From Alicyclobacillus sp. SO9 (GTDB lineage: Bacteria > Bacillota > Bacilli > Alicyclobacillales > Alicyclobacillaceae), in assembly GCF_016406125.1 (NCBI RefSeq), contig NZ_CP066339.1, positions 2,418,001 to 2,482,000 on the forward strand: a stretch of DNA of 64,000 bases. Reading direction: 5' to 3'. This document shows positions 1 to 64,000 of this stretch, piece by piece. How positions within the stretch are numbered: position 1 is the stretch's first letter; the number at the start of each line of letters is the position of its first letter. Both the position numbers and the translations under genes were made by a program. The notes under the pieces are model-generated. The model searched no databases and was not told the origin of the DNA. It worked only from the letters and a program-made list of their open reading frames with translations.

Positions 1-1
1 A

Positions 2-328
2 CAAGCTGCTCCCACTGGTGGGTATATCGTGTCCGCCACTGCCCAAGTCAACTCAAAAGCGACGAATCAGCAGATTAAGACGGTGATTAACAATTACTTG
101 CAAGGATTGTATGGTGGAAGTGTAAATGTGAGCGATGCACAGATATACATCCTCCAAAACGGCATAATTGTCGCTGGGGCCGGTCTGGGGAGAAGCGCAT
201 ACAACAAGCTGGCAAGTACAACGGAGACAAAACCCTTTTCGCTCACTCAGCAATTGAAGACGCCCGGTATCACCAGTCAGGGGGTTAATAACGATTGGCT
301 GGAATCCCAAGTCCCGGCATCACCGTGA
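2..328 (+). CDS. C-terminal part of an unidentified protein (5' end outside window)
   Basis: The reading frame is open from base 2 to a TGA at 326-328, so the gene begins upstream of the window. The visible part is about 108 residues, rich in Asn, Gln, Ser and Thr, with an alternating hydrophobic segment (AQIYILQNGIIVAGAGLG) and no cysteines. A GTG at 29 could be a start but has no convincing ribosome binding site. I do not recognise the family. The composition suggests a secreted or surface-exposed domain, but this is a guess. Confidence 0.5.
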   Translation, partial: QAAPTGGYIVSATAQVNSKATNQQIKTVINNYLQGLYGGSVNVSDAQIYILQNGIIVAGAGLGRSAYNKLASTTETKPFSLTQQLKTPGITSQGVNNDWLESQVPASP

Positions 329-368
329 GTTGTCGGGAATTGGGCTGCTAATGACATATTTGTCAATG

Positions 369-713
369 TCAGCGACGGCGGTGAGACCCAATCATATAGG
401 CATGGGTAAAACCAATATCACGCCTGCGCACTTCTCTGATGAGTGAGCGAACAATAGGTTCATGTCCGGTCTTCATGAGAACTTCAATAATTGTGTGAGA
501 AGTGAAGGGTTCGTCTAGAGAATTTACGACTTCCGGGTTATCTGCCAAGTAGTCCAGCCACCGATCATCGTAAGCTTCTCCTCGGCGCCGCTTATATGCA
601 GCCTCATACAAATCGCGGACAGAGACCGGTAGATTGAGCGTATTCAGGTAAAAGTCCAATTGATACAATGCTTTTGCCACGGACAGATGTTCTCCATGGG
701 GTTGCCCTTCCAT
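369..713 (-). CDS. Hypothetical protein, about 114 aa
   Basis: The frame opens at 737, but the sequence AGAGGTGG lies just upstream of an in-frame ATG at 713, so the shorter start is preferred. The product is soluble, charged and mostly helical, with an Arg-rich end (RRRDIGF... SHRRR). It has no signal peptide or membrane segment. It is transcribed away from the downstream lipoprotein gene. I do not recognise the family and assign no function. Confidence 0.55.
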   Translation of the reverse strand: MEGQPHGEHLSVAKALYQLDFYLNTLNLPVSVRDLYEAAYKRRRGEAYDDRWLDYLADNPEVVNSLDEPFTSHTIIEVLMKTGHEPIVRSLIREVRRRDIGFTHAYMIGSHRRR

Positions 714-860
714 ATCAGTACCACCTCTTAGCTTCATTATTCACTGTTCTCGTTTGAAAGGCAAGGTGAGTATTCCCTCTTTAACCATGGTACAATATAC
801 TTTGGTTGAGGAAAATATACAATGTCTCTGCAGACAGGCTGTTGAATAGGAGAAATCCCC

Positions 861-1907
861 GTGTACTTTTACCGTTTTCACCATGCTCGAAAAATAGTAC
901 TCTTTACACTGATGACTATGACTGTTTCTGGGTGTGGCGCTCCAGATTTCGGTTCAATGAAACCGACTGTTTCGAAACCTGCGGCGGAGATCTTGGTAGT
1001 GAACAAAGCCGCTGGTTGGAGTGAGTCTGCACTAGCCAAACTGCGGCAAACAAATGCATCGCTGTCTTCGTTAGCAGTGTCTGTTCAGTCTGTTACAAGC
1101 AATGAGTTGCAGAGTCGGATGGATAAGTCGTCCATTCACAACAACGTGAATCTCTGTATCGTGGTATTCCCAGGAGATATTCCGGAGAGTGCCGTTCAAA
1201 TTGCCAAACAGCACACACAGACGGACTTTGAGTTTGTGGGAACATCTCCGGCACAAGGTTCGTCAAATAATATTGCACAGGTCGTACCAAATGACCTCAT
1301 TCCTGCCTACATTGCGGGTTGGCTTGCTGCTTCTGTCAATCCACCCAAGGCGGCCCACTTGATTGGCATGCTTACCAACGGACGTCAGAGCCTGAGCAAA
1401 CCTGAAATAGAGGCGCTCTTTGGCGGTATTTACAGCGCGGATCCGACCGCTGTATTAAAACCAGATACGAAGTTCACTTCGTCCGGAACTAATCTCACTG
1501 GCAATAGTTCTACGTCTTCTGGTGCACCTAAGCTTGGTGTACCTTCTGTAAGTGTGGAAGTGTCGCCCATATCCGCAAACAACGCCACTGTTTTGCAGGC
1601 TGCACATGCCGTTGTCTTCTCTGCTGTCAGCGCGACTGGGCCTGTTGTCTTGCAGCCGGGCCCCCCGTATCCCAAGGCAGTTCTGGGTGACCTTGAGTCT
1701 GTTGTGTCGAAACAGTGGAAGCCGGGTGTGAGAACCGTTGATAGCAGTCCGGCCTTAGTCTTAGCCGGCTCCGCGCTACCCAAGGGAACGAAGCAGGCGC
1801 TTGCACAATTAAATCCATCGAACGTTACGTCTAAATATGTGACGACAGCCTGGAAGGCGATTCCTAAGAACATACAAAAGAAGTGGCTGGCGCAGGTAGG
1901 GTTGTAA
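861..1907 (+). CDS. Lipoprotein resembling BMP/PnrA-type (Med-like) substrate-binding proteins
   Basis: GTG start with AGGAGA 7 bases upstream. A hydrophobic N-terminal segment ends in a lipobox (TVSGC, Cys about residue 25), so the protein should be lipidated and anchored outside the membrane. The mature part has alternating beta/alpha segments like a periplasmic-binding fold, with stretches such as NLCIVVFPGDIPES and IPAYIAGWLAA that resemble BMP family lipoproteins, which include Bacillus Med. The C-terminus (TTAWKAIPKNIQKKWLAQ) is amphipathic. Family assignment is tentative. It precedes ymfK and may share a transcript with it. Confidence 0.6.
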   Translation: MYFYRFHHARKIVLFTLMTMTVSGCGAPDFGSMKPTVSKPAAEILVVNKAAGWSESALAKLRQTNASLSSLAVSVQSVTSNELQSRMDKSSIHNNVNLCIVVFPGDIPESAVQIAKQHTQTDFEFVGTSPAQGSSNNIAQVVPNDLIPAYIAGWLAASVNPPKAAHLIGMLTNGRQSLSKPEIEALFGGIYSADPTAVLKPDTKFTSSGTNLTGNSSTSSGAPKLGVPSVSVEVSPISANNATVLQAAHAVVFSAVSATGPVVLQPGPPYPKAVLGDLESVVSKQWKPGVRTVDSSPALVLAGSALPKGTKQALAQLNPSNVTSKYVTTAWKAIPKNIQKKWLAQVGL

Positions 1908-1985
1908 CTACTTTATTCCTGAGTCGGAAATGTTTGTATCGTTACGGCTGGAACGCGGAAAGATAGTAGGAAAGGAGACCCTAAT

Positions 1986-2783
1986 ATGGGACGAGAGCAG
2001 GACACTACTCTCCCGGTAACGGATTTTTATTTTCAATACCGAATTCTGCATAACCGTCCGGGCTTACTTGGAGATCTGGCATCGCTGCTAGGAATGCTGG
2101 GTTTTAATATTGTGCAACTCAACGATTTGACGGAAGAGTCTCGCGGCTTTTTGCTTCAGACTCATGTGCCTTCCAGCGTAGAGGCTCTGAAGAACATTGT
2201 CGAGTCGTTGCACGACGTGGAGTTGACCGCTCTGCGGCCGCCGTCCCTGCGCGATAGAATGGCGCTTCGTCACGGGAAGTTTATTGACCGGAGTGATACG
2301 GAGACGAAGACGTATCGTTTTGTACGGGATGAATTAGGTGTGCTGGTAGACTTTCTGGGCGAACTCATGAAGCGTCCTGGTCGTCAAATTATCGGATTAC
2401 GCGGGCAACCGCGGGTAGGGAAAACTGAATCGATTGTCGCCGCAAGCGTTTATGCGAACAAACGCTGGACCTTTATCTCGTCAACATTGCTGAAGCAAAC
2501 CATTCTCAAGGACTTTCCTCATGAAACATTTGACGGTGATCAATTCGTCTATATTATTGATGGGGCTGTCTCAACACTGCGGGGCGGTGAAGAACATATG
2601 CGACTTGTTGAACAAGTGCTGTCACTTCCTGCCCCTGTGGTTATCGAACACCCGGATATTTTTATCCGTCACTCACACTTTGGGTGGAAACTGTTCAATA
2701 TGTTGATTGAATTGCGAAGAGACCCTGATGAGCCCATTGAATACGAACGCTATGAACGACAAGCGATAAATTGGCAGGAATGA
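1986..2783 (+). CDS. ymfK: YmfK-like protein (DUF3388): ACT-like domain plus P-loop
   Basis: 265 residues, ATG preceded by AAAGGAG. Residues about 15-85 look like an ACT-type regulatory domain (ILHNRPGLLGDLASLLGMLG). A Walker A-like loop (GLRGQPRVGKTES) lies near residue 140, and the C-terminus carries hydrophobic ATPase-like strands. This matches YmfK, a conserved sporulation-era Firmicutes protein of unknown biochemical role encoded between the ymf peptidase genes and rodZ/pgsA. Synteny with the rodZ-like gene downstream supports the call. Function is not known; the ligand of the ACT-like domain is unknown. Confidence 0.8.
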   Translation: MGREQDTTLPVTDFYFQYRILHNRPGLLGDLASLLGMLGFNIVQLNDLTEESRGFLLQTHVPSSVEALKNIVESLHDVELTALRPPSLRDRMALRHGKFIDRSDTETKTYRFVRDELGVLVDFLGELMKRPGRQIIGLRGQPRVGKTESIVAASVYANKRWTFISSTLLKQTILKDFPHETFDGDQFVYIIDGAVSTLRGGEEHMRLVEQVLSLPAPVVIEHPDIFIRHSHFGWKLFNMLIELRRDPDEPIEYERYERQAINWQE

Positions 2784-2816
2784 AGTTGCGGCAAATTCAG
2801 ACGAAGGGGTGTTTTT

Positions 2817-3878
2817 ATGGCCGAGGTCGGACAAGTTCTGCGGCGGAAAAGAGAAGAACTTGGGCTGTCACTGGACGACATTCAGACCAAGACAAAAATC
2901 CGCAAGCGGTATCTAGAAGCTATCGAGACTGGGGACTGGAGTGTTTTACCTGGTGATGTCTATGCCAGGGGATTTGTTCGTTCGTATGCAGATGCGCTGG
3001 GACTTGACGGGTTTGAATTGCTCAATCAGCTCGACGTGCAATCAGCTGCACATAGGCACTCTCAAGAGACCCCACCCGAGGGTCGTACTGACAGCGACGA
3101 GACGACGGGCGGCAGTTCAAACAGAGAGTCACATGCTTCTCAGAGTTCAACGAGGAGTCCTGGTGAGACCAAGGATACCGAATTGCTTCGAAACGATCGG
3201 AAAGTTTCGGTACCGGACGAGCCCAGTGCGGTGGAGTCGGGGCGGCGTGAAAGACCAGCGTCTCCACCGCCGAGGCCTACTCGGCCAGTAAACGACTCTT
3301 TGCGAAGGACGGGTAAGCCGAAGCGAGGCGGTACCGGTGCGCCGGTTGGGCAAATCGCAACAGTTGTCATTGGTCTGGGGATTCTCGGTGCGGGCTGGTG
3401 GTGGTTGAACCACCATGGGAACAGCAACCCTGCGAATGGCACCGGAAGCAACCACACCCAGGTTAGTGTCCCGGCAAATAGTGCAGGAAACGGTTCGACA
3501 CAACAATCAGGCAATACGGCCGTTAATAACACGACAACACCGCCGCCAAAGCCGGTTTTTAAGGTTACGCCGCAACCCTTTGACACCAAGACTGGAACCC
3601 AAACCTACATAGTCACTACGACGAAAGGGTTGAGTGTACAGATGCAGGCACAACCTCCCTGCTGGATGAAGATTGTGTCACAGGACGGGAAAGCCGGAAA
3701 TCCTGGCGGTATGACAGTTCAACCCAAGCAGCCAAAGACCTGGACAGCAAATAGCGTCTTGGATATCAGACTCGGTCACGTGCATGGGGTAAGCTTAAGT
3801 GTAGACGGAAAAACGGTACAGTTGCCAAGTGTGAACCATCCCATATATGTTGTGTTTAAAAAGTCCGCCAAGGCTTAA
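2817..3878 (+). CDS. rodZ: RodZ-like cell-shape protein (HTH, one TM, DUF4115)
   Basis: 353 residues. An N-terminal HTH_25 domain (residues 4-70, LRRKREELGLSLDDIQTKTK and GDVYARGFVRSYA) is followed by a long acidic/Ser-Pro-rich linker, one transmembrane segment (about residues 178-197), an Asn/Thr-rich extracellular spacer and a C-terminal DUF4115 beta domain (PCWMKIVSQDGK... GHVHGVSLSVDGK). This is the RodZ/YmfM architecture. RodZ couples MreB filaments to the elongation machinery at the membrane. The position just upstream of pgsA matches Bacillus. The start uses a GGGGTG site and ATG. Confidence 0.85.
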   Translation: MAEVGQVLRRKREELGLSLDDIQTKTKIRKRYLEAIETGDWSVLPGDVYARGFVRSYADALGLDGFELLNQLDVQSAAHRHSQETPPEGRTDSDETTGGSSNRESHASQSSTRSPGETKDTELLRNDRKVSVPDEPSAVESGRRERPASPPPRPTRPVNDSLRRTGKPKRGGTGAPVGQIATVVIGLGILGAGWWWLNHHGNSNPANGTGSNHTQVSVPANSAGNGSTQQSGNTAVNNTTTPPPKPVFKVTPQPFDTKTGTQTYIVTTTKGLSVQMQAQPPCWMKIVSQDGKAGNPGGMTVQPKQPKTWTANSVLDIRLGHVHGVSLSVDGKTVQLPSVNHPIYVVFKKSAKA

Positions 3879-3914
3879 ACCCAAACACACGTCTATCGTA
3901 GAGGAGGAACTGCT

Positions 3915-4406
3915 ATGCCGAAGGATGCTTCGTTTGATGTGGTCAGTGAATTAGATATGCAGGAGGTGGATAATGCAGTAAATCAAACCGCAAAGGAAAT
4001 TCAAAATCGGTTTGATTTTAAAGGAAGTAAGAGTGAAGTGAAACTTGACGATGGACAGATTGTGCTCGTATCTGATGACGAGTACAAACTATCTGCGCTT
4101 TATGACGTTCTGCAGTCTAAATGCGTTAAAAGAGGCGTTTCCTTAAAAGCTTTGAAACCGGGAAAAGTGGAACCTGCCAGCGGTGGGACCGTTCGTCAGA
4201 ATGTCAAGTTGCAGCAGGGAATCGGTCAGGATGAGGCGAAGCAGATTGTCAAGTTGATTAAGAACACGAAATTGAAGGTGCAGGCCTCAATTCAAGGCGA
4301 ACAGGTTCGCGTCAGCGGCAAAAGCAGGGATGATCTGCAAAGTGTCATTCAGACACTGAAAGGAGCAGATTTGGACACGCCGTTGCAATTCACTAACTAT
4401 CGGTGA
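3915..4406 (+). CDS. yajQ: YajQ family nucleotide-binding protein
   Basis: 163 residues, the usual family length, ATG with GAGGAGG upstream. It starts [18 protein letters not shown] and has the family motifs [14 protein letters not shown] and, near the C-terminus, [19 protein letters not shown]. YajQ proteins bind cyclic di-GMP in some bacteria and nucleic acid in others; the role in Firmicutes is not established. Cytosolic. It lies between rodZ and pgsA. It is followed by about 80 bases without a gene and then a good promoter, so it probably ends one transcription unit. Confidence 0.9.
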
Positions 4407-4484
4407 AGACTGTCATATGGTTGGGCCATCAAGTTGTTGAGCTGCCGCATGGACGTGAAAGCGCCAGTGTCTTCATACGAAACT

Positions 4485-4514
4485 TTGACATGGTTTTTCC
4501 GACTGATCTATACT
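4485..4514 (+). promoter_or_regulatory. Sigma-A promoter for pgsA-cinA
   Basis: A perfect -35 TTGACA (4485-4490) and -10 TATACT (4509-4514) are separated by 18 bases, in the gap after yajQ and 80-110 bases before pgsA. Confidence 0.65.
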
Positions 4515-4596
4515 AGCGTTAACGTGACTTTGCCCGAGCGTGCTTTAAATCGGAATGGCCGTTACAAAATATCTTTGGAATGGAGCGTGGATCCGC

Positions 4597-5175
4597 TTGA
4601 ATCTGGCTAACCGCATTACGATAGCCAGAATCTTTTTTGTACCGGTGGTTGTTGTTCTCCTGCTCGTCAATTACGATTTTTGGTCGTTTACCATAAACAA
4701 TGAAACCACTACAGGCAGTGAGATTATCGCCGCACTGGTGTTTATCATTGCAGCAAGCACGGATGGCCTTGATGGGTACATAGCTCGTAAACGGAAACTC
4801 ATAACAAATTTTGGTAAATTCCTCGACCCCTTGGCGGATAAACTGTTAATTTCGGCAGTTCTAATTAGCCTGGTGGAAATGCAGCGTCTTTCCGCCTGGG
4901 TGGCGATTATCATTATTAGTCGTGAGTTTGCAGTGACTGGGCTTCGTATGGTTGCAGCCGCCGAAGGAGTTGTAATTGCGGCCAGTAAAGTAGCTAAATG
5001 GAAAACCGTAACGCAGATTATTGCGATGGTGGCGTTGATTCTAAATAACTTTCCGTTTTCCTACTTTAACATTCCGTTCGCAATTATAATGGTATACGTC
5101 ATGGTGATATTGACCGTCGTATCCGGGGTAGACTATTTTATCAAGAATTGGCAAGCTATTGACGCAAGGAGCTAA
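4597..5175 (+). CDS. pgsA: CDP-diacylglycerol--glycerol-3-phosphate 3-phosphatidyltransferase
   Basis: Membrane enzyme making phosphatidylglycerolphosphate, the committed step to phosphatidylglycerol and cardiolipin. The CDP-alcohol phosphotransferase signature is complete: TDGLDGYIARKRKLITNFGK followed by FLDPLADK. Several transmembrane helices follow. The frame also contains an ATG at 4555, but that lacks a ribosome binding site. The TTG at 4597 has GGAG 11 bases upstream and gives the usual N-terminus (xNLANRITIARI), so I prefer it; the alternative adds 14 residues. The gene overlaps or abuts cinA. Confidence 0.9.
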   Translation: MNLANRITIARIFFVPVVVVLLLVNYDFWSFTINNETTTGSEIIAALVFIIAASTDGLDGYIARKRKLITNFGKFLDPLADKLLISAVLISLVEMQRLSAWVAIIIISREFAVTGLRMVAAAEGVVIAASKVAKWKTVTQIIAMVALILNNFPFSYFNIPFAIIMVYVMVILTVVSGVDYFIKNWQAIDARS

Positions 5176-5182
5176 TTTCGCA

Positions 5183-6442
5183 GTGAATCAAGCCACGTGT
5201 AAAGCGGAACACATAGCCGTTGGTACAGAAATTCTTCTGGGTCAGATTACGAATGGCCATGCTCGAACAATTTCTGACGAGTTGGCCCGAGAAGGTTTCT
5301 TCTTGTATTATCACACCGCTGTTGGGGACAATCTGGAGCGAATTAAGGACGTTTTTAGAATTGCCAGCGAACGTTCCAATACTGTGATTGTAACGGGGGG
5401 ACTTGGACCTACAGCGGATGACCTGACGAAGGAAGCACTAGCTCAGTATTTAGAGAGAGAACTTGTCACATCGCACGAAGCCTTGAGCGCATTGGAAAGC
5501 TTTTTTGCAAAACGTAATAAGACAATGCCTCCTGAAAACAAAAAGCAGGCACAGTGTGTTGCAGGCGGGGAATTGATTGAGAATCCAAATGGTACGGCTC
5601 CGGGACAGTATGTCTATGCAGGCGGGGTTCACTACTTTCTTTTGCCTGGACCTCCCCTCGAAATGAAGCCGATGCTAACAAATTCGGTCCTACCGCGGAT
5701 GTCAGAGTGGTTCTCGCAAAATCAACTCCAATCACGCATACTGCACTTCTGCGGTATCGGTGAATCGACAGTCGACGAAGCTGTCTCTGACCTTTTGCAA
5801 AGACCGAATCCAAGTCTGGCTCCCTTGGCTGGCGAGGGTGAGATGCTGCTTCGGATTACTGCACACGATACGGAAGAGAGCACTGCGCAGGACTTGATTG
5901 CGCAGCTTGAACACGAGTTGCAGAGGCGATTTCAGGATTTTATCTATGGTACAGACGAGGATTCACTCCCGTCTGTGGTTGGCAGGGCTGCAATAAACGG
6001 GGCTGCTTCCGTGTCGTTTGCAGAAAGTTGTACAGGCGGTCTGATGGCTTCGATGGTGACTCAAATTCCCGGAAGTTCCGCATACTTTGCTGGAGGCGTC
6101 GTTGCGTACAATAATGACGTGAAAGCATCGGTACTCGGCGTTGACACCGATATACTCGACAACTATGGAGCGGTGTCGGCCCAAACTGCCTCGGCCATGG
6201 CAGAGGGCGTAAGGCGATTGACAGGCAGTACGTACGGTGTTTCGATTACTGGCATAGCCGGTCCATCCGGTGGCACCGAAGAGAAACCTGTCGGCTTGGT
6301 TTTTGGCGCAATCAGTTCCTTTGACGGCGGTGTCAGGATGGTTCGCATGATGCACAGCGGGTCGCGAATGCAGATCCAGATCCGCTCGGCAAAGCGTATG
6401 CTTTGGGAACTGTGGAGGTCGCTGAGAACGAAGTCACGTTGA
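5183..6442 (+). CDS. cinA: CinA: competence/damage-inducible protein, nicotinamide-nucleotide amidase
   Basis: 419 residues from a GTG at 5183 with AAGGAG 11 bases upstream; an in-frame TTG at 5159, inside pgsA, is less likely. The N-terminal MoCF-biosynthesis-like domain carries VTGGLGPTADDLTKEAL and LPGPPLEM. The C-terminal domain is the NMN deamidase (PncC-type) with FAESCTGGLMASMVTQIPG and GIAGPSGGTEEKPVG. The pathway is pyridine nucleotide salvage; in several Firmicutes cinA is co-regulated with competence and lies next to recA, as here. The helicase gene between cinA and recA is an insertion relative to Bacillus. Confidence 0.93.
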   Translation: MNQATCKAEHIAVGTEILLGQITNGHARTISDELAREGFFLYYHTAVGDNLERIKDVFRIASERSNTVIVTGGLGPTADDLTKEALAQYLERELVTSHEALSALESFFAKRNKTMPPENKKQAQCVAGGELIENPNGTAPGQYVYAGGVHYFLLPGPPLEMKPMLTNSVLPRMSEWFSQNQLQSRILHFCGIGESTVDEAVSDLLQRPNPSLAPLAGEGEMLLRITAHDTEESTAQDLIAQLEHELQRRFQDFIYGTDEDSLPSVVGRAAINGAASVSFAESCTGGLMASMVTQIPGSSAYFAGGVVAYNNDVKASVLGVDTDILDNYGAVSAQTASAMAEGVRRLTGSTYGVSITGIAGPSGGTEEKPVGLVFGAISSFDGGVRMVRMMHSGSRMQIQIRSAKRMLWELWRSLRTKSR

Positions 6443-6659
6443 ACATTTGGAAGAGCTGCAGACACGAAAAAGGTGCTTGGAGAGACTTGGGACGACTGCA
6501 CTCTACAAAAGTTGATTTTGTGTAAAAAGATCCCGTGACAGGATGTGTGTGTTAGCCAAGGTCGTGGGAATTAGACTGTCTTTGAGTTTACTTTGAGATG
6601 ACCTTGGTAAACATAAGTGTATTTGACTGGACTGAAAATTGAAATGGATAGGTGAGAAA

Positions 6660-8237
6660 ATGGCGTCATTTAAGGACTTTAACCTGAGTCGCAAGGTTCA
6701 GGATGCAATTAATGATATGGGATTTGAAGAACCATCTCCGATTCAAGCTTCTTGTATTCCATTGGTACTTGAAGGTAAAGAAGTGATTGGACAGGCCCAA
6801 ACAGGAACAGGAAAAACGGCCGCATTTGGTGTTCCAATTGTTGAACGAGCAGGAACTGATCGCAGGGTGCAAGCTCTTGTGCTAACACCAACTCGCGAAC
6901 TGGCAATTCAAGTGGCTGGAGAGTTCCGTAAAATAGCAAAGCACAAACGCGTTCGCAGCTTGCCGATTTACGGCGGACAATCCATTGTTCATCAGATTAG
7001 AGCCTTGCAGCAAGGTGTCCAAATTGTCATCGGAACCCCCGGCCGCGTGCTCGACCACATTCGACGCGGTACGTTAAAACTGAACTCTGTACAGATGGTT
7101 GTGCTTGATGAAGCCGATGAAATGTTGGATATGGGTTTTATTGAAGACATTGAATCGATTTTGAAGGAAACACCAGACGACAGGCAAACACTGTTGTTTT
7201 CCGCTACATTTCCGTCTGAAGTGCGGCGCTTGTCAGCTCGGTATATGAAGAAGCCGGAGCACGTCACTGTGAACCGGGGTGAGATGACGGTTCCGCTCAC
7301 TGACCAAGTGTACTACAAAGTCCTTGAGCGCAGTAAGCTTGAGAGCTTGTGTCGTATTGTAGACAGTGAGGAAGTATCCCTTGGTATTATTTTCTGCAGA
7401 ACAAAACGAGGCGTAGATGAGCTGGTAGAAGCTCTCTTGGCGCGAGGATATCTGGTTGACGGTTTACATGGAGACTTGAGCCAAGCGCAGCGTGACAGGG
7501 TCATGAAGAGGTTTAGGACCAGCGACATTGAACTTCTCGTTGCCACTGATGTGGCGGCTCGCGGGATTGATGTAGACAATGTCACTCACGTGATTAACTA
7601 CGATCTTCCACAAGACCCGGAATCTTATGTCCACAGAATTGGACGTACAGGCCGAGCTGGTAAAAAAGGACTGGCCATCTCCTTGGCAACACCGCGCGAG
7701 TTCAAGCTGCTAAAGCAAATTGAGCGGGAAACTGGAGCAAAAATGGAAGCCAGAGAGGTTCCGTCGCTCGCAGACGTCGCGGAACGTCAGGCCGAAGTGT
7801 GGAGAAATCGCATTATCGAAGCCATTCAGGGAGGAAGTCTGGGGCATTTCCGCGCTATTCTGGGAAATGTCATTGACGAGTACGATCCCGTTGACGTAGC
7901 ATGTGCAGCTCTCAAAATAGCCTCTGCGGGAGAACTTGAGAAACGCGAGGAAGAAGACTACAACTTCGGCGATACAGGTGCTAAACCAGGTATGGTGAGG
8001 TTCTTTATCAATGTCGGCAGAAACGCCAACATCAGTCCTTCCGATTTGGTCCGTACTATCTCCGAAGAGGCTGGAGTACCGGGACAGACCATTGGGAAAA
8101 TCGATATTTTTGACCGCTTCACCTTTGTTGAAGTGGAGCAAGAATCAGCGCCCTTTGTCTATGAAGCGTTACGCAAGAGCAGGATTAATGGCTCGCGTGT
8201 CAATCTCGAACCTGCCAAACCTCGAGCGCGGCGTTAG
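6660..8237 (+). CDS. DEAD-box ATP-dependent RNA helicase with DbpA-type RNA-binding domain
   Basis: 525 residues from ATG 6660, which has AGGTGA nearby; a TTG at 6639 would add 7 residues and lacks a site. Motifs in order: Q motif (FKDFNLS, PSPIQASCIP), I AQTGTGKT, Ia PTRELAIQ, II DEAD, III SAT, IV IIFCRTK, V DVAARGIDVDNV, VI HRIGRTGRAGK. The last about 75 residues (RFFINVGRNANISPSDLVR) form a DbpA-like RRM, which in DbpA/YxiN binds 23S rRNA. A role in ribosome assembly or cold adaptation is likely. The 200-base leader upstream has a short inverted repeat and no gene. Confidence 0.92.
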   Translation: MASFKDFNLSRKVQDAINDMGFEEPSPIQASCIPLVLEGKEVIGQAQTGTGKTAAFGVPIVERAGTDRRVQALVLTPTRELAIQVAGEFRKIAKHKRVRSLPIYGGQSIVHQIRALQQGVQIVIGTPGRVLDHIRRGTLKLNSVQMVVLDEADEMLDMGFIEDIESILKETPDDRQTLLFSATFPSEVRRLSARYMKKPEHVTVNRGEMTVPLTDQVYYKVLERSKLESLCRIVDSEEVSLGIIFCRTKRGVDELVEALLARGYLVDGLHGDLSQAQRDRVMKRFRTSDIELLVATDVAARGIDVDNVTHVINYDLPQDPESYVHRIGRTGRAGKKGLAISLATPREFKLLKQIERETGAKMEAREVPSLADVAERQAEVWRNRIIEAIQGGSLGHFRAILGNVIDEYDPVDVACAALKIASAGELEKREEEDYNFGDTGAKPGMVRFFINVGRNANISPSDLVRTISEEAGVPGQTIGKIDIFDRFTFVEVEQESAPFVYEALRKSRINGSRVNLEPAKPRARR

Positions 8238-8299
8238 GACTTGTGATGTGGGGTCCATACGATAAATCTGGCATGTGAATGAATGTAGGGTTGGACCGT

Positions 8300-8334
8300 G
8301 AAATACGGCCGCATTAGCGGCCGTATTTCTTTTG
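8300..8334 (+). terminator. Rho-independent terminator after the helicase gene
   Basis: A perfect 13-bp stem (GAAATACGGCCGC, loop ATTA, GCGGCCGTATTTC) followed by TTTT. It isolates the helicase unit from recA. Confidence 0.9.
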
Positions 8335-8448
8335 CTAGACTGCACGAACAAATTACTTTGGTTCAACACACTTCTATGTAGATGTGTCAAAGTGGAGTAC
8401 AGGGTGAAATAATAGAGTTCAGGTATTTCCCTTTGCCTCCGAGTGGGA

Positions 8449-8454
8449 TATAAT
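8449..8454 (+). promoter_or_regulatory. -10 element of the recA promoter
   Basis: TATAAT at 8449-8454, about 110 bases before recA, with only a weak -35 (about 8426-8431). A LexA operator starts 5 bases downstream, which fits a repressed SOS promoter. Confidence 0.6.
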
Positions 8455-8459
8455 ACTTA

Positions 8460-8473
8460 CGAACAAATGTTTG
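8460..8473 (+). promoter_or_regulatory. LexA (DinR) operator upstream of recA
   Basis: CGAACAAATGTTTG matches the Gram-positive SOS box (CGAACRNRYGTTYC) at 13 of 14 positions. It overlaps the expected transcription start of recA, so LexA should repress recA until DNA damage. Confidence 0.8.
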
Positions 8474-8563
8474 CCTTTTTGGGAATCTAGCAGGGATTGA
8501 ACATGGAAGCGAGAATTCATCTTTTAGTATGAAATGGAGTTATCACTGCGAGGATGGTGTTTC

Positions 8564-9601
8564 ATGAACGATAAACGCGCGGCCTTAGATATGGCGCTGA
8601 AACAGATTGAGAAACAGTTTGGCAAGGGCTCTGTGATGAAGCTGGGAGAAGCTTCTGCAACCATGAATGTTGCAACGATTTCGACGGGGTCCTTGGCCTT
8701 GGATATAGCTTTAGGTGTGGGAGGGCTACCCCGAGGTCGTATCATTGAGATTTACGGACCAGAGTCGTCAGGAAAGACGACCGTGGCACTGCATGCTGTC
8801 GCAGAAGCTCAGCGACGCGGAGGTCAGGCCGCTTTTATTGACGCGGAGCACGCACTCGACCCGGTCTATGCTCGCCACCTAGGTGTAGACATTGATGAGT
8901 TGCTCATTTCGCAGCCGGATACCGGAGAGCAGGCGTTGGAGATTGCTGAAGCTCTGGTGCGCAGCGGTGCAGTTGACGTTATAGTCATTGATTCGGTTGC
9001 AGCCCTGGTTCCGAAGAGCGAACTGGAAGGGGAAATGGGTGATTCCCATGTTGGCTTACAGGCACGCTTGATGTCACAGGCTTTGCGTAAGTTAGCGGGA
9101 GCCATCAGCAAGTCTAAAACAATCGCTGTGTTTATTAATCAGATTCGTGAGAAAGTAGGCGTGATGTTCGGGAATCCTGAGACAACTACAGGTGGACGAG
9201 CACTGAAGTTTTATTCGACGATTCGACTTGAGGTCCGGCGTGCGGAGGCGTTAAAACAGGGTACGGACATCGTGGGAAGCCGGATGAGAATAAAAGTAGT
9301 AAAAAATAAGGTGGCTCCTCCGTTCAAACAGGTTGAAGTAGACCTGATGTTTGGCGAAGGCATTTCGCGGCAGGGCAGCATTATTGATATTGGCACAGAC
9401 CTGGACATTGTACAAAAGAGCGGTGCGTGGTATTCCTTCAAGGAGGAGCGCTTGGGGCAGGGACGGGAAAACGCCAAGCAGTTCCTGAAAGAACACCCTG
9501 AGTATGCAGATGAAATCGAGGACTTGATTAGGGCTCATCACGACTTACCTGTTTCGAACCCTGTGAAAGAGAGCGAAGAAGTGAAAGACGTTGAATCCTG
9601 A
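8564..9601 (+). CDS. recA: RecA recombinase
   Basis: 345 residues from ATG 8564 (GAGG site 11 bases upstream); an upstream ATG at 8534 in the same frame lacks a site. Strand-exchange and LexA/CI co-protease filament protein. Visible motifs: Walker [10 protein letters not shown], Walker B-like [10 protein letters not shown], the L2/ATP-cap region [13 protein letters not shown], and an acidic C-terminus. It is SOS-controlled through the LexA box at 8460. Its activated filament should also trigger self-cleavage of the prophage repressor encoded at 17104-17856. No intein or insertion is present. Confidence 0.98.
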
Positions 9602-10253
9602 AATTTTTGATGAAATCACGGGAAAATTTGCCTCTCAGGGTTCTGCTTCACGGGTTCAAGTGGTGTTTCGGGATGCCCATCCTGTCGAGATATCTGCACA
9701 GCAATGGGTTGATCTCTCCCTCAAGGAAGGCATGTCAGTTTCTCGCGAACTGTATTTGCGATTGCAAGAAGCTCAGGTAGAAACGGAGGCCTTGGACAAG
9801 GCCTTCCGTTTTCTTCAGGTTCGGCCCCGTACGGAGAATGAAGTTGAGCGGCATCTGGAGAAGAAGGATTATGCTCCACCTGTTCGGCGTCATGTCATGG
9901 AGAAACTCCGGGACTTGCAACTTCTGAATGACCATCAGTTTGCTCGTATGTATATTGAACAAAAAAAGTCTCAAATGAGTCGGATGGAACTGTCGTGGAA
10001 ACTTCGCCAGCGGGGCATACATACCAATGTGACCGATACAGTATTGCAGGAGCACTATGATGATGCGATTGAAACTAGGGCAGCGCTCCATTTGGGTCGA
10101 AAACAGTGGCGTAAATACAGGAACAAGCCTCTAACTGACAGAAAGACGAAAGTGGGGCAGTATCTGCAGCGCAAGGGGTTTCAAACTTCTGTAATTTATG
10201 CAGTCCTGGATGAACTGGAGCGTTTTGTTGAAGATAATGACATACGTTCTTGA
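9591..10253 (+). CDS. recX: RecX, RecA regulator
   Basis: 220 residues, TTG start at 9591 inside the end of recA (11-base overlap), which implies translational coupling. Three-helix RecX repeats are visible (residues about 60-210: [56 protein letters not shown]). RecX binds the RecA filament groove and limits or modulates its activity. Short and basic, cytosolic. Confidence 0.92.
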
Positions 10254-10277
10254 CAAGGATTGGTATGCAACTATAGA
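10250..10277 (+). promoter_or_regulatory. Sigma-A promoter for rny
   Basis: TTGACA at 10250-10255 and TATAGA at 10272-10277, spacer 16. A small inverted repeat (GCAACT/AGTTGC) overlaps the -10 and could act as the recX terminator or an operator. Confidence 0.55.
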
Positions 10278-10384
10278 ATAAAGTTGCGTATATTTTACGG
10301 CCTCTAGCTCGAATCTGTGTTCCTTATGCCATACGTTCCAGTGAGTGGCGGTTCGCGGAGTTGAGCAGGGAGGCAGTTTTATAA

Positions 10385-11932
10385 ATGATTGAGACTGTGG
10401 TATTGGTTGTTTTAGTGTCTTTGGCGACATTAGTGATTGGTCTTGCAATAGGGTACTTTTTAAGAAAGTCTGTGGCCGAGTCCAAAATTGGCGCTGCTGA
10501 AGTCAGAGCATTGCAGATTATTGAGTCTGCGCAGCGCGATGTTGAAGCAAAGCAAAAAGAAGCATTGCTTGAAGCAAAGGAAGAGGCTCACAAAACCAGG
10601 CAAGACGCCGAGCGCGAGATTCGCGAACGACGAAACGAAGTGCAGAAGCTCGAGCGACGTCTTCTGCAAAAAGAGGAAACTGTTGATAGAAAACAGGAAT
10701 CTCTTGAAAAGCGCTCTGAAGAGCTCGCAAATAAGGAAAGACAGACTGAAAAGCTGAAACAGGAAATTGAAGAGTTACATCAACAGCAAGTAGAAGAACT
10801 TGAACGCGTATCGGGTTTAACGCGTGAGAGTGCACGAGAGTTGATTTTATCTACCGTTGAAAGGGAAAGCCGTCACGACGCTGCGGTTTTGATGCGGGAC
10901 ATTGAACAGGCTGCACGCCTTGAGGCGGACAAAAGGGCCCGGGACATTGTGGCCACAGCAGTTCAACGTTGTGCTGCAGATCATGCAGCTGAGATTACTG
11001 TCTCAGTCGTGAATTTGCCGAATGATGAAATGAAAGGCCGCATCATTGGTAGAGAAGGCCGAAATATTCGAACGTTGGAGACGTTAACAGGAATTGATTT
11101 GATTATTGATGACACGCCGGAAGCCGTAATTTTGTCTGGGTTCGATCCTGTTCGTCGGGAAGTAGCGCGGGTGGCATTGGAACGACTAGTGGCCGACGGC
11201 CGCATCCACCCTGCACGAATTGAGGAAATGGTGGAGAAATCTAGGCGTGATATTGACGAATTGATTCGCGATGAAGGGGAGCAAGCGACCTTCGACAGTG
11301 GTGTTCATGGACTTCATCCAGATTTAATTAAGCTTTTGGGAAGACTGAAGTTCAGGACGAGCTATGGACAAAATGTATTGAAGCATTCGGTTGAGGTCGC
11401 CAATTTGGCTGGGTTAATGGCTGCAGAACTCGGTTTGGACGTTCCGCTTGCCAAACGTGGAGGCTTGCTTCACGACATTGGAAAAGCTATTACCCACGAG
11501 GTGGAAGGTTCTCATGTCGAGATAGGTGTGGATCTCGCAAAGCGTTACAAGGAGCCTGCTACGGTGATTAACGCTATTGCTGCCCACCACGGCGACGTAG
11601 AGTTTTCGTCGACTGTATCTGTTATCGTTGCTGCGGCTGATGCAATTTCTGCAGCCCGTCCAGGAGCTCGAAGAGAAACACTGGATATCTACATGAAGCG
11701 TCTGGAAAGACTGGAGTCCATTGCGGAATCCTTTGATGGTGTTGAGAAGTGTTATGCCATCCAGGCTGGTCGTGAAGTGCGAATCATCGTCAGACCCGAT
11801 GTTATTGATGACGCTGAGTCAGTGCGCGTGGCGAGAGAGATATCCAAGAAAATTGAAAGTGAACTGGATTATCCAGGACAAATAAAGGTCACTGTGATTC
11901 GAGAAACTAGAGCCGTTGAATACGCAAAATAG
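10385..11932 (+). CDS. rny: Ribonuclease Y
   Basis: 515 residues, ATG with AGGGAGG upstream. The endoribonuclease initiates bulk mRNA decay and is membrane-anchored. Domains in order: one N-terminal TM helix (residues 3-25), a long coiled coil (about 30-205, Glu/Lys/Arg heptads), a KH domain with [19 protein letters not shown], and an HD metal-dependent nuclease domain ([29 protein letters not shown]). Length and order match the family. It is followed by a terminator that overlaps its stop codon. Confidence 0.96.
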
Positions 11933-11958
11933 AGTAGCCTTCGGGCTACTCTATTTTT
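11931..11958 (+). terminator. Terminator at the end of rny
   Basis: Nine-base stem AGAGTAGCC / GGCTACTCT with a TTCG loop, followed by ATTTTT. The stem begins within the last codon of rny. Confidence 0.88.
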
Positions 11959-11997
11959 CCATATCGACGGACATGTGTTATACAGGAGGAGATTAGA

Positions 11998-12777
11998 CTG
12001 AAAATTCTTTTCATCGGAGACATTGTTGGCAAACCTGGCGTTGATTTCGCAGCGGATGTACTGGGCAGAACCCTTCCTGCACTGCGGCCAGATTTGGTTA
12101 TCGCAAATGGGGAAAATGCCTATTCGGGCCGGGGGTTGGTGCCGAAAATTGCAGATCAATTGTACGATGCCGGTATTGAGATAGTAACAATGGGAAACCA
12201 CACGTGGGACCGAAAAGAAATCGTCCCCCTAATAGATAAGGATGAACGCATCGTGCGACCGGCAAATTATCCGGACGGTACTCCTGGGCGCGGCTATACA
12301 GTCTGCCGTGTGGGAAGAACGCAAGTCCTCATTGTCAACGTCATGGGACAAACATTCTTGAGCCAACTTGATTCTCCGTTTTCAGCTGTAGATAAAATAC
12401 TGCGAGAACATCAGGATATCCGGCACATTATCGTGGATATGCACGCAGAGACAACCTCTGAGAAATTGGCAATGGGATGGTATTTGGATGGAAGGGTGTC
12501 GGCGGTGGTTGGCACCCACACTCATGTTCCCACGGCAGATGAACGGATTTTACCCAAAGGAAGTGCATATATTTCTGACGTAGGAATGGTCGGGCCTCGT
12601 GACGGGATTTTGGGAATGAACAGAGAGGCTGTTTTGAAACGGTTGACAACACATATGCCGCAGCGATTCGAAGTCGCGCCGGGACCGCGGCAATTCTGCA
12701 GCGTGCTGTTCCAGCTCGATGATGAGAGTGGCAAAGCGTTAAGTATTGAGCGAATGATTGAAGTGGAAGGAGACTGA
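11998..12777 (+). CDS. ymdB: YmdB family 2',3'-cyclic phosphodiesterase
   Basis: 259 residues when read from a CTG at 11998. The first in-frame ATG (12094) would cut off the N-terminal metal-binding motif. The extra codons translate to (M)KILFIGDIVGKPGVDFAADV, which matches YmdB N-termini, and AGGAGGAG lies 6 bases before the CTG. Other family motifs: NGENAYSGRG, MGNHTWDRKEI, HAETTSEKLAMGWYLDG, VVGTHTHVPTADERILP. YmdB is a calcineurin-like di-metal phosphodiesterase affecting biofilm and motility choices in Bacillus and can inhibit RNase III in other bacteria. The rny-ymdB-spoVS order is conserved. Confidence 0.92.
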   Translation: MKILFIGDIVGKPGVDFAADVLGRTLPALRPDLVIANGENAYSGRGLVPKIADQLYDAGIEIVTMGNHTWDRKEIVPLIDKDERIVRPANYPDGTPGRGYTVCRVGRTQVLIVNVMGQTFLSQLDSPFSAVDKILREHQDIRHIIVDMHAETTSEKLAMGWYLDGRVSAVVGTHTHVPTADERILPKGSAYISDVGMVGPRDGILGMNREAVLKRLTTHMPQRFEVAPGPRQFCSVLFQLDDESGKALSIERMIEVEGD

Positions 12778-12796
12778 TAAGGGAACAAAATAGGTT

Positions 12797-12825
12797 GCAG
12801 GCATAAATGAAAAATTCCCGAATAT
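12797..12825 (+). promoter_or_regulatory. Candidate sigma-H promoter for spoVS
   Basis: The -35-like GCAGGCATA (8 of 9 to RnAGGAwWW) and the -10-like CCCGAATAT (GAAT core intact, first purine missing) are 11 bases apart, 50-80 bases before spoVS. spoVS is sigma-H-controlled in Bacillus. Confidence 0.45.
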
Positions 12826-12876
12826 GGATATAGTGTCCCAGTCCCGAGGTCCTGAGCCTAAGGAGGTCATCCAAGC

Positions 12877-13137
12877 GTGGATGTATTAAAAGTATCCGCT
12901 AAGTCTAACCCCAACTCCGTTGCAGGAGCACTCGCAGGCGTCTTACGAGAACGTGGAACCGCAGAAATTCAAGCTATTGGGGCCGGTGCACTGAATCAGG
13001 CAGTCAAGGCCGTGGCCATAGCGCGTGGATTTGTCGCTCCTAGCGGGATCGATCTCATTTGTATTCCGGCATTTACGGACATTGTTATCGACGGAGAAGA
13101 GCGAACTGCCATTAAACTCATTGTTGAACCTCGTTAA
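12877..13137 (+). CDS. spoVS: Stage V sporulation protein S
   Basis: 86 residues, GTG with a strong AAGGAGG 8 bases upstream. Nearly invariant small protein of endospore formers: VLKVSAKSNPNSVAGALAG, then QAIGAGALNQAVKAVAIARG and AFTDIVIDGEERTAIKLIVEP. It has an Alba-like fold and affects septation and coat assembly. Its presence shows the host is an endospore former. Confidence 0.97.
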   Translation: MDVLKVSAKSNPNSVAGALAGVLRERGTAEIQAIGAGALNQAVKAVAIARGFVAPSGIDLICIPAFTDIVIDGEERTAIKLIVEPR

Positions 13138-13219
13138 GGTTTTATTCTAACTTATTATTCATAGGAAGCGGAACCGTCTAGGGATTGTTAAGGGATTTAT
13201 AAAAGGAGTGTCAAGGGAT

Positions 13220-14173
13220 TTGAATTTGCCAGTAGCGGACGCACATGTAGATGTACTATACAAAATGGTTTATGACAAAGACATTGCCTTTTATAATCAA
13301 TCTCCGCTTCAGGCAAGCATGGAGAAGCTGCGCGCTGCCAATGTCAGGACACAGGTATTTGCCTTGTTTGTTCCTGCTGAACTGCCTTCGTTGGCACAAT
13401 TGGAAATGGTCTTAAACAGCATTGATACGTTTTACCAGAAAGTGGGAAATTCTGAAGATGTAGTCCCGGTCCGGACACGAAGGGAATTGGGAAAGGTCAG
13501 GAAGGAAGACAAGTTGGCGGGTATTTTATCGCTGGAAGGCGGAGGTAGTCTTCACGGTGATACAGGTATTCTTCGGATTTTATTTCAGTTGGGAGTTCGT
13601 GGAGCAGGTTTAACTTGGAATCCGGCAAATGAACTGGCAGACGGGTGCAGGGAACCGAGAAATGCAGGCCTAACAGCAGCCGGTAAGGCTGTGGTGAAAG
13701 AAATGGTACGTCTCGGGATGTGGGTCGACCTTGCTCACTTAGCAGACACAGGCGTGAAGGATGTGCTTCATTTGACGGATGGAGTAGTCATGGCATCCCA
13801 CGCGAATGCACGGGCTGTGCATCAGCATCCGAGAAATCTGACGGATGAAACAATTCGAGAGATTATTTCCCGTCGCGGTTGGATGGGTCTGACCTTTGAA
13901 GGTTCTTTCATTGCAGATGAAGGTCAGCAAAGCGTGGACTCCTTGCTTTCCCACTTGGACTATGTCCTCCAGTTGGGCGGAGAGGATTGCGTTGGTTTTG
14001 GGTCAGACTTCGACGGTACGACCCACCCTGTTCCCGGACTGAAGCATGCAGGAGATTACGTGGCGCTGAAGGATATCCTTGTCAAACGATACGGTCAAAT
14101 GCTTGCCGAAAAGGTTCTCTTTTACAACTTTGAGCGTTTCTTGCTTGAGGTTTTGCCGTCAACGCGGGCTTGA
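13220..14173 (+). CDS. Membrane dipeptidase (peptidase M19)
   Basis: About 317 residues. AAAAGGAG runs directly into a GTG at 13208, so the TTG at 13220 (11-base spacing) is the better start. Zinc ligands of the renal dipeptidase family are visible: DAHVD near the N-terminus, the bridging Glu in LSLEGGGSL, WVDLAHL, MASHANARAVHQHPRNL and the late FGSDFDG. It hydrolyses dipeptides, probably including D-containing ones from spore or wall peptidoglycan. No signal peptide is seen, so it is likely cytosolic here. Followed by a terminator. Confidence 0.9.
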   Translation: MNLPVADAHVDVLYKMVYDKDIAFYNQSPLQASMEKLRAANVRTQVFALFVPAELPSLAQLEMVLNSIDTFYQKVGNSEDVVPVRTRRELGKVRKEDKLAGILSLEGGGSLHGDTGILRILFQLGVRGAGLTWNPANELADGCREPRNAGLTAAGKAVVKEMVRLGMWVDLAHLADTGVKDVLHLTDGVVMASHANARAVHQHPRNLTDETIREIISRRGWMGLTFEGSFIADEGQQSVDSLLSHLDYVLQLGGEDCVGFGSDFDGTTHPVPGLKHAGDYVALKDILVKRYGQMLAEKVLFYNFERFLLEVLPSTRA

Positions 14174-14250
14174 GGAAACCCTGCCTGCTCTGACACAGCC
14201 ATAAGGTCTTTCTCAATCCGCCGCTTTACACTGTGAATTCCAATCTGATT

Positions 14251-14285
14251 GCCGTGGCACAACGAGTGCGCGGCTTTTTTTGTGG
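14251..14285 (+). terminator. Terminator after the dipeptidase gene
   Basis: Imperfect stem GCCGTGGCAC / GTGCGCGGC with loop AACGA, followed by a run of seven T. Confidence 0.7.
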
Positions 14286-14382
14286 GCGTATAACGGCGTT
14301 CAAACACCCATTTTTATCTTCTTGCATAACATGATTCAGGATGCTCTCAACTGAGTCGATACCAGGGAGTGTGCTGGCAGCG

Positions 14383-14410
14383 CACCATCAGGTAACTCAG
14401 AGCATACTGT
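14383..14410 (+). promoter_or_regulatory. Candidate mother-cell (sigma-K/sigma-E type) promoter of cotE
   Basis: CATACTGTT at 14403-14411 resembles the sigma-K -10 (CATAnnnTA) and sigma-E -10 (CATACAnT). CAC at 14383-14385 is 17 bases upstream, as expected for the sigma-K -35 (mAC). The start codon follows about 60 bases later. Inverted repeats surround it (ATGCTCT 14341-14347 with AGAGCAT 14399-14405; GTGTGC 14369-14374 with GCGCAC 14380-14385). In Bacillus cotE is transcribed by both sigma factors. Pattern match only. Confidence 0.4.
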
Positions 14411-14471
14411 TGAACTAACTCTCCTGGGCCATGGCACAGTGGCTCAGCGGAAACTAAAAGGAGGTTGCCGC

Positions 14472-14567
14472 ATGGTGCTCTCAAACAAGGACCTCAGCTA
14501 CCGGGAAATCATGGCGAATGCGGTCTGCGGAAAAGGTAGCAAATACTCGCTTGCTAGGGCAAACTAA
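14472..14567 (+). pseudogene. cotE: 5' fragment of cotE (outer spore coat morphogenetic protein), split by the prophage
   Basis: ATG with AAAAGGAGG 8 bases upstream. The frame reads MVLSNKDLSYREIMANAVCG and then KGSKYSLARAN before TAA. The core YREIxxxAVxxKGxKxS is the characteristic N-terminus of CotE (YREIITKAVVAKGRKF in Bacillus), and cotE lies downstream of ymdB-spoVS in Bacillus-type genomes. Normal CotE is about 180 residues, so roughly 85% is missing. The break coincides with the prophage end: the integrase gene stops two bases after this TAA. The 3' part should lie at the other prophage end, outside the window. It may be rejoined during sporulation. Confidence 0.8.
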
Positions 14568-14572
14568 CCTAG
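14530..14572 (+). other. attL: Left prophage attachment site region (attL)
   Basis: CotE similarity ends near codon 27 (about 14550) and the integrase stop codon is at 14569-14571, so the crossover must lie in this short interval. The exact core cannot be fixed without the right end. Serine integrases usually need only a 2-12 bp common core. Confidence 0.6.
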
Positions 14573-15966
14573 ATAAATGTGATTTCAATTTCGTCAGGGG
14601 AATAGACCGTAATTTGCTTTACCAGGAGGGATACAGCCTGTCGGCGCTCTTCGTATGCACTGTTTTCCCACAGTTCTCTGAACCGTGATATTAGGTCCAT
14701 TTCGATTTCGGTGTTGTCTTCTTCGATTTCCTTTTCAAACTCTACGCGCAGCTGCATCTCTCGTTCCTGTAGCACATCAAGCCGTTCACGCATTTCCTCT
14801 GCCTCAATTGCACCGTCCTCGTAAGCATCCTTCCAACGTGTCCGTCGCGCTTCAATTTTCTTGAGTTCAGTGTCAAGCGATTTTTTTGGACGCTTCTTTT
14901 GAGGCGCATCCTTCGGAATGCGTTGTTTCAAATACTCATAACGTTTATCAACAGCATCCAAAAGTGCGGATTCAACGACGCGTTCCTGTATATACGGTAA
15001 GTCACACGTCCGTGAACCAATTCGGTCAATACAAATATAGTATCTTCGAGACCAGTTTCTCGCAGTCTTATTTATGCCTGACATGCTCGCGCCACAGCGA
15101 CCACAGCGAAGCAGCCCGGTGAGTGCATACGTGCCGGTACCAGCACGCGCCGGCAGTCGTTTCCTTTGTTGGCGTAACTGCACAATTTGTTGCCATGTGC
15201 TCTCGTCGACAAGCGGCTCATGGTCTCCTTTTTCCACGATGACGTCATTCTTGCTGCGTTTCCGGTACCCGTACCGCACATATCCGGCATACACTGGATT
15301 ATCGAGCACATAGCGCAGCACGTTCTGCGTCCAGCGTCCGCTTACTGGTGCCACTTGTGGGTTGGTTGGGTCATTGAGCCATAGCAGGATTTTGGACAGG
15401 CCATCCCCTGAGAGGTAGCGGCTAAAGATGTTTTTCACGACCCTTGCAGCTGGCTCATTCAGCACGAGTCGGCCGTCTTCATAACGATACCCAAAAGGCG
15501 CGTTGGCTCCTGGTCGCTTGCCGTCCTGCACCATTTGAGACTGACCCATGCGTGTGCGTTCGGCCAGATTCTCTCGTTCCCACTGTGCAAGGGCGCCTAC
15601 GATTGTGATAAATAGGCGCCCCATGGCGGTGGTGGTATCGAAAACCTCTGTTGCTGACTTGAAGCCAACTCCATATTTCTCGAACTCTTGTATCAAGAGA
15701 TGCAGGTCCACGATATTGCGCGTCAGACGGTCCAGCTTGTAAACGAGGACGACATCAAAGCGCTGTTCGTGCATATGTGTCCTGAGTCTCTGCAGTGCTT
15801 CTCTCTGGGTGTTTTTTGCGCTTTCGCCATCGTCCGTATAGATATCGTATATGTCCCATCCTTGTGACTCACAATACGCGCGTAGTCGACTGAGCTGCGC
15901 ATCAAGGGAAAAACCTTCTTCGGCCTGCATGTCTGTGGATACACGGGTGTAAAGAGCGGCCTTCAT
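14569..15966 (-). CDS. int: Large serine recombinase (prophage integrase)
   Basis: 465 residues. Resolvase catalytic domain at the N-terminus (YTRVSTDMQ with the nucleophile Ser; YKLDRLTRN; GRLFITIVGALAQWERE), followed by the recombinase domain (PFGYRYEDGRLVLNEPAARV), a zinc ribbon (LRCGRCGASMSG with a later CxxxxIGSRTC pair) and a coiled coil (about 370-430) that controls excision versus integration. It reads toward the host junction and ends two bases past the cotE fragment. ATG has AGGTAGGA upstream. Recombinases of this class perform the sporulation-linked excision of sigK and spsM elements. Confidence 0.95.
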   Translation of the reverse strand: MKAALYTRVSTDMQAEEGFSLDAQLSRLRAYCESQGWDIYDIYTDDGESAKNTQREALQRLRTHMHEQRFDVVLVYKLDRLTRNIVDLHLLIQEFEKYGVGFKSATEVFDTTTAMGRLFITIVGALAQWERENLAERTRMGQSQMVQDGKRPGANAPFGYRYEDGRLVLNEPAARVVKNIFSRYLSGDGLSKILLWLNDPTNPQVAPVSGRWTQNVLRYVLDNPVYAGYVRYGYRKRSKNDVIVEKGDHEPLVDESTWQQIVQLRQQRKRLPARAGTGTYALTGLLRCGRCGASMSGINKTARNWSRRYYICIDRIGSRTCDLPYIQERVVESALLDAVDKRYEYLKQRIPKDAPQKKRPKKSLDTELKKIEARRTRWKDAYEDGAIEAEEMRERLDVLQEREMQLRVEFEKEIEEDNTEIEMDLISRFRELWENSAYEERRQAVSLLVKQITVYSPDEIEITFI

Positions 15967-16054
15967 AGTATCCTACCTCGCTCTCTTGAGGTTGCGTAGA
16001 TCAGTTTGCTGCTCCAACGAACGTAGCACCAAAGATTCTAGAATTTTGTCCTTC

Positions 16055-16558
16055 TCAATAGAGTGGGCTTGATACGGAGACGGCCCCATATTGAGCTTTG
16101 GTAGAACTCTCCTTAACAAGCTTTCCTTGGTGCAGAATTTCGACTTTCAATGTTCCAGTTGTTCCGCTTTTTTGGAGGACGACAGAGACTTCCGCACCTT
16201 TCTTCACCGTATATGTTTGTGGAACCGCGCCAGATTTAGTCTCTGAATTCGAGGAGCCATTAGATGCCACGACATCAATATCACCACTGAATTTGGTGTT
16301 TGCCGTACCTGTTACCTTTATTGTGAAATCGGGAGATGACGAGTTTGACTTCTTGGTACCCGTAGCATTTTTTGAAGTCGAAGCCTTTCCGGCTGGGTGG
16401 GTCGTTCCGTTTGACATAGTAGGCTGAGAGGCTGCAGCATTTGAAGAGTTTGCGGCCCCGCCAGCGGCTGCGGACGCGATAATGATAATAAGAATGACTG
16501 CCAGAACCCAAAACCACCAACGCTTGAAAATAGACTTTTTCACTTTCTCTGACGACAT
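16055..16558 (-). CDS. Membrane-anchored protein with extracytoplasmic beta domain
   Basis: 167 residues, ATG with AGGGGGT upstream. A short basic N-terminus is followed by one TM segment (WWFWVLAVILIIIIASAAA), a low-complexity Ser/Thr/Asn/Lys linker (about 35-75), and a C-terminal beta-rich domain with FTIKVTGTANTKFSGDIDVV and VVLQKSGTTGTLKVEIL, loosely like MmpS/DUF-type domains. It lies in the lysogeny cluster, so it is probably expressed from the prophage in lysogens. A surface or exclusion role is possible but unproven. Confidence 0.65.
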   Translation of the reverse strand: MSSEKVKKSIFKRWWFWVLAVILIIIIASAAAGGAANSSNAAASQPTMSNGTTHPAGKASTSKNATGTKKSNSSSPDFTIKVTGTANTKFSGDIDVVASNGSSNSETKSGAVPQTYTVKKGAEVSVVLQKSGTTGTLKVEILHQGKLVKESSTKAQYGAVSVSSPLY

Positions 16559-16674
16559 ACCGTTTTACCCCCTATTCGATGAATACTGCATGAGCAAGTC
16601 CACTTTCTTCACAGGAATATCAAAATCCTTCTTTTTATGTGCAATATCGACAAAAACCAACTCACACCTTCCTC

Positions 16675-16890
16675 TTAATGATTCTTTCGCATAGTTTCGA
16701 CATCTAACTCCACGTCTGCAACACGTCGATTCACGAACCGAACAGCAGATTTAATTTCGTGAATGTAACTCTCCAAATGGCCCAAGCGTGCGTTTGATAT
16801 CTCCTGACTTTCGCGCACAGCCTCCAAGACGCTCTTTAGCTCATCCAAAGACTCAAGTTTTTGCAGAATCAAGTCAAGTTTGTCAGCCAT
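16675..16890 (-). CDS. Small coiled-coil protein, paralogue of its neighbour
   Basis: 71 residues from the ATG at 16890, which has GAGGTG upstream; a GTG three codons earlier is also possible. It is entirely helical with heptads and starts MADKLDLILQKLESL. The upstream gene also starts MADKL and both contain an F(V/Q)xVNRR segment, so they look like a tandem duplication. No known function; such proteins often sit beside phage repressors. Confidence 0.55.
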   Translation of the reverse strand: MADKLDLILQKLESLDELKSVLEAVRESQEISNARLGHLESYIHEIKSAVRFVNRRVADVELDVETMRKNH

Positions 16891-17104
16891 GCGTTTCACC
16901 TCGACCGAAGTCGCGTTCCATGTTAAATAATTTAATTTTGGCGAGATCTGAATCTTGTTCCAATCTGGTCAGACGCTCTTCGACATGATCCAATCGTCGG
17001 TTCACTTCTTGAAATCCCGTGTTGATTTCACGGCGCATGGATGCAACCGCACTTGTGAGGTCTTTTACGCTTTCAAACATCATTTCCAGCAACTTGTCTG
17101 CCAT
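16883..17104 (-). CDS. Small coiled-coil protein after the repressor gene
   Basis: 73 residues, MADKLLEMMFESVKDLTSAV then EVNRRLDHVEERLTRLEQDS, a long amphipathic helix. Its ATG overlaps the stop of the repressor gene (TAATG), which suggests translational coupling, and its 3' end overlaps the next small gene. The family resembles short helical phage proteins next to CI genes. Function unknown. Confidence 0.6.
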   Translation of the reverse strand: MADKLLEMMFESVKDLTSAVASMRREINTGFQEVNRRLDHVEERLTRLEQDSDLAKIKLFNMERDFGRGETHG

Positions 17105-17856
17105 TAATCTCGCCTCAGCTTTCTTCTATGTTCGACGACGACACCCAGCACGTGCACTTGGGATGCAGGATACAGCATTGGTTCCATTTCCGGGTTAGAT
17201 GGACGCAGGATACACATGTCTCCCTCCAGCTTGATACGTTTCAGCGTCGCTTCCTCATTGTCTATGGAGACAACGCAAATATCCGATGTTGTCCAGTCTA
17301 CACCTGTTATCACAACCAGCCGGTCTCCATCGTGAATATTGTCACCGCTCATGGACTCTCCATTGACGGTGAGTGCAAAGGCTTCGTGAGAACCGATAAC
17401 AGCCTTTTCGACATACGTATATTCAGGTGCGGTCTCTCGAATCATTTCCATAGGCTGCCCAGCACGAATGGAACCAAGGACAGGGATTTTTACCATGTCG
17501 GATTCGGGGATGCTTGCGGCTCCTGCCTTAAGTACGTCCGTGTTTATTTCGTTGGTCGACGGGCGTATGCCCTGCGCGCGCAACCGTTCCGAAAGAGGCG
17601 CGTTGCCACTGGGTTTCCTGTCGGGGGTGCCTACAGGTTCGACATAACCGGCCATACGCAAAAGTTCAAAATAATCAATGTGTAGAGGAACAGACAATTT
17701 CCTCAGGACATTCGGGCTCGGTATACCTCTTTTGCCATTCTCAATCTGAGAGATGTACGCATTCGAAACGCCGGAATAGGTTTCCAATTGCCGCGTAGTC
17801 AGTTTTCTGCTCTTACGTATTCTCCGTAGTTCCGTTCCAAATTCATCTGCTTTCAT
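17104..17856 (-). CDS. CI/LexA-like prophage repressor (XRE HTH plus S24 peptidase)
   Basis: 250 residues from ATG 17856 with GGTGA upstream. N-terminal HTH (residues about 5-60: LTTRQLETYSGVSNAYISQI) and C-terminal S24 domain with the cleavable Ala-Gly (GSIRAGQPM), the catalytic Ser (VNGESMSGDNI) and Lys (EEATLKRIK). It should hold the prophage silent by binding the divergent promoter region at 17.86-18.0 kb and be inactivated through RecA-stimulated self-cleavage. All catalytic residues are present, so SOS induction is expected. Confidence 0.93.
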   Translation of the reverse strand: MKADEFGTELRRIRKSRKLTTRQLETYSGVSNAYISQIENGKRGIPSPNVLRKLSVPLHIDYFELLRMAGYVEPVGTPDRKPSGNAPLSERLRAQGIRPSTNEINTDVLKAGAASIPESDMVKIPVLGSIRAGQPMEMIRETAPEYTYVEKAVIGSHEAFALTVNGESMSGDNIHDGDRLVVITGVDWTTSDICVVSIDNEEATLKRIKLEGDMCILRPSNPEMEPMLYPASQVHVLGVVVEHRRKLRRD

Positions 17857-17884
17857 TTGCAATCACCATATTCCATTATAGATT

Positions 17885-17913
17885 TAGTTAATGAAGAAAC
17901 ATAGAATTATCAA
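17885..17913 (-). promoter_or_regulatory. Candidate repressor promoter (leftward)
   Basis: On the minus strand TTGATA (17913-17908) and TAACTA (17890-17885) are separated by 17 bases, 30 bases before the repressor start. Confidence 0.45.
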
Positions 17914-17923
17914 TAAAAAGTGC

Positions 17924-17952
17924 TTGCGTTTGCTATCGGCACGATGTATATT
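17924..17952 (+). promoter_or_regulatory. Rightward early promoter with likely repressor operators
   Basis: TTGCGT (17924-17929) and TATATT (17947-17952), spacer 17, 50 bases before the cro-like gene. An inverted repeat GCTTGC (17922-17927) / GCAAGC (17977-17982) overlaps the -35 and lies downstream of the start, so it could be operator half-sites. Confidence 0.65.
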
Positions 17953-18000
17953 GATTGCATAAGTAAGATTACAACAGCAAGCAAAAAAGGAGGGTTGACT

Positions 18001-18243
18001 ATGCGGGTTATTCTCAAGGACTCTCACAGCTTCAAGAAATTACTCGTCCTTAAAGGGTATTCTCAGCGTGGGTTTGGAAGGGCTGTCGGTATATCGGCAG
18101 GGTACGCAAGCCAAGTCAGTAATGGCATGCGATGTCCCAGTGCATCAGTGGCAAAGAGAATTACCGAAGTGCTTGAGATTGAATTCGGTGATATTTTTTT
18201 TATAGATGATGATTGCAATAGTAATCAAAATAATTCCGCATAG
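18001..18243 (+). CDS. Cro-like XRE family regulator
   Basis: 80 residues from ATG 18001 with AAAAAGGAGGG upstream; the open frame extends further 5' but has no site there and would cross the promoter. A helix-turn-helix fills most of the protein (LLVLKGYSQRGFGRAVGISA, then GYASQVSNGMRCPSASVAKR). First gene of the rightward early transcript, divergent from the S24 repressor, so it is the likely Cro equivalent. Confidence 0.8.
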   Translation: MRVILKDSHSFKKLLVLKGYSQRGFGRAVGISAGYASQVSNGMRCPSASVAKRITEVLEIEFGDIFFIDDDCNSNQNNSA

Positions 18244-18259
18244 AAAGGATGTGGTGAAT

Positions 18260-18697
18260 GTGAAACGAGAACGAGTCACAACAGGAGAGACCTTCGGGAA
18301 TTTGTTGAGACGCTTGAGGGGTGACATGAGTCTACGCGATGCCGCAAAGAAGGCTAACGTCAGCCACGCTTACCTTGACAGAATTGAAAAAGGCATTGAC
18401 CCACGGAGCGGCAAGCGCATAGAGCCATCTGTGAGTGTTTTGAGGGCTCTGGCGACTGCCTACAACATTCCATCCGAATTGGCACTATCACTCGCTGGAT
18501 ATATTGACTCGCCGATTGTGGACGAGCAACGTGTGCGAGAGATTGTGCGAGAGGAGCTGGCGAAGGCAAGGGAAGAAGATGCCCAAGCCTTCGCGCAGGA
18601 GCACCAGAGATTCTTGGAGCAATCACCGTTTGATCATTCGAAAGCTAATCCTTACGACTCTTTAATTGTTCTTCAATCTTGCTCAACCGACGAGTGA
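18260..18697 (+). CDS. XRE family transcriptional regulator
   Basis: 145 residues from GTG 18260, with AAAGGA about 10 bases upstream. HTH at residues about 8-75 (FGNLLRRLRGDMSLRDAAKK, then SHAYLDRIEKGIDP), followed by a helical acidic tail. The 3' end overlaps the convergent gene at 18645-18899 by 53 bases. It is probably an early regulatory gene acting on phage promoters; its targets are unknown. Confidence 0.75.
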   Translation: MKRERVTTGETFGNLLRRLRGDMSLRDAAKKANVSHAYLDRIEKGIDPRSGKRIEPSVSVLRALATAYNIPSELALSLAGYIDSPIVDEQRVREIVREELAKAREEDAQAFAQEHQRFLEQSPFDHSKANPYDSLIVLQSCSTDE

Positions 18698-18899
18698 TGT
18701 CGCCGTCTACAGCGCCCGCATGGTTTAGAAGCCCGGCAATTGCTTCTGATGCTTGTTCGTTGTTTTTGTGAATCAACTCTACTACCAACTTCAACATTTC
18801 TTCGTCTGACTGATTACTGCGTTTGGTAAGTAATTCTGAGGCAGCATCCTGCAGTTCTTGTTTTGATAGAGCTGCCCAAAAGGTGAGTCCGATAGGCAT
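18645..18899 (-). CDS. Small helical protein, convergent with the XRE gene
   Basis: 84 residues. ATG at 18899 has GAAGGAGGAATAAT upstream, so the longer frame further upstream is not used. MPIGLTFWAALSKQELQDAA is followed by a Glu/Asn-rich helical part and a C-terminal coiled coil (DITRRLSKIEEQLKSRK). It is a leftward gene inside the rightward early region. Unknown function. Confidence 0.55.
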   Translation of the reverse strand: MPIGLTFWAALSKQELQDAASELLTKRSNQSDEEMLKLVVELIHKNNEQASEAIAGLLNHAGAVDGDITRRLSKIEEQLKSRKD

Positions 18900-19019
18900 A
18901 TTATTCCTCCTTCCGTAGTTTGATGGGTGGCACCAAATAACTTCGGTGGAGAAAGAAGGAATCCTGCGAAAGGCAACTGACCAAGCCGTGCGCTCATAGG
19001 CTAAACAGGGGGTGTTGAC

Positions 19020-19190
19020 GTGAAGGTGACATGTACCAACGAACCGAGTGATGAAGCAGCCAGAGCGTTCATGGGTGCCGTCTATCGTATGGCGCAGCGG
19101 CAGGCTCGCGAAATTCGAGCGAAGCAGCGTGAACAAGACGAACTGCTGGTAACGCTCAAGTCTACGCATACGCCTGATGATGCAGCCTAG
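19020..19190 (+). CDS. Small helical protein, 56 aa
   Basis: GTG at 19020 with AGGGGGTG 7 bases upstream and a TAG at 19188. The product starts MKVTCTNEPSDEAARAFMGA and continues as a charged amphipathic helix (QRQAREIRAKQREQDELL). Short proteins of this type are frequent in Firmicutes phage early regions. Unknown function. Confidence 0.5.
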   Translation: MKVTCTNEPSDEAARAFMGAVYRMAQRQAREIRAKQREQDELLVTLKSTHTPDDAA

Positions 19191-19222
19191 AGCTGGCGCG
19201 TAAGCGCTGGCCGTGGACGAGC

Positions 19223-19342
19223 TTATTCAGCAGTGATGCTGACGGCAATCGTGACATTGGCATGTTGACCAGCGAGTTCATCCGCTAACTCAGAGAGCAG
19301 TTCTTGTAGGAACTCAACGAGATTTTCAGCACGTACAGTCAT
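19223..19342 (-). CDS. Possible small protein, 39 aa
   Basis: ATG at 19342, AAGGGA about 9 bases upstream on the minus strand, TAA at 19225-19223. MTVRAENLVEFLQELLSELA and then a hydrophobic beta-like tail (ANVTIAVSITAE). The coding potential looks reasonable but the length makes it uncertain. Confidence 0.35.
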   Translation of the reverse strand: MTVRAENLVEFLQELLSELADELAGQHANVTIAVSITAE

Positions 19343-19381
19343 TTGAGTCAATCCCTTCATCCAGTTAAGGAGGTGATGTCG

Positions 19382-19498
19382 TTGAAGCAAATACCACCGG
19401 TCGGTTGGTCCAGCATTCGCTGGTTGGCGATTGGCATGATGCTGACGTTTCTATTTCTCATCTTTGTTGTCATTGCCGCGTCTCAAATTCTCGCCTGA
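19382..19498 (+). CDS. Single-pass membrane peptide, 38 aa
   Basis: TTG at 19382 with a strong AAGGAGGTG site; an ATG at 19376 is too close to the site. A short Trp-containing N-terminus (PPVGWSSIRW) is followed by one TM helix (MMLTFLFLIFVVIAASQIL) and the protein ends there. Such peptides in phage early regions are often of unknown function. Confidence 0.45.
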   Translation: MKQIPPVGWSSIRWLAIGMMLTFLFLIFVVIAASQILA

Positions 19499-19646
19499 CA
19501 AAAAGAGAAAGCCGTCGAGGATGACGGCGGAGGGCGAGGATGCCCGAAAGGATTTCCGGTGGGGTGGTACTTACGTTGCTTTCAATGTACAGCGGGATAC
19601 AGTGGCATATATAGAGAGATTCGGGACAAAAAGGAGGCGTATCAGC

Positions 19647-20156
19647 GTGTCAGTAGGACAAGCCATCAGAGATAGACGTAAAGAGCAAGGGCTGAAAGCA
19701 AGTGACTTAGGTCTGCCGTACACCGACAGCATGATTCGCAAAATTGAAAGTGGGGAACGTCGATTAGCCAAGGACGTCGCACCTCAGCTGGCGCAGAGTC
19801 TGGATCATCCAGCTTTGTACTTTGCACTTGCCAGAGAGTACTCGGGTGGATTCGGACCTGCGTGGTTAGACGGTGAGAACGTAGACCTGCACCGCTCAAG
19901 CGTTCGAGAGAAATGTATCGAGGAGTTGGAAGAGGCGCTGGTCTGGTTGGACAAGTCAGCTTCGAACAGACCGCCTGAAGCAGAAACGACTTCACAACGC
20001 AAAGGACGGCGCGAACATCTGCTGCAGGTCATGGACGCAGCGCAAGCCTGTTACGTGTATGTCGGCGTCCAGTGCGAAGCCTATGGGTTCTCGTTACTGG
20101 ATATCTCGAAGGAGCATTACAACAAACTGCGCAGCCTGCGCTACGTGAGGGGATGA
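19647..20156 (+). CDS. XRE-type HTH protein
   Basis: 169 residues from GTG 19647 (AAAAAGGAGG 8 bases upstream). HTH near the N-terminus (AIRDRRKEQGLKASDLG, YTDSMIRKIESGERRL), then a helical C-terminal half with no known domain. Its stop overlaps the next start (ATGA), so the two are translationally coupled. The 148 bases upstream hold a 6-bp hairpin (19511-19528) and no gene. Confidence 0.7.
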   Translation: MSVGQAIRDRRKEQGLKASDLGLPYTDSMIRKIESGERRLAKDVAPQLAQSLDHPALYFALAREYSGGFGPAWLDGENVDLHRSSVREKCIEELEEALVWLDKSASNRPPEAETTSQRKGRREHLLQVMDAAQACYVYVGVQCEAYGFSLLDISKEHYNKLRSLRYVRG

Positions 20157-20479
20157 AACAGCACATGTCAGAGCCCGTGAAGGAGCAAACGGTAGACATC
20201 CCGGTCGTTGGTTTGCATGGTAAGCGGCAAATGTGGGATGCCGAACTAAGCCTCGACACACTCATCCGTAGTCTCGAAGTTAACAAATACGTCGCATCCA
20301 AGACCGCCGAAAGAGCGACAGAGCAACTCAACGATGCAGAGTTATACAGTCCATCTTATTGGGAAGCCCGGATGCAAAAACTCGAGAGCGAAAGGCATCT
20401 GGAGACGTACATTCAATTGCTTGCGCAAGCCGCTGATACAAAGAAAAAGCTCCAGACCGCATTAAAGTCGGAGCGATAA
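20153..20479 (+). CDS. Hypothetical early phage protein, 108 aa
   Basis: ATG overlaps the stop of the preceding HTH gene. Starts MKQHMSEPVKEQTVDIPVVG; the C-terminal two thirds are helical and charged (WEARMQKLESERHLETYIQL). No membrane segment. I do not recognise the family. Coupling suggests it works with the upstream HTH protein. Confidence 0.6.
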   Translation: MKQHMSEPVKEQTVDIPVVGLHGKRQMWDAELSLDTLIRSLEVNKYVASKTAERATEQLNDAELYSPSYWEARMQKLESERHLETYIQLLAQAADTKKKLQTALKSER

Positions 20480-20517
20480 CGAATCATTCAGTACCAAGTA
20501 TATCACAAGGAGGACGA

Positions 20518-21057
20518 ATGAGGTTGGCGTACAAACGACGCAACCAGCACTTGGCGGAGCGGAACACGACTCACGGGTTGTCGCTTGACGAGAACGGAAA
20601 CAAAAGCCGTCTCTATGGCATTTGGGTTCGCATGCGTCAACGTTGTTCAGACAAGAATTCCACCGATTATCACCGATACGGAGGACGAGGAATCTCTGTT
20701 TGTCACGATTGGTCGGATTTCAAACAATTTCACGATTGGGCCATGGCACATGGGTACGAGGAACATCTTACGATTGAGCGCGTCGATGTGGACGGTAATT
20801 ACGAGCCTGTCAATTGCAAATGGGTGACGAGAACGGAACAGTCACGAAATAAATCCAACAATCACCTGGTTTCGTTTAGGGGAGATACTATGACGCTTGC
20901 AGAGTGGGAGCAGGTAACTGGAATATCTTCATCAACTATTCGCCAGAGGCTAGGGCGCGGTTGGAATGTAGAAAGAGCACTTACCACGCCTGTAGCACCG
21001 AGCATGAGAGGGAGATGGTCACGTGAGAATCGAGTTAAGAAGCTTAACGTTAACTAA
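20518..21057 (+). CDS. HNH/AP2-like phage endonuclease (homing type)
   Basis: 179 residues, ATG with AAGGAGG upstream. It contains the phage module RLYGIWVRMRQRCSDKNST, YHRYGGRGISVCHDW, HLTIERVDVDGNYEPVNCKW, found in many mobile phage endonucleases. A C-terminal HTH-like segment (MTLAEWEQVTGISSSTIRQR) would bind DNA. A second copy of the core module lies at 23914-24414, on the other side of the Rad50-like and RecT genes. The end overlaps the Rad50-like gene by 35 bases. Confidence 0.75.
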   Translation: MRLAYKRRNQHLAERNTTHGLSLDENGNKSRLYGIWVRMRQRCSDKNSTDYHRYGGRGISVCHDWSDFKQFHDWAMAHGYEEHLTIERVDVDGNYEPVNCKWVTRTEQSRNKSNNHLVSFRGDTMTLAEWEQVTGISSSTIRQRLGRGWNVERALTTPVAPSMRGRWSRENRVKKLNVN

Positions 21058-22990
21058 CTTCAAAGGCATACGTTCCTTAGGCATAAGTTTCTCACCTTTT
21101 ACGCAAATCTTTGGTGAAAATGCCACTGGCAAGACAAGCGTGGTCGATGCTTTCCTATGGCTGCTGTTTGATAAGGACAGCCAGAACAAAAAGGACTTTT
21201 CAGTGAAGACCCTGTCGCCGGATGGGAAGGAAGTTCACTTTCTTGACCACGCCGTTGAAGGTGTCCTGGTCGTAGACGGGAAGCCGGTCAAGCTACGTAA
21301 GGTATTCGCTGAGAAATGGACGAAGAAGCGTGGCTCGGCCACGGCTGAGTTTACTGGTCACACCACAACCTACTATATCGACGATGTACCAAAAAAGGCG
21401 AAGGAATACAAAGACTTCATTGATTCACTGGTCAACGAGGACGTGTTCCGGTTACTCACCAATCCAGTTTACTTCAACGTGTACATGAAATGGGAAGAAC
21501 GCAGAAAGACGCTCCTAGACATTGCGGGTGATGTATCGACCGATGAAGTTGTTGCCAGTAACAAAGCACTGAAGAATCTGCCAGCAATTCTTGGCGACCG
21601 AGAGATCGATGACCTTCGCAAAATAATCACCCAACAACGCAAGAAGATTAATGACGAGTTGCAGTCCATTCCAACACGTATTGATGAAGCCAACCGCTCC
21701 AAGCCGGATGTTGAGGGTTTGACTGAGTCCGACTTGAGCCGTGAGATTGAATCACTAAAGGCTCAAATCAGCTTGAAGGATTCCAAGATTGACCGTCTGC
21801 AGAACGGTACCGAGGTCGCAGAGCAACAGAACAAGCTTCGTGAAGTCGAGGGTGAACTGCTTGAAATCAAAAACAGCGCCAAGTCTAGCGTTGTGGACGA
21901 TGTGGCTGCTCAGCGCAAGGTGGTGTCTGATGCAGAGCAACGTGTTTATGAACTGACCTCCAAGATTAAATCCACCAATCGAATGATTGAGTCCAACAAC
22001 GAAACGCTCCAGGAACTGCGTGACAAAATCCAGCGTTTGGGTGCGCAATACAACGAAGTCAACGCAGAAGAGTTTTCACATGACGTTGACGGAACATGTC
22101 ATGCCTGCGGACAAGACCTGCCGGCAGACCAAGTGGAAGCTGCTCATCAGAAAGCGCTTGAAGAGTTCAACCGGAGCAAATCCAGTCGATTAGAAATCCT
22201 CAAAGACCGCGGCTTTAAAACGAAGGATGAGATTCAGAAACTCGAGTCCGAAAATCAAGAGTTATCCAGGCAAGCTGATAGGTTGAAGAACGAAGCCGAA
22301 GCCGCTGAATTCGAACTGGCAACTGCTAAGAAGAAACTCGAAGAACTCCAGTCCCAAGTCACGGACGTCGCCGAGTCTTCTGAGTACGTCGCCAAGGAAC
22401 AAGAACGTGTGTCCATCGCAAACAAGATTGCCAGTCTGCGCCAGTCGGTCTTGAACGATGTCCAGGAGATCCGCCAAGAACTGATGGACCTGCGCGATGA
22501 ACTGCGCCAGAAAGAAACGCAACTGTCCTTCTTCGGCCAGATTGAACGCATCGATGGCCGTATCGAAGAGCTCAAGCAACAAGAACGCAAGCTGGCATCT
22601 GAGTACGAAGAACTCGAGGAGCAGCTGTACATGACCGAAGAGTTCATCAAGACGAAGGTCAATCTGCTTGAGGACAAAATCAGCAGCAAGTTCAAATACG
22701 CACGGTTCAAATTGTTCGACGACCAAATCAACGGTGGTCTGAAAGAAACCTGCGAAACCTTGTACAAGGGTGTCCCATACAAGGACATGAACAACGCGGC
22801 TCGCATCAACATCGGCTTGGACATCATCAATACACTGTCCGAGCACTATGGTCTGACAGCTCCTATCTTTGTCGATAATGCCGAGGCTGTCACGGCTCTG
22901 GCCGAAACACAGAGTCAGGTGATTGCGCTGTATGTCAGCGCTGCTGATAAAAAGCTACGGGTCGAGCCCAGTATTGAGGAGGCGGTTTAA
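21023..22990 (+). CDS. Rad50/SbcC-like AAA ATPase of the phage recombination module
   Basis: 655 residues, GTG start. N-terminal P-loop (FGENATGKTSVVDAFLW), two long coiled-coil arms (about 190-340 and 380-545) around a zinc-hook CxxC (DGTCHACGQDL, about residue 360) and a C-terminal half with weak Walker B (APIFVDNAEAV). It is shorter than cellular SbcC and lacks a neighbouring SbcD. It sits directly upstream of recT (2-base gap) and an MBL-fold gene, an arrangement common in Firmicutes prophages. It probably processes double-strand ends for RecT. Confidence 0.88.
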   Translation: MRIELRSLTLTNFKGIRSLGISFSPFTQIFGENATGKTSVVDAFLWLLFDKDSQNKKDFSVKTLSPDGKEVHFLDHAVEGVLVVDGKPVKLRKVFAEKWTKKRGSATAEFTGHTTTYYIDDVPKKAKEYKDFIDSLVNEDVFRLLTNPVYFNVYMKWEERRKTLLDIAGDVSTDEVVASNKALKNLPAILGDREIDDLRKIITQQRKKINDELQSIPTRIDEANRSKPDVEGLTESDLSREIESLKAQISLKDSKIDRLQNGTEVAEQQNKLREVEGELLEIKNSAKSSVVDDVAAQRKVVSDAEQRVYELTSKIKSTNRMIESNNETLQELRDKIQRLGAQYNEVNAEEFSHDVDGTCHACGQDLPADQVEAAHQKALEEFNRSKSSRLEILKDRGFKTKDEIQKLESENQELSRQADRLKNEAEAAEFELATAKKKLEELQSQVTDVAESSEYVAKEQERVSIANKIASLRQSVLNDVQEIRQELMDLRDELRQKETQLSFFGQIERIDGRIEELKQQERKLASEYEELEEQLYMTEEFIKTKVNLLEDKISSKFKYARFKLFDDQINGGLKETCETLYKGVPYKDMNNAARINIGLDIINTLSEHYGLTAPIFVDNAEAVTALAETQSQVIALYVSAADKKLRVEPSIEEAV

Positions 22991-22992
22991 AG

Positions 22993-23883
22993 ATGGGAAA
23001 CGACGCACTGGCATTACTGAAAAAGGACACCGTCGATGTAGTTGCAGATAAAATCAAGCAGTTTCAGAACAAGAATGAACTGCACTTTCCAGCAAACTAC
23101 TCACCTGAGAACGCGTTGAAAAGTGCATGGCTCACTTTGCAGAGCACAGTTGACAAGGACAAAAATCCGGTACTTACGACCTGCACTCGCGACAGTATCG
23201 CCAACGCGCTGCTGGACATGGTTGTGCAGGGTCTGACACCGGCCAAGAATCAGGTGTACTTCATTCCTTATGGGAAGGCACTCACTTGTCAGCGCTCATA
23301 TTTTGGCACCATGGCCGTCACAAAGCGTGTGACTGGTGCTAAAGAGTTTTTTGCTGAAGTGGTCTACAAAGGGGATGACTTCGAGTTTGAAATCAACCGC
23401 GGACGCAAGACAGTAGTCAAGCACAAACAGACGATGGAGAGTATCAACGGCGGTGAAATTGTGGGCGCCTACTGCATGATTATCATGCCCGATGAGAGCG
23501 AACGAACTGAGTTCATGACCATGGATGAAATCAGACAAGCATGGAAGCAGTCGCGCATGAATCCAGACGCACCCAATAGTACACATAACAAGTTTCCTGC
23601 TGAAATGGCAAAGCGCACTGTTATCAACCGTGCCTGCAAGATCCTGATGAACACCAGTGATGACAGCAGTCTGGTGATGCGTACATTCGAGCGCCAAGGG
23701 GACGCTGCCGATGAGGCTGAGGTCCAGCAGGAAATTGCGGAGAACGCTAACCAGGAGACCATCGATATACCCTATAACGCTGATGATGATACGCCTGCTG
23801 AAGTGGACGCCACTCAGCAGGAACCAGAACCCGAGCAAGAGTCGCAACAGAAGCAAAGCACAGGGAGCGCGCCGTTCCTATGA
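22993..23883 (+). CDS. recT: RecT single-strand annealing protein
   Basis: 296 residues, ATG with GAGGAGG upstream. Family hallmarks: ALLKKDTVDVVADKI, LTTCTRDSIANALLDMVVQG, LTPAKNQVYFIPYGKALTC, FGTMAVTKRV, and a conserved KFPAEMAKRTVINRACKILM. The C-terminal 60 residues are an acidic, Gln-rich disordered tail. It anneals complementary strands during phage recombination. No RecE-type exonuclease gene is adjacent; the MBL-fold gene downstream is a candidate substitute. Confidence 0.95.
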   Translation: MGNDALALLKKDTVDVVADKIKQFQNKNELHFPANYSPENALKSAWLTLQSTVDKDKNPVLTTCTRDSIANALLDMVVQGLTPAKNQVYFIPYGKALTCQRSYFGTMAVTKRVTGAKEFFAEVVYKGDDFEFEINRGRKTVVKHKQTMESINGGEIVGAYCMIIMPDESERTEFMTMDEIRQAWKQSRMNPDAPNSTHNKFPAEMAKRTVINRACKILMNTSDDSSLVMRTFERQGDAADEAEVQQEIAENANQETIDIPYNADDDTPAEVDATQQEPEPEQESQQKQSTGSAPFL

Positions 23884-23913
23884 TACGCATTGAGCCGATT
23901 GGAGGTGTTTTGG

Positions 23914-24414
23914 ATGGCGAAGCGTAGCATCAAAGTGGTACCCGGGCAACGATACGCATCGCTCACTGTGATTCGGGAGGTGGAGCGAAAAAATAGTAAT
24001 CGCATGGTGTTGTGTAGATGTGATTGCGGAGCTGAACACGTCACACGCTTGAATTACCTACGCAGTGGTCACACGCGGTCTTGCGGTTGCCTAGTGGTTT
24101 CGAAGCTAACGAAGCATCGGCGCACTCATGGTCGTTCAAGAACGAGAATCTACGGAATATGGGCCGGAATGAAAAACAGGTGTTTTAACCCAAATGTTAA
24201 GTCTTACCCAGATTATGGGGCCAAAGGAGTTTTGGTATGTGAGGAATGGCTCTCGTTTGAGCCGTTCCTTCAGTGGGCACTTGCAAACGGTTATCGCGAT
24301 GACTTGACGATTGACAGGATAGACCCATATGGGGACTATGAGCCATCTAACTGTAGATGGGCAACGCGGTTGGAGCAGAGGCATAACCGCAGAGATTCGA
24401 GGGATGCAATGTGA
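23914..24414 (+). CDS. Second HNH/AP2-like phage endonuclease
   Basis: 166 residues from ATG 23914 (TTGGAGGTG site). The N-terminus has a zinc-finger-like set ([22 protein letters not shown]). The C-terminal module [55 protein letters not shown] is paralogous to that at 20518-21057. The different N-terminal domain should give different target recognition. It overlaps the next gene by GTGA. It is probably a mobile endonuclease inserted in the recombination operon. Confidence 0.75.
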
Positions 24415-25118
24415 TTGAATTTCGGCCTTTGGCCTCCAGCAGTAACGGAAACTGTTATTACGTGTCGGACGGGAAAACGACATTGTTGCTTGAGTTAGGC
24501 GTGAAATTTAAGGAGATACAAAAGGCGCTCAGATTCAAAGTATCATCCGTCGATGCAGCGTTGGTAAGTCACAGTCATGCAGACCACAGCAAGTCAGTTC
24601 GGGATGCAATGAAAGCAGGGATTGATGTTTATGCATCCTCAGGTACATTCAGCGCGTTGGATGTCGGAGGACACCGGGCGCACGCCATTAAGTCAAAACG
24701 AGATTTTTTAATAGGATCGTGGCGCGTTCTCCCGTTTGATGTTGAACACGATGCGGATGAACCGTTGGGATTTCTTCTCACAAACAAACTCGACGAGAGG
24801 TTAGTTTTTATCACTGACAGTTACTATTGCCGGTACCGTTTTAACGGTCTGAATGTAGTTGCACTTGAAGCAAACTACAGCCTGCCGATACTAGACGACA
24901 ACATTGCGTCAGGCCGAGTACCGCATAGCCTGAGAGGACGGCTGTTGAGGTCTCACATGAGTCTGGAGACGGCCAAGGAGTTTCTGCAGGCAAACGATTT
25001 GTCCAGGGTGCAGGAAATTCACTTGATGCATTTGAGCGACACCAACAGCGACGAGGAACTGTTCAAGCGGGAAATACAAAAAGTTGCAGGCGTACCTGTG
25101 TACGTGGCGAGGAGGTAG
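24411..25118 (+). CDS. MBL-fold metallohydrolase (YycJ/WalJ-like)
   Basis: 235 residues, GTG overlapping the preceding stop. Metal motif [11 protein letters not shown] (HxHxDH), [20 protein letters not shown] at the N-terminus typical of YycJ, later FITDSYYC and [15 protein letters not shown]. YycJ/WalJ proteins are 5'-3' DNA exonucleases in some Firmicutes. Lying after recT, it could supply the resection normally done by RecE or lambda Exo. That role is inferred. Confidence 0.85.
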
Positions 25119-25123
25119 GCGAA

Positions 25124-25375
25124 TTGGCGAAAATCGTGGGTTTGATTGTACCGAGCATCGGAACAGCATATCTGCTTGAGGGAGAACTCCCCACATCCGA
25201 ATTTCATCACGAGGGGCTGCACATCGTCACCGCTATTGAAATCAAGAATCAGTCCACTGAGTACGAGGACGGGATAGATAACAGCTTTACGGTCGTCGGT
25301 ACCGGTATCGAACGGGAGATCAACAACGTTCCTGTCATTGTGTTCTACGAGAAAGAAGCGAAATCGGATGTTTAA
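25124..25375 (+). CDS. Hypothetical early protein, 83 aa
   Basis: TTG start with GAGGAGG upstream. Begins MAKIVGLIVPSIGTAYLLEG and has mixed beta/loop composition with many acidic residues (STEYEDGIDNSFTVVG). Its end overlaps the LysM gene start. I do not recognise the family. It is not an SSB by motif. Confidence 0.6.
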   Translation: MAKIVGLIVPSIGTAYLLEGELPTSEFHHEGLHIVTAIEIKNQSTEYEDGIDNSFTVVGTGIEREINNVPVIVFYEKEAKSDV

Positions 25376-25721
25376 AGTCACCGAGCCGCAACCGCGCCCG
25401 TTGCGTCCAGTCGTTCCCGAACTGCCACAGCGTCAAGCCGTAACAGGCGTTGCTCTACTCAAGAAGATAGCGATTCTACTCATTATTGCGGTAGCAGTGG
25501 TATGCAGCTGGGAGGTCGGAAAGGCCAACAGCGCTATAGATACAAGCCACACGATACAGTACGTGGTCAAGCCAGGTGACACAGAGTACGGGATTATCGT
25601 TCGATTCAACCCAAACTCAAATGTGCGAGCACTCGAAGATTGGGTGAGTGCAAAGAACGGGCTGCATGATGCGCAAATATGGCCGGGACAAGTACTCACA
25701 GTCCCGGTAAAGGAGGGGTGA
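25368..25721 (+). CDS. Membrane-anchored LysM domain protein
   Basis: 117 residues from ATG 25368, overlapping the preceding stop. A Pro/Arg-rich cytoplasmic N-terminus is followed by one TM helix (IAILLIIAVAVVCSW) and a LysM-type domain (IQYVVKPGDTEYGIIVRFNP ... IWPGQVLTVPV) placed outside the membrane. LysM binds peptidoglycan N-acetylglucosamine. Its position in an early operon is unusual; a role in superinfection or wall modification is possible. Confidence 0.7.
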   Translation: MFKVTEPQPRPLRPVVPELPQRQAVTGVALLKKIAILLIIAVAVVCSWEVGKANSAIDTSHTIQYVVKPGDTEYGIIVRFNPNSNVRALEDWVSAKNGLHDAQIWPGQVLTVPVKEG

Positions 25722-25723
25722 AG

Positions 25724-25873
25724 ATGTCTGGATTTGCACGCAAAGTTCGACGGAACCAGATGCGTAAGCGCGGCGAGTTTGCAGCGAAGCATCGCGCAGC
25801 ACGTTATCGTCGTCGTGGACTCACATTTGACGCGACCCGTCAGTCATTCGTACATCGCAGCATCGTGAAATAA
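25724..25873 (+). CDS. Small very basic protein, 49 aa
   Basis: ATG 25724 with AAAGGAGGGG upstream. About a third Arg/Lys: MSGFARKVRRNQMRKRGEFA and HRAARYRRRGLTFD. Probably nucleic-acid binding. Unknown family. Confidence 0.55.
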   Translation: MSGFARKVRRNQMRKRGEFAAKHRAARYRRRGLTFDATRQSFVHRSIVK

Positions 25874-25920
25874 GTATACGCATTCTATCCATTTTCAGTA
25901 CAAGCACAGGAGGGATTTTG

Positions 25921-26295
25921 ATGAGCATTAATCTGTCGAAGCTGGCAGGCGGAGCCGTACAAGAACGGTTCGAGCAGGAATTCCAGCGCATCATTGAAAA
26001 CATCGCAGACCCGAACACTGACGCGAAGAAGAAACGCAAGTTGCAACTGACCTTGACTTTTGAGCCGAATGAAGACCGCAGCATTTCTGAACTGTCGATT
26101 GAATCAAAGATCACGACTGCACCGCCGATGGGCGTCAGTACTTCTCTGCTGATAGGCGCAGACAGTGACGGCGTTATCGCAAGCCGTGAAATCATGCAGA
26201 CGCGGTTGTTTGAAGACGAGGAATCAGAACCAACTGATGGACAGCAGCATCCGAAGGTCTCTTACATCGAATGGAAACAAGGCGGACAAGCCTAA
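25921..26295 (+). CDS. Phage 'replication terminator' family protein
   Basis: 124 residues, ATG with GGAGGGA upstream. Strong resemblance to a family common in Clostridium and Bacillus prophages: MSINLSKLAGGAVQERFEQE, IIENIADPNTDAKKKRKLQL, TLTFEPNEDRSISELSIESK. The family name comes from old annotation and does not prove function. It travels with the next gene. Confidence 0.75.
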   Translation: MSINLSKLAGGAVQERFEQEFQRIIENIADPNTDAKKKRKLQLTLTFEPNEDRSISELSIESKITTAPPMGVSTSLLIGADSDGVIASREIMQTRLFEDEESEPTDGQQHPKVSYIEWKQGGQA

Positions 26296-26324
26296 TCTAA
26301 CTAAAACATGGAGCGTGATGATTA

Positions 26325-27041
26325 ATGATTAAAGAAGCTTTCAAGTACATTGTTGACCTGGCAAACACCAAAGTGACGGACGTTGAAGGACGACCCTACT
26401 CAAACGGGATGCTCAGTGTTATCAAAGCACCTACCGCGTCACCTATTACCGTTAGCACCTTGAAAGGTCTAGTGGACTATTTAGACTCCGAATTCGACCG
26501 ACTAGCCCAGGTAATGGTCCATATCGAAAGCCCCACATCTGTTGAGATTTATTCTGGATTCAATCGGGACATGGAACGCGACTTCTACCTTCGCGCGAAT
26601 GCTGTTTTACCTGAGTTCCGCTTCAGGAATTGGTATGACACCGAATCCTTCAACATCGCTCTGCAATCCGCATTCGTGACAAACGACGACCGCATGAAGC
26701 TGCTTAAACTGGTCGGAAATGTGCGCGATGAAAAGGTAATGACATTTGGCGACGATGGTGTCAGCCAACAAGTGAAGGCCAAGGCCGGGGTAGCAACGGT
26801 TGAAAATGTGCCTGTCCCGAATCCAGTTTATCTGGCGCCGTTTAGAACTTTTGTTGAAGTTCAGCAGCCAGAAAGTGCATTCGTCTTCCGGATGCGTTCT
26901 GGTGATGGAGCCCCGGATTGTGCATTATTTGAAGCTGACGGTGGTGCTTGGAAAATCGAGGCTGTTGATAGAATTCGAGAATTTTTGCAAAAGGCACTTG
27001 AAGAGAAGATTGCATCCGGAAACGTAACACTTATCTCGTAA
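26325..27041 (+). CDS. Conserved phage protein (DUF2303/YfdQ-like)
   Basis: 238 residues, soluble. It starts MIKEAFKYIVDLANTKVTDV and includes SFNIALQSAFVTNDDRMKLL and VGNVRDEKVMTFGDDGVSQQ, in the style of YfdQ/DUF2303 proteins found next to the 'replication terminator' family. No catalytic motif is seen. Function unknown; the pairing with the preceding gene suggests a shared early role. Confidence 0.65.
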   Translation: MIKEAFKYIVDLANTKVTDVEGRPYSNGMLSVIKAPTASPITVSTLKGLVDYLDSEFDRLAQVMVHIESPTSVEIYSGFNRDMERDFYLRANAVLPEFRFRNWYDTESFNIALQSAFVTNDDRMKLLKLVGNVRDEKVMTFGDDGVSQQVKAKAGVATVENVPVPNPVYLAPFRTFVEVQQPESAFVFRMRSGDGAPDCALFEADGGAWKIEAVDRIREFLQKALEEKIASGNVTLIS

Positions 27042-27052
27042 AACAAACGGAT

Positions 27053-27081
27053 GCCTCGCGTTGTTGGCAGCAGCGCGAGGC
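27053..27081 (+). other. Stem-loop in front of the antirepressor gene
   Basis: Perfect 8-bp inverted repeat GCCTCGCG (27053-27060) / CGCGAGGC (27074-27081) with a 13-base loop and no T run, ending 21 bases before the GTG start. It could be an RNA element controlling translation, or an operator. Confidence 0.45.
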
Positions 27082-27102
27082 TCCAGACGGGAGTGAATAT
27101 CA

Positions 27103-27867
27103 GTGAATGAACCTCCACTTGTATTCATTGAAAACAACAAACCCGTCACGGATAGTTTAACGGTTGCAACGGCATTTCTGAAGGATCATGCTCGAGTACT
27201 CCGTGACATCCGTGAATTGGGTTGCAGTGAATCATTTCGACTCGGCAATTTCGCCGAGTCCTCCTATATCAATCAACAGCGTCGAGAAATGCCCAAAGTC
27301 GTCATGACCGAACAAGGATTCACGCTCCTGGTGATGGGTTACACAGGACAGCGTGCAATGGACTTCAAGGAACGCTACATCGCTGAATTTGACCGGATGA
27401 GAAGCGAATTGAGCCAGCGCAACCTTGCAGACCAGTACAACTTACCTCGCAGTTATCCAGAAGCGCTTCGTGCGCTGGCTGAGGAGTCGGAACGTAACGA
27501 AGCCATGCAGCGCGTCCTGGAGGAGCAAGCTCCAAAGGTAGCGCTCTATGATGTGGCGATGCAGGCTGAGAATGCGCAGGCCATCGGAACGGTCGCCAAA
27601 ACGCTGGGTGTGGGTCCAAATAAGTTGTTCCGGTTCCTACGCGAAAAGAAGGTGCTCATGTCTCACGGCAGTCGATACAACCAACCGTATCAGACCTATC
27701 TGGACCGTGGTTATTTCGCTGTCAGAGAGTACACCGTCACTCACACGCAGCACATCGAGAACAAGACACAGACGATGGTCACACCTGCCGGATTTGCTTA
27801 TATTCATCGGCTGCTAGTTGAGGCCGGAATGGTTACATCGAATGAACTTACGACGCTTGGAGTGTGA
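27103..27867 (+). CDS. Rha/KilAC-type phage antirepressor
   Basis: 254 residues, GTG start. N-terminal Rha domain (about 1-110: VATAFLKDHARVLRDIREL, MTEQGFTLLVMGYTGQRAMD) and C-terminal ANT/KilAC domain (about 145-250: AQAIGTVAKTLGVGPNKLFR, FLREKKVLM, QTMVTPAGFAYIHRLL). Such proteins interfere with lysogenic repressors or regulate phage development. A hairpin lies just upstream. Confidence 0.87.
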   Translation: MNEPPLVFIENNKPVTDSLTVATAFLKDHARVLRDIRELGCSESFRLGNFAESSYINQQRREMPKVVMTEQGFTLLVMGYTGQRAMDFKERYIAEFDRMRSELSQRNLADQYNLPRSYPEALRALAEESERNEAMQRVLEEQAPKVALYDVAMQAENAQAIGTVAKTLGVGPNKLFRFLREKKVLMSHGSRYNQPYQTYLDRGYFAVREYTVTHTQHIENKTQTMVTPAGFAYIHRLLVEAGMVTSNELTTLGV

Positions 27868-27870
27868 ACC

Positions 27871-28302
27871 ATGGATAAGTTCAAAAAGCCTCAATCACTC
27901 GAAGAGCACTGGGATGCTTGGATTGCATATAGACGTCATTATGAGGGGCTTACCAGAAGGCTGCTAGAACAGGAGACGGAGTCGCCTATTGAAGCCATTC
28001 TTTATCTGCATTTGAGGGATTGGATGATTATCCGACCAGTATTAGTCAGAACCCAAGTTCCGATCGGTTCATATCGAGTGGATTTTCTCTTGAGCACTTT
28101 GAAAAAGCAGTTGGTCATTGAATGTGACGGGCACGACTTTCACGAGAAGACCAAGAAACAGGCTGCTAGAGACAAGAAACGTGACAGGGACCTTATCAAG
28201 ATGGGTTACACGGTAATCCGATACACGGGAACTGAAATTTGTAATGACGTCGATAAAATCCTGTTTGAATTGGACGAACTGCTATTAGATGACGAGGAGT
28301 GA
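27871..28302 (+). CDS. DUF559-type PD-(D/E)XK nuclease
   Basis: 143 residues, ATG with GGAG upstream. Motifs: ESPIEAILYLHL (E of motif I), YRVDFLL (catalytic Asp), LVIECDGHDFHEKTK (E...K), then RDLIKMGYTVIRYTGTEI. This is the Vsr/very-short-patch-like DUF559 fold. It lies between the antirepressor and the replication gene, so it may be a free-standing homing nuclease or a DNA-processing factor. Its motif resembles that of the intein's antisense nuclease. Confidence 0.8.
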   Translation: MDKFKKPQSLEEHWDAWIAYRRHYEGLTRRLLEQETESPIEAILYLHLRDWMIIRPVLVRTQVPIGSYRVDFLLSTLKKQLVIECDGHDFHEKTKKQAARDKKRDRDLIKMGYTVIRYTGTEICNDVDKILFELDELLLDDEE

Positions 28303-28309
28303 GACATAG

Positions 28310-29314
28310 GTGCCAAAGGGTGATTACCAACGGCTGAAAGCAGACATAGAGGACGGTATCGTTCCGATTGCGCACCTGCTTCTCGAGGCGCTCAGCATGG
28401 CGAAATTGAACGGAGTCGCCAAAGGTCTTGTTTTGTTCGTCTGGAGGCGCACCTATGGATGGACGCGGGACGCGAAAGTGAAGTACAAAGAGGACCGTAT
28501 TACACTTGCCGAGTTTGCTAAGGCTGTCAACTCAGAACGCACATATGTTTCAAAGCAAATGAAGCTTCTCGTGAAGGCAAGTGTTCTATACGAGACTCCA
28601 GACCCGTCCAACGGTCGCTACAAGAAGTATGGCATGAACACCGATATCGGAGCTTGGGACACGGCTGTCATCGATATAGAGGCGTTAGCAGCTGCCGTCG
28701 TGGACAAGCTCTATGTCCACTCATCTAAGGTTGTGCAAAAGGACAACCGTTGCGTGAATACACAACCTTGTGCAAATGAACAACCGTTGTCTGATAGCAC
28801 AACGCAACCGTTGCGTGATCGCACAACCTTAACACTCGAAGAATCGCGCCACGCTGGGGAAAACGGCGTCTCTAAAAATAGTACTAAAAAATATAGTACT
28901 GCCGCTACTTCTACTATACCCCCTATATCCCCCATGGCTGAACAAGAACGAGAAATAGAAAACGTGCTTCGGCAGCACATGGGAGATCATAATTACAAGT
29001 TGATCGGCGACGACTACAGGGCATTCAAAGAAATGCTTGCAGATGGCATCACGATGGACATCATCAAGACCGCTGTTCAGCAGGGGTTCGAGCGGTATGA
29101 ACCGAGGCATAAATACGACAAGATTAGCCGATTTACTTACTTTCGCGGTGTGGTGTACGACCTTTGGGATACCTTGACGGCTGAGAAACAGGTCGCTGCT
29201 ACAGGTTCTGAGAAGCAGCGTTCCCGGGCCGGTCCTGGCAGGCGAAGCCGTGACAAGCCTCCAGAGAAAGATGACCGTTACGGCAACTTTTACAAACTCT
29301 TCCCGGATGGGTGA
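28310..29314 (+). CDS. Phage replication initiation protein (lambda O N-terminal type)
   Basis: 334 residues, GTG with GAGGAG upstream. N-terminal winged-helix replication-O domain (residues about 15-110: IPIAHLLLEA-like start, GLVLFVWRRTYGWTRDAKVK, TLAEFAKAVNSERTYVSKQM). A low-complexity linker (about 145-205) is encoded by the iteron DNA, and the helical C-terminal domain (about 215-300) would bind the helicase or its loader. No DnaC or DnaB gene follows, so it probably recruits the host helicase. Confidence 0.85.
   Translation: MPKGDYQRLKADIEDGIVPIAHLLLEALSMAKLNGVAKGLVLFVWRRTYGWTRDAKVKYKEDRITLAEFAKAVNSERTYVSKQMKLLVKASVLYETPDPSNGRYKKYGMNTDIGAWDTAVIDIEALAAAVVDKLYVHSSKVVQKDNRCVNTQPCANEQPLSDSTTQPLRDRTTLTLEESRHAGENGVSKNSTKKYSTAATSTIPPISPMAEQEREIENVLRQHMGDHNYKLIGDDYRAFKEMLADGITMDIIKTAVQQGFERYEPRHKYDKISRFTYFRGVVYDLWDTLTAEKQVAATGSEKQRSRAGPGRRSRDKPPEKDDRYGNFYKLFPDG
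28743..28930 (+). other. ori: Candidate prophage replication origin (iterons plus AT-rich stretch)
   Basis: ACAACC-type repeats start at 28743, 28762, 28780, 28799 (ACAACG) and 28823, mostly spaced 18-19 bases, several extended to ACAACCGTTGCGTGA. ACGCAAC C GTTGCGT at 28802-28816 is a perfect 7-bp-arm palindrome. Directly after comes an AT-rich stretch (28870-28920) with ATAGTACT twice. Iterons inside the initiator gene followed by an AT-rich unwinding region is the lambda origin layout. Confidence 0.7.
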
Positions 29315-29323
29315 GGTGATAAC

Positions 29324-29507
29324 TATGCGAGTTGGAAAATACAGTGTTTTGCACATGATTCAGGACCTCACAACGCTCCAACGTCGCGGAAATCTGTCAG
29401 ATGCAGCTGTGATAGAAATCGAGAACTTCGGGCTCCAGAATCCGAATATGAAGCTCATTCCACTCATCGACGAACAGGGACGGCAGATATCGAAAGTCGG
29501 TGGTTGA
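29324..29507 (+). CDS. Hypothetical small protein, 60 aa
   Basis: ATG 29324 with GAGGTGAT upstream. Begins MRVGKYSVLHMIQDLTTLQR and continues with an acidic helix (DAAVIEIENFG). Soluble. Unknown family; early operon member. Confidence 0.55.
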
Positions 29508-29509
29508 GT

Positions 29510-29617
29510 ATGAGCCGGAGATTTTGGACGGTCGGGCTACCAACAGCGTTGATGTTCAGCGTCCCGCTGTGGGGGCTTGTGTGGCTGCTGGTACGAACGT
29601 TGGTGAAGTCGGGATGA
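29510..29617 (+). CDS. Single-pass membrane peptide, 35 aa
   Basis: ATG 29510 three bases after the preceding stop; TGA overlaps the next ATG (ATGA). MSRRFWTVGLPTALMFSVPL continues as WGLVWLLVRTLVKSG: one TM helix with basic ends. The overlap architecture on both sides supports it as a real gene. Confidence 0.5.
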   Translation: MSRRFWTVGLPTALMFSVPLWGLVWLLVRTLVKSG

Positions 29618-29874
29618 GCGGTAAGAGGAAGCTTCCAAGTTGGGCAAAATGGGCTGCGCTGGACTACGAACATGCGATTGAGGAATGGGAGTATGAGGGG
29701 AAATTGTATTACGTCGTGAATAGGCAATGTGGTGAATTCTACTGGCAACTAAATCACGTTCATTTGCATTTTCAAGGCGGAGGTGGTGCGCCGTTCAGAA
29801 CGCGCCAGGAATTAGATGAACGGGTTCGACAGGCTGGACTGAGACCGCAGCAGCAGCTAACGCTGGACATATGA
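29614..29874 (+). CDS. Hypothetical protein, 86 aa
   Basis: ATG 29614 overlaps the preceding stop. The frame is open further upstream, but that part lies over the membrane peptide in another frame. MSGKRKLPSWAKWAALDYEH, EWEYEGKLYYVVNRQCGEFY and NHVHLHFQGGG suggest a small alpha/beta protein. Unknown family. Confidence 0.55.
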   Translation: MSGKRKLPSWAKWAALDYEHAIEEWEYEGKLYYVVNRQCGEFYWQLNHVHLHFQGGGGAPFRTRQELDERVRQAGLRPQQQLTLDI

Positions 29875-29890
29875 GGGAGGATTAAGCGGA

Positions 29891-30433
29891 ATGAAAACAC
29901 CTACCCAGGCACCAGAGGAAGTTGGATATTTCGTCCGGATTCCTGGTTATCCGCTTTATGAGATTGACCAGTTCGCAAACGTTCGACGCATCTATAAGAC
30001 AAAGCGTGTCTTGATGACCCAAGTCGTCAACTCCAGACGTGTCCCGATTGTACGCCTCAAGACACCTGACGGCGGTCGAAAAGAGGAGCGCGTTCACAAG
30101 CTGATGCAACGGACCTTCTTGTCGGACCCGAAGCCTGGACAAGTGCTTTATCACAAGAACAGGAATCGACAAGATAACTGCCTGTCGAATCTGGCGTATA
30201 TCGACCAACGTGAATTAGGGCGCATGACTGGTGCAAAGAGCCGACGTCGTCCTGTCGCCAAGATTGATGCAAAGGGCGAAACGGTCGAGGTATACTCCAG
30301 CGCCCGAGAGGCTGCACGAAAGAACTGGATGAGCTATCAGACGGTTATAGACCGATGCAACGGCAAAGTGAAAAAACTCTATGCCTTGGATGGTTATCGA
30401 TACGAATGGGATGACGAGGAGGGATTCAAGTGA
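29891..30433 (+). CDS. NUMOD4/HNH homing-type endonuclease
   Basis: 180 residues, ATG with GGAGGAT upstream. N-terminal NUMOD4-like segment (VRIPGYPLYEIDQFANVRRI), HNH_3-like core (RVHKLMQRTFLSDPKPGQVL, YHKNRNRQDNCLSNL) and C-terminal NUMOD1-like repeats (VAKIDAKGETVEVYSSAREA). A mobile phage endonuclease. It overlaps the next gene by GTGA, so it is well integrated into the operon. Confidence 0.78.
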   Translation: MKTPTQAPEEVGYFVRIPGYPLYEIDQFANVRRIYKTKRVLMTQVVNSRRVPIVRLKTPDGGRKEERVHKLMQRTFLSDPKPGQVLYHKNRNRQDNCLSNLAYIDQRELGRMTGAKSRRRPVAKIDAKGETVEVYSSAREAARKNWMSYQTVIDRCNGKVKKLYALDGYRYEWDDEEGFK

Positions 30434-30738
30434 ACCTAGCACTGTTTGTGTATGAGTGCCAGTTGTGCGGTACATTCTTCGGCGTCGACGAGCATATGGA
30501 GGACCAGGCGATTGTGAAATGTCCCGTCTGCGAAAGTGATGATTTAGAAGATGCTGGTTCGCTGGCCGGCATGATTCAGGAGGCTGAACAAACGGGTGAG
30601 CGCAAATGTCGAGTGTGTGGTTGCACTGACCTTCAGGGATGTCCGGAAGGATGTTGGTGGGTTGAGGAAGACTTATGCAGTAGCTGCGAAGGTACGGAAT
30701 CTCATGAAGAATTGCTAGGTCGTGAAAACAGTGCCTAA
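30430..30738 (+). CDS. Double zinc-ribbon protein, 102 aa
   Basis: GTG overlapping the preceding stop. First ribbon YECQLCGTFFG ... VKCPVCESDDL, second KCRVCGCTDLQGCPEGCWWV ... LCSSCEG. Ten cysteines support two metal sites. The second ribbon is common in phage proteins of unknown role. Confidence 0.7.
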   Translation: MNLALFVYECQLCGTFFGVDEHMEDQAIVKCPVCESDDLEDAGSLAGMIQEAEQTGERKCRVCGCTDLQGCPEGCWWVEEDLCSSCEGTESHEELLGRENSA

Positions 30739-30778
30739 ACAATACGGTAGCGCAGAGAGCTACGAACTGATGAAATAA

Positions 30779-30970
30779 TTGCCGCCTGTTGTGGAAATAC
30801 CAAGCTTCTTTCGCTATCTCGGATTCACAGAGATTCCAGCAGCTGCTGCAGATGTTCGAGACAGATATAGGACGCTGGCAAAACAGATGCATCCGGATGC
30901 AGGCGGTGAATCGGCAGATTTCAGGAAGCTAAAAGACGCTACGCAACGTGCTTTGAACTACTTCGACTGA
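30779..30970 (+). CDS. Mini J-domain protein, 63 aa
   Basis: TTG start directly after an in-frame stop, with no clear ribosome binding site, so start and expression are uncertain. It holds most of a DnaJ domain: FFRYLGFTEIPAAAADVRDR, YRTLAKQMHPDAGGES with the HPD motif, then FRKLKDATQRALNYF. No zinc-finger or C-terminal DnaJ parts. It could recruit host DnaK for replication, as lambda P remodelling requires. Confidence 0.6.
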   Translation: MPPVVEIPSFFRYLGFTEIPAAAADVRDRYRTLAKQMHPDAGGESADFRKLKDATQRALNYFD

Positions 30971-30986
30971 GGAAGAGGTGATTGCT

Positions 30987-31829
30987 TTGAAAATGCAATA
31001 CTTTGGTGATGGCCGCATTGCCTTTGAATCAATGATTCAGGAATATGCAGCGGAACAGGATATGTCTTTCAAAGATGTACTGAAGTGGCTGTCAGAACGG
31101 CCCGCGTTGAGTGTGGCCGGGGAACTGCTGGGGCTGCCGGACATCAACGAGGAGTCACTAAATCAGTTGGGTGAGTTCCTGGACTCGAAAGGCTATATGA
31201 TACCAAAAATGTTCGGTGCAGGCGAGAAAAACCAAGGCTTGCCGGTGCATCATGACAAGCCGACCGAGAAGCCGCGGCGCGAAAAAGCCAAACAACAGGA
31301 CAAAGTCAAAAAGCCACGTGTCAGCCTGAATCTGACGAAAGAGCAATACCTAGAGAAGCGTCTGTCAGGCATGAAGCGGACGGAGATAGCAAAGGCGCAG
31401 GGCACAACGCCTCCAACGCTGTATAAGAGCCTGCGCGAATGGGGCATCAAAGACCCTGTGCTTGAAGAAGCAGCCATGGAGGAATTGATAATCTGCAAAC
31501 AACCAAAAGCGGTGCATGTGCAAATGACAGAAACGAGAGGAGAACAGCCTGTGGACAAGTCTATTGAAACTGTGGATAACGTGGTCGAGGATGGCTATGT
31601 CACCTTACGCATTCCGGCTGAGGAGGTACCGCTGCCCGGTGTCATCAACACGGATGTTTTAGACCGCGCCGACTTGCTGCGAGTGGCATTCACTATTGTG
31701 CAAGCCTCCGTTGCATGGGCAAAGCGAGACCTCTTGGAACGGCTCGGTGATGGCGATATTGACGGCCATATCCAGCGGTATGTTGACCGCCAGTGGGCTG
31801 AGTTTGAGAAGAAGGCGGTTCAGAGATGA
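30987..31829 (+). CDS. HTH-containing phage protein
   Basis: 280 residues from TTG 30987 (GAAGAGGTG site); GTG 30978 is an alternative. N-terminal helical region, basic linker (about 85-110), a central homeodomain-like HTH (EQYLEKRLSGMKRTEIAKAQ, GTTPPTLYKSLREWGI) and an acidic C-terminal half ending in a helix. DNA-binding regulator or replication accessory protein; no specific family recognised. Confidence 0.6.
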   Translation: MKMQYFGDGRIAFESMIQEYAAEQDMSFKDVLKWLSERPALSVAGELLGLPDINEESLNQLGEFLDSKGYMIPKMFGAGEKNQGLPVHHDKPTEKPRREKAKQQDKVKKPRVSLNLTKEQYLEKRLSGMKRTEIAKAQGTTPPTLYKSLREWGIKDPVLEEAAMEELIICKQPKAVHVQMTETRGEQPVDKSIETVDNVVEDGYVTLRIPAEEVPLPGVINTDVLDRADLLRVAFTIVQASVAWAKRDLLERLGDGDIDGHIQRYVDRQWAEFEKKAVQR

Positions 31830-32062
31830 GTGACTTAACGCCACGTCAGCGCGGCTCTGCCATCATCACAGCGGCCAAGACGCGGATGCTGGATAATGAA
31901 GGTTTGATGATAGTTGACACGACGGAACAACTGAAACTGCATCGGGCATTGGAAGAATCCTGTACACTGCTAAACAAGCTACGTGACCCGATGATTGATG
32001 AGACGGGTACCGGTTGGATTGACGACTTCTTCAGCAGGCATCGGGAGGTGATAGCGAAATGA
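31826..32062 (+). CDS. Hypothetical protein, 78 aa
   Basis: ATG overlaps the preceding stop (ATGA). MSDLTPRQRGSAIITAAKTR then a helical part (TEQLKLHRALEESCTLLNKL). Soluble. Unknown family. Its stop overlaps the next gene. Confidence 0.55.
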   Translation: MSDLTPRQRGSAIITAAKTRMLDNEGLMIVDTTEQLKLHRALEESCTLLNKLRDPMIDETGTGWIDDFFSRHREVIAK

Positions 32063-32316
32063 GTGAGACACTCTTTGACGCTGAACAGTTCGAAGATGAG
32101 CGGTTCTCGAATCCTATGGTCCAGAAACACGGTCCTGGTCCAGGTGGTGCAGCATGTGGAGATTGTAAGTATTTCAGGCGCATGGGTAGCCTGAACAGAC
32201 CGTATGATATCCGTTACCGAAAATGTGAAGTCCGCGGCATTACGCATGGACCAGGAACGGACCACAAAGCAGGTTTTCACGCGTGTTCTCTATATGAGGA
32301 GGCTGATGAATCGTGA
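32059..32316 (+). CDS. Small Cys/His phage protein, 85 aa
   Basis: ATG overlaps the preceding stop. Pattern CGDCKYFRRMG ... KCEVRGITHG ... HKAGFHACSLYE gives four cysteines and two histidines in the arrangement of a small zinc-binding phage family. Function unknown. Ends overlapping recU. Confidence 0.6.
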   Translation: MSETLFDAEQFEDERFSNPMVQKHGPGPGGAACGDCKYFRRMGSLNRPYDIRYRKCEVRGITHGPGTDHKAGFHACSLYEEADES

Positions 32317-32849
32317 CCAGACTCAGTCAAGGCAACCGTGGCATGTCGCTGGAACTGCTCATCAACCATAGCAATCAGATCTATTACGAGCGTGGACAGG
32401 CTGTTGTAAACAAACGGCCGACGCCAGTCAAAATCGTCAAGACGAAAGGCACCCGCATATTGTCGGCGTACTTGGAATCACCGTCGACCGTGGATTATGA
32501 GGGAACGTATCAAGGCCATTCGCTTCAGTTTGAGGCGAAGTCAACCAAACAATTGAATCGGTTCCCGATGGATAATGTCCATCTGCACCAGATTAACCAC
32601 TTGAGAGCCCGTCGCCTGAGCGGTGCGATAACATTCGCCGTCATCGAGTTTGCCAAACGCAACACCGTGTTCTATGTGCCAGGCGAGCTCATCGAGAGAG
32701 CATGGGACGCAGCTGAGAACGGTGGTAAGAAATCCATCCCATTCGACGACCTGTCCCGGGAATGTTTAACAATCGGAAGCAAGAGCGGAATCCCATTGGA
32801 TTATCTGGCTGCTGTAGATGAGCACATTCGGCAAATGGCGCTTTTATAG
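32313..32849 (+). CDS. recU: RecU-type Holliday junction resolvase
   Basis: 178 residues, GTG overlapping the preceding stop. RecU signature: NRGMSLELLINHSNQIYYER, VDYEGTYQGHSLQFEAKST (catalytic D...ExK), FPMDNVHLHQINHL, and a late FYVPGELIERAW. It resolves recombination intermediates or branches before packaging. All catalytic residues are present. Confidence 0.93.
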   Translation: MTRLSQGNRGMSLELLINHSNQIYYERGQAVVNKRPTPVKIVKTKGTRILSAYLESPSTVDYEGTYQGHSLQFEAKSTKQLNRFPMDNVHLHQINHLRARRLSGAITFAVIEFAKRNTVFYVPGELIERAWDAAENGGKKSIPFDDLSRECLTIGSKSGIPLDYLAAVDEHIRQMALL

Positions 32850-32860
32850 GGGGTGATGCA

Positions 32861-33367
32861 TTGCTGGACGGACAGCAGGAGCTTTGCAATCGGCGCGTCG
32901 ATGAGACAGAAACCCGGCGCGCTGTGCGCCTAGTCTTCGAACTCTACCGAAAACGTAAGCGGCTGCTTGAGATGCAGATGATACCGCACGTGGAACCGGC
33001 ACCGGCGAAGCGCGGATATGAAAACGCCATGGACCCGAAGTACATCCATGCGCAGGGTGTCAATCCATCAGCGCCAATCGACAGGCCGATGGACCCAGAT
33101 GACAGGCGCCGTGAATATTGTCACAGTATCGAGCATAGCGTTCGTTGTTTGCCAGAGTACCAGGCCGAGATAATGCGACGATGCTACATGGTGAAGGAAG
33201 CGCCTGGAACTGGTGGCTTGTTGCCCAGTGACCCATCGGTGCATCAGGAACTGCGCAACGAAGGCTGGCTGGTAGGCATTACCTATTTTTACACGCAAAA
33301 GGAAGAGGCTATCATGCAACTGGCTGAGGCGTGGCGATGTATCCGATTTGTAAAGGATGAAATCTGA
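32861..33367 (+). CDS. ArpU/RinA-like late transcription regulator
   Basis: 168 residues, TTG with AGGGGGTGATG upstream. N-terminal DETETRRAVRLVFELYRKRK, C-terminal sigma-70 region 4-like part (CLPEYQAEIMRRCYMVKEAP, and TYFYTQKEEAIMQLAEAWRC). The last gene of the early operon, just upstream of a candidate late promoter, which is where ArpU-type activators of late genes sit. Confidence 0.75.
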   Translation: MLDGQQELCNRRVDETETRRAVRLVFELYRKRKRLLEMQMIPHVEPAPAKRGYENAMDPKYIHAQGVNPSAPIDRPMDPDDRRREYCHSIEHSVRCLPEYQAEIMRRCYMVKEAPGTGGLLPSDPSVHQELRNEGWLVGITYFYTQKEEAIMQLAEAWRCIRFVKDEI

Positions 33368-33413
33368 ATCTCGCGGAGAATCGGTGTAGAATTGCTGGAG
33401 AATATGCGTAGGA

Positions 33414-33438
33414 TTGACAGTGAATCATGTCCTATAAT
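33414..33438 (+). promoter_or_regulatory. Candidate late promoter with short spacer
   Basis: Perfect TTGACA (33414-33419) and TATAAT (33433-33438) but only 13 bases apart, too short for sigma-A alone. It lies 50 bases after the ArpU-like gene, so it may need that activator. Confidence 0.5.
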
Positions 33439-33483
33439 GGGTGCAAGGACAGGAATGTCCAAATCAAGGCGATGTCCACGGAG

Positions 33484-33506
33484 GCTCACCAGTTGGTGGG
33501 CTTTTT
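33484..33506 (+). terminator. Attenuator-like terminator in the late leader
   Basis: GCTCACC / GGTGGGC stem with AGTT loop, followed by TTTTT, about 45 bases after the candidate start. Upstream GGACAGGAATGTCC and a second TGTCC offer alternative pairing. A gene start (33530) with its own AGGGAGG follows directly. Confidence 0.7.
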
Positions 33507-33529
33507 CGTATCTAGGGAGGATGATTAAA

Positions 33530-33793
33530 ATGGATCGAGTCAGAGCAAAGTTTTTTGTCGCAGACGTTCAACCAGCAACTATTGATGGTGAAGAAGCAAA
33601 GTCGGTGTCTCTCTATGGGGTCTTTACCAGCCAGGATGGTCGCGAAGGGAATGCCACTGAAGAGAATCGCATATTCGGGGACTACACTCCGGGCGCTGAA
33701 ATTCGCATGACAATTAAAAATCCAGATGCGTTCAAACAATTTGAACTGAACAAGGAATTTTACGTGGATTTCACTGCAACCTCGGAGGATTAG
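33530..33793 (+). CDS. Hypothetical phage protein, 87 aa
   Basis: ATG 33530 with AGGGAGGATG upstream; the longer open frame upstream crosses the terminator and is not used. MDRVRAKFFVADVQPATIDG, SVSLYGVFTSQDGREGNATE, IRMTIKNPDAFKQFELNKEF: a small beta-barrel-like protein. Similar proteins occur at the start of phage late operons. Function unknown. Confidence 0.65.
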   Translation: MDRVRAKFFVADVQPATIDGEEAKSVSLYGVFTSQDGREGNATEENRIFGDYTPGAEIRMTIKNPDAFKQFELNKEFYVDFTATSED

Positions 33794-33797
33794 TCGA

Positions 33798-33959
33798 ATG
33801 CAAGAAGCTTGTACACAAGGCTACAAATGCATATGGGGCAGAGACACCGGGGTGGGTGTCTCATGCATGTTCGCATCATGCCAGGTCAATGTTGGCGAAA
33901 AGGCGACCGTCGACAAGATGAGTAACGAGCGAATGTGGCACCGGCCGCTGGAGAAGTAA
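33798..33959 (+). CDS. Small Cys-containing protein, 53 aa
   Basis: ATG with CGGAGGATTAG upstream, 4 bases after the preceding stop. MQEACTQGYKCIWGRDTGVG then SCMFASCQVN: four cysteines. The C-terminus is charged (NERMWHRPLEK). Possibly metal-binding. Unknown family. Confidence 0.5.
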   Translation: MQEACTQGYKCIWGRDTGVGVSCMFASCQVNVGEKATVDKMSNERMWHRPLEK

Positions 33960-33968
33960 TTTGCCTAG

Positions 33969-34105
33969 CATAGAGAGCACAAACATCCGAGGTGACTCCT
34001 TCCTCGGGCTCTCTGTGGTGACCAAATATCATGGTCGCCTCCTTTTACCCCCGAGAAGCTGTATCATTGCGCCGCTGTCTTCGGATGGCGGCAAACTTTT
34101 TAAAT
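33969..34105 (+). other. Gene-free stretch with three strong inverted repeats
   Basis: A two-part hairpin has outer arms 33969-33978 / 34008-34017 (CATAGAGAGC / GCTCTCTGTG) and inner arms CCGAGG / CCTCGG (33987-33992 / 34002-34007). GACCA/TGGTC pairs flank AATATCA at 34018-34035. TTGCGCCGC / GCGGCAA with AACTTTTT follows at about 34075-34105. GGGTG-GGA-CACCC lies further on (about 34110). It may be a structured RNA, a pac/cos-region signal or terminators. Confidence 0.45.
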
Positions 34106-34144
34106 GGGTGGGACACCCGTTTGGATGCCCACGTGTTGGATAGT

Positions 34145-34306
34145 CTACGAAAAGTCTTCTTGTTCTGCAGCTTTGGTGGCTTCTTCTTCCGTTGCATAGC
34201 CCGTCTTTGAAATGCGAAAGCCAGACGCTGAAGCGGGTGTTGGTTGATAGACATGCCATAAATTATCGTTTTCGAACTTTCGGACGGCGATTCCCTTTTC
34301 ATTCAT
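34145..34306 (-). CDS. Small leftward protein in front of terS, 53 aa
   Basis: ATG 34306 with GGAGGGACAAACT upstream and a TATAAT 20 bases further on the minus strand. MNEKGIAVRKFENDNLWHVY, then FRISKTGYATEEEATKAAEQ. The pattern resembles a small alpha/beta AP2/Arm-type DNA-binding fold. It is antisense to the late operon and might be made in the lysogen. Unknown family. Confidence 0.5.
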   Translation of the reverse strand: MNEKGIAVRKFENDNLWHVYQPTPASASGFRISKTGYATEEEATKAAEQEDFS

Positions 34307-34350
34307 AGTTTGTCCCTCCATTTAGATTATACATAAAACGAGGTGAGCGC

Positions 34351-34851
34351 ATGGGGAAGAGCAAATATGACTCGCATGTGCTGCCTAAGCTAGACATCAT
34401 TGAGGGATGGAGCCGCAACGGCCTCACCTTGGAGCAAATTGCAAAGAACCTTCACGTATCCAAGGTTAGCCTTATCAAATATCGGAAGGAACATGTTGAA
34501 CTTTTGAACGCCTTAAAAAGTGGGAAGGAAGAGGCGGACGTTCAAGTCCAAAACGCAATTTTCCGGTCCGCTGTCGGCTTTCATGAAAAGGAACAGATTG
34601 CCACGCCAAGCGGGAAGGTTGTTGAAGTGACCCGTTTTCATCCACCCATTCCGACTGCGCAGATATTCTGGATGAAGAATCGCGTGCCGGACAGATGGCG
34701 CGACAAACAGCAGCATGAGCATTCTGGCCCAGACGGCAAGCCGATTGAAGTGAACGTGTCGCACGACCTGTCCAAATTGAGCGACGAGGAGCTGAGTCAG
34801 CTTGAAGGCCTCGTTGTCAAATCTACCGTCACTCCAACAGATACAAGTTGA
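34351..34851 (+). CDS. terS: Terminase small subunit
   Basis: 166 residues, ATG with AGGTGAG upstream. N-terminal HTH (LDIIEGWSRNGLTLEQIAKN, LHVSKVSLIKYRKEH) for pac/cos recognition, central assembly helices (DVQVQNAIFRSAVGFHEKEQ), and a family sequence FWMKNRVPDRWRDKQ before the C-terminus. It overlaps the large subunit gene by 50 bases. Confidence 0.88.
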   Translation: MGKSKYDSHVLPKLDIIEGWSRNGLTLEQIAKNLHVSKVSLIKYRKEHVELLNALKSGKEEADVQVQNAIFRSAVGFHEKEQIATPSGKVVEVTRFHPPIPTAQIFWMKNRVPDRWRDKQQHEHSGPDGKPIEVNVSHDLSKLSDEELSQLEGLVVKSTVTPTDTS

Positions 34852-36280
34852 AAAAGCGCGACGAAGTCTAAAAGAGTTTATCAGGCAGGCGTGGATGGTC
34901 CTCGAACCGTCGACGCCATACGTGCATGGTTGGCATTTGGACGCTATCTCAGAACATCTTGAGGCGGTGTCGCGTGGCGAGATTCGTAATCTGCTGATTA
35001 ACATGCCACCGAGGCACATGAAGTCCATTCAGGTCTCTGTCATGTGGCCAGCGTGGGAGTGGCTCACAAATCCACATATGCGGTGGCTGTATTCGTCGTA
35101 CGCTGCAACGTTGTCCACCCGTGACAGTCTGAAATGCCGGCGCCTGATTGAAAGTCCCTGGTACCAAGAGAACTTTGGTCATATTTATCAACTCACCAGT
35201 GACCAAAACGTCAAGAACCGCTACGAGAATGATAAAAGCGGGTACCGGATTGCAACCTCCGTTGGTGGCGCTGCAACCGGTGAAGGTGGCGACAGGATTG
35301 TTGTCGACGACCCGCACAATGTCATGGACAGCACCAGTCAGACCATGCGCGAAGCCACGCTGCAGTGGTGGGACGAGACAATGTCCAGTCGACTCAATGA
35401 CCCGAAGACAGGCGCAAAGGTCATTGTCATGCAGCGCGTTCATGAGAAAGATTTGTCTGGTCACGTGTTGGATCAAGGCGGCTACGACCATCTGTGTTTG
35501 CCGGCCGAGTACGAAGGCAAGAAGATATTCACCAGCATTGGCTGGTCAGACCCACGCGAACATGAAGGAGACCTGCTTTGGTCTGAGAGATTTGGCCGCG
35601 TTGAAATAGACACCTTGAAGCGCGCGATGGGGAGCTATGCAGCAGCTGGGCAACTGCAGCAGCACCCAAGCCCTGCTGAGGGCGGTGTGCTCAAGCGGCA
35701 CTGGTGGAAGTTCTACACGCAGCTGCCGGAGGAAATTGAAGAACAGATTCAATCCTGGGACCTCACTTTTAAAGAGGCGAAGGACAATGACTACGTCGTC
35801 GGCCAGGTTTGGGGACGCATTGGTGCAGACCGGTACCTTTTGGACCAAACCAGAGACCGCATGAATTTTCCCGAGTCTCTGCAGGCTGTAAGAAATCTAT
35901 CGAGCAAATGGCCCAATACATACACGAAGCTGGTAGAGGACAAAGCAAACGGGCCAGCGCTCATATCGACGCTCAAGAAGGAAATCACGGGTCTCATCCC
36001 CGTTGAACCAATGGGAAGCAAAGAGGCACGTGTGGCAGCTGTCAGCCCTCAAATTGAATCAGGTAACGTCTATCTACCTCACCCAACGATTGCGCCATGG
36101 GTGAACGACTTGATAGAAGAAGCGGCTGCGTTCCCGAAGGGCGCACATGACGACATGGTGGATGCAATGAGCCAGGCGCTCCTGCGATTCAGTCGCGGCG
36201 GTGGCTGGCTTGGGTGGCTTACAGCAGAAAGCGAGGAGGATGAGGATGGACAAGATGATGCACAATCAGATAGGTTTTAA
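34802..36280 (+). CDS. terL: Terminase large subunit
   Basis: 492 residues, TTG start within terS. ATPase: adenine/Walker A variant INMPPRHMKSIQVSV, Walker B RIVVDDPHNV, coupling motif VMQRVHEKDLSG. Nuclease: SWDLTFKEAKDNDYVVG (first Asp), later KLVEDKANG and the acidic GAHDDMVDAMSQAL. It packages DNA into proheads through the portal. Length is usual. Confidence 0.95.
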   Translation: MKASLSNLPSLQQIQVEKARRSLKEFIRQAWMVLEPSTPYVHGWHLDAISEHLEAVSRGEIRNLLINMPPRHMKSIQVSVMWPAWEWLTNPHMRWLYSSYAATLSTRDSLKCRRLIESPWYQENFGHIYQLTSDQNVKNRYENDKSGYRIATSVGGAATGEGGDRIVVDDPHNVMDSTSQTMREATLQWWDETMSSRLNDPKTGAKVIVMQRVHEKDLSGHVLDQGGYDHLCLPAEYEGKKIFTSIGWSDPREHEGDLLWSERFGRVEIDTLKRAMGSYAAAGQLQQHPSPAEGGVLKRHWWKFYTQLPEEIEEQIQSWDLTFKEAKDNDYVVGQVWGRIGADRYLLDQTRDRMNFPESLQAVRNLSSKWPNTYTKLVEDKANGPALISTLKKEITGLIPVEPMGSKEARVAAVSPQIESGNVYLPHPTIAPWVNDLIEEAAAFPKGAHDDMVDAMSQALLRFSRGGGWLGWLTAESEEDEDGQDDAQSDRF

Positions 36281-36419
36281 GACGCCTGCTCATGAGGCCA
36301 ATCAAAAGGCGTCACATGAGGAACGGCTCGACCTAATCGAGAGGCGTCTGACTGCACTTGAGAACAAGGATGGGAACTATCAAGAATACCTCAAGATGAA
36401 AGAGAAGTTTGAAAAGTAA
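36246..36419 (+). CDS. Small coiled-coil protein, 57 aa
   Basis: ATG 36246 inside the end of terL, with GAGGAGGATGAGG upstream. MDKMMHNQIGFKTPAHEANQ then a coiled coil (HEERLDLIERRLTALENK). Unknown role in head assembly region. Confidence 0.5.
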   Translation: MDKMMHNQIGFKTPAHEANQKASHEERLDLIERRLTALENKDGNYQEYLKMKEKFEK

Positions 36420-36442
36420 ACCCGACAACGGGAGGGATTGAA

Positions 36443-36730
36443 GTGAGCGAGTTCAATGAGCAGTTCCGAGACTTCCTATGCAAGACCATCGCTGAAGCAT
36501 TTCAGAAGCCTCCCAGGTGGCGCAGAGCATTTGTCCATCGCAGACCCGTTGCATTTTGGCGCCTGATGCGAAAGTGGAAACTCCCAGAGCGATGGTGTGG
36601 ACGCTGGACTGTCTATGGGGAGGGCCCGTTGCATCCCAACTGCCGTCACCTGATGGCACCAGTCGATACGCCATTTCGAGACAGAATCATGGGTATCAAA
36701 CGCGACAACGCGAAGGAGGCCGATTCATGA
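36443..36730 (+). CDS. Basic hypothetical protein, 95 aa
   Basis: GTG with GGGAGGGATTGAA upstream. MSEFNEQFRDFLCKTIAEAF followed by an Arg/Trp-rich middle (RWRRAFVHRRPVAFWRLMRK) and CRHLMAPV. Nucleic-acid binding is likely from composition. Stop overlaps the next ATG. Confidence 0.55.
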   Translation: MSEFNEQFRDFLCKTIAEAFQKPPRWRRAFVHRRPVAFWRLMRKWKLPERWCGRWTVYGEGPLHPNCRHLMAPVDTPFRDRIMGIKRDNAKEADS

Positions 36731-36930
36731 ACCGCCAGCAACGATTACATAAGCGCCGCAAAGTGGCGTACCACCGTTTCAAGCAAACCCTGCGTCGTAA
36801 CGTTCACTGGTACTGCAAAGCTCGACGGATTGAACCAATGGCCTACAAGGTGCAGGATGCATTCCTGGTGATATGGGACGCGGATTCGAGACAACATCAC
36901 ATACCCTTGACCGAGGTGGTGAGCGCGTGA
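36727..36930 (+). CDS. Basic hypothetical protein, 67 aa
   Basis: ATG overlaps the preceding stop. MNRQQRLHKRRKVAYHRFKQ, then YKVQDAFLVIWDADSRQHHI. Small beta domain after a basic helix. Stop overlaps the next GTG. Unknown family. Confidence 0.5.
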   Translation: MNRQQRLHKRRKVAYHRFKQTLRRNVHWYCKARRIEPMAYKVQDAFLVIWDADSRQHHIPLTEVVSA

Positions 36931-37151
36931 CGCATGTCAACCGACTGGATGCACCCAGACGTGACCCGACTGCAAGCAGCGCGATTGGCCATGCAGATAG
37001 GCATAAAAAGAACAGCACAGTGCGTGTCATTGTCAAACGTGGCGACAAAGTCTTGACCGAGTCCGAACTGCCACCGTTTGGCGAAGTGAACATCACGATG
37101 CACAGTGGCAAAGTCACCTTTATTGAGCGTGTCAAAGAGAAGGTGGAGTGA
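36927..37151 (+). CDS. Hypothetical protein, 74 aa
   Basis: GTG overlaps the preceding stop. Polar N-terminus, then beta strands (TVRVIVKRGDKVLTESELPP, EVNITMHSGKVTFIERVKEK). Unknown family. The stop is adjacent to the membrane protein start. Confidence 0.5.
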   Translation: MTHVNRLDAPRRDPTASSAIGHADRHKKNSTVRVIVKRGDKVLTESELPPFGEVNITMHSGKVTFIERVKEKVE

Positions 37152-37318
37152 TGGGACTGGCGAAAGTTGCAATCTTGCTTTTGTTCTGGTGTATGTCCCT
37201 TATATTCTTGGGCGCCTTCTTGCAGATGGTTCAGTCGCAACCGCACTTTCTAATTGGATTGATTGGATACATGGGGACGATTATTACTACAGCAGTTTGG
37301 ATGGCGTCGGCAAAATAG
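37151..37318 (+). CDS. Two-TM membrane protein, 55 aa
   Basis: ATG 37151 with GGTGGAG upstream, overlapping the preceding stop. Two hydrophobic helices (KVAILLLFWCMSLIFLGAFL and LIGLIGYMGTIITTAVW). Size and topology are holin-like, but it is far from the lysis module. Function unknown. Confidence 0.55.
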   Translation: MGLAKVAILLLFWCMSLIFLGAFLQMVQSQPHFLIGLIGYMGTIITTAVWMASAK

Positions 37319-37342
37319 AACCTGATAACAGGAGATGAGAAG

Positions 37343-38146
37343 ATGAACACAGGAGATTTGATTTTCACGACGGTAATCCAACCGACCGGGAACGCTTCGA
37401 CGGTTGGAGAGCTGCTTTCAGAGGATGTATTGCGCCATGCAATCGAGCAGGCACAGGGAAAGACCATTCTGGTCAATGAAGACTTCAACAAGAACGCTAT
37501 TGTGGGCGTAGCCAGCCAATTCAAAGAAATCCCAGGCATTGGGTTCACGATTGGTGGACGAATTCTAAAGAGCGAGTTTATAAATGGGGCGCGCCAAGTC
37601 GAAGAGTTTGAGCTCAGGGATGTGGCTCAGAGCTTCGACTTCAAAACCCCCGGGTACGCCCGCATTCCGGAATACGTGTCGTCGACTGTCGTAGCGGTTG
37701 AGTTTGCCAAAATGGGACGCAAAACCACCGTGTGTCTCATCACAATTGACAACAGTTTCGAAATCGTCGGAACCAGTGCATGCGTTGACCCTGAGAAGTT
37801 CGACGAGGAAACGGGTCGTAAATGGGCATGGAAGGATGCACTCAACAAACTCGAAGAACTGGACGGATTCTTGCGCCGATCTGCGCCACGTGAGTTGGTC
37901 ATGCCTTCTCTGTCACCTGAGCAAATGGAAGAGCTAAAGGAAGCGCTCATCGAGGCTAGACGAGAAGAACTCCACAATAATTTAGGACCCGCGCCATGGC
38001 TCGTACATCTTAAGGATGAGGAACCGGACGAGGGTGTCAAAGCAGATGGGGCGGCCGAAGACTGGGAAAGCCCCGACACGAGCAACTGGGTTGACGGGAT
38101 GGTAAGTGCTCGAGATAGTCACTCGGACGGTGATGCGGATGCCTGA
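37343..38146 (+). CDS. Phage protein with Gp49-like domain
   Basis: 267 residues, ATG with AGGAGATG upstream. The N-terminal half is an unknown beta-rich domain (ILVNEDFNKNAIVGVASQFK). The middle (ARIPEYVSSTVVAVEFAKMG, TVCLITIDNSFEIVGTSACV, KWAWKDALNKLEELDGFL) matches the Gp49/Sf6 Gp66 family. The C-terminus is acidic and disordered. Function unknown. It overlaps the next gene. Confidence 0.65.
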   Translation: MNTGDLIFTTVIQPTGNASTVGELLSEDVLRHAIEQAQGKTILVNEDFNKNAIVGVASQFKEIPGIGFTIGGRILKSEFINGARQVEEFELRDVAQSFDFKTPGYARIPEYVSSTVVAVEFAKMGRKTTVCLITIDNSFEIVGTSACVDPEKFDEETGRKWAWKDALNKLEELDGFLRRSAPRELVMPSLSPEQMEELKEALIEARREELHNNLGPAPWLVHLKDEEPDEGVKADGAAEDWESPDTSNWVDGMVSARDSHSDGDADA

Positions 38147-38372
38147 ATACGTCGTCGTGACGTGGGATGAGTACCAACGGCTTAAACAATCATCCGAGGT
38201 TGACCCTGAAGATCATCTGTCAAAAGCAAACGTGCGTGAGAAGCTGACCAAGGTGATTGACAGTCTGTGCGCTCCCCATCTGCTGTGGCGCCCGGACGAG
38301 ACTGCATTAAAGACATCGCTCTTGCACATATATGAATTGCTTCTTGGTGAACCCTATCGCCAGCACAAATAG
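38139..38372 (+). CDS. Hypothetical protein, 77 aa
   Basis: ATG 38139 overlaps the preceding stop, GGTGATGCGG upstream. MPEYVVVTWDEYQRLKQSSE then helices (VREKLTKVIDSLCAPHLL). Soluble. Unknown family. Followed by a terminator. Confidence 0.55.
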   Translation: MPEYVVVTWDEYQRLKQSSEVDPEDHLSKANVREKLTKVIDSLCAPHLLWRPDETALKTSLLHIYELLLGEPYRQHK

Positions 38373-38387
38373 ACCTACTCGATAACG

Positions 38388-38450
38388 AGCGGTCACTGAT
38401 ATGCAGAGGATTTCCATTTGGAGATCCCTGTTGTCGGTGACCGCTTTTTT
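38388..38450 (+). terminator. Terminator before the portal gene
   Basis: AGCGGTCAC / GTGACCGCT, a 9-bp stem around a 40-base insert that itself folds (GGATTTCC / GGAGATCC), followed by TTTTTT. The long loop is unusual. Confidence 0.8.
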
Positions 38451-38471
38451 GCGTTTCTAAGGAGGTATTCG

Positions 38472-38717
38472 ATGGACACTCAACTGCAATCATCATTCCC
38501 AAAGGTCGCCAAGCGCCAACTCTGCCACGTGAACGAGGAAGGCGGATTTGTACCGGGCCATGTCACGGCTGTGTTTGACGGCGGCTTTGTCGTGCACCGT
38601 GAGGACGGCCAAGTGATTCGTGTCCTGGAGTCCAATTGGGAAGACAACGACGCGGGCCGATTCCTGTGGCTCACAAGGCGCGGAAAGCCTATCAAACGAC
38701 CGTGGTGGAAGAGGTAA
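38472..38717 (+). CDS. Hypothetical protein, 81 aa
   Basis: ATG with AAGGAGG 6 bases upstream. Small beta-rich protein (HVNEEGGFVPGHVTAVFDGG, FVVHREDGQVIRVLES) with a basic end (RRGKPIKRPWWKR). Unknown; immediately precedes the portal gene. Confidence 0.55.
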   Translation: MDTQLQSSFPKVAKRQLCHVNEEGGFVPGHVTAVFDGGFVVHREDGQVIRVLESNWEDNDAGRFLWLTRRGKPIKRPWWKR

Positions 38718-38734
38718 GGAAGGAGGCGCGATAG

Positions 38735-41700
38735 ATGACCGTTGAAATCATGAAGGCATCCAGACAGGGCGCTATCGCGTCCACAACCAGTCTTGCGGCG
38801 CAGGCACGCATGGCCGCAACGAAGCCAGCTGCACCCGTGAAGGTGCCCGAGACTGTTGAAATCGCAATGACTGAACAGGGTATGATTGCAGGTGGCAACT
38901 TTAGCCCTGGTGCGCCAATCTCACCCTACAACGAAGTCGGCACGCCCCCAGTCATTACACCATTCCAAGTTGGTCAGAACATCTTCGCAGTCCCTCGCCA
39001 GATGACTGGTGTTGGGTTCGACACACTGAAAAACATCACGAGCAAGTGGGACGTGGCCCGGCTGTGTATTGAGGTACGCCAGGACGAACTACGTAATCTG
39101 GACTGGGACATTGTCGTCGATGAAGATGAAGTGGATAACGCGGACTTGTACAAAGAGGAGATAAAGCAAGCCAAGAAATTCTTCATGCATCCGGCACAGG
39201 GGTACGACACCGACGACCTGGTCATGATGAGCTCTGATGACTGGCTTCGGTATGATGCACTAGCCATGTACAGACACCGGACACGTAACGGCAAACTGGG
39301 TGAACTGGAAGTCATAGATGGCACCAGCATCTCACCACTGATCGATGGACGTGGTGGCATTCCGCGTGGAGATGCACCAGCCTATGCACAATGGGCATGG
39401 GGATTGCCCTGGACGTGGCTACGACAGCGCGACATTATCTACAAGCCGCATCACCCGCAACCATCCACGCGGTACGGATTACCACCGGCTGAGTGGGTGC
39501 TACTCACGGCGAACACAGATGTGCGTTTGCAGTGGTATTTCTTAACCTACTTTACGGAAGGCGGCGTACCAGAAGCCTTCGTTAATGCGCCACCTGATGT
39601 GCAGGACCCTAAACAGGTGAAGGCGCTCCAAGATGCATACGACGCTACGATTAGCGGTACCCGCGGTGCGCACCACAAGGTCAAATGGATTCCACCTGGT
39701 GCAAAGGCGGAGTTAGTCAATAAGGCCAACTTTGATGTGGATTTCGCGGGCTTCATGCTCGCCAAGGGGTGTGCTTCATATAAAGTGCAGCCGGCGCAGA
39801 TTGGCTTTACTGAGAAAGTCAACAAGAGTTCTGGCGATACCCAGCGCGACATTACAGACCTTCGTTCCATCATTCCCAGTACAAAATACTATCAATCGAT
39901 ATTCAATCAAATCCTGCGCGAAGACTTCAATATGCCTTATGCGCGGTTCAAATACTTGAATGTTGAAGAGGAAGAAGACCAGCTCAAGTTAGCTCAAACG
40001 CGGCAAATTTACATCCAGACCGGCGTGTATTCTCCCGACGAAGTACGCTTGAAGCTGGGGGAAGAAGTAGACTCCAAACATCCAGTGGGGCGCGCATTGT
40101 ACACACGCACTGGCGTTGTGTTCCTGGACGATGGGACGGCTGGCGGCGTGCAGCCGGATGAAGAGGACGACGAACTGGAACCTGCCGATGGCGTGACGGT
40201 AGACTCTGAATTGATGCCAAAGCCTCACAGTCAGGCCAAGCCTGCGGAGGCCACTAAGAAAGCCCTACAAAACGAACTGCGCAAGTGGCGCAATGCCGCG
40301 GTGAAGCGAGCCAAGGACGGCAAGCAGCAGAAGGTGTGGGAGCCTGTCGCGCTTGATGGCATGTTAGCCAAGGCGCTCAACACGCAGTTGCAGTCGGTTG
40401 ACCATCCGGATGAGGTGCGGAGATTGTTCGACCCGCTGATAGGTGGTGATGCACCTGTAAATTTTTCGAAACGAGCAACCAACGTTCGGCGTGGTAAAGG
40501 CCGTATGGTTGCTCGAGACAACAAACGGCTGCGTGAGCAACAACAGAACCTTAAGGTGCAAATTGAGATTCTCTTACACCGGGAAGGTCCACCGCTGGCG
40601 CAGCATGTTTCAGACGGTCTGCAGACTCAGCCTCAAGCTATCAATGGTACCACGGTTGAGCTGACGGTATTGGACGCGATTCTCGCCAATTATGGATGGC
40701 AGGGATGGGAGAAGCATCTTAAAGAGACCGTTACAGATGCGGCGAAGGCGATATACACGCAAGGCGCTGAAGAAGCCATGAAGCATGTGGATGTGCAGCC
40801 TTCTTTCGACCTCATCAATCCCGTGGCCGTTGAATACGCCGAGAAGCGTGGCGCGGAACTGGTCGGGAAGACGAGGCTCGGTGATTTCTACATCGACAAC
40901 CCGAATCCCGAATTCAGCATTCCTCACGCTACCCGCGACATGATTCGCCGGCATGTTGTCTCTGCCATCAAGAAAGGCGAGTCGATTGATGAACTGAAGA
41001 AGGGGATTCAGGAGCACTACGCCTTCAGTGATGCCAGAGCCGAGACCATCGCTCGAACCGAAACAGGATTTGCATACAACCACGGAACTGTGGGAGGCAG
41101 CGGTCTTGCGGATGTCCAGCACGTTGAGGTCTTTGATGGAGACTATGACCCACCTTGTGCGGATGCGAATGGCTCTATTTGGACCCTGGCCTATGCCGAT
41201 GCACATGTGCTGCAACATCCAAATTGTCTAGTCCCAGGGACGAGAGTGGTCGCACACAATGTGGAGGCCACGTTTGCGCGAAGGTATAAGGGTGACGTGG
41301 TTGTCCTGCGCACAGCCAGCGATTACGAGGTCACCGTTACTCCGAATCACCCGATATTGACGAATCGCGGATGGCTGACTGCTGGCGAGTTGAGCGAAGG
41401 AGACTATGTAATCCGCGACGTCAGTACCGACTGGACCAGTTGTGGTTCTAACCACGATGAAATGCCACCCGTTATCGAGGAGGTAGCGGAATCGTTCGGT
41501 CTCACGTTTGATGTCGTGCCAACTACCGCCGAAGACTTCCACGGCGACGGAGCCGACGGCGAGGTCTGCATTATACGGACCGATGGCCTTTTGTCTGACC
41601 GGGCTCAATCCACGCTCAACAAGAAGGTTGCGCAGTCGGTCTTCGTTGACTCCGATATTCTTGCTCGTGTATTCCGGGTCGAGTGCAATTTGTTCGAGTC

Positions 41701-42277
41701 CGATGGCGTGCTTGATTCGCCATTCAAGCGTCTTCTTTCTGCCACGAATCGAGTCATGGGCCGAGGCGGTAATGTCGTCACGAAAAGAGTCCGGACGCTG
41801 TTTGTAGGTATTGCGAAGCGACTCGGGCTGAGAGCGCATGTCGACGCCCATGTCTCTGAGCCATCTCCTGACTTGAGCAGCGTGCAGCCCATAGCGGCGA
41901 GCGATTTCATCAGAAGACAGCAAATCAGCGACATACAACTCGCGGAGTTTGTCGTCGGACGGTTTGGAAGCCGGAGTCTTTCTGCCGGGGCGTCTGAGTT
42001 CACAGCCACTTCTCTTGAGGATTCTCAAAACGGTAGATTTCCCGACTCCATATTTGGTGGCGAGCTCGGGGGTGCTCTGTCCGCTCATATAATCCCGGAC
42101 CAAGTCGTCAGTGTCAAAAGAGAATTCTATTCTGGGCACGTGTATAACCTCCAGACCACTCAGGGATGGTATGTTGCTAACTCTATTATAACACATAACT
42201 GTGTGCGGGCTTTCGCGCCAATTCCGCCTGATGAAGATGAGCAGTATGTAAAGCCACCAAACCTTGAAGGGAGTTGA
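38735..42277 (+). CDS. Portal-MuF fusion protein interrupted by an intein
   Basis: 1180-residue precursor. Residues about 60-500 are a portal protein (IEVRQDELRNLDWDIVVDED, LLTANTDVRLQWYFLTYFTE, MLAKGCASYKVQPAQIGFT). Residues about 520-680 are a basic linker. From about 730 comes a MuF/minor head domain (RDMIRRHVVSAIKKGESIDE, IARTETGFAYNHG, VFDGDYDPPCADANG, HVLQHPN). The intein occupies residues 831-1155, inserted just before the Cys of the MuF HPNC motif. Splicing would leave an 855-residue protein. The ring forms the DNA portal and initiates head assembly. ATG with GGAGG upstream. Confidence 0.9.
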   Translation: MTVEIMKASRQGAIASTTSLAAQARMAATKPAAPVKVPETVEIAMTEQGMIAGGNFSPGAPISPYNEVGTPPVITPFQVGQNIFAVPRQMTGVGFDTLKNITSKWDVARLCIEVRQDELRNLDWDIVVDEDEVDNADLYKEEIKQAKKFFMHPAQGYDTDDLVMMSSDDWLRYDALAMYRHRTRNGKLGELEVIDGTSISPLIDGRGGIPRGDAPAYAQWAWGLPWTWLRQRDIIYKPHHPQPSTRYGLPPAEWVLLTANTDVRLQWYFLTYFTEGGVPEAFVNAPPDVQDPKQVKALQDAYDATISGTRGAHHKVKWIPPGAKAELVNKANFDVDFAGFMLAKGCASYKVQPAQIGFTEKVNKSSGDTQRDITDLRSIIPSTKYYQSIFNQILREDFNMPYARFKYLNVEEEEDQLKLAQTRQIYIQTGVYSPDEVRLKLGEEVDSKHPVGRALYTRTGVVFLDDGTAGGVQPDEEDDELEPADGVTVDSELMPKPHSQAKPAEATKKALQNELRKWRNAAVKRAKDGKQQKVWEPVALDGMLAKALNTQLQSVDHPDEVRRLFDPLIGGDAPVNFSKRATNVRRGKGRMVARDNKRLREQQQNLKVQIEILLHREGPPLAQHVSDGLQTQPQAINGTTVELTVLDAILANYGWQGWEKHLKETVTDAAKAIYTQGAEEAMKHVDVQPSFDLINPVAVEYAEKRGAELVGKTRLGDFYIDNPNPEFSIPHATRDMIRRHVVSAIKKGESIDELKKGIQEHYAFSDARAETIARTETGFAYNHGTVGGSGLADVQHVEVFDGDYDPPCADANGSIWTLAYADAHVLQHPNCLVPGTRVVAHNVEATFARRYKGDVVVLRTASDYEVTVTPNHPILTNRGWLTAGELSEGDYVIRDVSTDWTSCGSNHDEMPPVIEEVAESFGLTFDVVPTTAEDFHGDGADGEVCIIRTDGLLSDRAQSTLNKKVAQSVFVDSDILARVFRVECNLFESDGVLDSPFKRLLSATNRVMGRGGNVVTKRVRTLFVGIAKRLGLRAHVDAHVSEPSPDLSSVQPIAASDFIRRQQISDIQLAEFVVGRFGSRSLSAGASEFTATSLEDSQNGRFPDSIFGGELGGALSAHIIPDQVVSVKREFYSGHVYNLQTTQGWYVANSIITHNCVRAFAPIPPDEDEQYVKPPNLEGS
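41228..42139 (-). CDS. Homing endonuclease encoded antisense inside the intein
   Basis: 303 residues from GTG 42139, with GGAGG 8 bases upstream and an extended -10 promoter at 42185-42193. Two HTH units (residues about 12-45: LVRDYMSGQSTPELATKYGV; about 65-100: LRELYVADLLSSDEIARRYG) precede a Vsr/DUF559-like nuclease core: GPYNADLAVGSVAVEVFGG (Asp192, Glu201), SWHDIKRETERFRYL (Trp-His-Asp), DNGWHFIVVRTT. The TAG stop lies immediately inside the intein's Cys1 codon. The gene fills the intein exactly. Sequence features look like a real protein; expression is unproven. Confidence 0.82.
   Translation of the reverse strand: MPRIEFSFDTDDLVRDYMSGQSTPELATKYGVGKSTVLRILKRSGCELRRPGRKTPASKPSDDKLRELYVADLLSSDEIARRYGLHAAQVRRWLRDMGVDMRSQPESLRNTYKQRPDSFRDDITASAHDSIRGRKKTLEWRIKHAIGLEQIALDPEYTSKNIGVNEDRLRNLLVERGLSPVRQKAIGPYNADLAVGSVAVEVFGGSWHDIKRETERFRYLLDNGWHFIVVRTTTGPVGTDVADYIVSFAQLASSQPSAIRQYRVIRSNGDLVIAGCAQDNHVTLIPSRKRGLHIVCDHSRPWD
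42185..42193 (-). promoter_or_regulatory. Extended -10 promoter of the antisense endonuclease
   Basis: On the minus strand TGTTATAAT is a perfect extended -10 (TGnTATAAT). It lies within the intein's last codons (Ile-Ile as ATT ATA), 33-38 bases before the GGAGG site. No good -35, which an extended -10 does not need. Confidence 0.6.
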
Positions 42278-42281
42278 TGTA

Positions 42282-44339
42282 ATGCCAAAAGACAAGATTC
42301 ATTTACTCGCGCCCATCGCGAAGGTGGAAACTACACCTGATGGCGGTCGTGAAATCTGGGGATTCGCTACTCTCGAGCGAAAGGACAAGGCAGATGAAAT
42401 TGCCGACTTCGAGGGGACCGTAAAAGCCTTTCAGACGTGGTCCGACGAGATTTCAAAGCGCACTGGCGGCAAAAGTATGGGCAACGTGCGCGTCATGCAT
42501 CAGCCCATCCCTGCTGGTAAGATGACGCACTGGGAACCCGGCGAGACTACCATTCAGGACGAAGACGGGAACGAAAAGGTGGTCAAAGGAATTTGGACAG
42601 CCACCTATGTGCCGCCTCATAAGACAGACGTCATTAAGGATGTTGATGAAGGCATCCTAAACGCCCTCTCCATCGGAGGTAACTACGAAAAGCGCTGGTG
42701 GGACGAGACCGAGAAAGGATTTCGTTACATCCCGGAACTGGCCGAATACAGTCTCGTAGACAATCCAGCGGTACCAGGTGCGGACTTTGCCAATGTCATC
42801 GCAAAGGCGCACGGCCCATGGGAACATGACCGGAGGAACTTGGCTAAGAGGGACGACAAAGAGGACGAAAAGCTTCACACCGAAGCCGAAGAGCGCGCAA
42901 AGAAGTATGGTATTTCGTTTAAAAAAGATGGACATCTGACTCCACCTGAAGGCTACCCGACAGAACTGAGTGAATATGGCGACCCTACTAACTATCGGTA
43001 TCCTATCGATGAAAAACATATTCGTGCCGCAGTCGGGTACTTTAATCATCCTGACATGCGCGAAAAAGGCGACTACTCCGAGTCCGAATGGGAAGTCATC
43101 GGAAAACGGATTGCCGCGGCAGCTAACAAGCTTATTGGAGAGGGTCATGAGTTCAAGGACGGCAAAATTGATACGTCTGAGGAACGAAAAGAAGCTGACA
43201 AGGCGGCATGGGGCGACCTTCAAAAACGGGCTGGTACCAGCGGTGAATTAAGTCACAGTGACATCCGTAATTTGCTTCAGTCCGCGGTCACGCTTGGCAA
43301 TCCGTTTGGAGGCGACTTGTGGGTCTGTGATGTCTATGACGACTACTGCATTGTGGAAGATTGGATGGAGAACAAGAACTGGAAGGTGCCATACACCATC
43401 AAGGACGGTAAGGCTGAACTTGGCCAAGCAGAACAAGTGGTGCAGACATGGCAACCCGCTCCGAAGGAGGCTACGAAAGTGAACCCGACACATCTTCAAA
43501 AGACAGTTCCACCGACCGACAAGGAAGTAGACGCTCGTATCAAGGAACTCGAAGCTGCACTGGATGCAGTCCGTGCTGCCCAAAACAAAGACCAGAAAGC
43601 GGAAGGGGACGACCCCAACGACCAAGCTGTATCAGAAAAGCTGGAGGCGGCACAGAAAATTCTCGACGAACTGAAAGCTGCCCAGGAGAAGGACAACAAA
43701 GCCGCCAGTGAGATGTGGAACGAAGACCACAAGAAGGCTGCAGAAGCGCTGGAAGTGCTAAAGGCCATCACCGGGCGCCTGGAGAAGCGTGGTGCAGCCG
43801 TATCGGCAGCCAGACGGAGTCACTTGAGTAAAGCTATTGACCACATCCATATGGCTCTCGGTGACGAGGACAAGGTGGAAGACAAGGCGCACATGGGACT
43901 TGAGCCCGACGACCACGCTGAGAAGGTCGCGTCCATCATCCTTGAAAAGTTGGGTGGTCTCGATAATCTACAGAAATCTGCACCCGTTGATGTTGGAGGT
44001 GCGCTGGCCCAAGCGCTGGAGAACGCTGGGTTGGCAAAAGCTGAGGAAGTCTCTACCGTGACTGAGCAGCTGACCAAAGCAGTGGAGCAGATTGCGACAC
44101 TGGAGGGTCTGGTGAAGGAAATCGGAGAACAACCGCAGCCAGGCGGTCCATTCATGGGCGCCTATCCTGGCCTTGGTGGACAGATGCCATGGAACGGGGA
44201 GGTCGAAAAGGCCGCACTCCAAAACGTATTGAACACTACCGAAGATGCAGCTGTGAAAGATGCAGTCGGAAGACACCTGGCGACAGACATGTTGGCGCAG
44301 CAATTCGCGGCCGCAAGTGGTCGCAAGCCGACTCCTTAA
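42282..44339 (+). CDS. Prohead protease-scaffold protein
   Basis: 685 residues from ATG 42282 with AAGGGAG upstream. N-terminal protease-like domain (about 1-185: EIWGFATLERKDKADEIADF, MGNVRVMHQPIPAGKM, SIGGNYEKRW, AEYSLVDNPAVPGADF), a DUF6582-like module (YPIDEKHIRAAVGYFNHPDM), another small domain near 340-385, then a long charged coiled coil (about 410-560) and an Ala/Glu-rich end as in scaffold parts. It should guide and then mature the capsid shell. Confidence 0.8.
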   Translation: MPKDKIHLLAPIAKVETTPDGGREIWGFATLERKDKADEIADFEGTVKAFQTWSDEISKRTGGKSMGNVRVMHQPIPAGKMTHWEPGETTIQDEDGNEKVVKGIWTATYVPPHKTDVIKDVDEGILNALSIGGNYEKRWWDETEKGFRYIPELAEYSLVDNPAVPGADFANVIAKAHGPWEHDRRNLAKRDDKEDEKLHTEAEERAKKYGISFKKDGHLTPPEGYPTELSEYGDPTNYRYPIDEKHIRAAVGYFNHPDMREKGDYSESEWEVIGKRIAAAANKLIGEGHEFKDGKIDTSEERKEADKAAWGDLQKRAGTSGELSHSDIRNLLQSAVTLGNPFGGDLWVCDVYDDYCIVEDWMENKNWKVPYTIKDGKAELGQAEQVVQTWQPAPKEATKVNPTHLQKTVPPTDKEVDARIKELEAALDAVRAAQNKDQKAEGDDPNDQAVSEKLEAAQKILDELKAAQEKDNKAASEMWNEDHKKAAEALEVLKAITGRLEKRGAAVSAARRSHLSKAIDHIHMALGDEDKVEDKAHMGLEPDDHAEKVASIILEKLGGLDNLQKSAPVDVGGALAQALENAGLAKAEEVSTVTEQLTKAVEQIATLEGLVKEIGEQPQPGGPFMGAYPGLGGQMPWNGEVEKAALQNVLNTTEDAAVKDAVGRHLATDMLAQQFAAASGRKPTP

Positions 44340-44366
44340 CTCGACATACAATTCAGCAAGCAGACC

Positions 44367-44388
44367 ACGTCCCAATGGGGCGTTTTTT
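44367..44388 (+). terminator. Terminator between scaffold and capsid genes
   Basis: ACGTCCC / GGGGCGT stem with AAT loop and a T run. Partial termination here, or a processing site, could set the capsid:scaffold ratio. Confidence 0.75.
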
Positions 44389-44412
44389 GTTTGCCCAAAT
44401 GAGGTGACATGA

Positions 44413-45927
44413 TTGACTCAATTCATGCAAACTCCAGCTGCTCAGAATGACCTGGAGAAGATTACCCAAGAAACTATGAACTTGATGAAGGACGCCACAA
44501 CCACTGGCTTTACTACCGCAGACGGATTAACCGGATTCGGGTTGGAACCTGTGGCGAAACTCATCTATCCGTTGGTCACGCCGTTTTTAAATTCCATCCC
44601 GCGGAAAAACGCTGGACAGGGTTCGGCAGCTGCGCGTTGGAAGGCCATCACAGGCTTTGGTTACACAAAGCAGCGGCCTTCCACCTCTTTCGGTGCAGCT
44701 GGTAACCTCGTAAAGACTGTTGAGCAGGACTTTGTGGCGCCGTATGCGCCTTTGTCGCTTGGCGACAGCGTAACGAAAGATGCCCAGACATTGGCGCGTG
44801 GTTTTGACAATCTGCGAGCAAAATCGGGCGTCAAGACGCTGTATGAGCTGAAGACCGGAGAAGATGTCATGGCGATTGGTGGCCAGAACTTCGCGCTTGA
44901 AGCCATCGGCACACTGACGGCTACCTACTCGAGCACTGGCGGCTCCATTACCAACGGAGGCGCATCCGCGGTGACTTGGAAGTTTGCCGTTGCCGCGCGG
45001 ACGACTGAGGCATATCACTACGGTGGCCCTGGTACCACTCAAGGCGTAAATGGGGATGACATGTTGACCGCAGCCAGCACGGCTGTCACAGTCTCCGTTC
45101 CCGCTGGTGCGACTACTGGCTCTGTGGCACTCACGGTTCCGGCACTCGTTGGCGCAGTAGCTTACGACTGGTACACCGACAACGGCACAGGCGGAAACCT
45201 TTACTATACCGGCATCACGACCACTGTCAACGCTGCGACGATTACCGCTGCCGCTGACACAGCGAATGCTGTTGCACCCACCGCTGATAATTCGGCGGAT
45301 ACCGAGACATTTAACGGATACATGGCGACGCTCGTTGGTGCGTATTCCTCCGCTGGAATGGTGACACGTGGCACATCAAGTGCTCGTAGCAGCGGCTCTT
45401 ATATCACCAGCTTGGATGCCAAGACCTTGACGGGCAACAATGGGTCCATTCAGGAAATCGACAATGTACTCTTGTATCTGGCACAGAACTTCCAAGTGAG
45501 CCCCACCAGGCTCGTTGTCAATCCGCAGGAAGCATTCAACATGACCGACAAGATGTTCGCGACTGGTGGGTATCGTGTCATGCTGCAGGCGGGTAAGCAA
45601 CAAGATGCTTTGACAGGTGGCACGTACGTCGAGAACTACATCAACAAAGCGTGGCAGGGGCAGATGCTCAAGATTGTGGTCGACCCTCATGTGGCGCCCG
45701 GTACCATCATGGGGGTCACGGACATGCTGCCGTACCCAGACAACACCATCTCGTCTGTGTTGGAGATTGAGACTCAGGAAGAGTACACGCAGTATGAGTA
45801 CGCCGCAAATCGTCAGACAGGTGCTGGTGGTGGTCCTCGGTATGACTACGAAGTTCGGTCCATCGAGGTCTTCAAGAACTACTTCCCGGCTGGCGGCTTC
45901 TTGCTCCAGAACGTGGGCAACGGTTAA
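44413..45927 (+). CDS. Major capsid protein with inserted Ig-like domain
   Basis: 504 residues, TTG with GAGGTGAC upstream. The N-terminal arm and core (GFGLEPVAKLIYPLVTPFLN, TKQRPSTSFGAAGNLVKTVE) and the C-terminal core (IDNVLLYLAQNFQVSPTRLV, VVDPHVAPGTIMGVTDMLPY, VRSIEVFKNYFPAGGFLLQN) fit a HK97-fold capsid. Residues about 165-300 form a Gly/Thr/Ala-rich beta region (ATTGSVALTVPALVGAVAYD, WYTDNGTGG) that looks like an Ig-like surface domain inserted in the core. Confidence 0.82.
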   Translation: MTQFMQTPAAQNDLEKITQETMNLMKDATTTGFTTADGLTGFGLEPVAKLIYPLVTPFLNSIPRKNAGQGSAAARWKAITGFGYTKQRPSTSFGAAGNLVKTVEQDFVAPYAPLSLGDSVTKDAQTLARGFDNLRAKSGVKTLYELKTGEDVMAIGGQNFALEAIGTLTATYSSTGGSITNGGASAVTWKFAVAARTTEAYHYGGPGTTQGVNGDDMLTAASTAVTVSVPAGATTGSVALTVPALVGAVAYDWYTDNGTGGNLYYTGITTTVNAATITAAADTANAVAPTADNSADTETFNGYMATLVGAYSSAGMVTRGTSSARSSGSYITSLDAKTLTGNNGSIQEIDNVLLYLAQNFQVSPTRLVVNPQEAFNMTDKMFATGGYRVMLQAGKQQDALTGGTYVENYINKAWQGQMLKIVVDPHVAPGTIMGVTDMLPYPDNTISSVLEIETQEEYTQYEYAANRQTGAGGGPRYDYEVRSIEVFKNYFPAGGFLLQNVGNG

Positions 45928-46003
45928 GCACTGAGCAACTGAAGAGTAACACCGACAGGGGCGTCTATCGGCGCTCCTGATTTTATTGATGGAGGTTGAT
46001 AGC

Positions 46004-46270
46004 GTGGCACGTAAATACTTTCACGAGCAACTGGCGCAAAGCCCAGAAACTAAGTCCCACATGACCGTGATGGAGGATGTCGACAAGCCGGTGCATTTGC
46101 CCATCGTCAACGGTGTGGTGAGTATTCCGGACCAGTTACATGACAAGGTGGTAATGGGGCCAAAGTGGGTGCCATACACTGGTCAGGTACCAGCAAACCC
46201 TGAAGAGCTGTCCCCTTTGGACGCGAAGCAACTCGCTGCCCACTACAAGGGCGCTGAAAAATCCAAGTAA
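46004..46270 (+). CDS. Small head-region protein, 88 aa
   Basis: GTG 46004 with GGAGG 9 bases upstream. MARKYFHEQLAQSPETKSHM, DVDKPVHLPIVNGVVSIPDQ, KWVPYTGQVP. Similar short proteins lie between capsid and connector genes. Function unknown. The 76-base gap upstream holds an imperfect hairpin. Confidence 0.6.
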   Translation: MARKYFHEQLAQSPETKSHMTVMEDVDKPVHLPIVNGVVSIPDQLHDKVVMGPKWVPYTGQVPANPEELSPLDAKQLAAHYKGAEKSK

Positions 46271-46283
46271 GGAGTGAGCGAAG

Positions 46284-47114
46284 ATGACCGCCGCATACAC
46301 GGGCGCTGCTGCCATTGCGGCGGCGCTTCGATTACAGCCTGACACGACTTTGTCCAGTGCAGCCTCAAGCACCACGCAAACAATTGAGATTGCCGCGAAT
46401 CAAGTAGCCAGCGGCAACGGCCTCTATCCTGGTATGTACCTGGCGTTGGACTACTTTAATCCAGCCGTGGCTGAAACGGTGCAAATCACTGGCGCCATCA
46501 CTGGCACAGGTCCATATACGGTGCCTGTCACGGCGTTGGTGAATGACCACGTGGTTGGTGCTCCGGTGAAAGAAGTGTCAGCCATCGAGTCAGTTGCAGA
46601 TGCTGGCTCTCGACTTTGGGACGATGCGTGCTTCACGGAGCCGGGCGCGTTTGCTTATCAAACGGTCACTGAGACGGCACGTGGCATTGCAATGACGAAC
46701 GGCAACATCTTGATACAGGTCAAGGGCCGAAACGTTACATCTGTGTCGTCGCTCACTTGGCAGTACGGCCCTGGCGATACAGCCTTTACGGTCGAACCAA
46801 GTCAGTGTGAGTTTGACGATTATCAAATCACTGCATGGGGACCGAGCACGACGAGCACACCTGGATTCAACGGCTCGGTGCCGGCACCTTATGCAAAGCA
46901 TTTGATTGTGAATGTCACCTATACCAGCGGTTACAATCCATTGCCAGCCGATATTGTACGGGCGTCCACTGTGCTCGCTGCTCGATTGTTCAAGGAAGGC
47001 GACACGGGATTCTCGGATGTGACCGCCAACGCTGAACTTGGGATGCTCCAATTCAAGAAAGGTATCCCAACGGACGTTGCGATTATGGCAAAGCGGTGGA
47101 GGCGGTGGACGTGA
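46284..47114 (+). CDS. Head-tail connector protein (gp6-like) with inserted beta domain
   Basis: 276 residues, ATG with AAGGAGTGAG upstream. An N-terminal segment (AAAIAAALRLQPDTTLS) precedes a beta domain (IEIAANQVASGNGLYPGMYL), and the C-terminal helical part (NPLPADIVRASTVLAARLFK, MLQFKKGIPTDVAIMAKRWR) fits head-completion adaptor proteins. It would seal the portal after packaging. Stop overlaps the next GTG. Confidence 0.65.
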   Translation: MTAAYTGAAAIAAALRLQPDTTLSSAASSTTQTIEIAANQVASGNGLYPGMYLALDYFNPAVAETVQITGAITGTGPYTVPVTALVNDHVVGAPVKEVSAIESVADAGSRLWDDACFTEPGAFAYQTVTETARGIAMTNGNILIQVKGRNVTSVSSLTWQYGPGDTAFTVEPSQCEFDDYQITAWGPSTTSTPGFNGSVPAPYAKHLIVNVTYTSGYNPLPADIVRASTVLAARLFKEGDTGFSDVTANAELGMLQFKKGIPTDVAIMAKRWRRWT

Positions 47115-47602
47115 GTCAATTTGGCATCAAGACGGAGATACCGACCGGCCTCAAAGACGCAGCTGTCATCTTGGACAAGGAGGTACTGACAGGACTGCGG
47201 GACACCTCACGTTCCGTTGCAAGAGAAGCCAAACGGCAAGCGCCAGAAGGGGTATCTGGCACGCTCCGACGTGCTATAAATGGAACGGTGATTCCCGTGG
47301 CTGGAGGCGCGGGTGCATTGGTGTCGGAGCCCATCAAGTATGGACCCTATGTAGAGTATGGAACGCGACCGCATATGCCGCCAGTCGATGCACTCAAGTC
47401 CTGGACGGCGAAGAAGTTTAGGCTGGCTCGAGAGTCAAAAGCAAACAAGCGTGCTGCATGGGCGCTTGCGATGAAAATCAAACGTTCTGGTACCCGTCCG
47501 AATCCCTTCATGGGACGGACGTTTTTTGTTACAAAACCATTCGCAATTGAGCGGATTCAAAACGCGATCGAACGGGCGGTGGAGAGGATGAGCAAAGAGT
47601 GA
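47111..47602 (+). CDS. HK97 gp10-like head-tail joining protein
   Basis: 163 residues from GTG 47111, overlapping the preceding stop. LDKEVLTGLRDTSRSVAREA, KRQAPEGVSGTLRRAINGTV, YGPYVEYGTRPHMPPVDAL, NPFMGRTFFVTKPFAIERIQ are typical gp10-like motifs. Forms the tail-completion/neck ring. Stop overlaps the next start. Confidence 0.85.
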   Translation: MSQFGIKTEIPTGLKDAAVILDKEVLTGLRDTSRSVAREAKRQAPEGVSGTLRRAINGTVIPVAGGAGALVSEPIKYGPYVEYGTRPHMPPVDALKSWTAKKFRLARESKANKRAAWALAMKIKRSGTRPNPFMGRTFFVTKPFAIERIQNAIERAVERMSKE

Positions 47603-48021
47603 GCTTGGATACGGTCATTAAGGGAGCCAACACGGTTCTCAAATTGCAGAAGGGGATCGCACGGGTTCATGAGAATGCGCCGGAGTCACTTTCACTCCTG
47701 CCGGCTACGACTTTGGTACCCGACAAAGGGGACATTGACTGGCCCCGTAAACCCAACCAGCGAAACACGACACACAACTTGACGCTTACGCTCCTGGTGG
47801 CCCGCGGGGGAGACCTTGCAGCTTCGGATCAGGCCCTGAAGCCTTGGGTGGATACCATCATTGACCTATTTGATCAGCACTTCACGCTCGAGGGAACCGT
47901 CTTCGTGGCGGGGATCGTGAGCTATGACTACGGCCATGTTGAATACGGAGGCACTACCTATCTCGGCGTGACCTATACCCTGCGGGCAGTCGAGCTGCAG
48001 GCTGTCAACTTCCACAAGTAG
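47599..48021 (+). CDS. Tail terminator-like protein
   Basis: 140 residues, GTG overlapping the preceding stop. ANTVLKLQKGIARVHENAPE, NLTLTLLVARGGDLAASDQA, HVEYGGTTYLGVTYTLRAVE: alpha/beta protein in the position of the tail terminator (gpU-like). Assigned by position and fold impression. Confidence 0.6.
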   Translation: MSLDTVIKGANTVLKLQKGIARVHENAPESLSLLPATTLVPDKGDIDWPRKPNQRNTTHNLTLTLLVARGGDLAASDQALKPWVDTIIDLFDQHFTLEGTVFVAGIVSYDYGHVEYGGTTYLGVTYTLRAVELQAVNFHK

Positions 48022-48034
48022 GAGGAATCCTCTA

Positions 48035-48214
48035 GTGAAATTTAAGTACAACGGAGAGCTGCCGACGACACTTCCAACACTGGGCGTCGATGTTGAGCCT
48101 GGAGACGAAGTGGAGTTGCCGGATGATTTTTTCAATCCCCTCTTTGAAGCTGTGAAGAAACCAAAGAAGAGCGAGAAGGAAGAAGGTGAAAAGTCCGATG
48201 CCACTACAAAGTAG
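48035..48214 (+). CDS. Small acidic/basic tail-region protein, 59 aa
   Basis: GTG 48035 with AGGAGGAATCC upstream. MKFKYNGELPTTLPTLGVDV, EPGDEVELPDDFFNPLFEAV and a Lys/Glu-rich tail. The N-terminal beta hairpin (EPGDEVELPDD) is common in short phage proteins before the tail tube gene. It overlaps the tail tube gene by 17 bases. Confidence 0.6.
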   Translation: MKFKYNGELPTTLPTLGVDVEPGDEVELPDDFFNPLFEAVKKPKKSEKEEGEKSDATTK

Positions 48215-49142
48215 TCTTCTGCACGTGGGGATGGCCAAGGAGACGACGCAAGGGACGGCGGTCGTTCCATCAATATGGTTCCCTGTGCAGAACAATGTAA
48301 AGAATGAGGACATTAATCACTGGATTGAGGACAAAGGACTCATGGGTGCGCCTGTGGACCCGATTGCACAATACCCCGGTCCCACCTACAGCGAAGTCGA
48401 CTTTGACGCCAACTTTTACCCGGACGCTTTAGGTGCAGTGCTGATGGGCATGATGGGGGTCGACACCGTGACGGGCTCAGCTGCACCTTATGCACACGCC
48501 CTTTCCCTTGCAAGTGGGCAGCCACCGTCATATACATTGTCCGTCTATAACGGATTCAACGAACGCCAATATCCGGGGTGTCTGCCAAGCGAGGTACAAC
48601 TGAAATATGCGACAGACGGCCCGTTAATTGCCAGTACAAAGTGGACAGGATTCCCGTCTGCAGTAGGCACAACGTCCACGCCAACATTGCCGACACTCGA
48701 CCCATTTCTAGGCTGGGAGGCCACGTTGCAAATCGCTGCAGCTGCTAACACGCGCTTGATCGGCTTCGAATTGACCGCGAAGAGAAGCACCAAGGCGCAG
48801 AACACAGCCAGTGGAAGTCAAGCGCCGACCTTCGTTTATGCGGGTCCGTTGGCGGTTGAAGGGAAACTGACATTCGCTGTGGATGACGACACTGAACTCA
48901 CCTATTTGCTGAGCAATACGCAGCCGGCCACGACATTGACATTGACCGCAGCAAGCGGGGACTCACTCGCTATCCAGATGAGTAAGTGTGCGTTCTCGAA
49001 GACGACACCGTCTTACACGAAGGAATGGGTTGAAGTGGACTACGACATCAAGGCGATGCCGAACAGCACGGATGCAGGCGCAAGCGGGCCGATTAGCCCA
49101 GTGCTGTTCACACTATCGAACGGACAGCAGACATCCTATTAA
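48198..49142 (+). CDS. Major tail tube protein
   Basis: 314 residues from ATG 48198 (AAGGTGA upstream; a GTG at 48186 is possible). MPLQSSLLHVGMAKETTQGT, AVVPSIWFPV, YSEVDFDANFYPDALGAVLM, and a C-terminal EWVEVDYDIKAMP. Position just before the tail chaperone and tape measure genes marks it as the tube subunit. It shares layout with the protein at 52202-53068. Confidence 0.75.
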   Translation: MPLQSSLLHVGMAKETTQGTAVVPSIWFPVQNNVKNEDINHWIEDKGLMGAPVDPIAQYPGPTYSEVDFDANFYPDALGAVLMGMMGVDTVTGSAAPYAHALSLASGQPPSYTLSVYNGFNERQYPGCLPSEVQLKYATDGPLIASTKWTGFPSAVGTTSTPTLPTLDPFLGWEATLQIAAAANTRLIGFELTAKRSTKAQNTASGSQAPTFVYAGPLAVEGKLTFAVDDDTELTYLLSNTQPATTLTLTAASGDSLAIQMSKCAFSKTTPSYTKEWVEVDYDIKAMPNSTDAGASGPISPVLFTLSNGQQTSY

Positions 49143-49166
49143 AAGTTGTTGTAGAGGAGAATATAC

Positions 49167-49577
49167 ATGGGTGGATGGAAAGTAGAAGCAACCAAGGTGA
49201 TTAAGTTGCCTGAAGACATTGCGGACGACCTGTGGATTAAGACACCGCACCCGAAGTTATTGCCCCATGACGTCATGAAGGCGCTCATTGATATGAGGCC
49301 CAGGGACAAAGACGGAAAGGAAAAGGGGCCAAATGAAAATCCCACCGTCGAAGACCTGGACTTGGATAAGGCTATGGCGCTTGCCACGGCCATCATCGAA
49401 GACTGGAACCTGCCGGACAGGGATGGAAAGACTCTTGAGATTCCTTCGAAGGACCCCTCTGTGTGGAAGAAGGTTCCGGTAATGCCGGTTATAACCTGCA
49501 TTTTTGAAGCGCTCAATGAAGGTCTGGAATCGGCAGCACCGGACCCAAACTCATCCAACGGGTCGGCCAGTACCTAA
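49167..49577 (+). CDS. Tail assembly chaperone, short form (gpG-like)
   Basis: 136 residues, ATG with GAGGAG upstream. MGGWKVEATKVIKLPEDIAD, DLDLDKAMALATAIIEDWNL, KKVPVMPVITCIFEALNEG. It coats the tape measure during tail assembly. A slippery heptamer near its 3' end yields the extended form. Confidence 0.8.
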   Translation: MGGWKVEATKVIKLPEDIADDLWIKTPHPKLLPHDVMKALIDMRPRDKDGKEKGPNENPTVEDLDLDKAMALATAIIEDWNLPDRDGKTLEIPSKDPSVWKKVPVMPVITCIFEALNEGLESAAPDPNSSNGSAST

Positions 49578-49744
49578 GAGGGCGATCTGTTTATGGAGAC
49601 CTGCTTCCGTACCAGGAGTCACTGGTCTGTAAACGTTGGGGATGCACACCTTTGGAACTATCAAAGGTGCCCTTTTCGCGTGTCATGTTAGAAATCGAAT
49701 TTATCAATGAAGAAAATCGCGCCGAGCAGGCGAGGGGGAATTAG
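49167..49744 (+). CDS. Tail assembly chaperone, -1 frameshift product (gpGT-like)
   Basis: CCCAAAC at 49544-49550 is positioned as C CCA AAC in frame, a canonical X XXY YYZ slip site. After a -1 shift the new frame runs 64 codons to TAG at 49742-49744: LIQRVGQYLRGRSVYGDLLP, YQESLVCKRWGCTPLELSKV, PFSRVMLEIEFINEENRAEQ. The product is about 192 residues. The extension ends just before the tape measure start. Confidence 0.82.
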
Positions 49745-49745
49745 A

Positions 49746-52202
49746 ATGTCTAGTGAGTCGGAATTGAGAATCCTCATCACTGCAGTGGCCGATAAGGCAA
49801 AGGCGGCGTTTCAAGGGGTGGTGGACGGTGTCCAAAGGATGGCAAGCCACATGCGTACCGGCGCTGACCAATCCAAGTTAGCGATGGACAAAGTTGAGAG
49901 TGCCGTAGCTGGAGTAAACAGACAAGTCGATGAGCTTATCGCAAAACAGCCGACCAAAACGATTGACCTCCATACTGCTGAGGCACGAGCGCGCTTGGAC
50001 GAAATCAGAGCAGATCTCGATACTATGCAAAATAGTGTCTTGGATGTGTGGGTAAATGACGGACCAGCATTCGAGGCGCTCTACAAGCTAGATGCCCAGT
50101 TCGAGACCCTCAAAGAGCAGGCCGTGAAAATTAACTTGGAGGACAAGGGCGCGCTGGCCAAGTTGGATCAATTCCAAGCAAAAGAATTGGAGCTCCGGAC
50201 TATTCTCAACAAGATTCCGCTGGACGTGTTGGACGAGAAAGGAATCCTCCAAGTCGAGCGCCTCAAAGTAGCGATTGATACCTTGCACGACAAGATCGTT
50301 ACGATTGGTGTTGTTGAGAAACCGGCAGCCGCAACATCTCCGGCCGCAGGCGCTGCAAAAGCCGCAGGCGGCGGGCGGCGCATGGGTGCCTTGGCCGCTG
50401 TCGGTCTGAGCGCATTGCCCATGGTTGCACCTGTAGCAGCAGCTGCCACAAATGCAGTCATGGGCCTTGCATCGGCCTTTACCTCCGCGTCTGCTGGCGT
50501 GGCCGGGTTTGGCGCCGTGGCTATCTCCGACTTGAAGTCAGTCTTCACGGCCAGTTCCGCACTCAACAAGGCTCAAGCGGCATATGCCACAGCTACGACG
50601 AGCGCTCAGAAGGCGACTGCATTGCGCCAAGAGAAACAGGCGCTGTACGGCTTGGATGCGGCCCAAGTGGCAGCAGTTCGGACTCTTCAGACTTTCGAGG
50701 AGAAGTGGCAAGATTTCGCCCGGTCGTTTCAAAAGCCAGTATTCAAGGTCTTTGGGTTGGCTCTCAAGGGGATAGAAACTCTGATGACGGACATGAAGCC
50801 TGTCATCACCGCATCTGCCAACGCGTTTATAACGCTTGGAACGCAGATGGACAAGGCGCTCGGCTCGTCGGATAATAAGCAATTCTTCAACTGGCTGGCG
50901 TCCACAGCAGGACCTGCAATCCTCGCGTTTGGACACGCAACGGGGAATGTATTTCGAGGGATTGCCAATCTCATGATGGCCTTTGGAGGCAGTGCAAAGA
51001 GCATGGAGACTGGCCTTGTTGGCATGACGGCAGATTTCTACAAATGGACAGATAGCCTGAGCAAGACAAAAGGATTCAAGGAATTTCTGTCCTATGCGGC
51101 ATCGAGTGGAAAGGCAGTACTCACACTCATTGGGCAACTTGCTCAGCTCGTCGTGCACTTAATCACCTATCTGGCACCTCTTGGACTTGAGCTGCTCAAG
51201 GTAGTAGGCGACTTAGGTAAATGGATCAATCAGCTGCTGACTACCAATCCTATCATTCGAATTCTGATTCACGTTGTGATAACCGCAGTGAAGAACCTGT
51301 TGATATTCGTAGACACTGTTATCAAGGTGATGATGTGGCTCGGCAAGACGCATCCGGTCATTATGGATATCATCGCAGCGGTTGGCCTTGCGACCGCCGC
51401 ATTCTTTGCCTTCAATGCGGTCATGGATGCTAATCCAGTAGCACTCGTCATCATTGGAATTGCTGCGTTGGTAGCAGCCGTCGTGGAATTGGTGCGACAT
51501 TGGCACCAAGTCATTGCGTGGCTCGGGCGCGTCTGGAACTCCTTCCGACACTTAGGACTTGGCGTACAATTTGCACTCGCAATGTTGAACCCTTTCATCG
51601 GTATTCCAGCCTTGATCATTGCGCATTGGCGGCAAATCAGTAACTTCTTCGGCACGATAGTGCGGGATGTTGAAAGTGGCTTTATGTGGCTCGTCAATGG
51701 CGCCTACACTTGGGGCTCAAATTTTATCAACATGTTCAAAAATGGTATTTTGGCCGGCGTGCATGCAGTCACAAGTGCCGTTTCCCGTGTAGCCCGTGCG
51801 GTAAAGAGTTTCTTGGGATTCGGATCTCCGACCGAAGCTGGCCCTGGCGCAACATCGGACCAGTGGGCACCCAACTTCATCAACATGTATGTAGCGGGGT
51901 TGCAAAAAGGCATCCCGCGGGTTCAAGATGCGCTGCGTCGTGTGCTGGAACCGGGCGCACAAGCTGCGATGGACACTGGATATCAGGGCAACAGCCCCGC
52001 TCACCTCGGCACAGAAGTTGCCGCTCAACTGACGCATGAAACCGGCGCTGGCGTCCAAAACGGAGGACAAATCGTGCTAAATATGACGAACCATATTCAC
52101 GGGGCGCACAACTTCAACGACCCGCACGTGATTGAGTCTCTGTCTCAGCAGATTGCTATCTACACGCAGCAGAAGCTCCATGCAATGGGAGGCACGCTCT
52201 AA
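49746..52202 (+). CDS. Tail tape measure protein
   Basis: 818 residues from ATG 49746 with AGGGGGA upstream. N-terminal coiled coil (about 1-200), Ala-rich hydrophobic segments (about 215-270), further helical parts with membrane-like stretches (IMDIIAAVGLATAAFFAFNA, VALVIIGIAALVAAVVELV), and a C-terminal region FGSPTEAGPGATSDQWAPNF typical of tape measures. It sets tail length, about 120 nm at 1.5 angstrom per residue. Stop overlaps the next ATG. Confidence 0.93.
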   Translation: MSSESELRILITAVADKAKAAFQGVVDGVQRMASHMRTGADQSKLAMDKVESAVAGVNRQVDELIAKQPTKTIDLHTAEARARLDEIRADLDTMQNSVLDVWVNDGPAFEALYKLDAQFETLKEQAVKINLEDKGALAKLDQFQAKELELRTILNKIPLDVLDEKGILQVERLKVAIDTLHDKIVTIGVVEKPAAATSPAAGAAKAAGGGRRMGALAAVGLSALPMVAPVAAAATNAVMGLASAFTSASAGVAGFGAVAISDLKSVFTASSALNKAQAAYATATTSAQKATALRQEKQALYGLDAAQVAAVRTLQTFEEKWQDFARSFQKPVFKVFGLALKGIETLMTDMKPVITASANAFITLGTQMDKALGSSDNKQFFNWLASTAGPAILAFGHATGNVFRGIANLMMAFGGSAKSMETGLVGMTADFYKWTDSLSKTKGFKEFLSYAASSGKAVLTLIGQLAQLVVHLITYLAPLGLELLKVVGDLGKWINQLLTTNPIIRILIHVVITAVKNLLIFVDTVIKVMMWLGKTHPVIMDIIAAVGLATAAFFAFNAVMDANPVALVIIGIAALVAAVVELVRHWHQVIAWLGRVWNSFRHLGLGVQFALAMLNPFIGIPALIIAHWRQISNFFGTIVRDVESGFMWLVNGAYTWGSNFINMFKNGILAGVHAVTSAVSRVARAVKSFLGFGSPTEAGPGATSDQWAPNFINMYVAGLQKGIPRVQDALRRVLEPGAQAAMDTGYQGNSPAHLGTEVAAQLTHETGAGVQNGGQIVLNMTNHIHGAHNFNDPHVIESLSQQIAIYTQQKLHAMGGTL

Positions 52203-53068
52203 TGCTCTTATCCAGTCAATCGGTCCTTGGCTATGGAGCGGAGTCCGCGTGGGGCGTCACGGCTGCACCGACCACATTCTTTCCTGCAAACCCACTCATG
52301 GCTGAGGACTTAGTCAAGTACCACCCCATCCATGCGTACACCTTCATCACGCCGCAAATCCTCAACGTGCCGTACTACGCAGGCGGGAAGGTAAGCGCCA
52401 CGCACTTTGCAACGCCTGAGACCATACTGGCTGAAATGCGGGCAGCGTTTGGTGCGGAGTCGGTGAGCGGGAACGTCCACACATTTGGCGTGGCTGACAT
52501 CCCAACTTCGTTCACGGTGACAGAGTATGACGGACAATACGCCCGGGCTTATGCGGGTGCGAGACTGGAGCAATGGACCCTCTCCTTCGATGTGGAACGC
52601 GGCTTGACTTCAAAGGCACAATGGTGGTCGCAGATGGCACAGTCGACAAGCTGGAACGGTGCCAGTGTTCCGATTGTCGACCCTCCCTCTGTGCAGAACG
52701 GCGTGGTCAAGCTGGGCGGTCAGCAAATTGGAACCGTCATCTCCGGTGACTGGCATTTTCTGAGGGCTATCAAGTTAATTCATAGCGACCAGATTCAAGA
52801 TGTGGTTGGCATTCACCCGGGGCCGTTCATTGCACAAGGCCAGCTGACATTGGCACTCGAAGACGACTCTGCATGGACGAAAATGCAGGACGGCACCTCG
52901 GACACGCTGACGACCACGTTCGACTGGCTCACCATTCAATCCTACAAGCTCAATTATGTGCAGGTGCAGATGAATCGAGGCGCAGACTTGCTCAAGCAAC
53001 AGTTAAAATTCCGGATGGTCTACAGCAGTGCGGACGATGCATTGGTGACCGCAAGCGTGACGGTATAG
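52202..53068 (+). CDS. Second tail-tube-like protein
   Basis: 288 residues, ATG overlapping the tape measure stop (TAATG). MLLSSQSVLGYGAESAWGVT, AAPTTFFPANPLMAEDLVKY, EYDGQYARAYAGARLEQWTL. The start (S-x-L-x-YG-x-E-x-WG) and beta-rich layout resemble the tube protein at 48198. In this place it may be a distal tube or tube-to-baseplate adaptor. Confidence 0.6.
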   Translation: MLLSSQSVLGYGAESAWGVTAAPTTFFPANPLMAEDLVKYHPIHAYTFITPQILNVPYYAGGKVSATHFATPETILAEMRAAFGAESVSGNVHTFGVADIPTSFTVTEYDGQYARAYAGARLEQWTLSFDVERGLTSKAQWWSQMAQSTSWNGASVPIVDPPSVQNGVVKLGGQQIGTVISGDWHFLRAIKLIHSDQIQDVVGIHPGPFIAQGQLTLALEDDSAWTKMQDGTSDTLTTTFDWLTIQSYKLNYVQVQMNRGADLLKQQLKFRMVYSSADDALVTASVTV

Positions 53069-53080
53069 GAGGGGTGACTC

Positions 53081-53845
53081 ATGAGCGGCTATGGATTTAC
53101 ATACAACGGCGTGGCAAGCAGCAACTACAATGTCACGGCCACAGACACCATCACTGGCATTCTGCCGCCTTTGAAAGGCCGCACGATTTCGGTACCCAAT
53201 CGACCTGGCGCTTGGTACATTCGAACGGATCTTGGTCCCCGATGGATTAAGGTCAAGGTGGCTATCACTGAGACATCCAACACCTCACTACGGACGCAAA
53301 TCCGGCAGATTGCGCAGTGGCTGTCAACAGTGAACGGGCCACAGACGCTCGTGTTCGACAATGAGCCAGGTCTGACGTATTACGCGGTGTTGGATGCAGG
53401 CATGAGCACGGGAGCGGGTACGCAATCAACGGATATTAAGCAGTTGGTGACGCTCGGTCAAGGTGAGCTTACGTTCATGTGCGTCGATCCCTTTGCGTAT
53501 GGAACCCAGGAGTCTCTAGCCTTCGCGAGTGACAGCGCATCTCCGAATGTCACGGGTACCTACGAGACGTGGCCGACCATCGATGTGACCTTTACCGGAG
53601 GCGCGACTGACTTCAAGGTATCTCTCGGGAGGCTGTATGTACTCGTGAATCACATTTTTGTAGCAGGAGACACACTGACAGTTGACTGCTCAAAGCAGGA
53701 GATACAAATCAACGGCGTGAGTGCCATGGCTGACTTGGGCTTGTCGAGCAACTTCTTCGCGCTCCAGCCCGGCGCACAAACGCTGAGCATCACGCCCACT
53801 GGTGTCACGACCGCTTCTGTGTCATGGACACCAGGCTCACTGTAG
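53081..53845 (+). CDS. Distal tail protein (Dit)
   Basis: 254 residues, ATG with AGGAGGGGTGAC upstream. MSGYGFTYNGVASSNYNVTA, LPPLKGRTISVPNRPGAWYI, QIAQWLSTVNGPQTLVFDNE and a C-terminal galectin-like beta part (IFVAGDTLTVDCSKQEIQIN). This is the siphovirus Dit family, hub of the tail tip. Confidence 0.85.
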   Translation: MSGYGFTYNGVASSNYNVTATDTITGILPPLKGRTISVPNRPGAWYIRTDLGPRWIKVKVAITETSNTSLRTQIRQIAQWLSTVNGPQTLVFDNEPGLTYYAVLDAGMSTGAGTQSTDIKQLVTLGQGELTFMCVDPFAYGTQESLAFASDSASPNVTGTYETWPTIDVTFTGGATDFKVSLGRLYVLVNHIFVAGDTLTVDCSKQEIQINGVSAMADLGLSSNFFALQPGAQTLSITPTGVTTASVSWTPGSL

Positions 53846-53857
53846 AGGAGGAAGACC

Positions 53858-54751
53858 ATGGGAATTACACTGAACCGCGAGACTTCGCCGCCACCGAACA
53901 CGAATCCCGGCGTATTGCCGCAGCATTTCAAAACAGGCGGCACGTCTATGTTGGACACTGGGCAAGATAATCCATTGCCCGTCACCCTTTATGACGGTCA
54001 AGGAAACGTACTTTCAACTGTAGCTGTCGGAATGGGGGACGGCGCAGATGTGACCAAGGGTGCAAAGGCAGACGCAGCTGTGACCGACCCAACACTCAGT
54101 GCGTCTCAAATAGCACTGCTGAAAGGGCTGTTGTCACAGCTACAAGGCACCGGGAGCGGTGCGGCACCCGTTGAGCTTGCGGGCAGTAATTTTACAGCAG
54201 CACATGGTTCACTTGTTCCGACAGATATCGCTGTGATGGGCGTAAACGACAATGGAATAGCACGGTATTGGTGGGCAAGTGGCACCGCCAGTGATAGTGA
54301 CCTAGGAAACAACAGCGCTATAACGAGTCAGCAACAATACAATGGTTCTACATGGGACAGAGTCCGCAACAACACACAAGGCACACTGTTAGCGAGTGCG
54401 GCAAGAACGTCAACAACTAACAGTGCAAATGTTACAAATTATAATTCTCGTGGGGTTATCGTTGACCTCAGTGTGACGAACGCTTCGGGAACAGGCGGCC
54501 TTTCAGTATATGTAATTGGAGTTGACGCAAACGGAATAACATATCAAATTAGTGATTCTCCAACCGCAGTGACAGCGAGTGGAGTATATGCTTACGAGAT
54601 ATATCCGGGTAGTACGGGAAGTGTACCGGGTGGCACACAAGACCTAGTGAAACGAACTGCCGGTTCAATACCCAGAACTTTTTATGTTCGTGTGTCACAC
54701 GGAGATGCAAGCAGTTACACATACAGTTTAAGTTATTCGCTTATTAAATAA
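53858..54751 (+). CDS. Putative tail-tip or fibre protein, 297 aa
   Basis: ATG with GAGGAGGAAGACC upstream. N-terminal linker with Pro/Asn, middle QQQYNGSTWDRVRNNTQGTL, C-terminal beta domain (GLSVYVIGVDANGITYQISD, FYVRVSHGDASSYTYSLSYS). These are motifs of phage exposed tail proteins. The second half is less GC-rich than neighbouring tail genes, as expected for host-range genes. Confidence 0.6.
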   Translation: MGITLNRETSPPPNTNPGVLPQHFKTGGTSMLDTGQDNPLPVTLYDGQGNVLSTVAVGMGDGADVTKGAKADAAVTDPTLSASQIALLKGLLSQLQGTGSGAAPVELAGSNFTAAHGSLVPTDIAVMGVNDNGIARYWWASGTASDSDLGNNSAITSQQQYNGSTWDRVRNNTQGTLLASAARTSTTNSANVTNYNSRGVIVDLSVTNASGTGGLSVYVIGVDANGITYQISDSPTAVTASGVYAYEIYPGSTGSVPGGTQDLVKRTAGSIPRTFYVRVSHGDASSYTYSLSYSLIK

Positions 54752-54765
54752 GGAAGGTGGAAGCC

Positions 54766-55041
54766 ATGACAATGCAATTTCTTTCTGCTACAGCACACGC
54801 AACAGGTATTCAATACTCAGTTTGGCTCGATACAAACAAAACTGACTCAAACGGTAATCCTAACCCTGCATATGTGAGAAATTACACGTGGGCACCAAAC
54901 AATCAGGCGCAAACGAATCTCACTGATGCAGAGTATCAAACCATGACAGAAAATGAAGTGAAGCTACTTGCACAAAGTGACCTTGCGCAACTTGAACCAC
55001 AGACGCAGACCAATTTATCAGTGAGTGGTTCGACGTTTTAA
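54766..55041 (+). CDS. Small tail-region protein, 91 aa
   Basis: ATG 54766 with GGAAGGTGG upstream. MTMQFLSATAHATGIQYSVW, TWAPNNQAQTNLTDAEYQTM, VKLLAQSDLAQLEPQTQT. Mixed alpha/beta; unknown. It pairs with the preceding gene and is followed by a terminator. Confidence 0.55.
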   Translation: MTMQFLSATAHATGIQYSVWLDTNKTDSNGNPNPAYVRNYTWAPNNQAQTNLTDAEYQTMTENEVKLLAQSDLAQLEPQTQTNLSVSGSTF

Positions 55042-55072
55042 AGATTTCGGGGGCGAATCAAACACACAGAGA

Positions 55073-55094
55073 CCATCCTTCGGGATGGCTTTTT
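55073..55094 (+). terminator. Terminator before the Tal gene
   Basis: CCATCC / GGATGG with a TTCG tetraloop, followed by CTTTTT. Confidence 0.82.
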
Positions 55095-55114
55095 ACATAT
55101 GAGGAGGCGAGTCC

Positions 55115-57490
55115 ATGGGCCAGAGCGAATACACGCAACTTGGCAGCATGTTCCTAGGCGACAGTGGAACACCCACTGCGCCCACCCGTGAGCCGAGTCT
55201 GTATGTGTTCAGCACAGACAACTCTCTCGCCAATCCGTTCCTCTCGTCGGCTTTCCTCCCGCTGACCATCGCGTCGACCTCGGACCAATACAGCAACATC
55301 CAATTGCAGACCATGCTTGGTGTGTCGGCGCCCAACGCGTGTCCGTATTACAGTGCGATCTATACATACCAACTCATGAACGCGAGTACCACTCAGCAGG
55401 CTCAGTCACAAAAGCAGCTCGTGTTTTCGGTACCCGCCGACGTGACACAAGCGCAATACCTAGAAGTCGGCTATCTTGTAGGGTTCTATGACCTGGATGA
55501 TAACTTTCAGCTGTTTGAGATTGTCAAGGTGGATGAGCACCATACGGACACGCTCTTTAAAATTTGCACCTGTACATATTTAGCCCAGACAGAACTGGGT
55601 GACGACTGGATTTCTAACGTCACCCTGTCGAATGTAGACGCTGAAACAGCGCTCAGCACGGTGCTGGACGGGACGCAATGGCAGGTGGGAACTGTCGATG
55701 TCACTACTATCGAGTCACTGGATATCAAGCGGGCCAGCGTATCCAGCGCGCTGCCTGCTCTCCTTGCTCAATGGGGTGGGGAGATGCAGTTCAGGCTGAC
55801 AGTCTCCGGTTCGCGTATTACGGGACAATATGTGGACTGGCTACAGACGGTGGGCAACAACACAGGCAAGAGGTTTGTATATGGCAAAGACCTGAAGAGC
55901 GTACAGCGCACGCCTTATACCACTAATCTCAAGACAGCTCTGCGCGGGTACGGGCGCGCTGACAGCAACGGCAATCCACTAACATTTGAAACGGTAGAGT
56001 GGTCGACGGCCAATGGAGATCCAGTCGATAAGCCCGCAGGACAAGACTGGGTGAGTGACCCCACGGCTCTGGCGCAGTGGGGAAGGCAGAACGGTACCAA
56101 GAACCGATTTGGCGCATTCAGCGACAGTCAGCAGACCGACCCCGCGACCCTTTTGCAGGAGACATGGGATGCGCTGGAGCAACAAGTCACGCCACAAATC
56201 ACCTACCAGATGAGTGTTGTGGATTTGGAACGGCTGGCAGGGCTCTCCTTCGAGGCAGTTCGCGTGGGGGATACCGTAGCCGTGATTGACACCGCAATTC
56301 AGCCGGAACTGCGCTTGACTGCGCGGGTGCTGGAGATAAAGCGAGATTTGGTCAAGCCAGAAAACACACAGATTGTATTGGGTAACTTCTTGCCTACGAC
56401 GATTCCAACGCAGGCGCAGCTGAAGACCCTGCAGCAGACGAATGTCGGCACGTTTGATGGCGGCATTTCAAACACAACGACGGCAGCCTCACCGATTCCA
56501 ACAACGCAACTGCAGGGCGCTATCAAGGCTCTGAGCAATCAAATCCAGTCAGATGGCGCCTACGTCTATATCACAAATAACGAAGGCATCACCATCTACG
56601 ACAAGCCGCTTGGCCAGAGCCCCACCAAGGCGATGAAGCTCGGAGGCGGAATCTTTGCGATTGCCGACAGCAAGAACGCAGACGGAACATGGGCCTACAC
56701 CACCTTTGGTACCGGCTCGGGATTTGTTGCTGACCTCATCAGGACGGGAACGCTGGACGCAAGCCTCGTGACTGTCGCCAATCTGGACGCATCGCAAATC
56801 ACGACAGGAGTTCTGTCGGCGTCATTCATTCAAGGCGGGACGCTGACAATCGGGGGGAGCGGCAACGGAAACGGGATATTTGCCCTTCTCGACAACTCGG
56901 GCGCGAAAATTGTGCAGATGAACAACGCCGGAATCCAATTGGCGAACGGCGCGACCATGCTCGGTGGCTCCGGCGTGTTGTCCGAGCTCACATTTGAAAG
57001 CTCCGGCCAGTATTGGGGATGGTCCAAGGCCGGATGGTGGAGCGGTGCCACGAACCTGAACGAAAAGGCGTACATCTTCGCGTACATCCCGAGCAACTTT
57101 GTCATTACAGCGGCCACGCTGACTACAAAGGCCATGCCGACCTACGAGAATGATTCCTCAGCGTCTAACACTTGGTGGCAGCTGACGTCGGGACGATTGA
57201 CGCAAAGCCAAGGTTCCACGGCTCTGAGTGGATACATGGACGAAGAAGGCGACCCACATGTGATTATGAACAGCATGAGCGACATTACCTCATCTGCATG
57301 GGGCAGCTATTGGAGTCCAGCGGCCACGGCGAATGTCATTCAGACTAAGAGTGCAGACGTAAAGAATTATCTCACTCCAGGAGGACGTACCGTGTTCGGT
57401 GTGGACTCCAATGCGTCTGCACCAAGCGGCAATACCATGGCGGCACTTGTGCAGTTTGAGTTGACCGTCACAGGTTACAAAAACGGATAG
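55115..57490 (+). CDS. Tail-associated protein (Tal / prophage endopeptidase-like)
   Basis: 791 residues. The N-terminal about 400 residues resemble the gp27-like tail hub (VPADVTQAQYLEVGYLVGFY, FQLFEIVKVDEHHTDTLFKI, LSFEAVRVGDTVAVIDTAIQ, RLTARVLEIKRDLVKPENTQ). The C-terminal half has a spacer repeat region (LDASLVTVANLDASQITTGV) and a terminal beta domain. It plugs the tail tube, and Tal proteins of many phages degrade wall during infection; no catalytic motif is obvious here. Confidence 0.82.
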   Translation: MGQSEYTQLGSMFLGDSGTPTAPTREPSLYVFSTDNSLANPFLSSAFLPLTIASTSDQYSNIQLQTMLGVSAPNACPYYSAIYTYQLMNASTTQQAQSQKQLVFSVPADVTQAQYLEVGYLVGFYDLDDNFQLFEIVKVDEHHTDTLFKICTCTYLAQTELGDDWISNVTLSNVDAETALSTVLDGTQWQVGTVDVTTIESLDIKRASVSSALPALLAQWGGEMQFRLTVSGSRITGQYVDWLQTVGNNTGKRFVYGKDLKSVQRTPYTTNLKTALRGYGRADSNGNPLTFETVEWSTANGDPVDKPAGQDWVSDPTALAQWGRQNGTKNRFGAFSDSQQTDPATLLQETWDALEQQVTPQITYQMSVVDLERLAGLSFEAVRVGDTVAVIDTAIQPELRLTARVLEIKRDLVKPENTQIVLGNFLPTTIPTQAQLKTLQQTNVGTFDGGISNTTTAASPIPTTQLQGAIKALSNQIQSDGAYVYITNNEGITIYDKPLGQSPTKAMKLGGGIFAIADSKNADGTWAYTTFGTGSGFVADLIRTGTLDASLVTVANLDASQITTGVLSASFIQGGTLTIGGSGNGNGIFALLDNSGAKIVQMNNAGIQLANGATMLGGSGVLSELTFESSGQYWGWSKAGWWSGATNLNEKAYIFAYIPSNFVITAATLTTKAMPTYENDSSASNTWWQLTSGRLTQSQGSTALSGYMDEEGDPHVIMNSMSDITSSAWGSYWSPAATANVIQTKSADVKNYLTPGGRTVFGVDSNASAPSGNTMAALVQFELTVTGYKNG

Positions 57491-57501
57491 GAGGCGATAG
57501 T

Positions 57502-59538
57502 GTGACAGATTCATACTTTCCCTTTACCAGTGGAAGCGGCACGCAAGTAGATACATCTCAATGGTCTATGATGGCGCGTAATTGGGTGCCGACAGGCGTT
57601 ATTAAAGGAGCCCTCAACGAACTGGCCGTTACAGCTGCAGGCACAGCAATGAGCGTGTCCGTCGACACTGGGCGCGCATTCATCATGGGTGGACAATACC
57701 AAAATGACGCCAGTAAAGCGGTTCAAATTGCCGCTGCGGATGCAACCAACCCGCGTATCGATCTCATTGCGCTGCGCATCGACTGGTCAGCTAACACTAT
57801 CGGGATTGTGTACTTGGAGGGAACCGCAGCCGCTTCACCTGTCGCACCGTCACTCACGCAAAATGACATCTTGAGTGGAGGGACACGGTGGGAAATTCCA
57901 TTGGCGCAGGTTGCTGTCGCCGCGAATGCTACAGCAATTAGTTCGAGTGATGTGACCGATGAACGATATTATGCGACGGAAGGTACCATTAATATTCGTG
58001 CGTTCGGCGCAAAAGTCGATGGAGTCACAGATGATAGTGCGCCCCTAATTGCAGCGTTAGCATCAGAGGGGATGACCATTATTCTGCCAAAAGGTGTATG
58101 CCTGATTGACGGCGTTCCGGCATTCGGAACGATTAAAAACGTCCGCATCATAGGCCAAAATGGCTCAATCTTGAGGTTCAATGGGCCCTCCTCATTCAAT
58201 AGCCAAACATTATTCACGGACATGTCTCATGTTCAATTTGAAAATGTGACATTCGAGGCTCCAAACGCGCCATTGTCGGCAATCATTGGAAGTTCGACAA
58301 ATGTGGAATGGTTGAAATTTAGAGACTGTACCTTCCAAGATATCACTCCAACGTTTCTGCTTTCCGCAAAAGGACATGTAACCTTTGATAAGTGCACTTG
58401 GACTCAAACATCTTCACCCCCCTCCACATTAGCGCAGACCATTGGAGGAGTGGGGGAGGACTTCTATGTGATTGATTGCGGGTTTAACTTTGCCTTCAAT
58501 GGAGGGTCCGGCTGCCTTATCTCAGTCACCACCAATCAGCCGATTTTCCCGAAAAACGTGTGGATTGTAAACAATCATTTTATGGACGAAAATCAAACGG
58601 GATATCTGGTGGATGCAGCTGTTGACATCGAGCCAAATGGATCTACTCAACTTGAGAACATCAACATTCTGAATAACACATTCTACAATAGCAGGATTTA
58701 CGCTTCAGGAGCTGACCGCATTTCCATACGGGGCAATCGATTCAGGTGGACGAGTGTTGGAGTTGGGCAACCAAATTGGACGCAAATTCAGATATATAAC
58801 TCCTCCGCAACGGTCCCCCCTACCGGCACCGTCGAATTGATTGATAACCGTATCATCCAAGACACGATAACTTCAGGAATGGGTGGAACACCATGCCCGG
58901 TCAAACAAGTGCAAGCATGCGACCGCTTGGTCATCAGAGAGAATAGAATCTTGATGAACACAAGTGGAAATGCAGTAGGATATATGCTCGAGCTCAATAC
59001 TAGTTCCATTGAATCCATCATTGAGGAGAATACATTTGAACAAACCAACACAAATCCGAATGTGGTATTGATAGCAAATGACACCACCGGATCAAACGGA
59101 GATTTGAAGATTCGAAGGAACAAGGTCCGGACAGGACAATGGCAGCATTTTGTTGGTTTACTGGGAGCAAGCGGGAGCATGAACACTCTGGAATTCAGCG
59201 ATAACGATTTGACAGAAGTTGGTTTGTCGACCGGTACGAATTACGGTACGTGGCTATATAGCCCATCTGTTGTACCGACACGAAAACTTACTCAACGCAA
59301 TCTCAATTTTGCGCCCGGTGCATTAGGAGCGCCAGGAATACCATCGAGTGGCACTCAATTTACAAATCCGTTTTCGGTTCCGGCCTTTGTTTTTGTTACA
59401 GGTGGCACCGTTTCATCCATTGTCATCAACGGTGCCACAACAGGTCTCACAGGTGGAAGTTTTATGCTTAATCCAGAGGACACGATTACGTTAAATTACA
59501 GCGGCGCACCCTCCTGGGCATGGGCTGGAACCCAATGA
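57502..59538 (+). CDS. Tail spike/fibre with pectate-lyase-like beta-helix
   Basis: 678 residues, GTG with AGGAGGCGATA upstream. The N-terminal about 155 residues (MTDSYFPFTSGSGTQVDTSQ, DATNPRIDLIALRIDWSANT) attach to the tail tip. Then INIRAFGAKVDGVTDDSAPL starts a right-handed beta-helix with repeats such as FENVTFEAP, WIVNNHFMD, ISIRGNRFRW, LVIRENRIL, LKIRRNKV. Likely a receptor-binding or polysaccharide-degrading spike. Confidence 0.87.
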   Translation: MTDSYFPFTSGSGTQVDTSQWSMMARNWVPTGVIKGALNELAVTAAGTAMSVSVDTGRAFIMGGQYQNDASKAVQIAAADATNPRIDLIALRIDWSANTIGIVYLEGTAAASPVAPSLTQNDILSGGTRWEIPLAQVAVAANATAISSSDVTDERYYATEGTINIRAFGAKVDGVTDDSAPLIAALASEGMTIILPKGVCLIDGVPAFGTIKNVRIIGQNGSILRFNGPSSFNSQTLFTDMSHVQFENVTFEAPNAPLSAIIGSSTNVEWLKFRDCTFQDITPTFLLSAKGHVTFDKCTWTQTSSPPSTLAQTIGGVGEDFYVIDCGFNFAFNGGSGCLISVTTNQPIFPKNVWIVNNHFMDENQTGYLVDAAVDIEPNGSTQLENINILNNTFYNSRIYASGADRISIRGNRFRWTSVGVGQPNWTQIQIYNSSATVPPTGTVELIDNRIIQDTITSGMGGTPCPVKQVQACDRLVIRENRILMNTSGNAVGYMLELNTSSIESIIEENTFEQTNTNPNVVLIANDTTGSNGDLKIRRNKVRTGQWQHFVGLLGASGSMNTLEFSDNDLTEVGLSTGTNYGTWLYSPSVVPTRKLTQRNLNFAPGALGAPGIPSSGTQFTNPFSVPAFVFVTGGTVSSIVINGATTGLTGGSFMLNPEDTITLNYSGAPSWAWAGTQ

Positions 59539-59539
59539 T

Positions 59540-60535
59540 TTATGCGCTTTTGAGCCGGATTGGCTTCCCTAATATAAATGGGAAATAGCGATTAATAACG
59601 ACAACTCCAGGAATCACGACAAGGAGGGTGGTTATCATGACCGTCAGCCCAAAAAGATCATAGGCAGTTGGTGGATGAATGTGCAATGTGGAAAGGAGCT
59701 TCCCAGCGATTAGGAAGCCAACACATCCATGCAGCCCAAAGATCGGGAGTGTGTTTCTTCCTAGGTAAGTAAACACGCGGGACGAGCCGACTAGTTTAGA
59801 AATTGAGACTGCAGTGATTATGCCCGCAGCGGCCGCTAAATTTGCAACTATGTAATGAGCGAGATAGGTCGACCCAAACTGAATCAGGGACGGGAAAACA
59901 AATATACTTACATTTGTCGCTACGCTCACGGCAACTAAGCTAAACCAAGTACTCTTATGGAGCGTGATACTTCTCTCTCGAACGATGTTTCCAACACCGT
60001 AGAAAAGCATGAAATAGAGCGCTACATTAGCCGACCAAACCCAAGGGGAATTCTGCGTCTTAAATCCGTAGAATCCCACCAATAGCAATACTGCGAGAAG
60101 GAGAAGGTCGTTCTTGATGTACCTTCGTAACACGTAGTACACAATTTCAATGACGAATAGACACGTAAGAAACCAGAGCGGGATGTTGAAGCCAATCTGG
60201 TCCCGACGAGATAAGACGAGTTGCGTAAGCTGGCCACTTAAGGTGTGTCCGTATTTTGCGGGGTCCACTACAGAGGCCAAGTCAATGGCGATAATCGATA
60301 TAATCCCGAAACTAAAGTAGGGGATCACCAATGACTTTACTCTTGACTTTAGAAACGGCATAAATTCCGAATGACGCGACATTGAAAAGAGATATCCAGA
60401 CAGCATGAAAAACAACGGCATGTGAAATGAGTAAATGTAGTTGTAGGTTCTGGGTGGGATGGTGGTGTGACCCAAAATCACTAATAATATTGCGATTCCT
60501 TTGCAGACGTCGATCCAAGTTACTCGTTGTTTCAA
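59540..60535 (-). CDS. Acyltransferase 3 family membrane protein (lysogenic conversion moron)
   Basis: 331 residues from TTG 60535 with GGGGGAG 6 bases upstream; a TTG at 60541 abuts the site. TWIDVCKGIAILLVILGHTT and the motif FHMPLFFMLSGYLF are the acyltransferase 3 signature, with about ten TM helices. Leftward, opposite to tail and lysis genes, ending next to the spike stop. It probably O-acetylates a surface sugar in the lysogen, blocking related phages. Confidence 0.85.
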   Translation of the reverse strand: MKQRVTWIDVCKGIAILLVILGHTTIPPRTYNYIYSFHMPLFFMLSGYLFSMSRHSEFMPFLKSRVKSLVIPYFSFGIISIIAIDLASVVDPAKYGHTLSGQLTQLVLSRRDQIGFNIPLWFLTCLFVIEIVYYVLRRYIKNDLLLLAVLLLVGFYGFKTQNSPWVWSANVALYFMLFYGVGNIVRERSITLHKSTWFSLVAVSVATNVSIFVFPSLIQFGSTYLAHYIVANLAAAAGIITAVSISKLVGSSRVFTYLGRNTLPIFGLHGCVGFLIAGKLLSTLHIHPPTAYDLFGLTVMITTLLVVIPGVVVINRYFPFILGKPIRLKSA

Positions 60536-60573
60536 GTACAACTCCCCCTTGTCTAAGATTGTCTTCTTCTCTC

Positions 60574-60605
60574 GTCTGATGTAATTTCCTGCATCGGACC
60601 TTTTT
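60574..60605 (+). terminator. Rightward terminator before the lysis module
   Basis: GTCTGATG / CATCGGAC stem (one T-G pair), loop about 10 bases, then CTTTTTG. It lies upstream of the moron gene start, on the opposite strand. Confidence 0.65.
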
Positions 60606-60634
60606 GTTTGCCAACTTTAAAGGAGTGATGCGCA

Positions 60635-61174
60635 TTGAAAGAATTCCACGCACAGCCCGGTGACATTCTCGTCTACTCGGATGCAAAGAACGACATCGAC
60701 CGACTCATCCAGTTTGGGGAAGAATGCATACGCCACAACAAGGAACGTGGTCAGCCGATTGCATTCCACGTTGCTGTCGCACTCGGGGCATTCCACAAGA
60801 TTGAGGCGATTGCGTCCGGTGTAACAATTGACCTAATTGACTACAGGCAATGCAGTGTGTTCAGGCCACCGTACAATCGGACCAAAATGGAGCGTGCGCT
60901 CATCTGGGCCGCTCGTCAAAAGGGTAAACTGTATGGATGGGTTGGTGACATGGACCAAGCGCTGAGAGACCTTACTTTTAATCGTGTGCATCTACCACGG
61001 GCGTTCATTCAATGGGCCGACAAGAAGTGGCCCTACTGCTCCTACTTCGACGCTGGCTTCATGGTACGCGCTGGATACAACGATATGGTCTCAAAAGAAT
61101 ATCAGATTCCCAAATGGCCCCCACCTGACCCGGAGGCTATTTTTCTGTTGGTGCGCAGATGGCCAGTCAAATAA
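60635..61174 (+). CDS. YiiX/NlpC-like papain-fold protein
   Basis: 179 residues, TTG with AAAGGAGTGATG upstream. AQPGDILVYSDAKNDIDRLI, AFHVAVALGAFHKIEAIASG (His) and WPYCSYFDAGFMVRAG (Cys) fit the permuted NlpC/P60 YiiX-like family with swapped His-Cys order. It could act on peptidoglycan or lipid esters. First gene of the lysis module. Confidence 0.7.
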   Translation: MKEFHAQPGDILVYSDAKNDIDRLIQFGEECIRHNKERGQPIAFHVAVALGAFHKIEAIASGVTIDLIDYRQCSVFRPPYNRTKMERALIWAARQKGKLYGWVGDMDQALRDLTFNRVHLPRAFIQWADKKWPYCSYFDAGFMVRAGYNDMVSKEYQIPKWPPPDPEAIFLLVRRWPVK

Positions 61175-61194
61175 GAATAGACAAGGGTGAAAAC

Positions 61195-61509
61195 ATGGAT
61201 CCAAAGGTGGAAGGTCAATTGATCGCGGATGTTGAGAATCTAAAGGAGTGGCGGAGAGTATTTTCAAAGGATATTCACTCACTCAAGGATGAGGTCCACG
61301 ACGTGAAGGAAGAAATGTCAGGCGTCCGTGACGATATCCACGGGGTAGATGCAAAGCTCGAGACCGTGCTTGAAATGAAGGAACGCGAAAAAGAAGAGGC
61401 CGGGAGACGAGTACCGACGTGGACGAGGTGGACGCTGGGTATTTTAGTTTCATCAACGCTTATTATTGCGGGGTGGTTTGTTGAGTGGGCGATCTTCGTG
61501 CATCCGTAA
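61195..61509 (+). CDS. XhlA-like membrane protein
   Basis: 104 residues from ATG 61195 with AAGGGTGA upstream. Coiled coil (about 5-70: LKDEVHDVKEEMSGVRDDIH) and a C-terminal TM helix (LGILVSSTLIIAGWFVEW). This is the XhlA/hemolysin XhlA architecture, which cooperates with holin and endolysin in Bacillus phages. Confidence 0.8.
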   Translation: MDPKVEGQLIADVENLKEWRRVFSKDIHSLKDEVHDVKEEMSGVRDDIHGVDAKLETVLEMKEREKEEAGRRVPTWTRWTLGILVSSTLIIAGWFVEWAIFVHP

Positions 61510-61513
61510 GACG

Positions 61514-62002
61514 TTGAAAATTGTTTTCTGGCCAATTATATGGGTGTTCACAACATCTGAGAGAGAAGAGCGATGGCTGGCAGCCTTTTCAAAATGGTTC
61601 GGAGGAGTCCCAGGGTTCAAGCAACAAACCCTAGTGATTGCCCTCTGGACCATTTCTATTTTGACGGGCATTGTGCATGACCCGGGAATGTTGCACTTCC
61701 TCATTGTGCTGACCATCTACTCAGCCATCACACAGCCAATGCTGGCTATCGGGAGCGCGATTGCAACCAGACTGACGGCCGCTCAATCTAAGAGGTTGGA
61801 GGAACAGTCGGAGAAAATTGAACAACAGTCCGAGAGGACTGAAAGACTGGTGGAGAGTTCGATTCACATGCAGGAGGCCATGCGAGACATGATGGCAGTC
61901 CTGATACAGTCTGTGAGTCGAACCGAGCAACTAACAGACGACATTAGCGACGATATAGACGCCATTCGCGAGAATATTAAGGAGGATGAACATGTCACTT
62001 GA
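61514..62002 (+). CDS. Membrane protein with C-terminal coiled coil (lysis module)
   Basis: About 162 residues from a TTG at 61514; the frame is open upstream to 61466 and the start is uncertain. Two TM helices (QTLVIALWTISILTGIVHDP and LHFLIVLTIYSAITQPMLAI), then a coiled coil (RLEEQSEKIEQQSERTERLV). Holin-like accessory or anchoring role is possible. It overlaps the next gene. Confidence 0.6.
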   Translation: MKIVFWPIIWVFTTSEREERWLAAFSKWFGGVPGFKQQTLVIALWTISILTGIVHDPGMLHFLIVLTIYSAITQPMLAIGSAIATRLTAAQSKRLEEQSEKIEQQSERTERLVESSIHMQEAMRDMMAVLIQSVSRTEQLTDDISDDIDAIRENIKEDEHVT

Positions 62003-62522
62003 AACCGGCATGACAATGAAAACCTACTTTGCCCCTGAAGATGACACGACGCAGGTGTTTGTTGATTTCCTCAAAACAGCGAAGCAAAGCATCCACGTTG
62101 CCATCTTTGCATTTCACCTGCCCGCGGCTATGGATATTCTATTGCAGAAAAAGAAAGACGGGCTCGACGTACAGATGGTCATTGACCACCGAGAAGCGCA
62201 TGGAACGTATGAGCATCCGGAGGTAGTGAAGCTTCGGGCGGCTGGTATACCTGTGATTGAAGGGACAAGCCAGAAGGACGAAATCATGCACCACAAGTTT
62301 GCTGTGGTGGACGGCGAGTCTGTATTGGCAGGCAGTTGGAACTTCAGCGAGACAGCCAGCAAAGAGGACAACTACTTTGACATTGTGACTAACAAGGCGC
62401 GCGCTCAACTGTTTCTGAAACACTGGCACAACATCAACCAATTTATGCGCACCCACGACCAACACGATAATCCCCAGTTGCAAAAGGAGGCTGATTCGAA
62501 TGCAACCCATCAAAAAGGATGA
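61992..62522 (+). CDS. PLD-like protein with a single HKD motif
   Basis: 176 residues from ATG 61992 with AAGGAGG upstream. DFLKTAKQSIHVAIFAFHLP, VQMVIDHREAH, and the HKD motif HHKFAVVDGESVLAGSWNFS with ASKEDNYFDI. One HKD per chain means it should work as a dimer, as in Nuc-type nucleases. It sits between membrane proteins and endolysin. It could degrade host DNA or lipids at lysis. Confidence 0.82.
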   Translation: MSLETGMTMKTYFAPEDDTTQVFVDFLKTAKQSIHVAIFAFHLPAAMDILLQKKKDGLDVQMVIDHREAHGTYEHPEVVKLRAAGIPVIEGTSQKDEIMHHKFAVVDGESVLAGSWNFSETASKEDNYFDIVTNKARAQLFLKHWHNINQFMRTHDQHDNPQLQKEADSNATHQKG

Positions 62523-63642
62523 TGCAAAAGGCATCGACGTTAGCCAGTGGCAAGGAGCCATCAATTGGCATGATGTCGCAGCAGACGGCATCGTATTTTC
62601 CTACATCCGTGCTACCGAGGGCGTAGGTTTCACAGATCCCAAGTTTGGCCAGAACATGGCAAATGCAAAAGCGGCCGGCATCTTGGAAGGTGCTTATCAC
62701 TATGCCACGCCGGATGTGTCTAATGATGCGGTGGCAGAAGCAAAGTATTTCTGTGATGTGGTAGAGAAGAATGGCGGATTTGGGGAGTTACGGCCTGCAC
62801 TGGACCTGGAAACAGAGAGCGGTATGACACCCAAGCAACTGCAGCAATGGGTGAATGACTTCGGTAAATATGTGAAGTCACGCACAAACCGCGTTGGACT
62901 CCTCTACATCTCTCCAAACTTTGATAAGTCTAAGCTGGCTAATCTCGCTGTTGATGAAGAGCTATGGAGCGCAGATTGGGGCGTGAAATCTCCGTCTGGC
63001 TACTCCAACTTTAACAAGTGGGAATTCTGGCAGCATAGCGATAAGGGTTCCGTCAAAGGCATCAGCGGCCGCGTAGACCTCGACGTGTTCAATGGCGATC
63101 TAGCAGCGTTGCGCACCTATTGCGGCCTGCCTCCCGAACCGCCTGCACCTGTACAGCCTGCTCCCCACAAAGCACCATCAGCCGCTCCTCCCGTGCATCA
63201 TGTGACCCATGTACAGCCGACCAAGGATAAATACCCTGAGTTGCGCTTAGAGCGGCCATACATGCACTCAGACGCTGTGAAGACGGTGCAGAAAGTGGTC
63301 AATGCGTGGCCGATAGATGGCGTGTATGGGCCTAAAACTACGAAGGCAGTTGAAGACTTTCAGGATCATCAGCACATCACTAAAGATGGCATCGTGGGAC
63401 CTCAAACATGGGGCCGTATCCATTATGTACAGCATCACATGAAGGAGATCATGATTGGTGCAGTTGGAGGTGAGGTGTTGCATCTACAACGAGTGCTCAC
63501 TTTCTATGATTGTTCACCGGGGCCGAAAGACGAAATCTTTGGCATTCACACCCGCGGCGCAGTTATTAAGTATCAACACTCACGTCATCTTCAAGTCGAT
63601 GGCATAGTTGGTCCTCAGACATGGGGATCGCTTTTGTCATAA
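62500..63642 (+). CDS. Endolysin: GH25 muramidase with two PG-binding domains
   Basis: 380 residues, ATG with AAAGGAGGCTG upstream, overlapping the preceding gene. GH25 lysozyme domain (about 8-205: GIDVSQWQGAINWHDVAADG, YIRATEGVGFTDPKF, GAYHYATPD, PALDLETESGM with catalytic Asp/Glu, WSADWG, EFWQHSDKG, DLDVFNGD), Pro/Ala-rich linker, then two PG_binding_1 repeats, each ending DGIVGPQTWG. It cuts the glycan at lysis. Confidence 0.95.
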   Translation: MQPIKKDDAKGIDVSQWQGAINWHDVAADGIVFSYIRATEGVGFTDPKFGQNMANAKAAGILEGAYHYATPDVSNDAVAEAKYFCDVVEKNGGFGELRPALDLETESGMTPKQLQQWVNDFGKYVKSRTNRVGLLYISPNFDKSKLANLAVDEELWSADWGVKSPSGYSNFNKWEFWQHSDKGSVKGISGRVDLDVFNGDLAALRTYCGLPPEPPAPVQPAPHKAPSAAPPVHHVTHVQPTKDKYPELRLERPYMHSDAVKTVQKVVNAWPIDGVYGPKTTKAVEDFQDHQHITKDGIVGPQTWGRIHYVQHHMKEIMIGAVGGEVLHLQRVLTFYDCSPGPKDEIFGIHTRGAVIKYQHSRHLQVDGIVGPQTWGSLLS

Positions 63643-63667
63643 AACCATCCACTAAGGAGGAATTGCA

Positions 63668-64000
63668 TTGAATCCAACATTCATTCACAACACCGAGGTC
63701 GTTGTCACCACTGTTGTCGCTGTATTAGGTGGGTCCTATGGCCTGCATAAACACTTTTTCAGCAAGCTAAAGTCTGATTTACCAGGGGTCATGAAGATTG
63801 GCGGCGACATTGTGAAAGCCGGGGAGGACATTCTTGGCGTACCGGGCATGGAAGGCGTCAAGGCAGCCATGGGCGTCGAGGTGCACCACGTAGAAAATGA
63901 GCTGCAGCATTCGCAAATTCTGCAGACAGTCGGTTCTGTGCTGCATGCATTTGGAAAGGATGTCTCGCAGCTGAGCCAGAACGAGAAGGGCGGCATTGTG
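63668..64000 (+). CDS. Membrane-anchored protein, truncated by window edge
   Basis: TTG 63668 with AAGGAGGAATTGCA upstream; 111 codons are visible without a stop. One N-terminal TM helix (VVVTTVVAVLGGSYGLHKHF), then a hydrophilic amphipathic part (VMKIGGDIVKAGEDILGVPG, VLHAFGKDVSQLSQNEK). Follows the endolysin, so it may be a holin or lysis accessory. The antisense frame is also open here but lacks support. Confidence 0.6.
   Translation, partial: MNPTFIHNTEVVVTTVVAVLGGSYGLHKHFFSKLKSDLPGVMKIGGDIVKAGEDILGVPGMEGVKAAMGVEVHHVENELQHSQILQTVGSVLHAFGKDVSQLSQNEKGGIV

Follow-up and report, generated by a model that had tools for sequence, protein, structure and literature searches.

The window, a 64,000-nucleotide stretch of the Alicyclobacillus sp. 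SO9 genome, carries a phage head gene that is interrupted by an intein, and the opposite strand of this intein holds a candidate homing endonuclease gene. The features are as follows (window positions):

38735..42277, + strand: host gene, a portal and MuF-like head morphogenesis ORF of 1180 aa that harbours the intein (Pfam, PHROG)
41225..42199, + strand: intein, 325 aa (Pfam Intein_splicing, E 2.4e-12; TIGR01445 intein_Nterm)
41225..41419, + strand: N-terminal splicing region, blocks A to B, codons 1-65 (pLDDT 89-98 for residues 1-70; codon-position zone test)
41339..41353, + strand: block B motif TPNHP, its H42 invariant in 63/63 aligned inteins
42137..42151, + strand: block F motif HVYNL, the His codon antisense to the likely nuclease start, the Leu and Asn codons forming the Shine-Dalgarno (SD) sequence
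42188..42202, + strand: block G ITHN and the +1 Cys, whose antisense side, with the preceding Ile codon, carries the promoter-like -10
41228..42139, - strand: homing-endonuclease-like gene, 303 aa, antisense (GTG start 42139; TAG stop 41230-41228)
42011..42112, - strand: first helix-turn-helix (HTH) unit, residues 10-43 (Pfam, predicted helices)
41852..41956, - strand: second HTH unit, residues 62-96 (Pfam, predicted helices)
41315..41662, - strand: Vsr/I-Bth0305I-type nuclease core, residues 160-275 (Z 10.1 to 1cw0 and 3r3p)
41564-41566, - strand: nuclease D192, invariant in a 64-row alignment
41537-41539, - strand: nuclease E201, invariant in the same alignment
41537..41551, both strands: sense FHGDG motif overlapping the antisense catalytic strand (x-V-A-V-E201), both proteins conserved
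42148..42152, - strand: SD sequence GGAGG, 8 nt ahead of the GTG start, in block F
42185..42193, - strand: extended -10 promoter-like element TGTTATAAT, in block G

Pfam matched the host ORF to Phage_portal (5.5e-14), Phage_Mu_F (1.5e-8) and Intein_splicing, and PHROG gave portal and head matches. The intein is inserted between ...LQHPN and CVRAF..., and all of its splicing residues are there (Cys1 TGT, block B TPNHP, C-terminal HN and +1 Cys TGT). Structure modelling gave a HINT fold (Z 12.8, 1.8 A over 106 residues to 2in0, the splicing domain of the Mtu RecA intein), with the ends of the intein at pLDDT 89-98. Sense residues 91-280 were modelled at pLDDT 36-65, and the middle of the sense product, about residues 91-285, is probably a largely unstructured linker of which little is required beyond an open frame. 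Pfam found no endonuclease in the sense frame of the intein, so the locus does not have the canonical arrangement of an endonuclease in the same frame between blocks B and F.

The longest form of the antisense ORF spans 41228-42295 (355 aa, TTG start), and the likely start of the nuclease is the GTG that follows GGAGG, giving 303 aa; its stop is antisense to intein codon 2, immediately past the Cys1 codon. This 303-aa product matched HTH_23 (7e-9), HTH_28 (4e-8) and MTES_1575 (2.3e-4) in Pfam, and a profile search of the PDB matched it to I-Bth0305I (3r3p; 1.9e-6), with designed helical-repeat proteins ranking above 3r3p through alignments of the HTH half. An AF2 model (pLDDT 89.8) aligned with 3r3p and with Vsr (1cw0) at the same Z, superimposing on 3r3p at 2.1 A over 91 residues. 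A PDB search with the single sequence gave no match and Foldseek reached 3r3p at E 5e-3 at best, so the nuclease assignment depends on the profile and the structural alignment. Y189 and N190 are invariant in the 64-row alignment alongside D192 and E201, while E166 is 95% conserved and W207/H208 86-87%. An earlier note, made by reading the sequence, had described a HINT intein with every splicing residue in place and, antisense to it, a 303-residue protein with two HTH units and a Vsr-like core, its promoter and start in the C-terminal part of the intein and its stop after the Cys1 codon; the splicing residues and modelled HINT fold, the agreeing Pfam, profile and fold matches, and the placing of the promoter-like element and start in blocks G and F all bear this description out.

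The nuclease and intein frames in the window lie in exact codon register. With the sense protein kept and codons drawn from host-gene usage, 7.6 antisense stops would be expected (P(none) = 2.5e-4). However, 16 of 82 flanking N-extein stretches from relatives (≥150 codons) were likewise stop-free in that register, so an open frame in a single genome is weak evidence, and conservation across relatives is decisive. Sense stops in register with the nuclease were absent from all loci counted (104/104). The nuclease codons that would be intein stops (TTA, CTA and TCA) were expected 426.6 times and seen 0 times in 94 distinct sequences, including nuclease genes of 34-48% GC; a second estimate gave 437.8 expected against 0 in 24,701 codons. 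Stops in the antisense frame of relatives, which the earlier note had held up against its own reading, are thus not what the 104 loci contain, both frames being open in each.

Codon positions point to selection on both strands. Nuclease codon position 3 was more variable than position 1 in all disjoint pairs (35/35, drawn from 818 candidate pairs). Divided into zones (34 pairs; one pair without a mapped Cys1 left out), the middle followed the nuclease-strand pattern throughout (34/34 pairs; amino acid identity 63% for the nuclease vs 47% for the sense product), and the N-terminal zone was reversed (sense 71% vs nuclease 67%). These patterns indicate that, as far as codon positions report it, the nuclease strand bears most of the selection in the middle and the intein strand bears most of it in the N-terminal splicing region, where the C-terminus of the nuclease overlaps 41225..41419 from the other strand and both strands are constrained. 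Constraint on the sense strand alone, a further outcome that the earlier note had considered, is therefore not seen. Its claim of about 300 shared codons stands for the overlap and the two open frames and falls short for strong dual selection, which is evident over intein codons 1 to ~65, in the short FHGDG motif and in blocks F and G. We conclude that the antisense strand encodes a conserved, putative nuclease of the two-HTH, Vsr/I-Bth0305I type under protein-level selection.

The candidate expression signals of the nuclease fall within the splicing motifs. Of 94 distinct sequences, 82 have a start codon at the same antisense codon (offset 20) and 12 have none there; an SD sequence precedes 63/82 of these starts vs 58/866 control starts (the SD regex missed 19/82). 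An alternative in-frame start, one codon inside the intein end, is present in 73/94, 3 of them with an SD sequence. Synonymous choice in block F is unusual for Leu (CTC in 68/89; 20.8 expected) and His (CAT in 31/39; 14.7 expected) and weakly biased for Asn (AAC in 51/63 vs 43.3 expected). For the -10, a score of ≥6 was reached in 48/92 sequences vs 9.5 expected, and the Ile codon is ATA in 44/65 (8.0 expected for the 59 loci with a usage estimate). Unusual synonymous codons thus appear to keep the start and SD sequence in block F and the extended -10 promoter-like element in block G. The -10-like element, SD sequence, start, ORF and, usually, stop of the predicted gene all lie within the intein boundaries.

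Homologues of the antisense protein, which the earlier note had left to a search, were found in 125 of 50,697 phage records and, by profile, in 445 of 478 viral-contig candidates. Single-sequence scans of the window protein found no close relatives in viral contigs or genome contigs, so the profile was needed for the viral-contig relatives. The nuclease is antisense to the intein, in the same codon register, in all loci counted (104/104), which come from phages of Salmonella, E. coli, Pseudomonas, Vibrio, Gordonia and Klebsiella and from metagenomes. Near-duplicates occur among these loci, and synonymous choice was tested on sets of 94, 92 or fewer distinct sequences. The count of 104 excludes L124 (halovirus HCTV-5), a free-standing gene that matched through its HTH alone. 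The initial set was antisense in 86/86 loci, its contig relatives being the best 80 of 445 from the nuclease side, and a scan from the intein side (the best 80 of 557 by similarity to the window intein) gave 80/80, with 20 of these 80 contigs shared with the first set; the lone apparent sense stop in the intein-side set, in L142, marks where the MuF gene ends. A search with the Snoke intein found four phage records, all of which fit (APunk, Sedona, Sejanus and PvVp04_M). Among the loci examined, we found no free-standing or sense-oriented full-length relative of the nuclease. The only full-length match in a scan of genomes was the window copy (1 of 398 at E 1e-15); in another genome scan 21 of 101 genomes matched, 20 of them over part of the profile only.

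The intein N-block is present in 104/104 loci and the C-block in 102/104, the contigs of the other two (L015 and L071) ending there. The C-block ends in N followed by Cys, Ser or Thr in 101/102 loci (the C-terminus of L058 is atypical), and the +1 residue is Cys in 101/101, where N was part of the search rule and Cys was not. Cys1 was located by script in 98/104 (all but L011, L026, L027, L040, L048 and L071), and the invariance of C1 and N325 in the 63-intein alignment is partly owed to the choice of rows by those residues. The antisense-nuclease intein is a widespread phage architecture that is seldom annotated, and not an oddity of one genome.

Several observations support mobility of the element. 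The related genome L211 has an empty site that reads LQHPR-CVRSFAPIPPDED with no gap, and among Snoke relatives the MuF gene is contiguous and intein-free in 56 of the 60 records listed (of 1209), so the insertion is precise, in frame and missing from homologues; the joined MuF exteins of the window had no match in phage records. Of 11 phage pairs compared, 8 showed higher similarity in the intein than in either flank, 2 (Vivi2 with Fosterous and with Angelicage) showed lower similarity in it than in either flank and 1 was mixed; between some E. coli and Salmonella phages the intein was 95.6% identical vs 66.3/79.5% for the flanks, although identity differences alone are no proof of transfer because double coding would itself slow change in the intein. 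Similarity among the nucleases also correlates more closely with that of the splicing domains (Spearman 0.43) than with that of the flanking gene (0.20). The empty sites, the intein-to-flank contrast and this correlation make it improbable that both proteins are real and the nuclease has been domesticated or works in another role, such as regulation or the exclusion of other phages. What favours such a role is that the register and the acidic residues are stably conserved in the aligned sequences, where purely selfish homing would be expected to leave decayed copies; such copies may have been missed because the loci were ranked by similarity.

Still less credible is a passive in-frame insertion that fails to splice and has the nuclease as its sole functional product, like the published ShiLan insertion (PMC11855218). 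Such an insertion would fit a sense middle that is predicted to be disordered and is less conserved than the nuclease, but not splicing motifs in nearly all loci with an invariant block B His, a HINT fold, a sense frame that is the more conserved over the first 65 codons, or intein-free MuF homologues with the same joined sequence. Assignment to the ShiLan type was likewise rejected, the nuclease here being on the opposite strand and Vsr-like with a splicing domain in place.

That the antisense frame is a mere shadow, open and seemingly conserved through conservation of the sense intein in GC-rich DNA, is extremely improbable and is refuted by the codon-position and synonymous-choice results: shadow resemblance peaks in this register, tblastn matches ahead of the likely start (residues 1-52 of query P0001) are probably of this type and the flanking controls can be stop-free too, but a shadow would not explain family matches to HTH and nuclease with a confident fold, a nuclease that is better conserved than the sense product and whose third codon position is the freest in every pair, none of ~427 expected stops even at low GC, or codons that keep the SD sequence, start and promoter-like element.

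We therefore favour, with a probability of about 0.88, a mobile intein in a phage portal/MuF gene whose homing endonuclease would be a complete, separate antisense gene; its homing and splicing activities we infer from the sequence. Bacterial RNA polymerase would transcribe the nuclease from the block-G promoter, independent of the head operon. A promoter with an extended -10 would need no -35, whose place here would be in the host gene, so the element would carry its own expression signals. The nuclease would cleave MuF genes lacking the intein at HPN|C, after which repair would copy the intein together with its antisense gene and protein splicing would restore the head protein. Such elements probably form a widespread, old class of phage inteins in which a self-sufficient antisense homing gene is register-locked, blocks G and F double as its signals and homing is uncoupled from the head protein. 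If true, homing would be available once host RNA polymerase meets the DNA, with head-protein expression and splicing late.

Canonical inteins with an endonuclease (Mtu RecA/PI-MtuI type) share the HINT domain, the same residues and a conserved site, but carry the endonuclease in the same polypeptide between blocks B and F; in the present element the endonuclease has a gene of its own, antisense and reaching across blocks A and B as well. In the literature searched we found no antisense endonuclease in an intein; the Gosselin 2025 preprint, reportedly an intein survey of PhagesDB actinobacteriophages with 'Non-Canonical Architecture' in its title, may overlap. I-Bth0305I has the same catalytic-domain fold, and according to PMC3943268 it is listed among group I intron endonucleases and EDxHD homing endonucleases have DNA-binding units tethered to the nuclease, as here; the present gene differs in lying antisense within an intein, and it encodes two HTH units in the window copy and a single one in Snoke. 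PDB entry 3r3p is titled 'Mobile intron protein'. ShiLan-type elements, as presented in PMC11855218, hide an HNH endonuclease out of frame in a stop-free insertion in phage methylases; this resembles our case in concealing the endonuclease in another frame of a phage gene, but is on the same strand, with no splicing domain and no detectable RBS, in contrast to the opposite strand, Vsr-like nuclease, true intein, RBS and promoter-like element seen here. Nuclear rDNA group I introns (PMC9548176) also carry endonuclease genes opposite in strand to their self-splicing host, inserted in the peripheral RNA segment P9.2, which need not stay protein-open, whereas here translation has to run through the opposite strand.

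The element would add a new way to build a mobile intein, from a separate antisense gene with signals woven into splicing motifs. Two unrelated protein folds would here be encoded on opposite strands of one DNA stretch, a natural example sampled again and again, and its hundreds of homologues make theories of overlapping-gene evolution directly testable. The element would likewise offer Vsr/I-Bth0305I-type nucleases with targets guessable from the insertion site. Annotation and intein surveys limited to the sense frame would miss the nuclease, because 1 of the 28 carrier phage records viewed lists the antisense ORF (Salmonella phage PK2, as a hypothetical protein) and none of the 28 names it a nuclease. 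The record of vB_StyS-sam lists a shorter ORF, in another frame.

The window, part of a 5.29-Mb genome, is a prophage region in which genes for integrase, terminase, tape measure and tail occur, and a single ORF of this prophage (38735–42277) joins portal and MuF domains. Its principal features (window coordinates) are:

14569–15966, minus strand: integrase, a prophage landmark
34802–36280: large terminase, a prophage landmark
38735–42277, plus strand: fused portal/MuF head gene ORF, assigned by Pfam domains
41225–42199, plus strand: intein with Cys1, TPNHP (block B), HVYNL (block F), ITHN (block G) and +1 Cys
41228–42139, minus strand: antisense nuclease ORF, 303 aa, with GTG start at 42139, GGAGG 8 nt before it and a TAG stop
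41537–41551 (and equivalents in A2/A3): sense FHGDG motif over the antisense catalytic strand (nuclease residues 197–201), conserved in both proteins
in block G, antisense to the intein: extended −10 promoter-like element, TGTTATAAT
49707–52202: tape measure protein, a prophage landmark

All the splicing residues that the earlier note had ascribed to the intein were found, and the intein presumably splices. The two splicing halves are modelled with confidence and resemble the Mtu RecA intein (Z 12.8); the middle between them (sense residues 91–280) is mostly disordered by prediction (pLDDT 36–65). The intein-free homologue of the portal/MuF ORF in a related genome (L211) was aligned with the joined exteins over 641 columns.

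On the opposite strand, the longest reading of the ORF is 355 aa, and the GTG at 42139 gives the 303-aa form. The codon register is exact, every antisense codon being the reverse complement of one sense codon, and the TAG stop lies antisense to intein codon 2. The protein was expected to carry two helix-turn-helix (HTH) units and a Vsr/DUF559-like core, and the searches bore this out: Pfam returned HTH_23 (7e-9), HTH_28 (4e-8) and the restriction-type nuclease MTES_1575 at 2.3e-4, short of Pfam's own cut-off, while a six-homologue profile matched I-Bth0305I (3r3p; 1.9e-6). At E 1e-3, 29 of 64 homologues matched MTES_1575 and 5 matched DUF559. In an AlphaFold2 model (53 rows; pLDDT 89.8, pTM 0.66), residues 160–275 superposed on E. 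coli Vsr (1cw0; Z 10.1) and on I-Bth0305I (Z 10.1; 2.1 Å over 91), and Y189, N190, D192 and E201 were invariant across the 64-row alignment; nuclease activity is predicted. Among Guernseyvirinae loci, the nuclease of phage Snoke has fewer residues (250 aa), and only one of the window's two HTH units has a counterpart in its alignment; variation in the DNA-binding part seems to come in whole units.

We found nuclease matches in 125 of 50,697 phage records (tblastn) and 445 relatives among 478 IMG/VR candidates, so the antisense protein does have homologues. In the 40 phage rows listed, the gene above the match was a head, MuF, minor capsid or structural gene in 25, a 'hypothetical protein' in 14 and unannotated in 1. 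The match was antisense to the intein's host gene in 28 of the 29 phage records whose annotated region was examined; none of these 28 loci has the antisense ORF named a nuclease, PK2 alone annotates it (as a hypothetical protein), and one record (L116) lacks any annotation. The 29th, halovirus HCTV-5, has a match confined to the HTH of a free-standing gene (1962–2705, annotated HNH endonuclease) directly after a gpF-like gene. A joint set of 104 loci was assembled from the window, 22 annotated phage records and 81 IMG/VR loci, the IMG/VR relatives analysed being the best 80 of 445. The in-register frame opposite the match was stop-free in 104/104, with an intein N-block in 104/104 and a C-block in 102/104. 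Searching from the intein side recovered the nuclease in 80/80 viral loci (best 80 of 557; 60 new contigs) and 4/4 phage records. The intein of one locus (L058) ends in ARSVAQSME where HN|C is expected, which may reflect intein decay or a sequencing fault. In Mycobacterium phage Sejanus the gene that holds the same antisense nuclease (E 6.7e-54) is labelled 'capsid maturation protease', so host genes do not always bear the name MuF.

In the portions of text available, the Snoke (PMC6776784) and vKMB36 (PMC11162368) papers mention the intein only, and the UPWr_S paper (PMC8425127) mentions the intein plus a homing endonuclease, gp63, as a separate gene. The nearest precedents are ShiLan, with a hidden HNH on the same strand (PMC11855218), and rDNA group I introns, with antisense endonuclease genes (PMC9548176). 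An antisense endonuclease within an intein was not found in the published literature searched, and its novelty is provisional because bioRxiv and several key papers lay outside that coverage.

Selection acts on both strands. The nuclease codons TTA, CTA and TCA are stops in the intein frame; against an expectation from each host gene's own codon usage, we observed 0 versus 426.6 across 94 distinct sequences (including nuclease genes of 34–48% GC) and 0 versus 8.3 in the window. Nuclease codon position 3 was more variable than position 1 in 35/35 disjoint pairs (substitutions at positions 1/2/3: 2749/1880/3747), and the flanking gene showed the normal sense-strand pattern (2333/2005/3513). Constraint is therefore not confined to the sense strand. 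By zone, the middle behaved as nuclease in 34/34 pairs (identity 63% nuclease versus 47% sense), and the first 65 intein codons leaned to the intein (position 1 freer in 21 pairs, position 3 in 10, ties 3; identity 71% sense versus 67% nuclease). The two proteins share about 300 codons, as proposed; the N-terminal splicing region is constrained on both strands, the middle chiefly on the nuclease strand. The FHGDG motif is a second doubly constrained site: nuclease residue 197 is Ser, Pro, Thr or Ala, yet the opposite sense Gly is kept in 55/64, and residue 198 is Val or Ile, yet the opposite Asp is kept in 63/64. The commonest third base there occurs in 0.94–1.0 of sequences; elsewhere in the middle, at conserved nuclease positions that allow more than one codon, the share is about 0.35–0.8.

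Expression signals are embedded in the splicing motifs, in the C-terminal part of the intein where the earlier note had placed promoter and start. Counting antisense codons from the intein end, the nuclease start is at position 20 in 82/94 distinct sequences. A Shine-Dalgarno (SD) accompanies 63 of these 82 starts; for the remaining in-frame start codons, those far inside the gene, the figure is 58 of 866. In block F, His is CAT, yielding ATG, in 31 of 39 with a usage estimate (14.7 expected; 71/81 overall), Leu is CTC, yielding the SD, in 68/89 (20.8 expected), and Asn AAC is weakly favoured (51/63 versus 43.3). Block G held an extended −10 scoring ≥6 in 48/92 (9.5 expected by synonymous resampling) and ≥5 in 75/92 (30.9 expected), and its Ile at −4 was ATA in 44/65 (expectation 8.0, computed on the 59 for which codon usage was estimated). 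All these choices are synonymous, so the needs of the intein protein cannot account for them; the −10 element is a putative promoter. The gene was said to stay inside the intein. This is so in the window, from a start opposite block F to a stop opposite codon 2, but in 9 of 98 loci with mapped Cys1 the ORF reaches the extein. In 49 of these 98, intein codon 2 encodes Leu as TTA or CTA, placing the stop just past the Cys1 codon.

The intein's presence and absence support mobility, probably by homing, in which the empty site would be the nuclease's target. Joined Snoke MuF exteins matched 1209 phage records; of 60 listed at even steps, 56 spanned the junction unbroken (empty site), 3 were split by a gap of ~1.4 kb (occupied) and 1 was split into two pieces lying side by side. 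The window's empty site in a related genome reads LQHPR-CVRSFAPIPPDED. The inteins of Snoke (E. coli) and SGPC (Salmonella) are 95.6% identical versus flanks of 66.3% and 79.5%, and those of SaI_NFG_5577 and L223 89.1% versus 62.8% and 73.7%. The intein was more alike than both flanks in 8 of 11 hand-chosen, non-independent pairs, with SGPC/L223 mixed and Vivi2/Fosterous and Vivi2/Angelicage reversed; some of this likeness may come from double coding, which could hold back change in the intein. Across 60 loci, nuclease similarity tracked the splicing domain (Spearman 0.43; 0 of 500 permutations as high) more than the flanking gene (0.20; 1 of 500).
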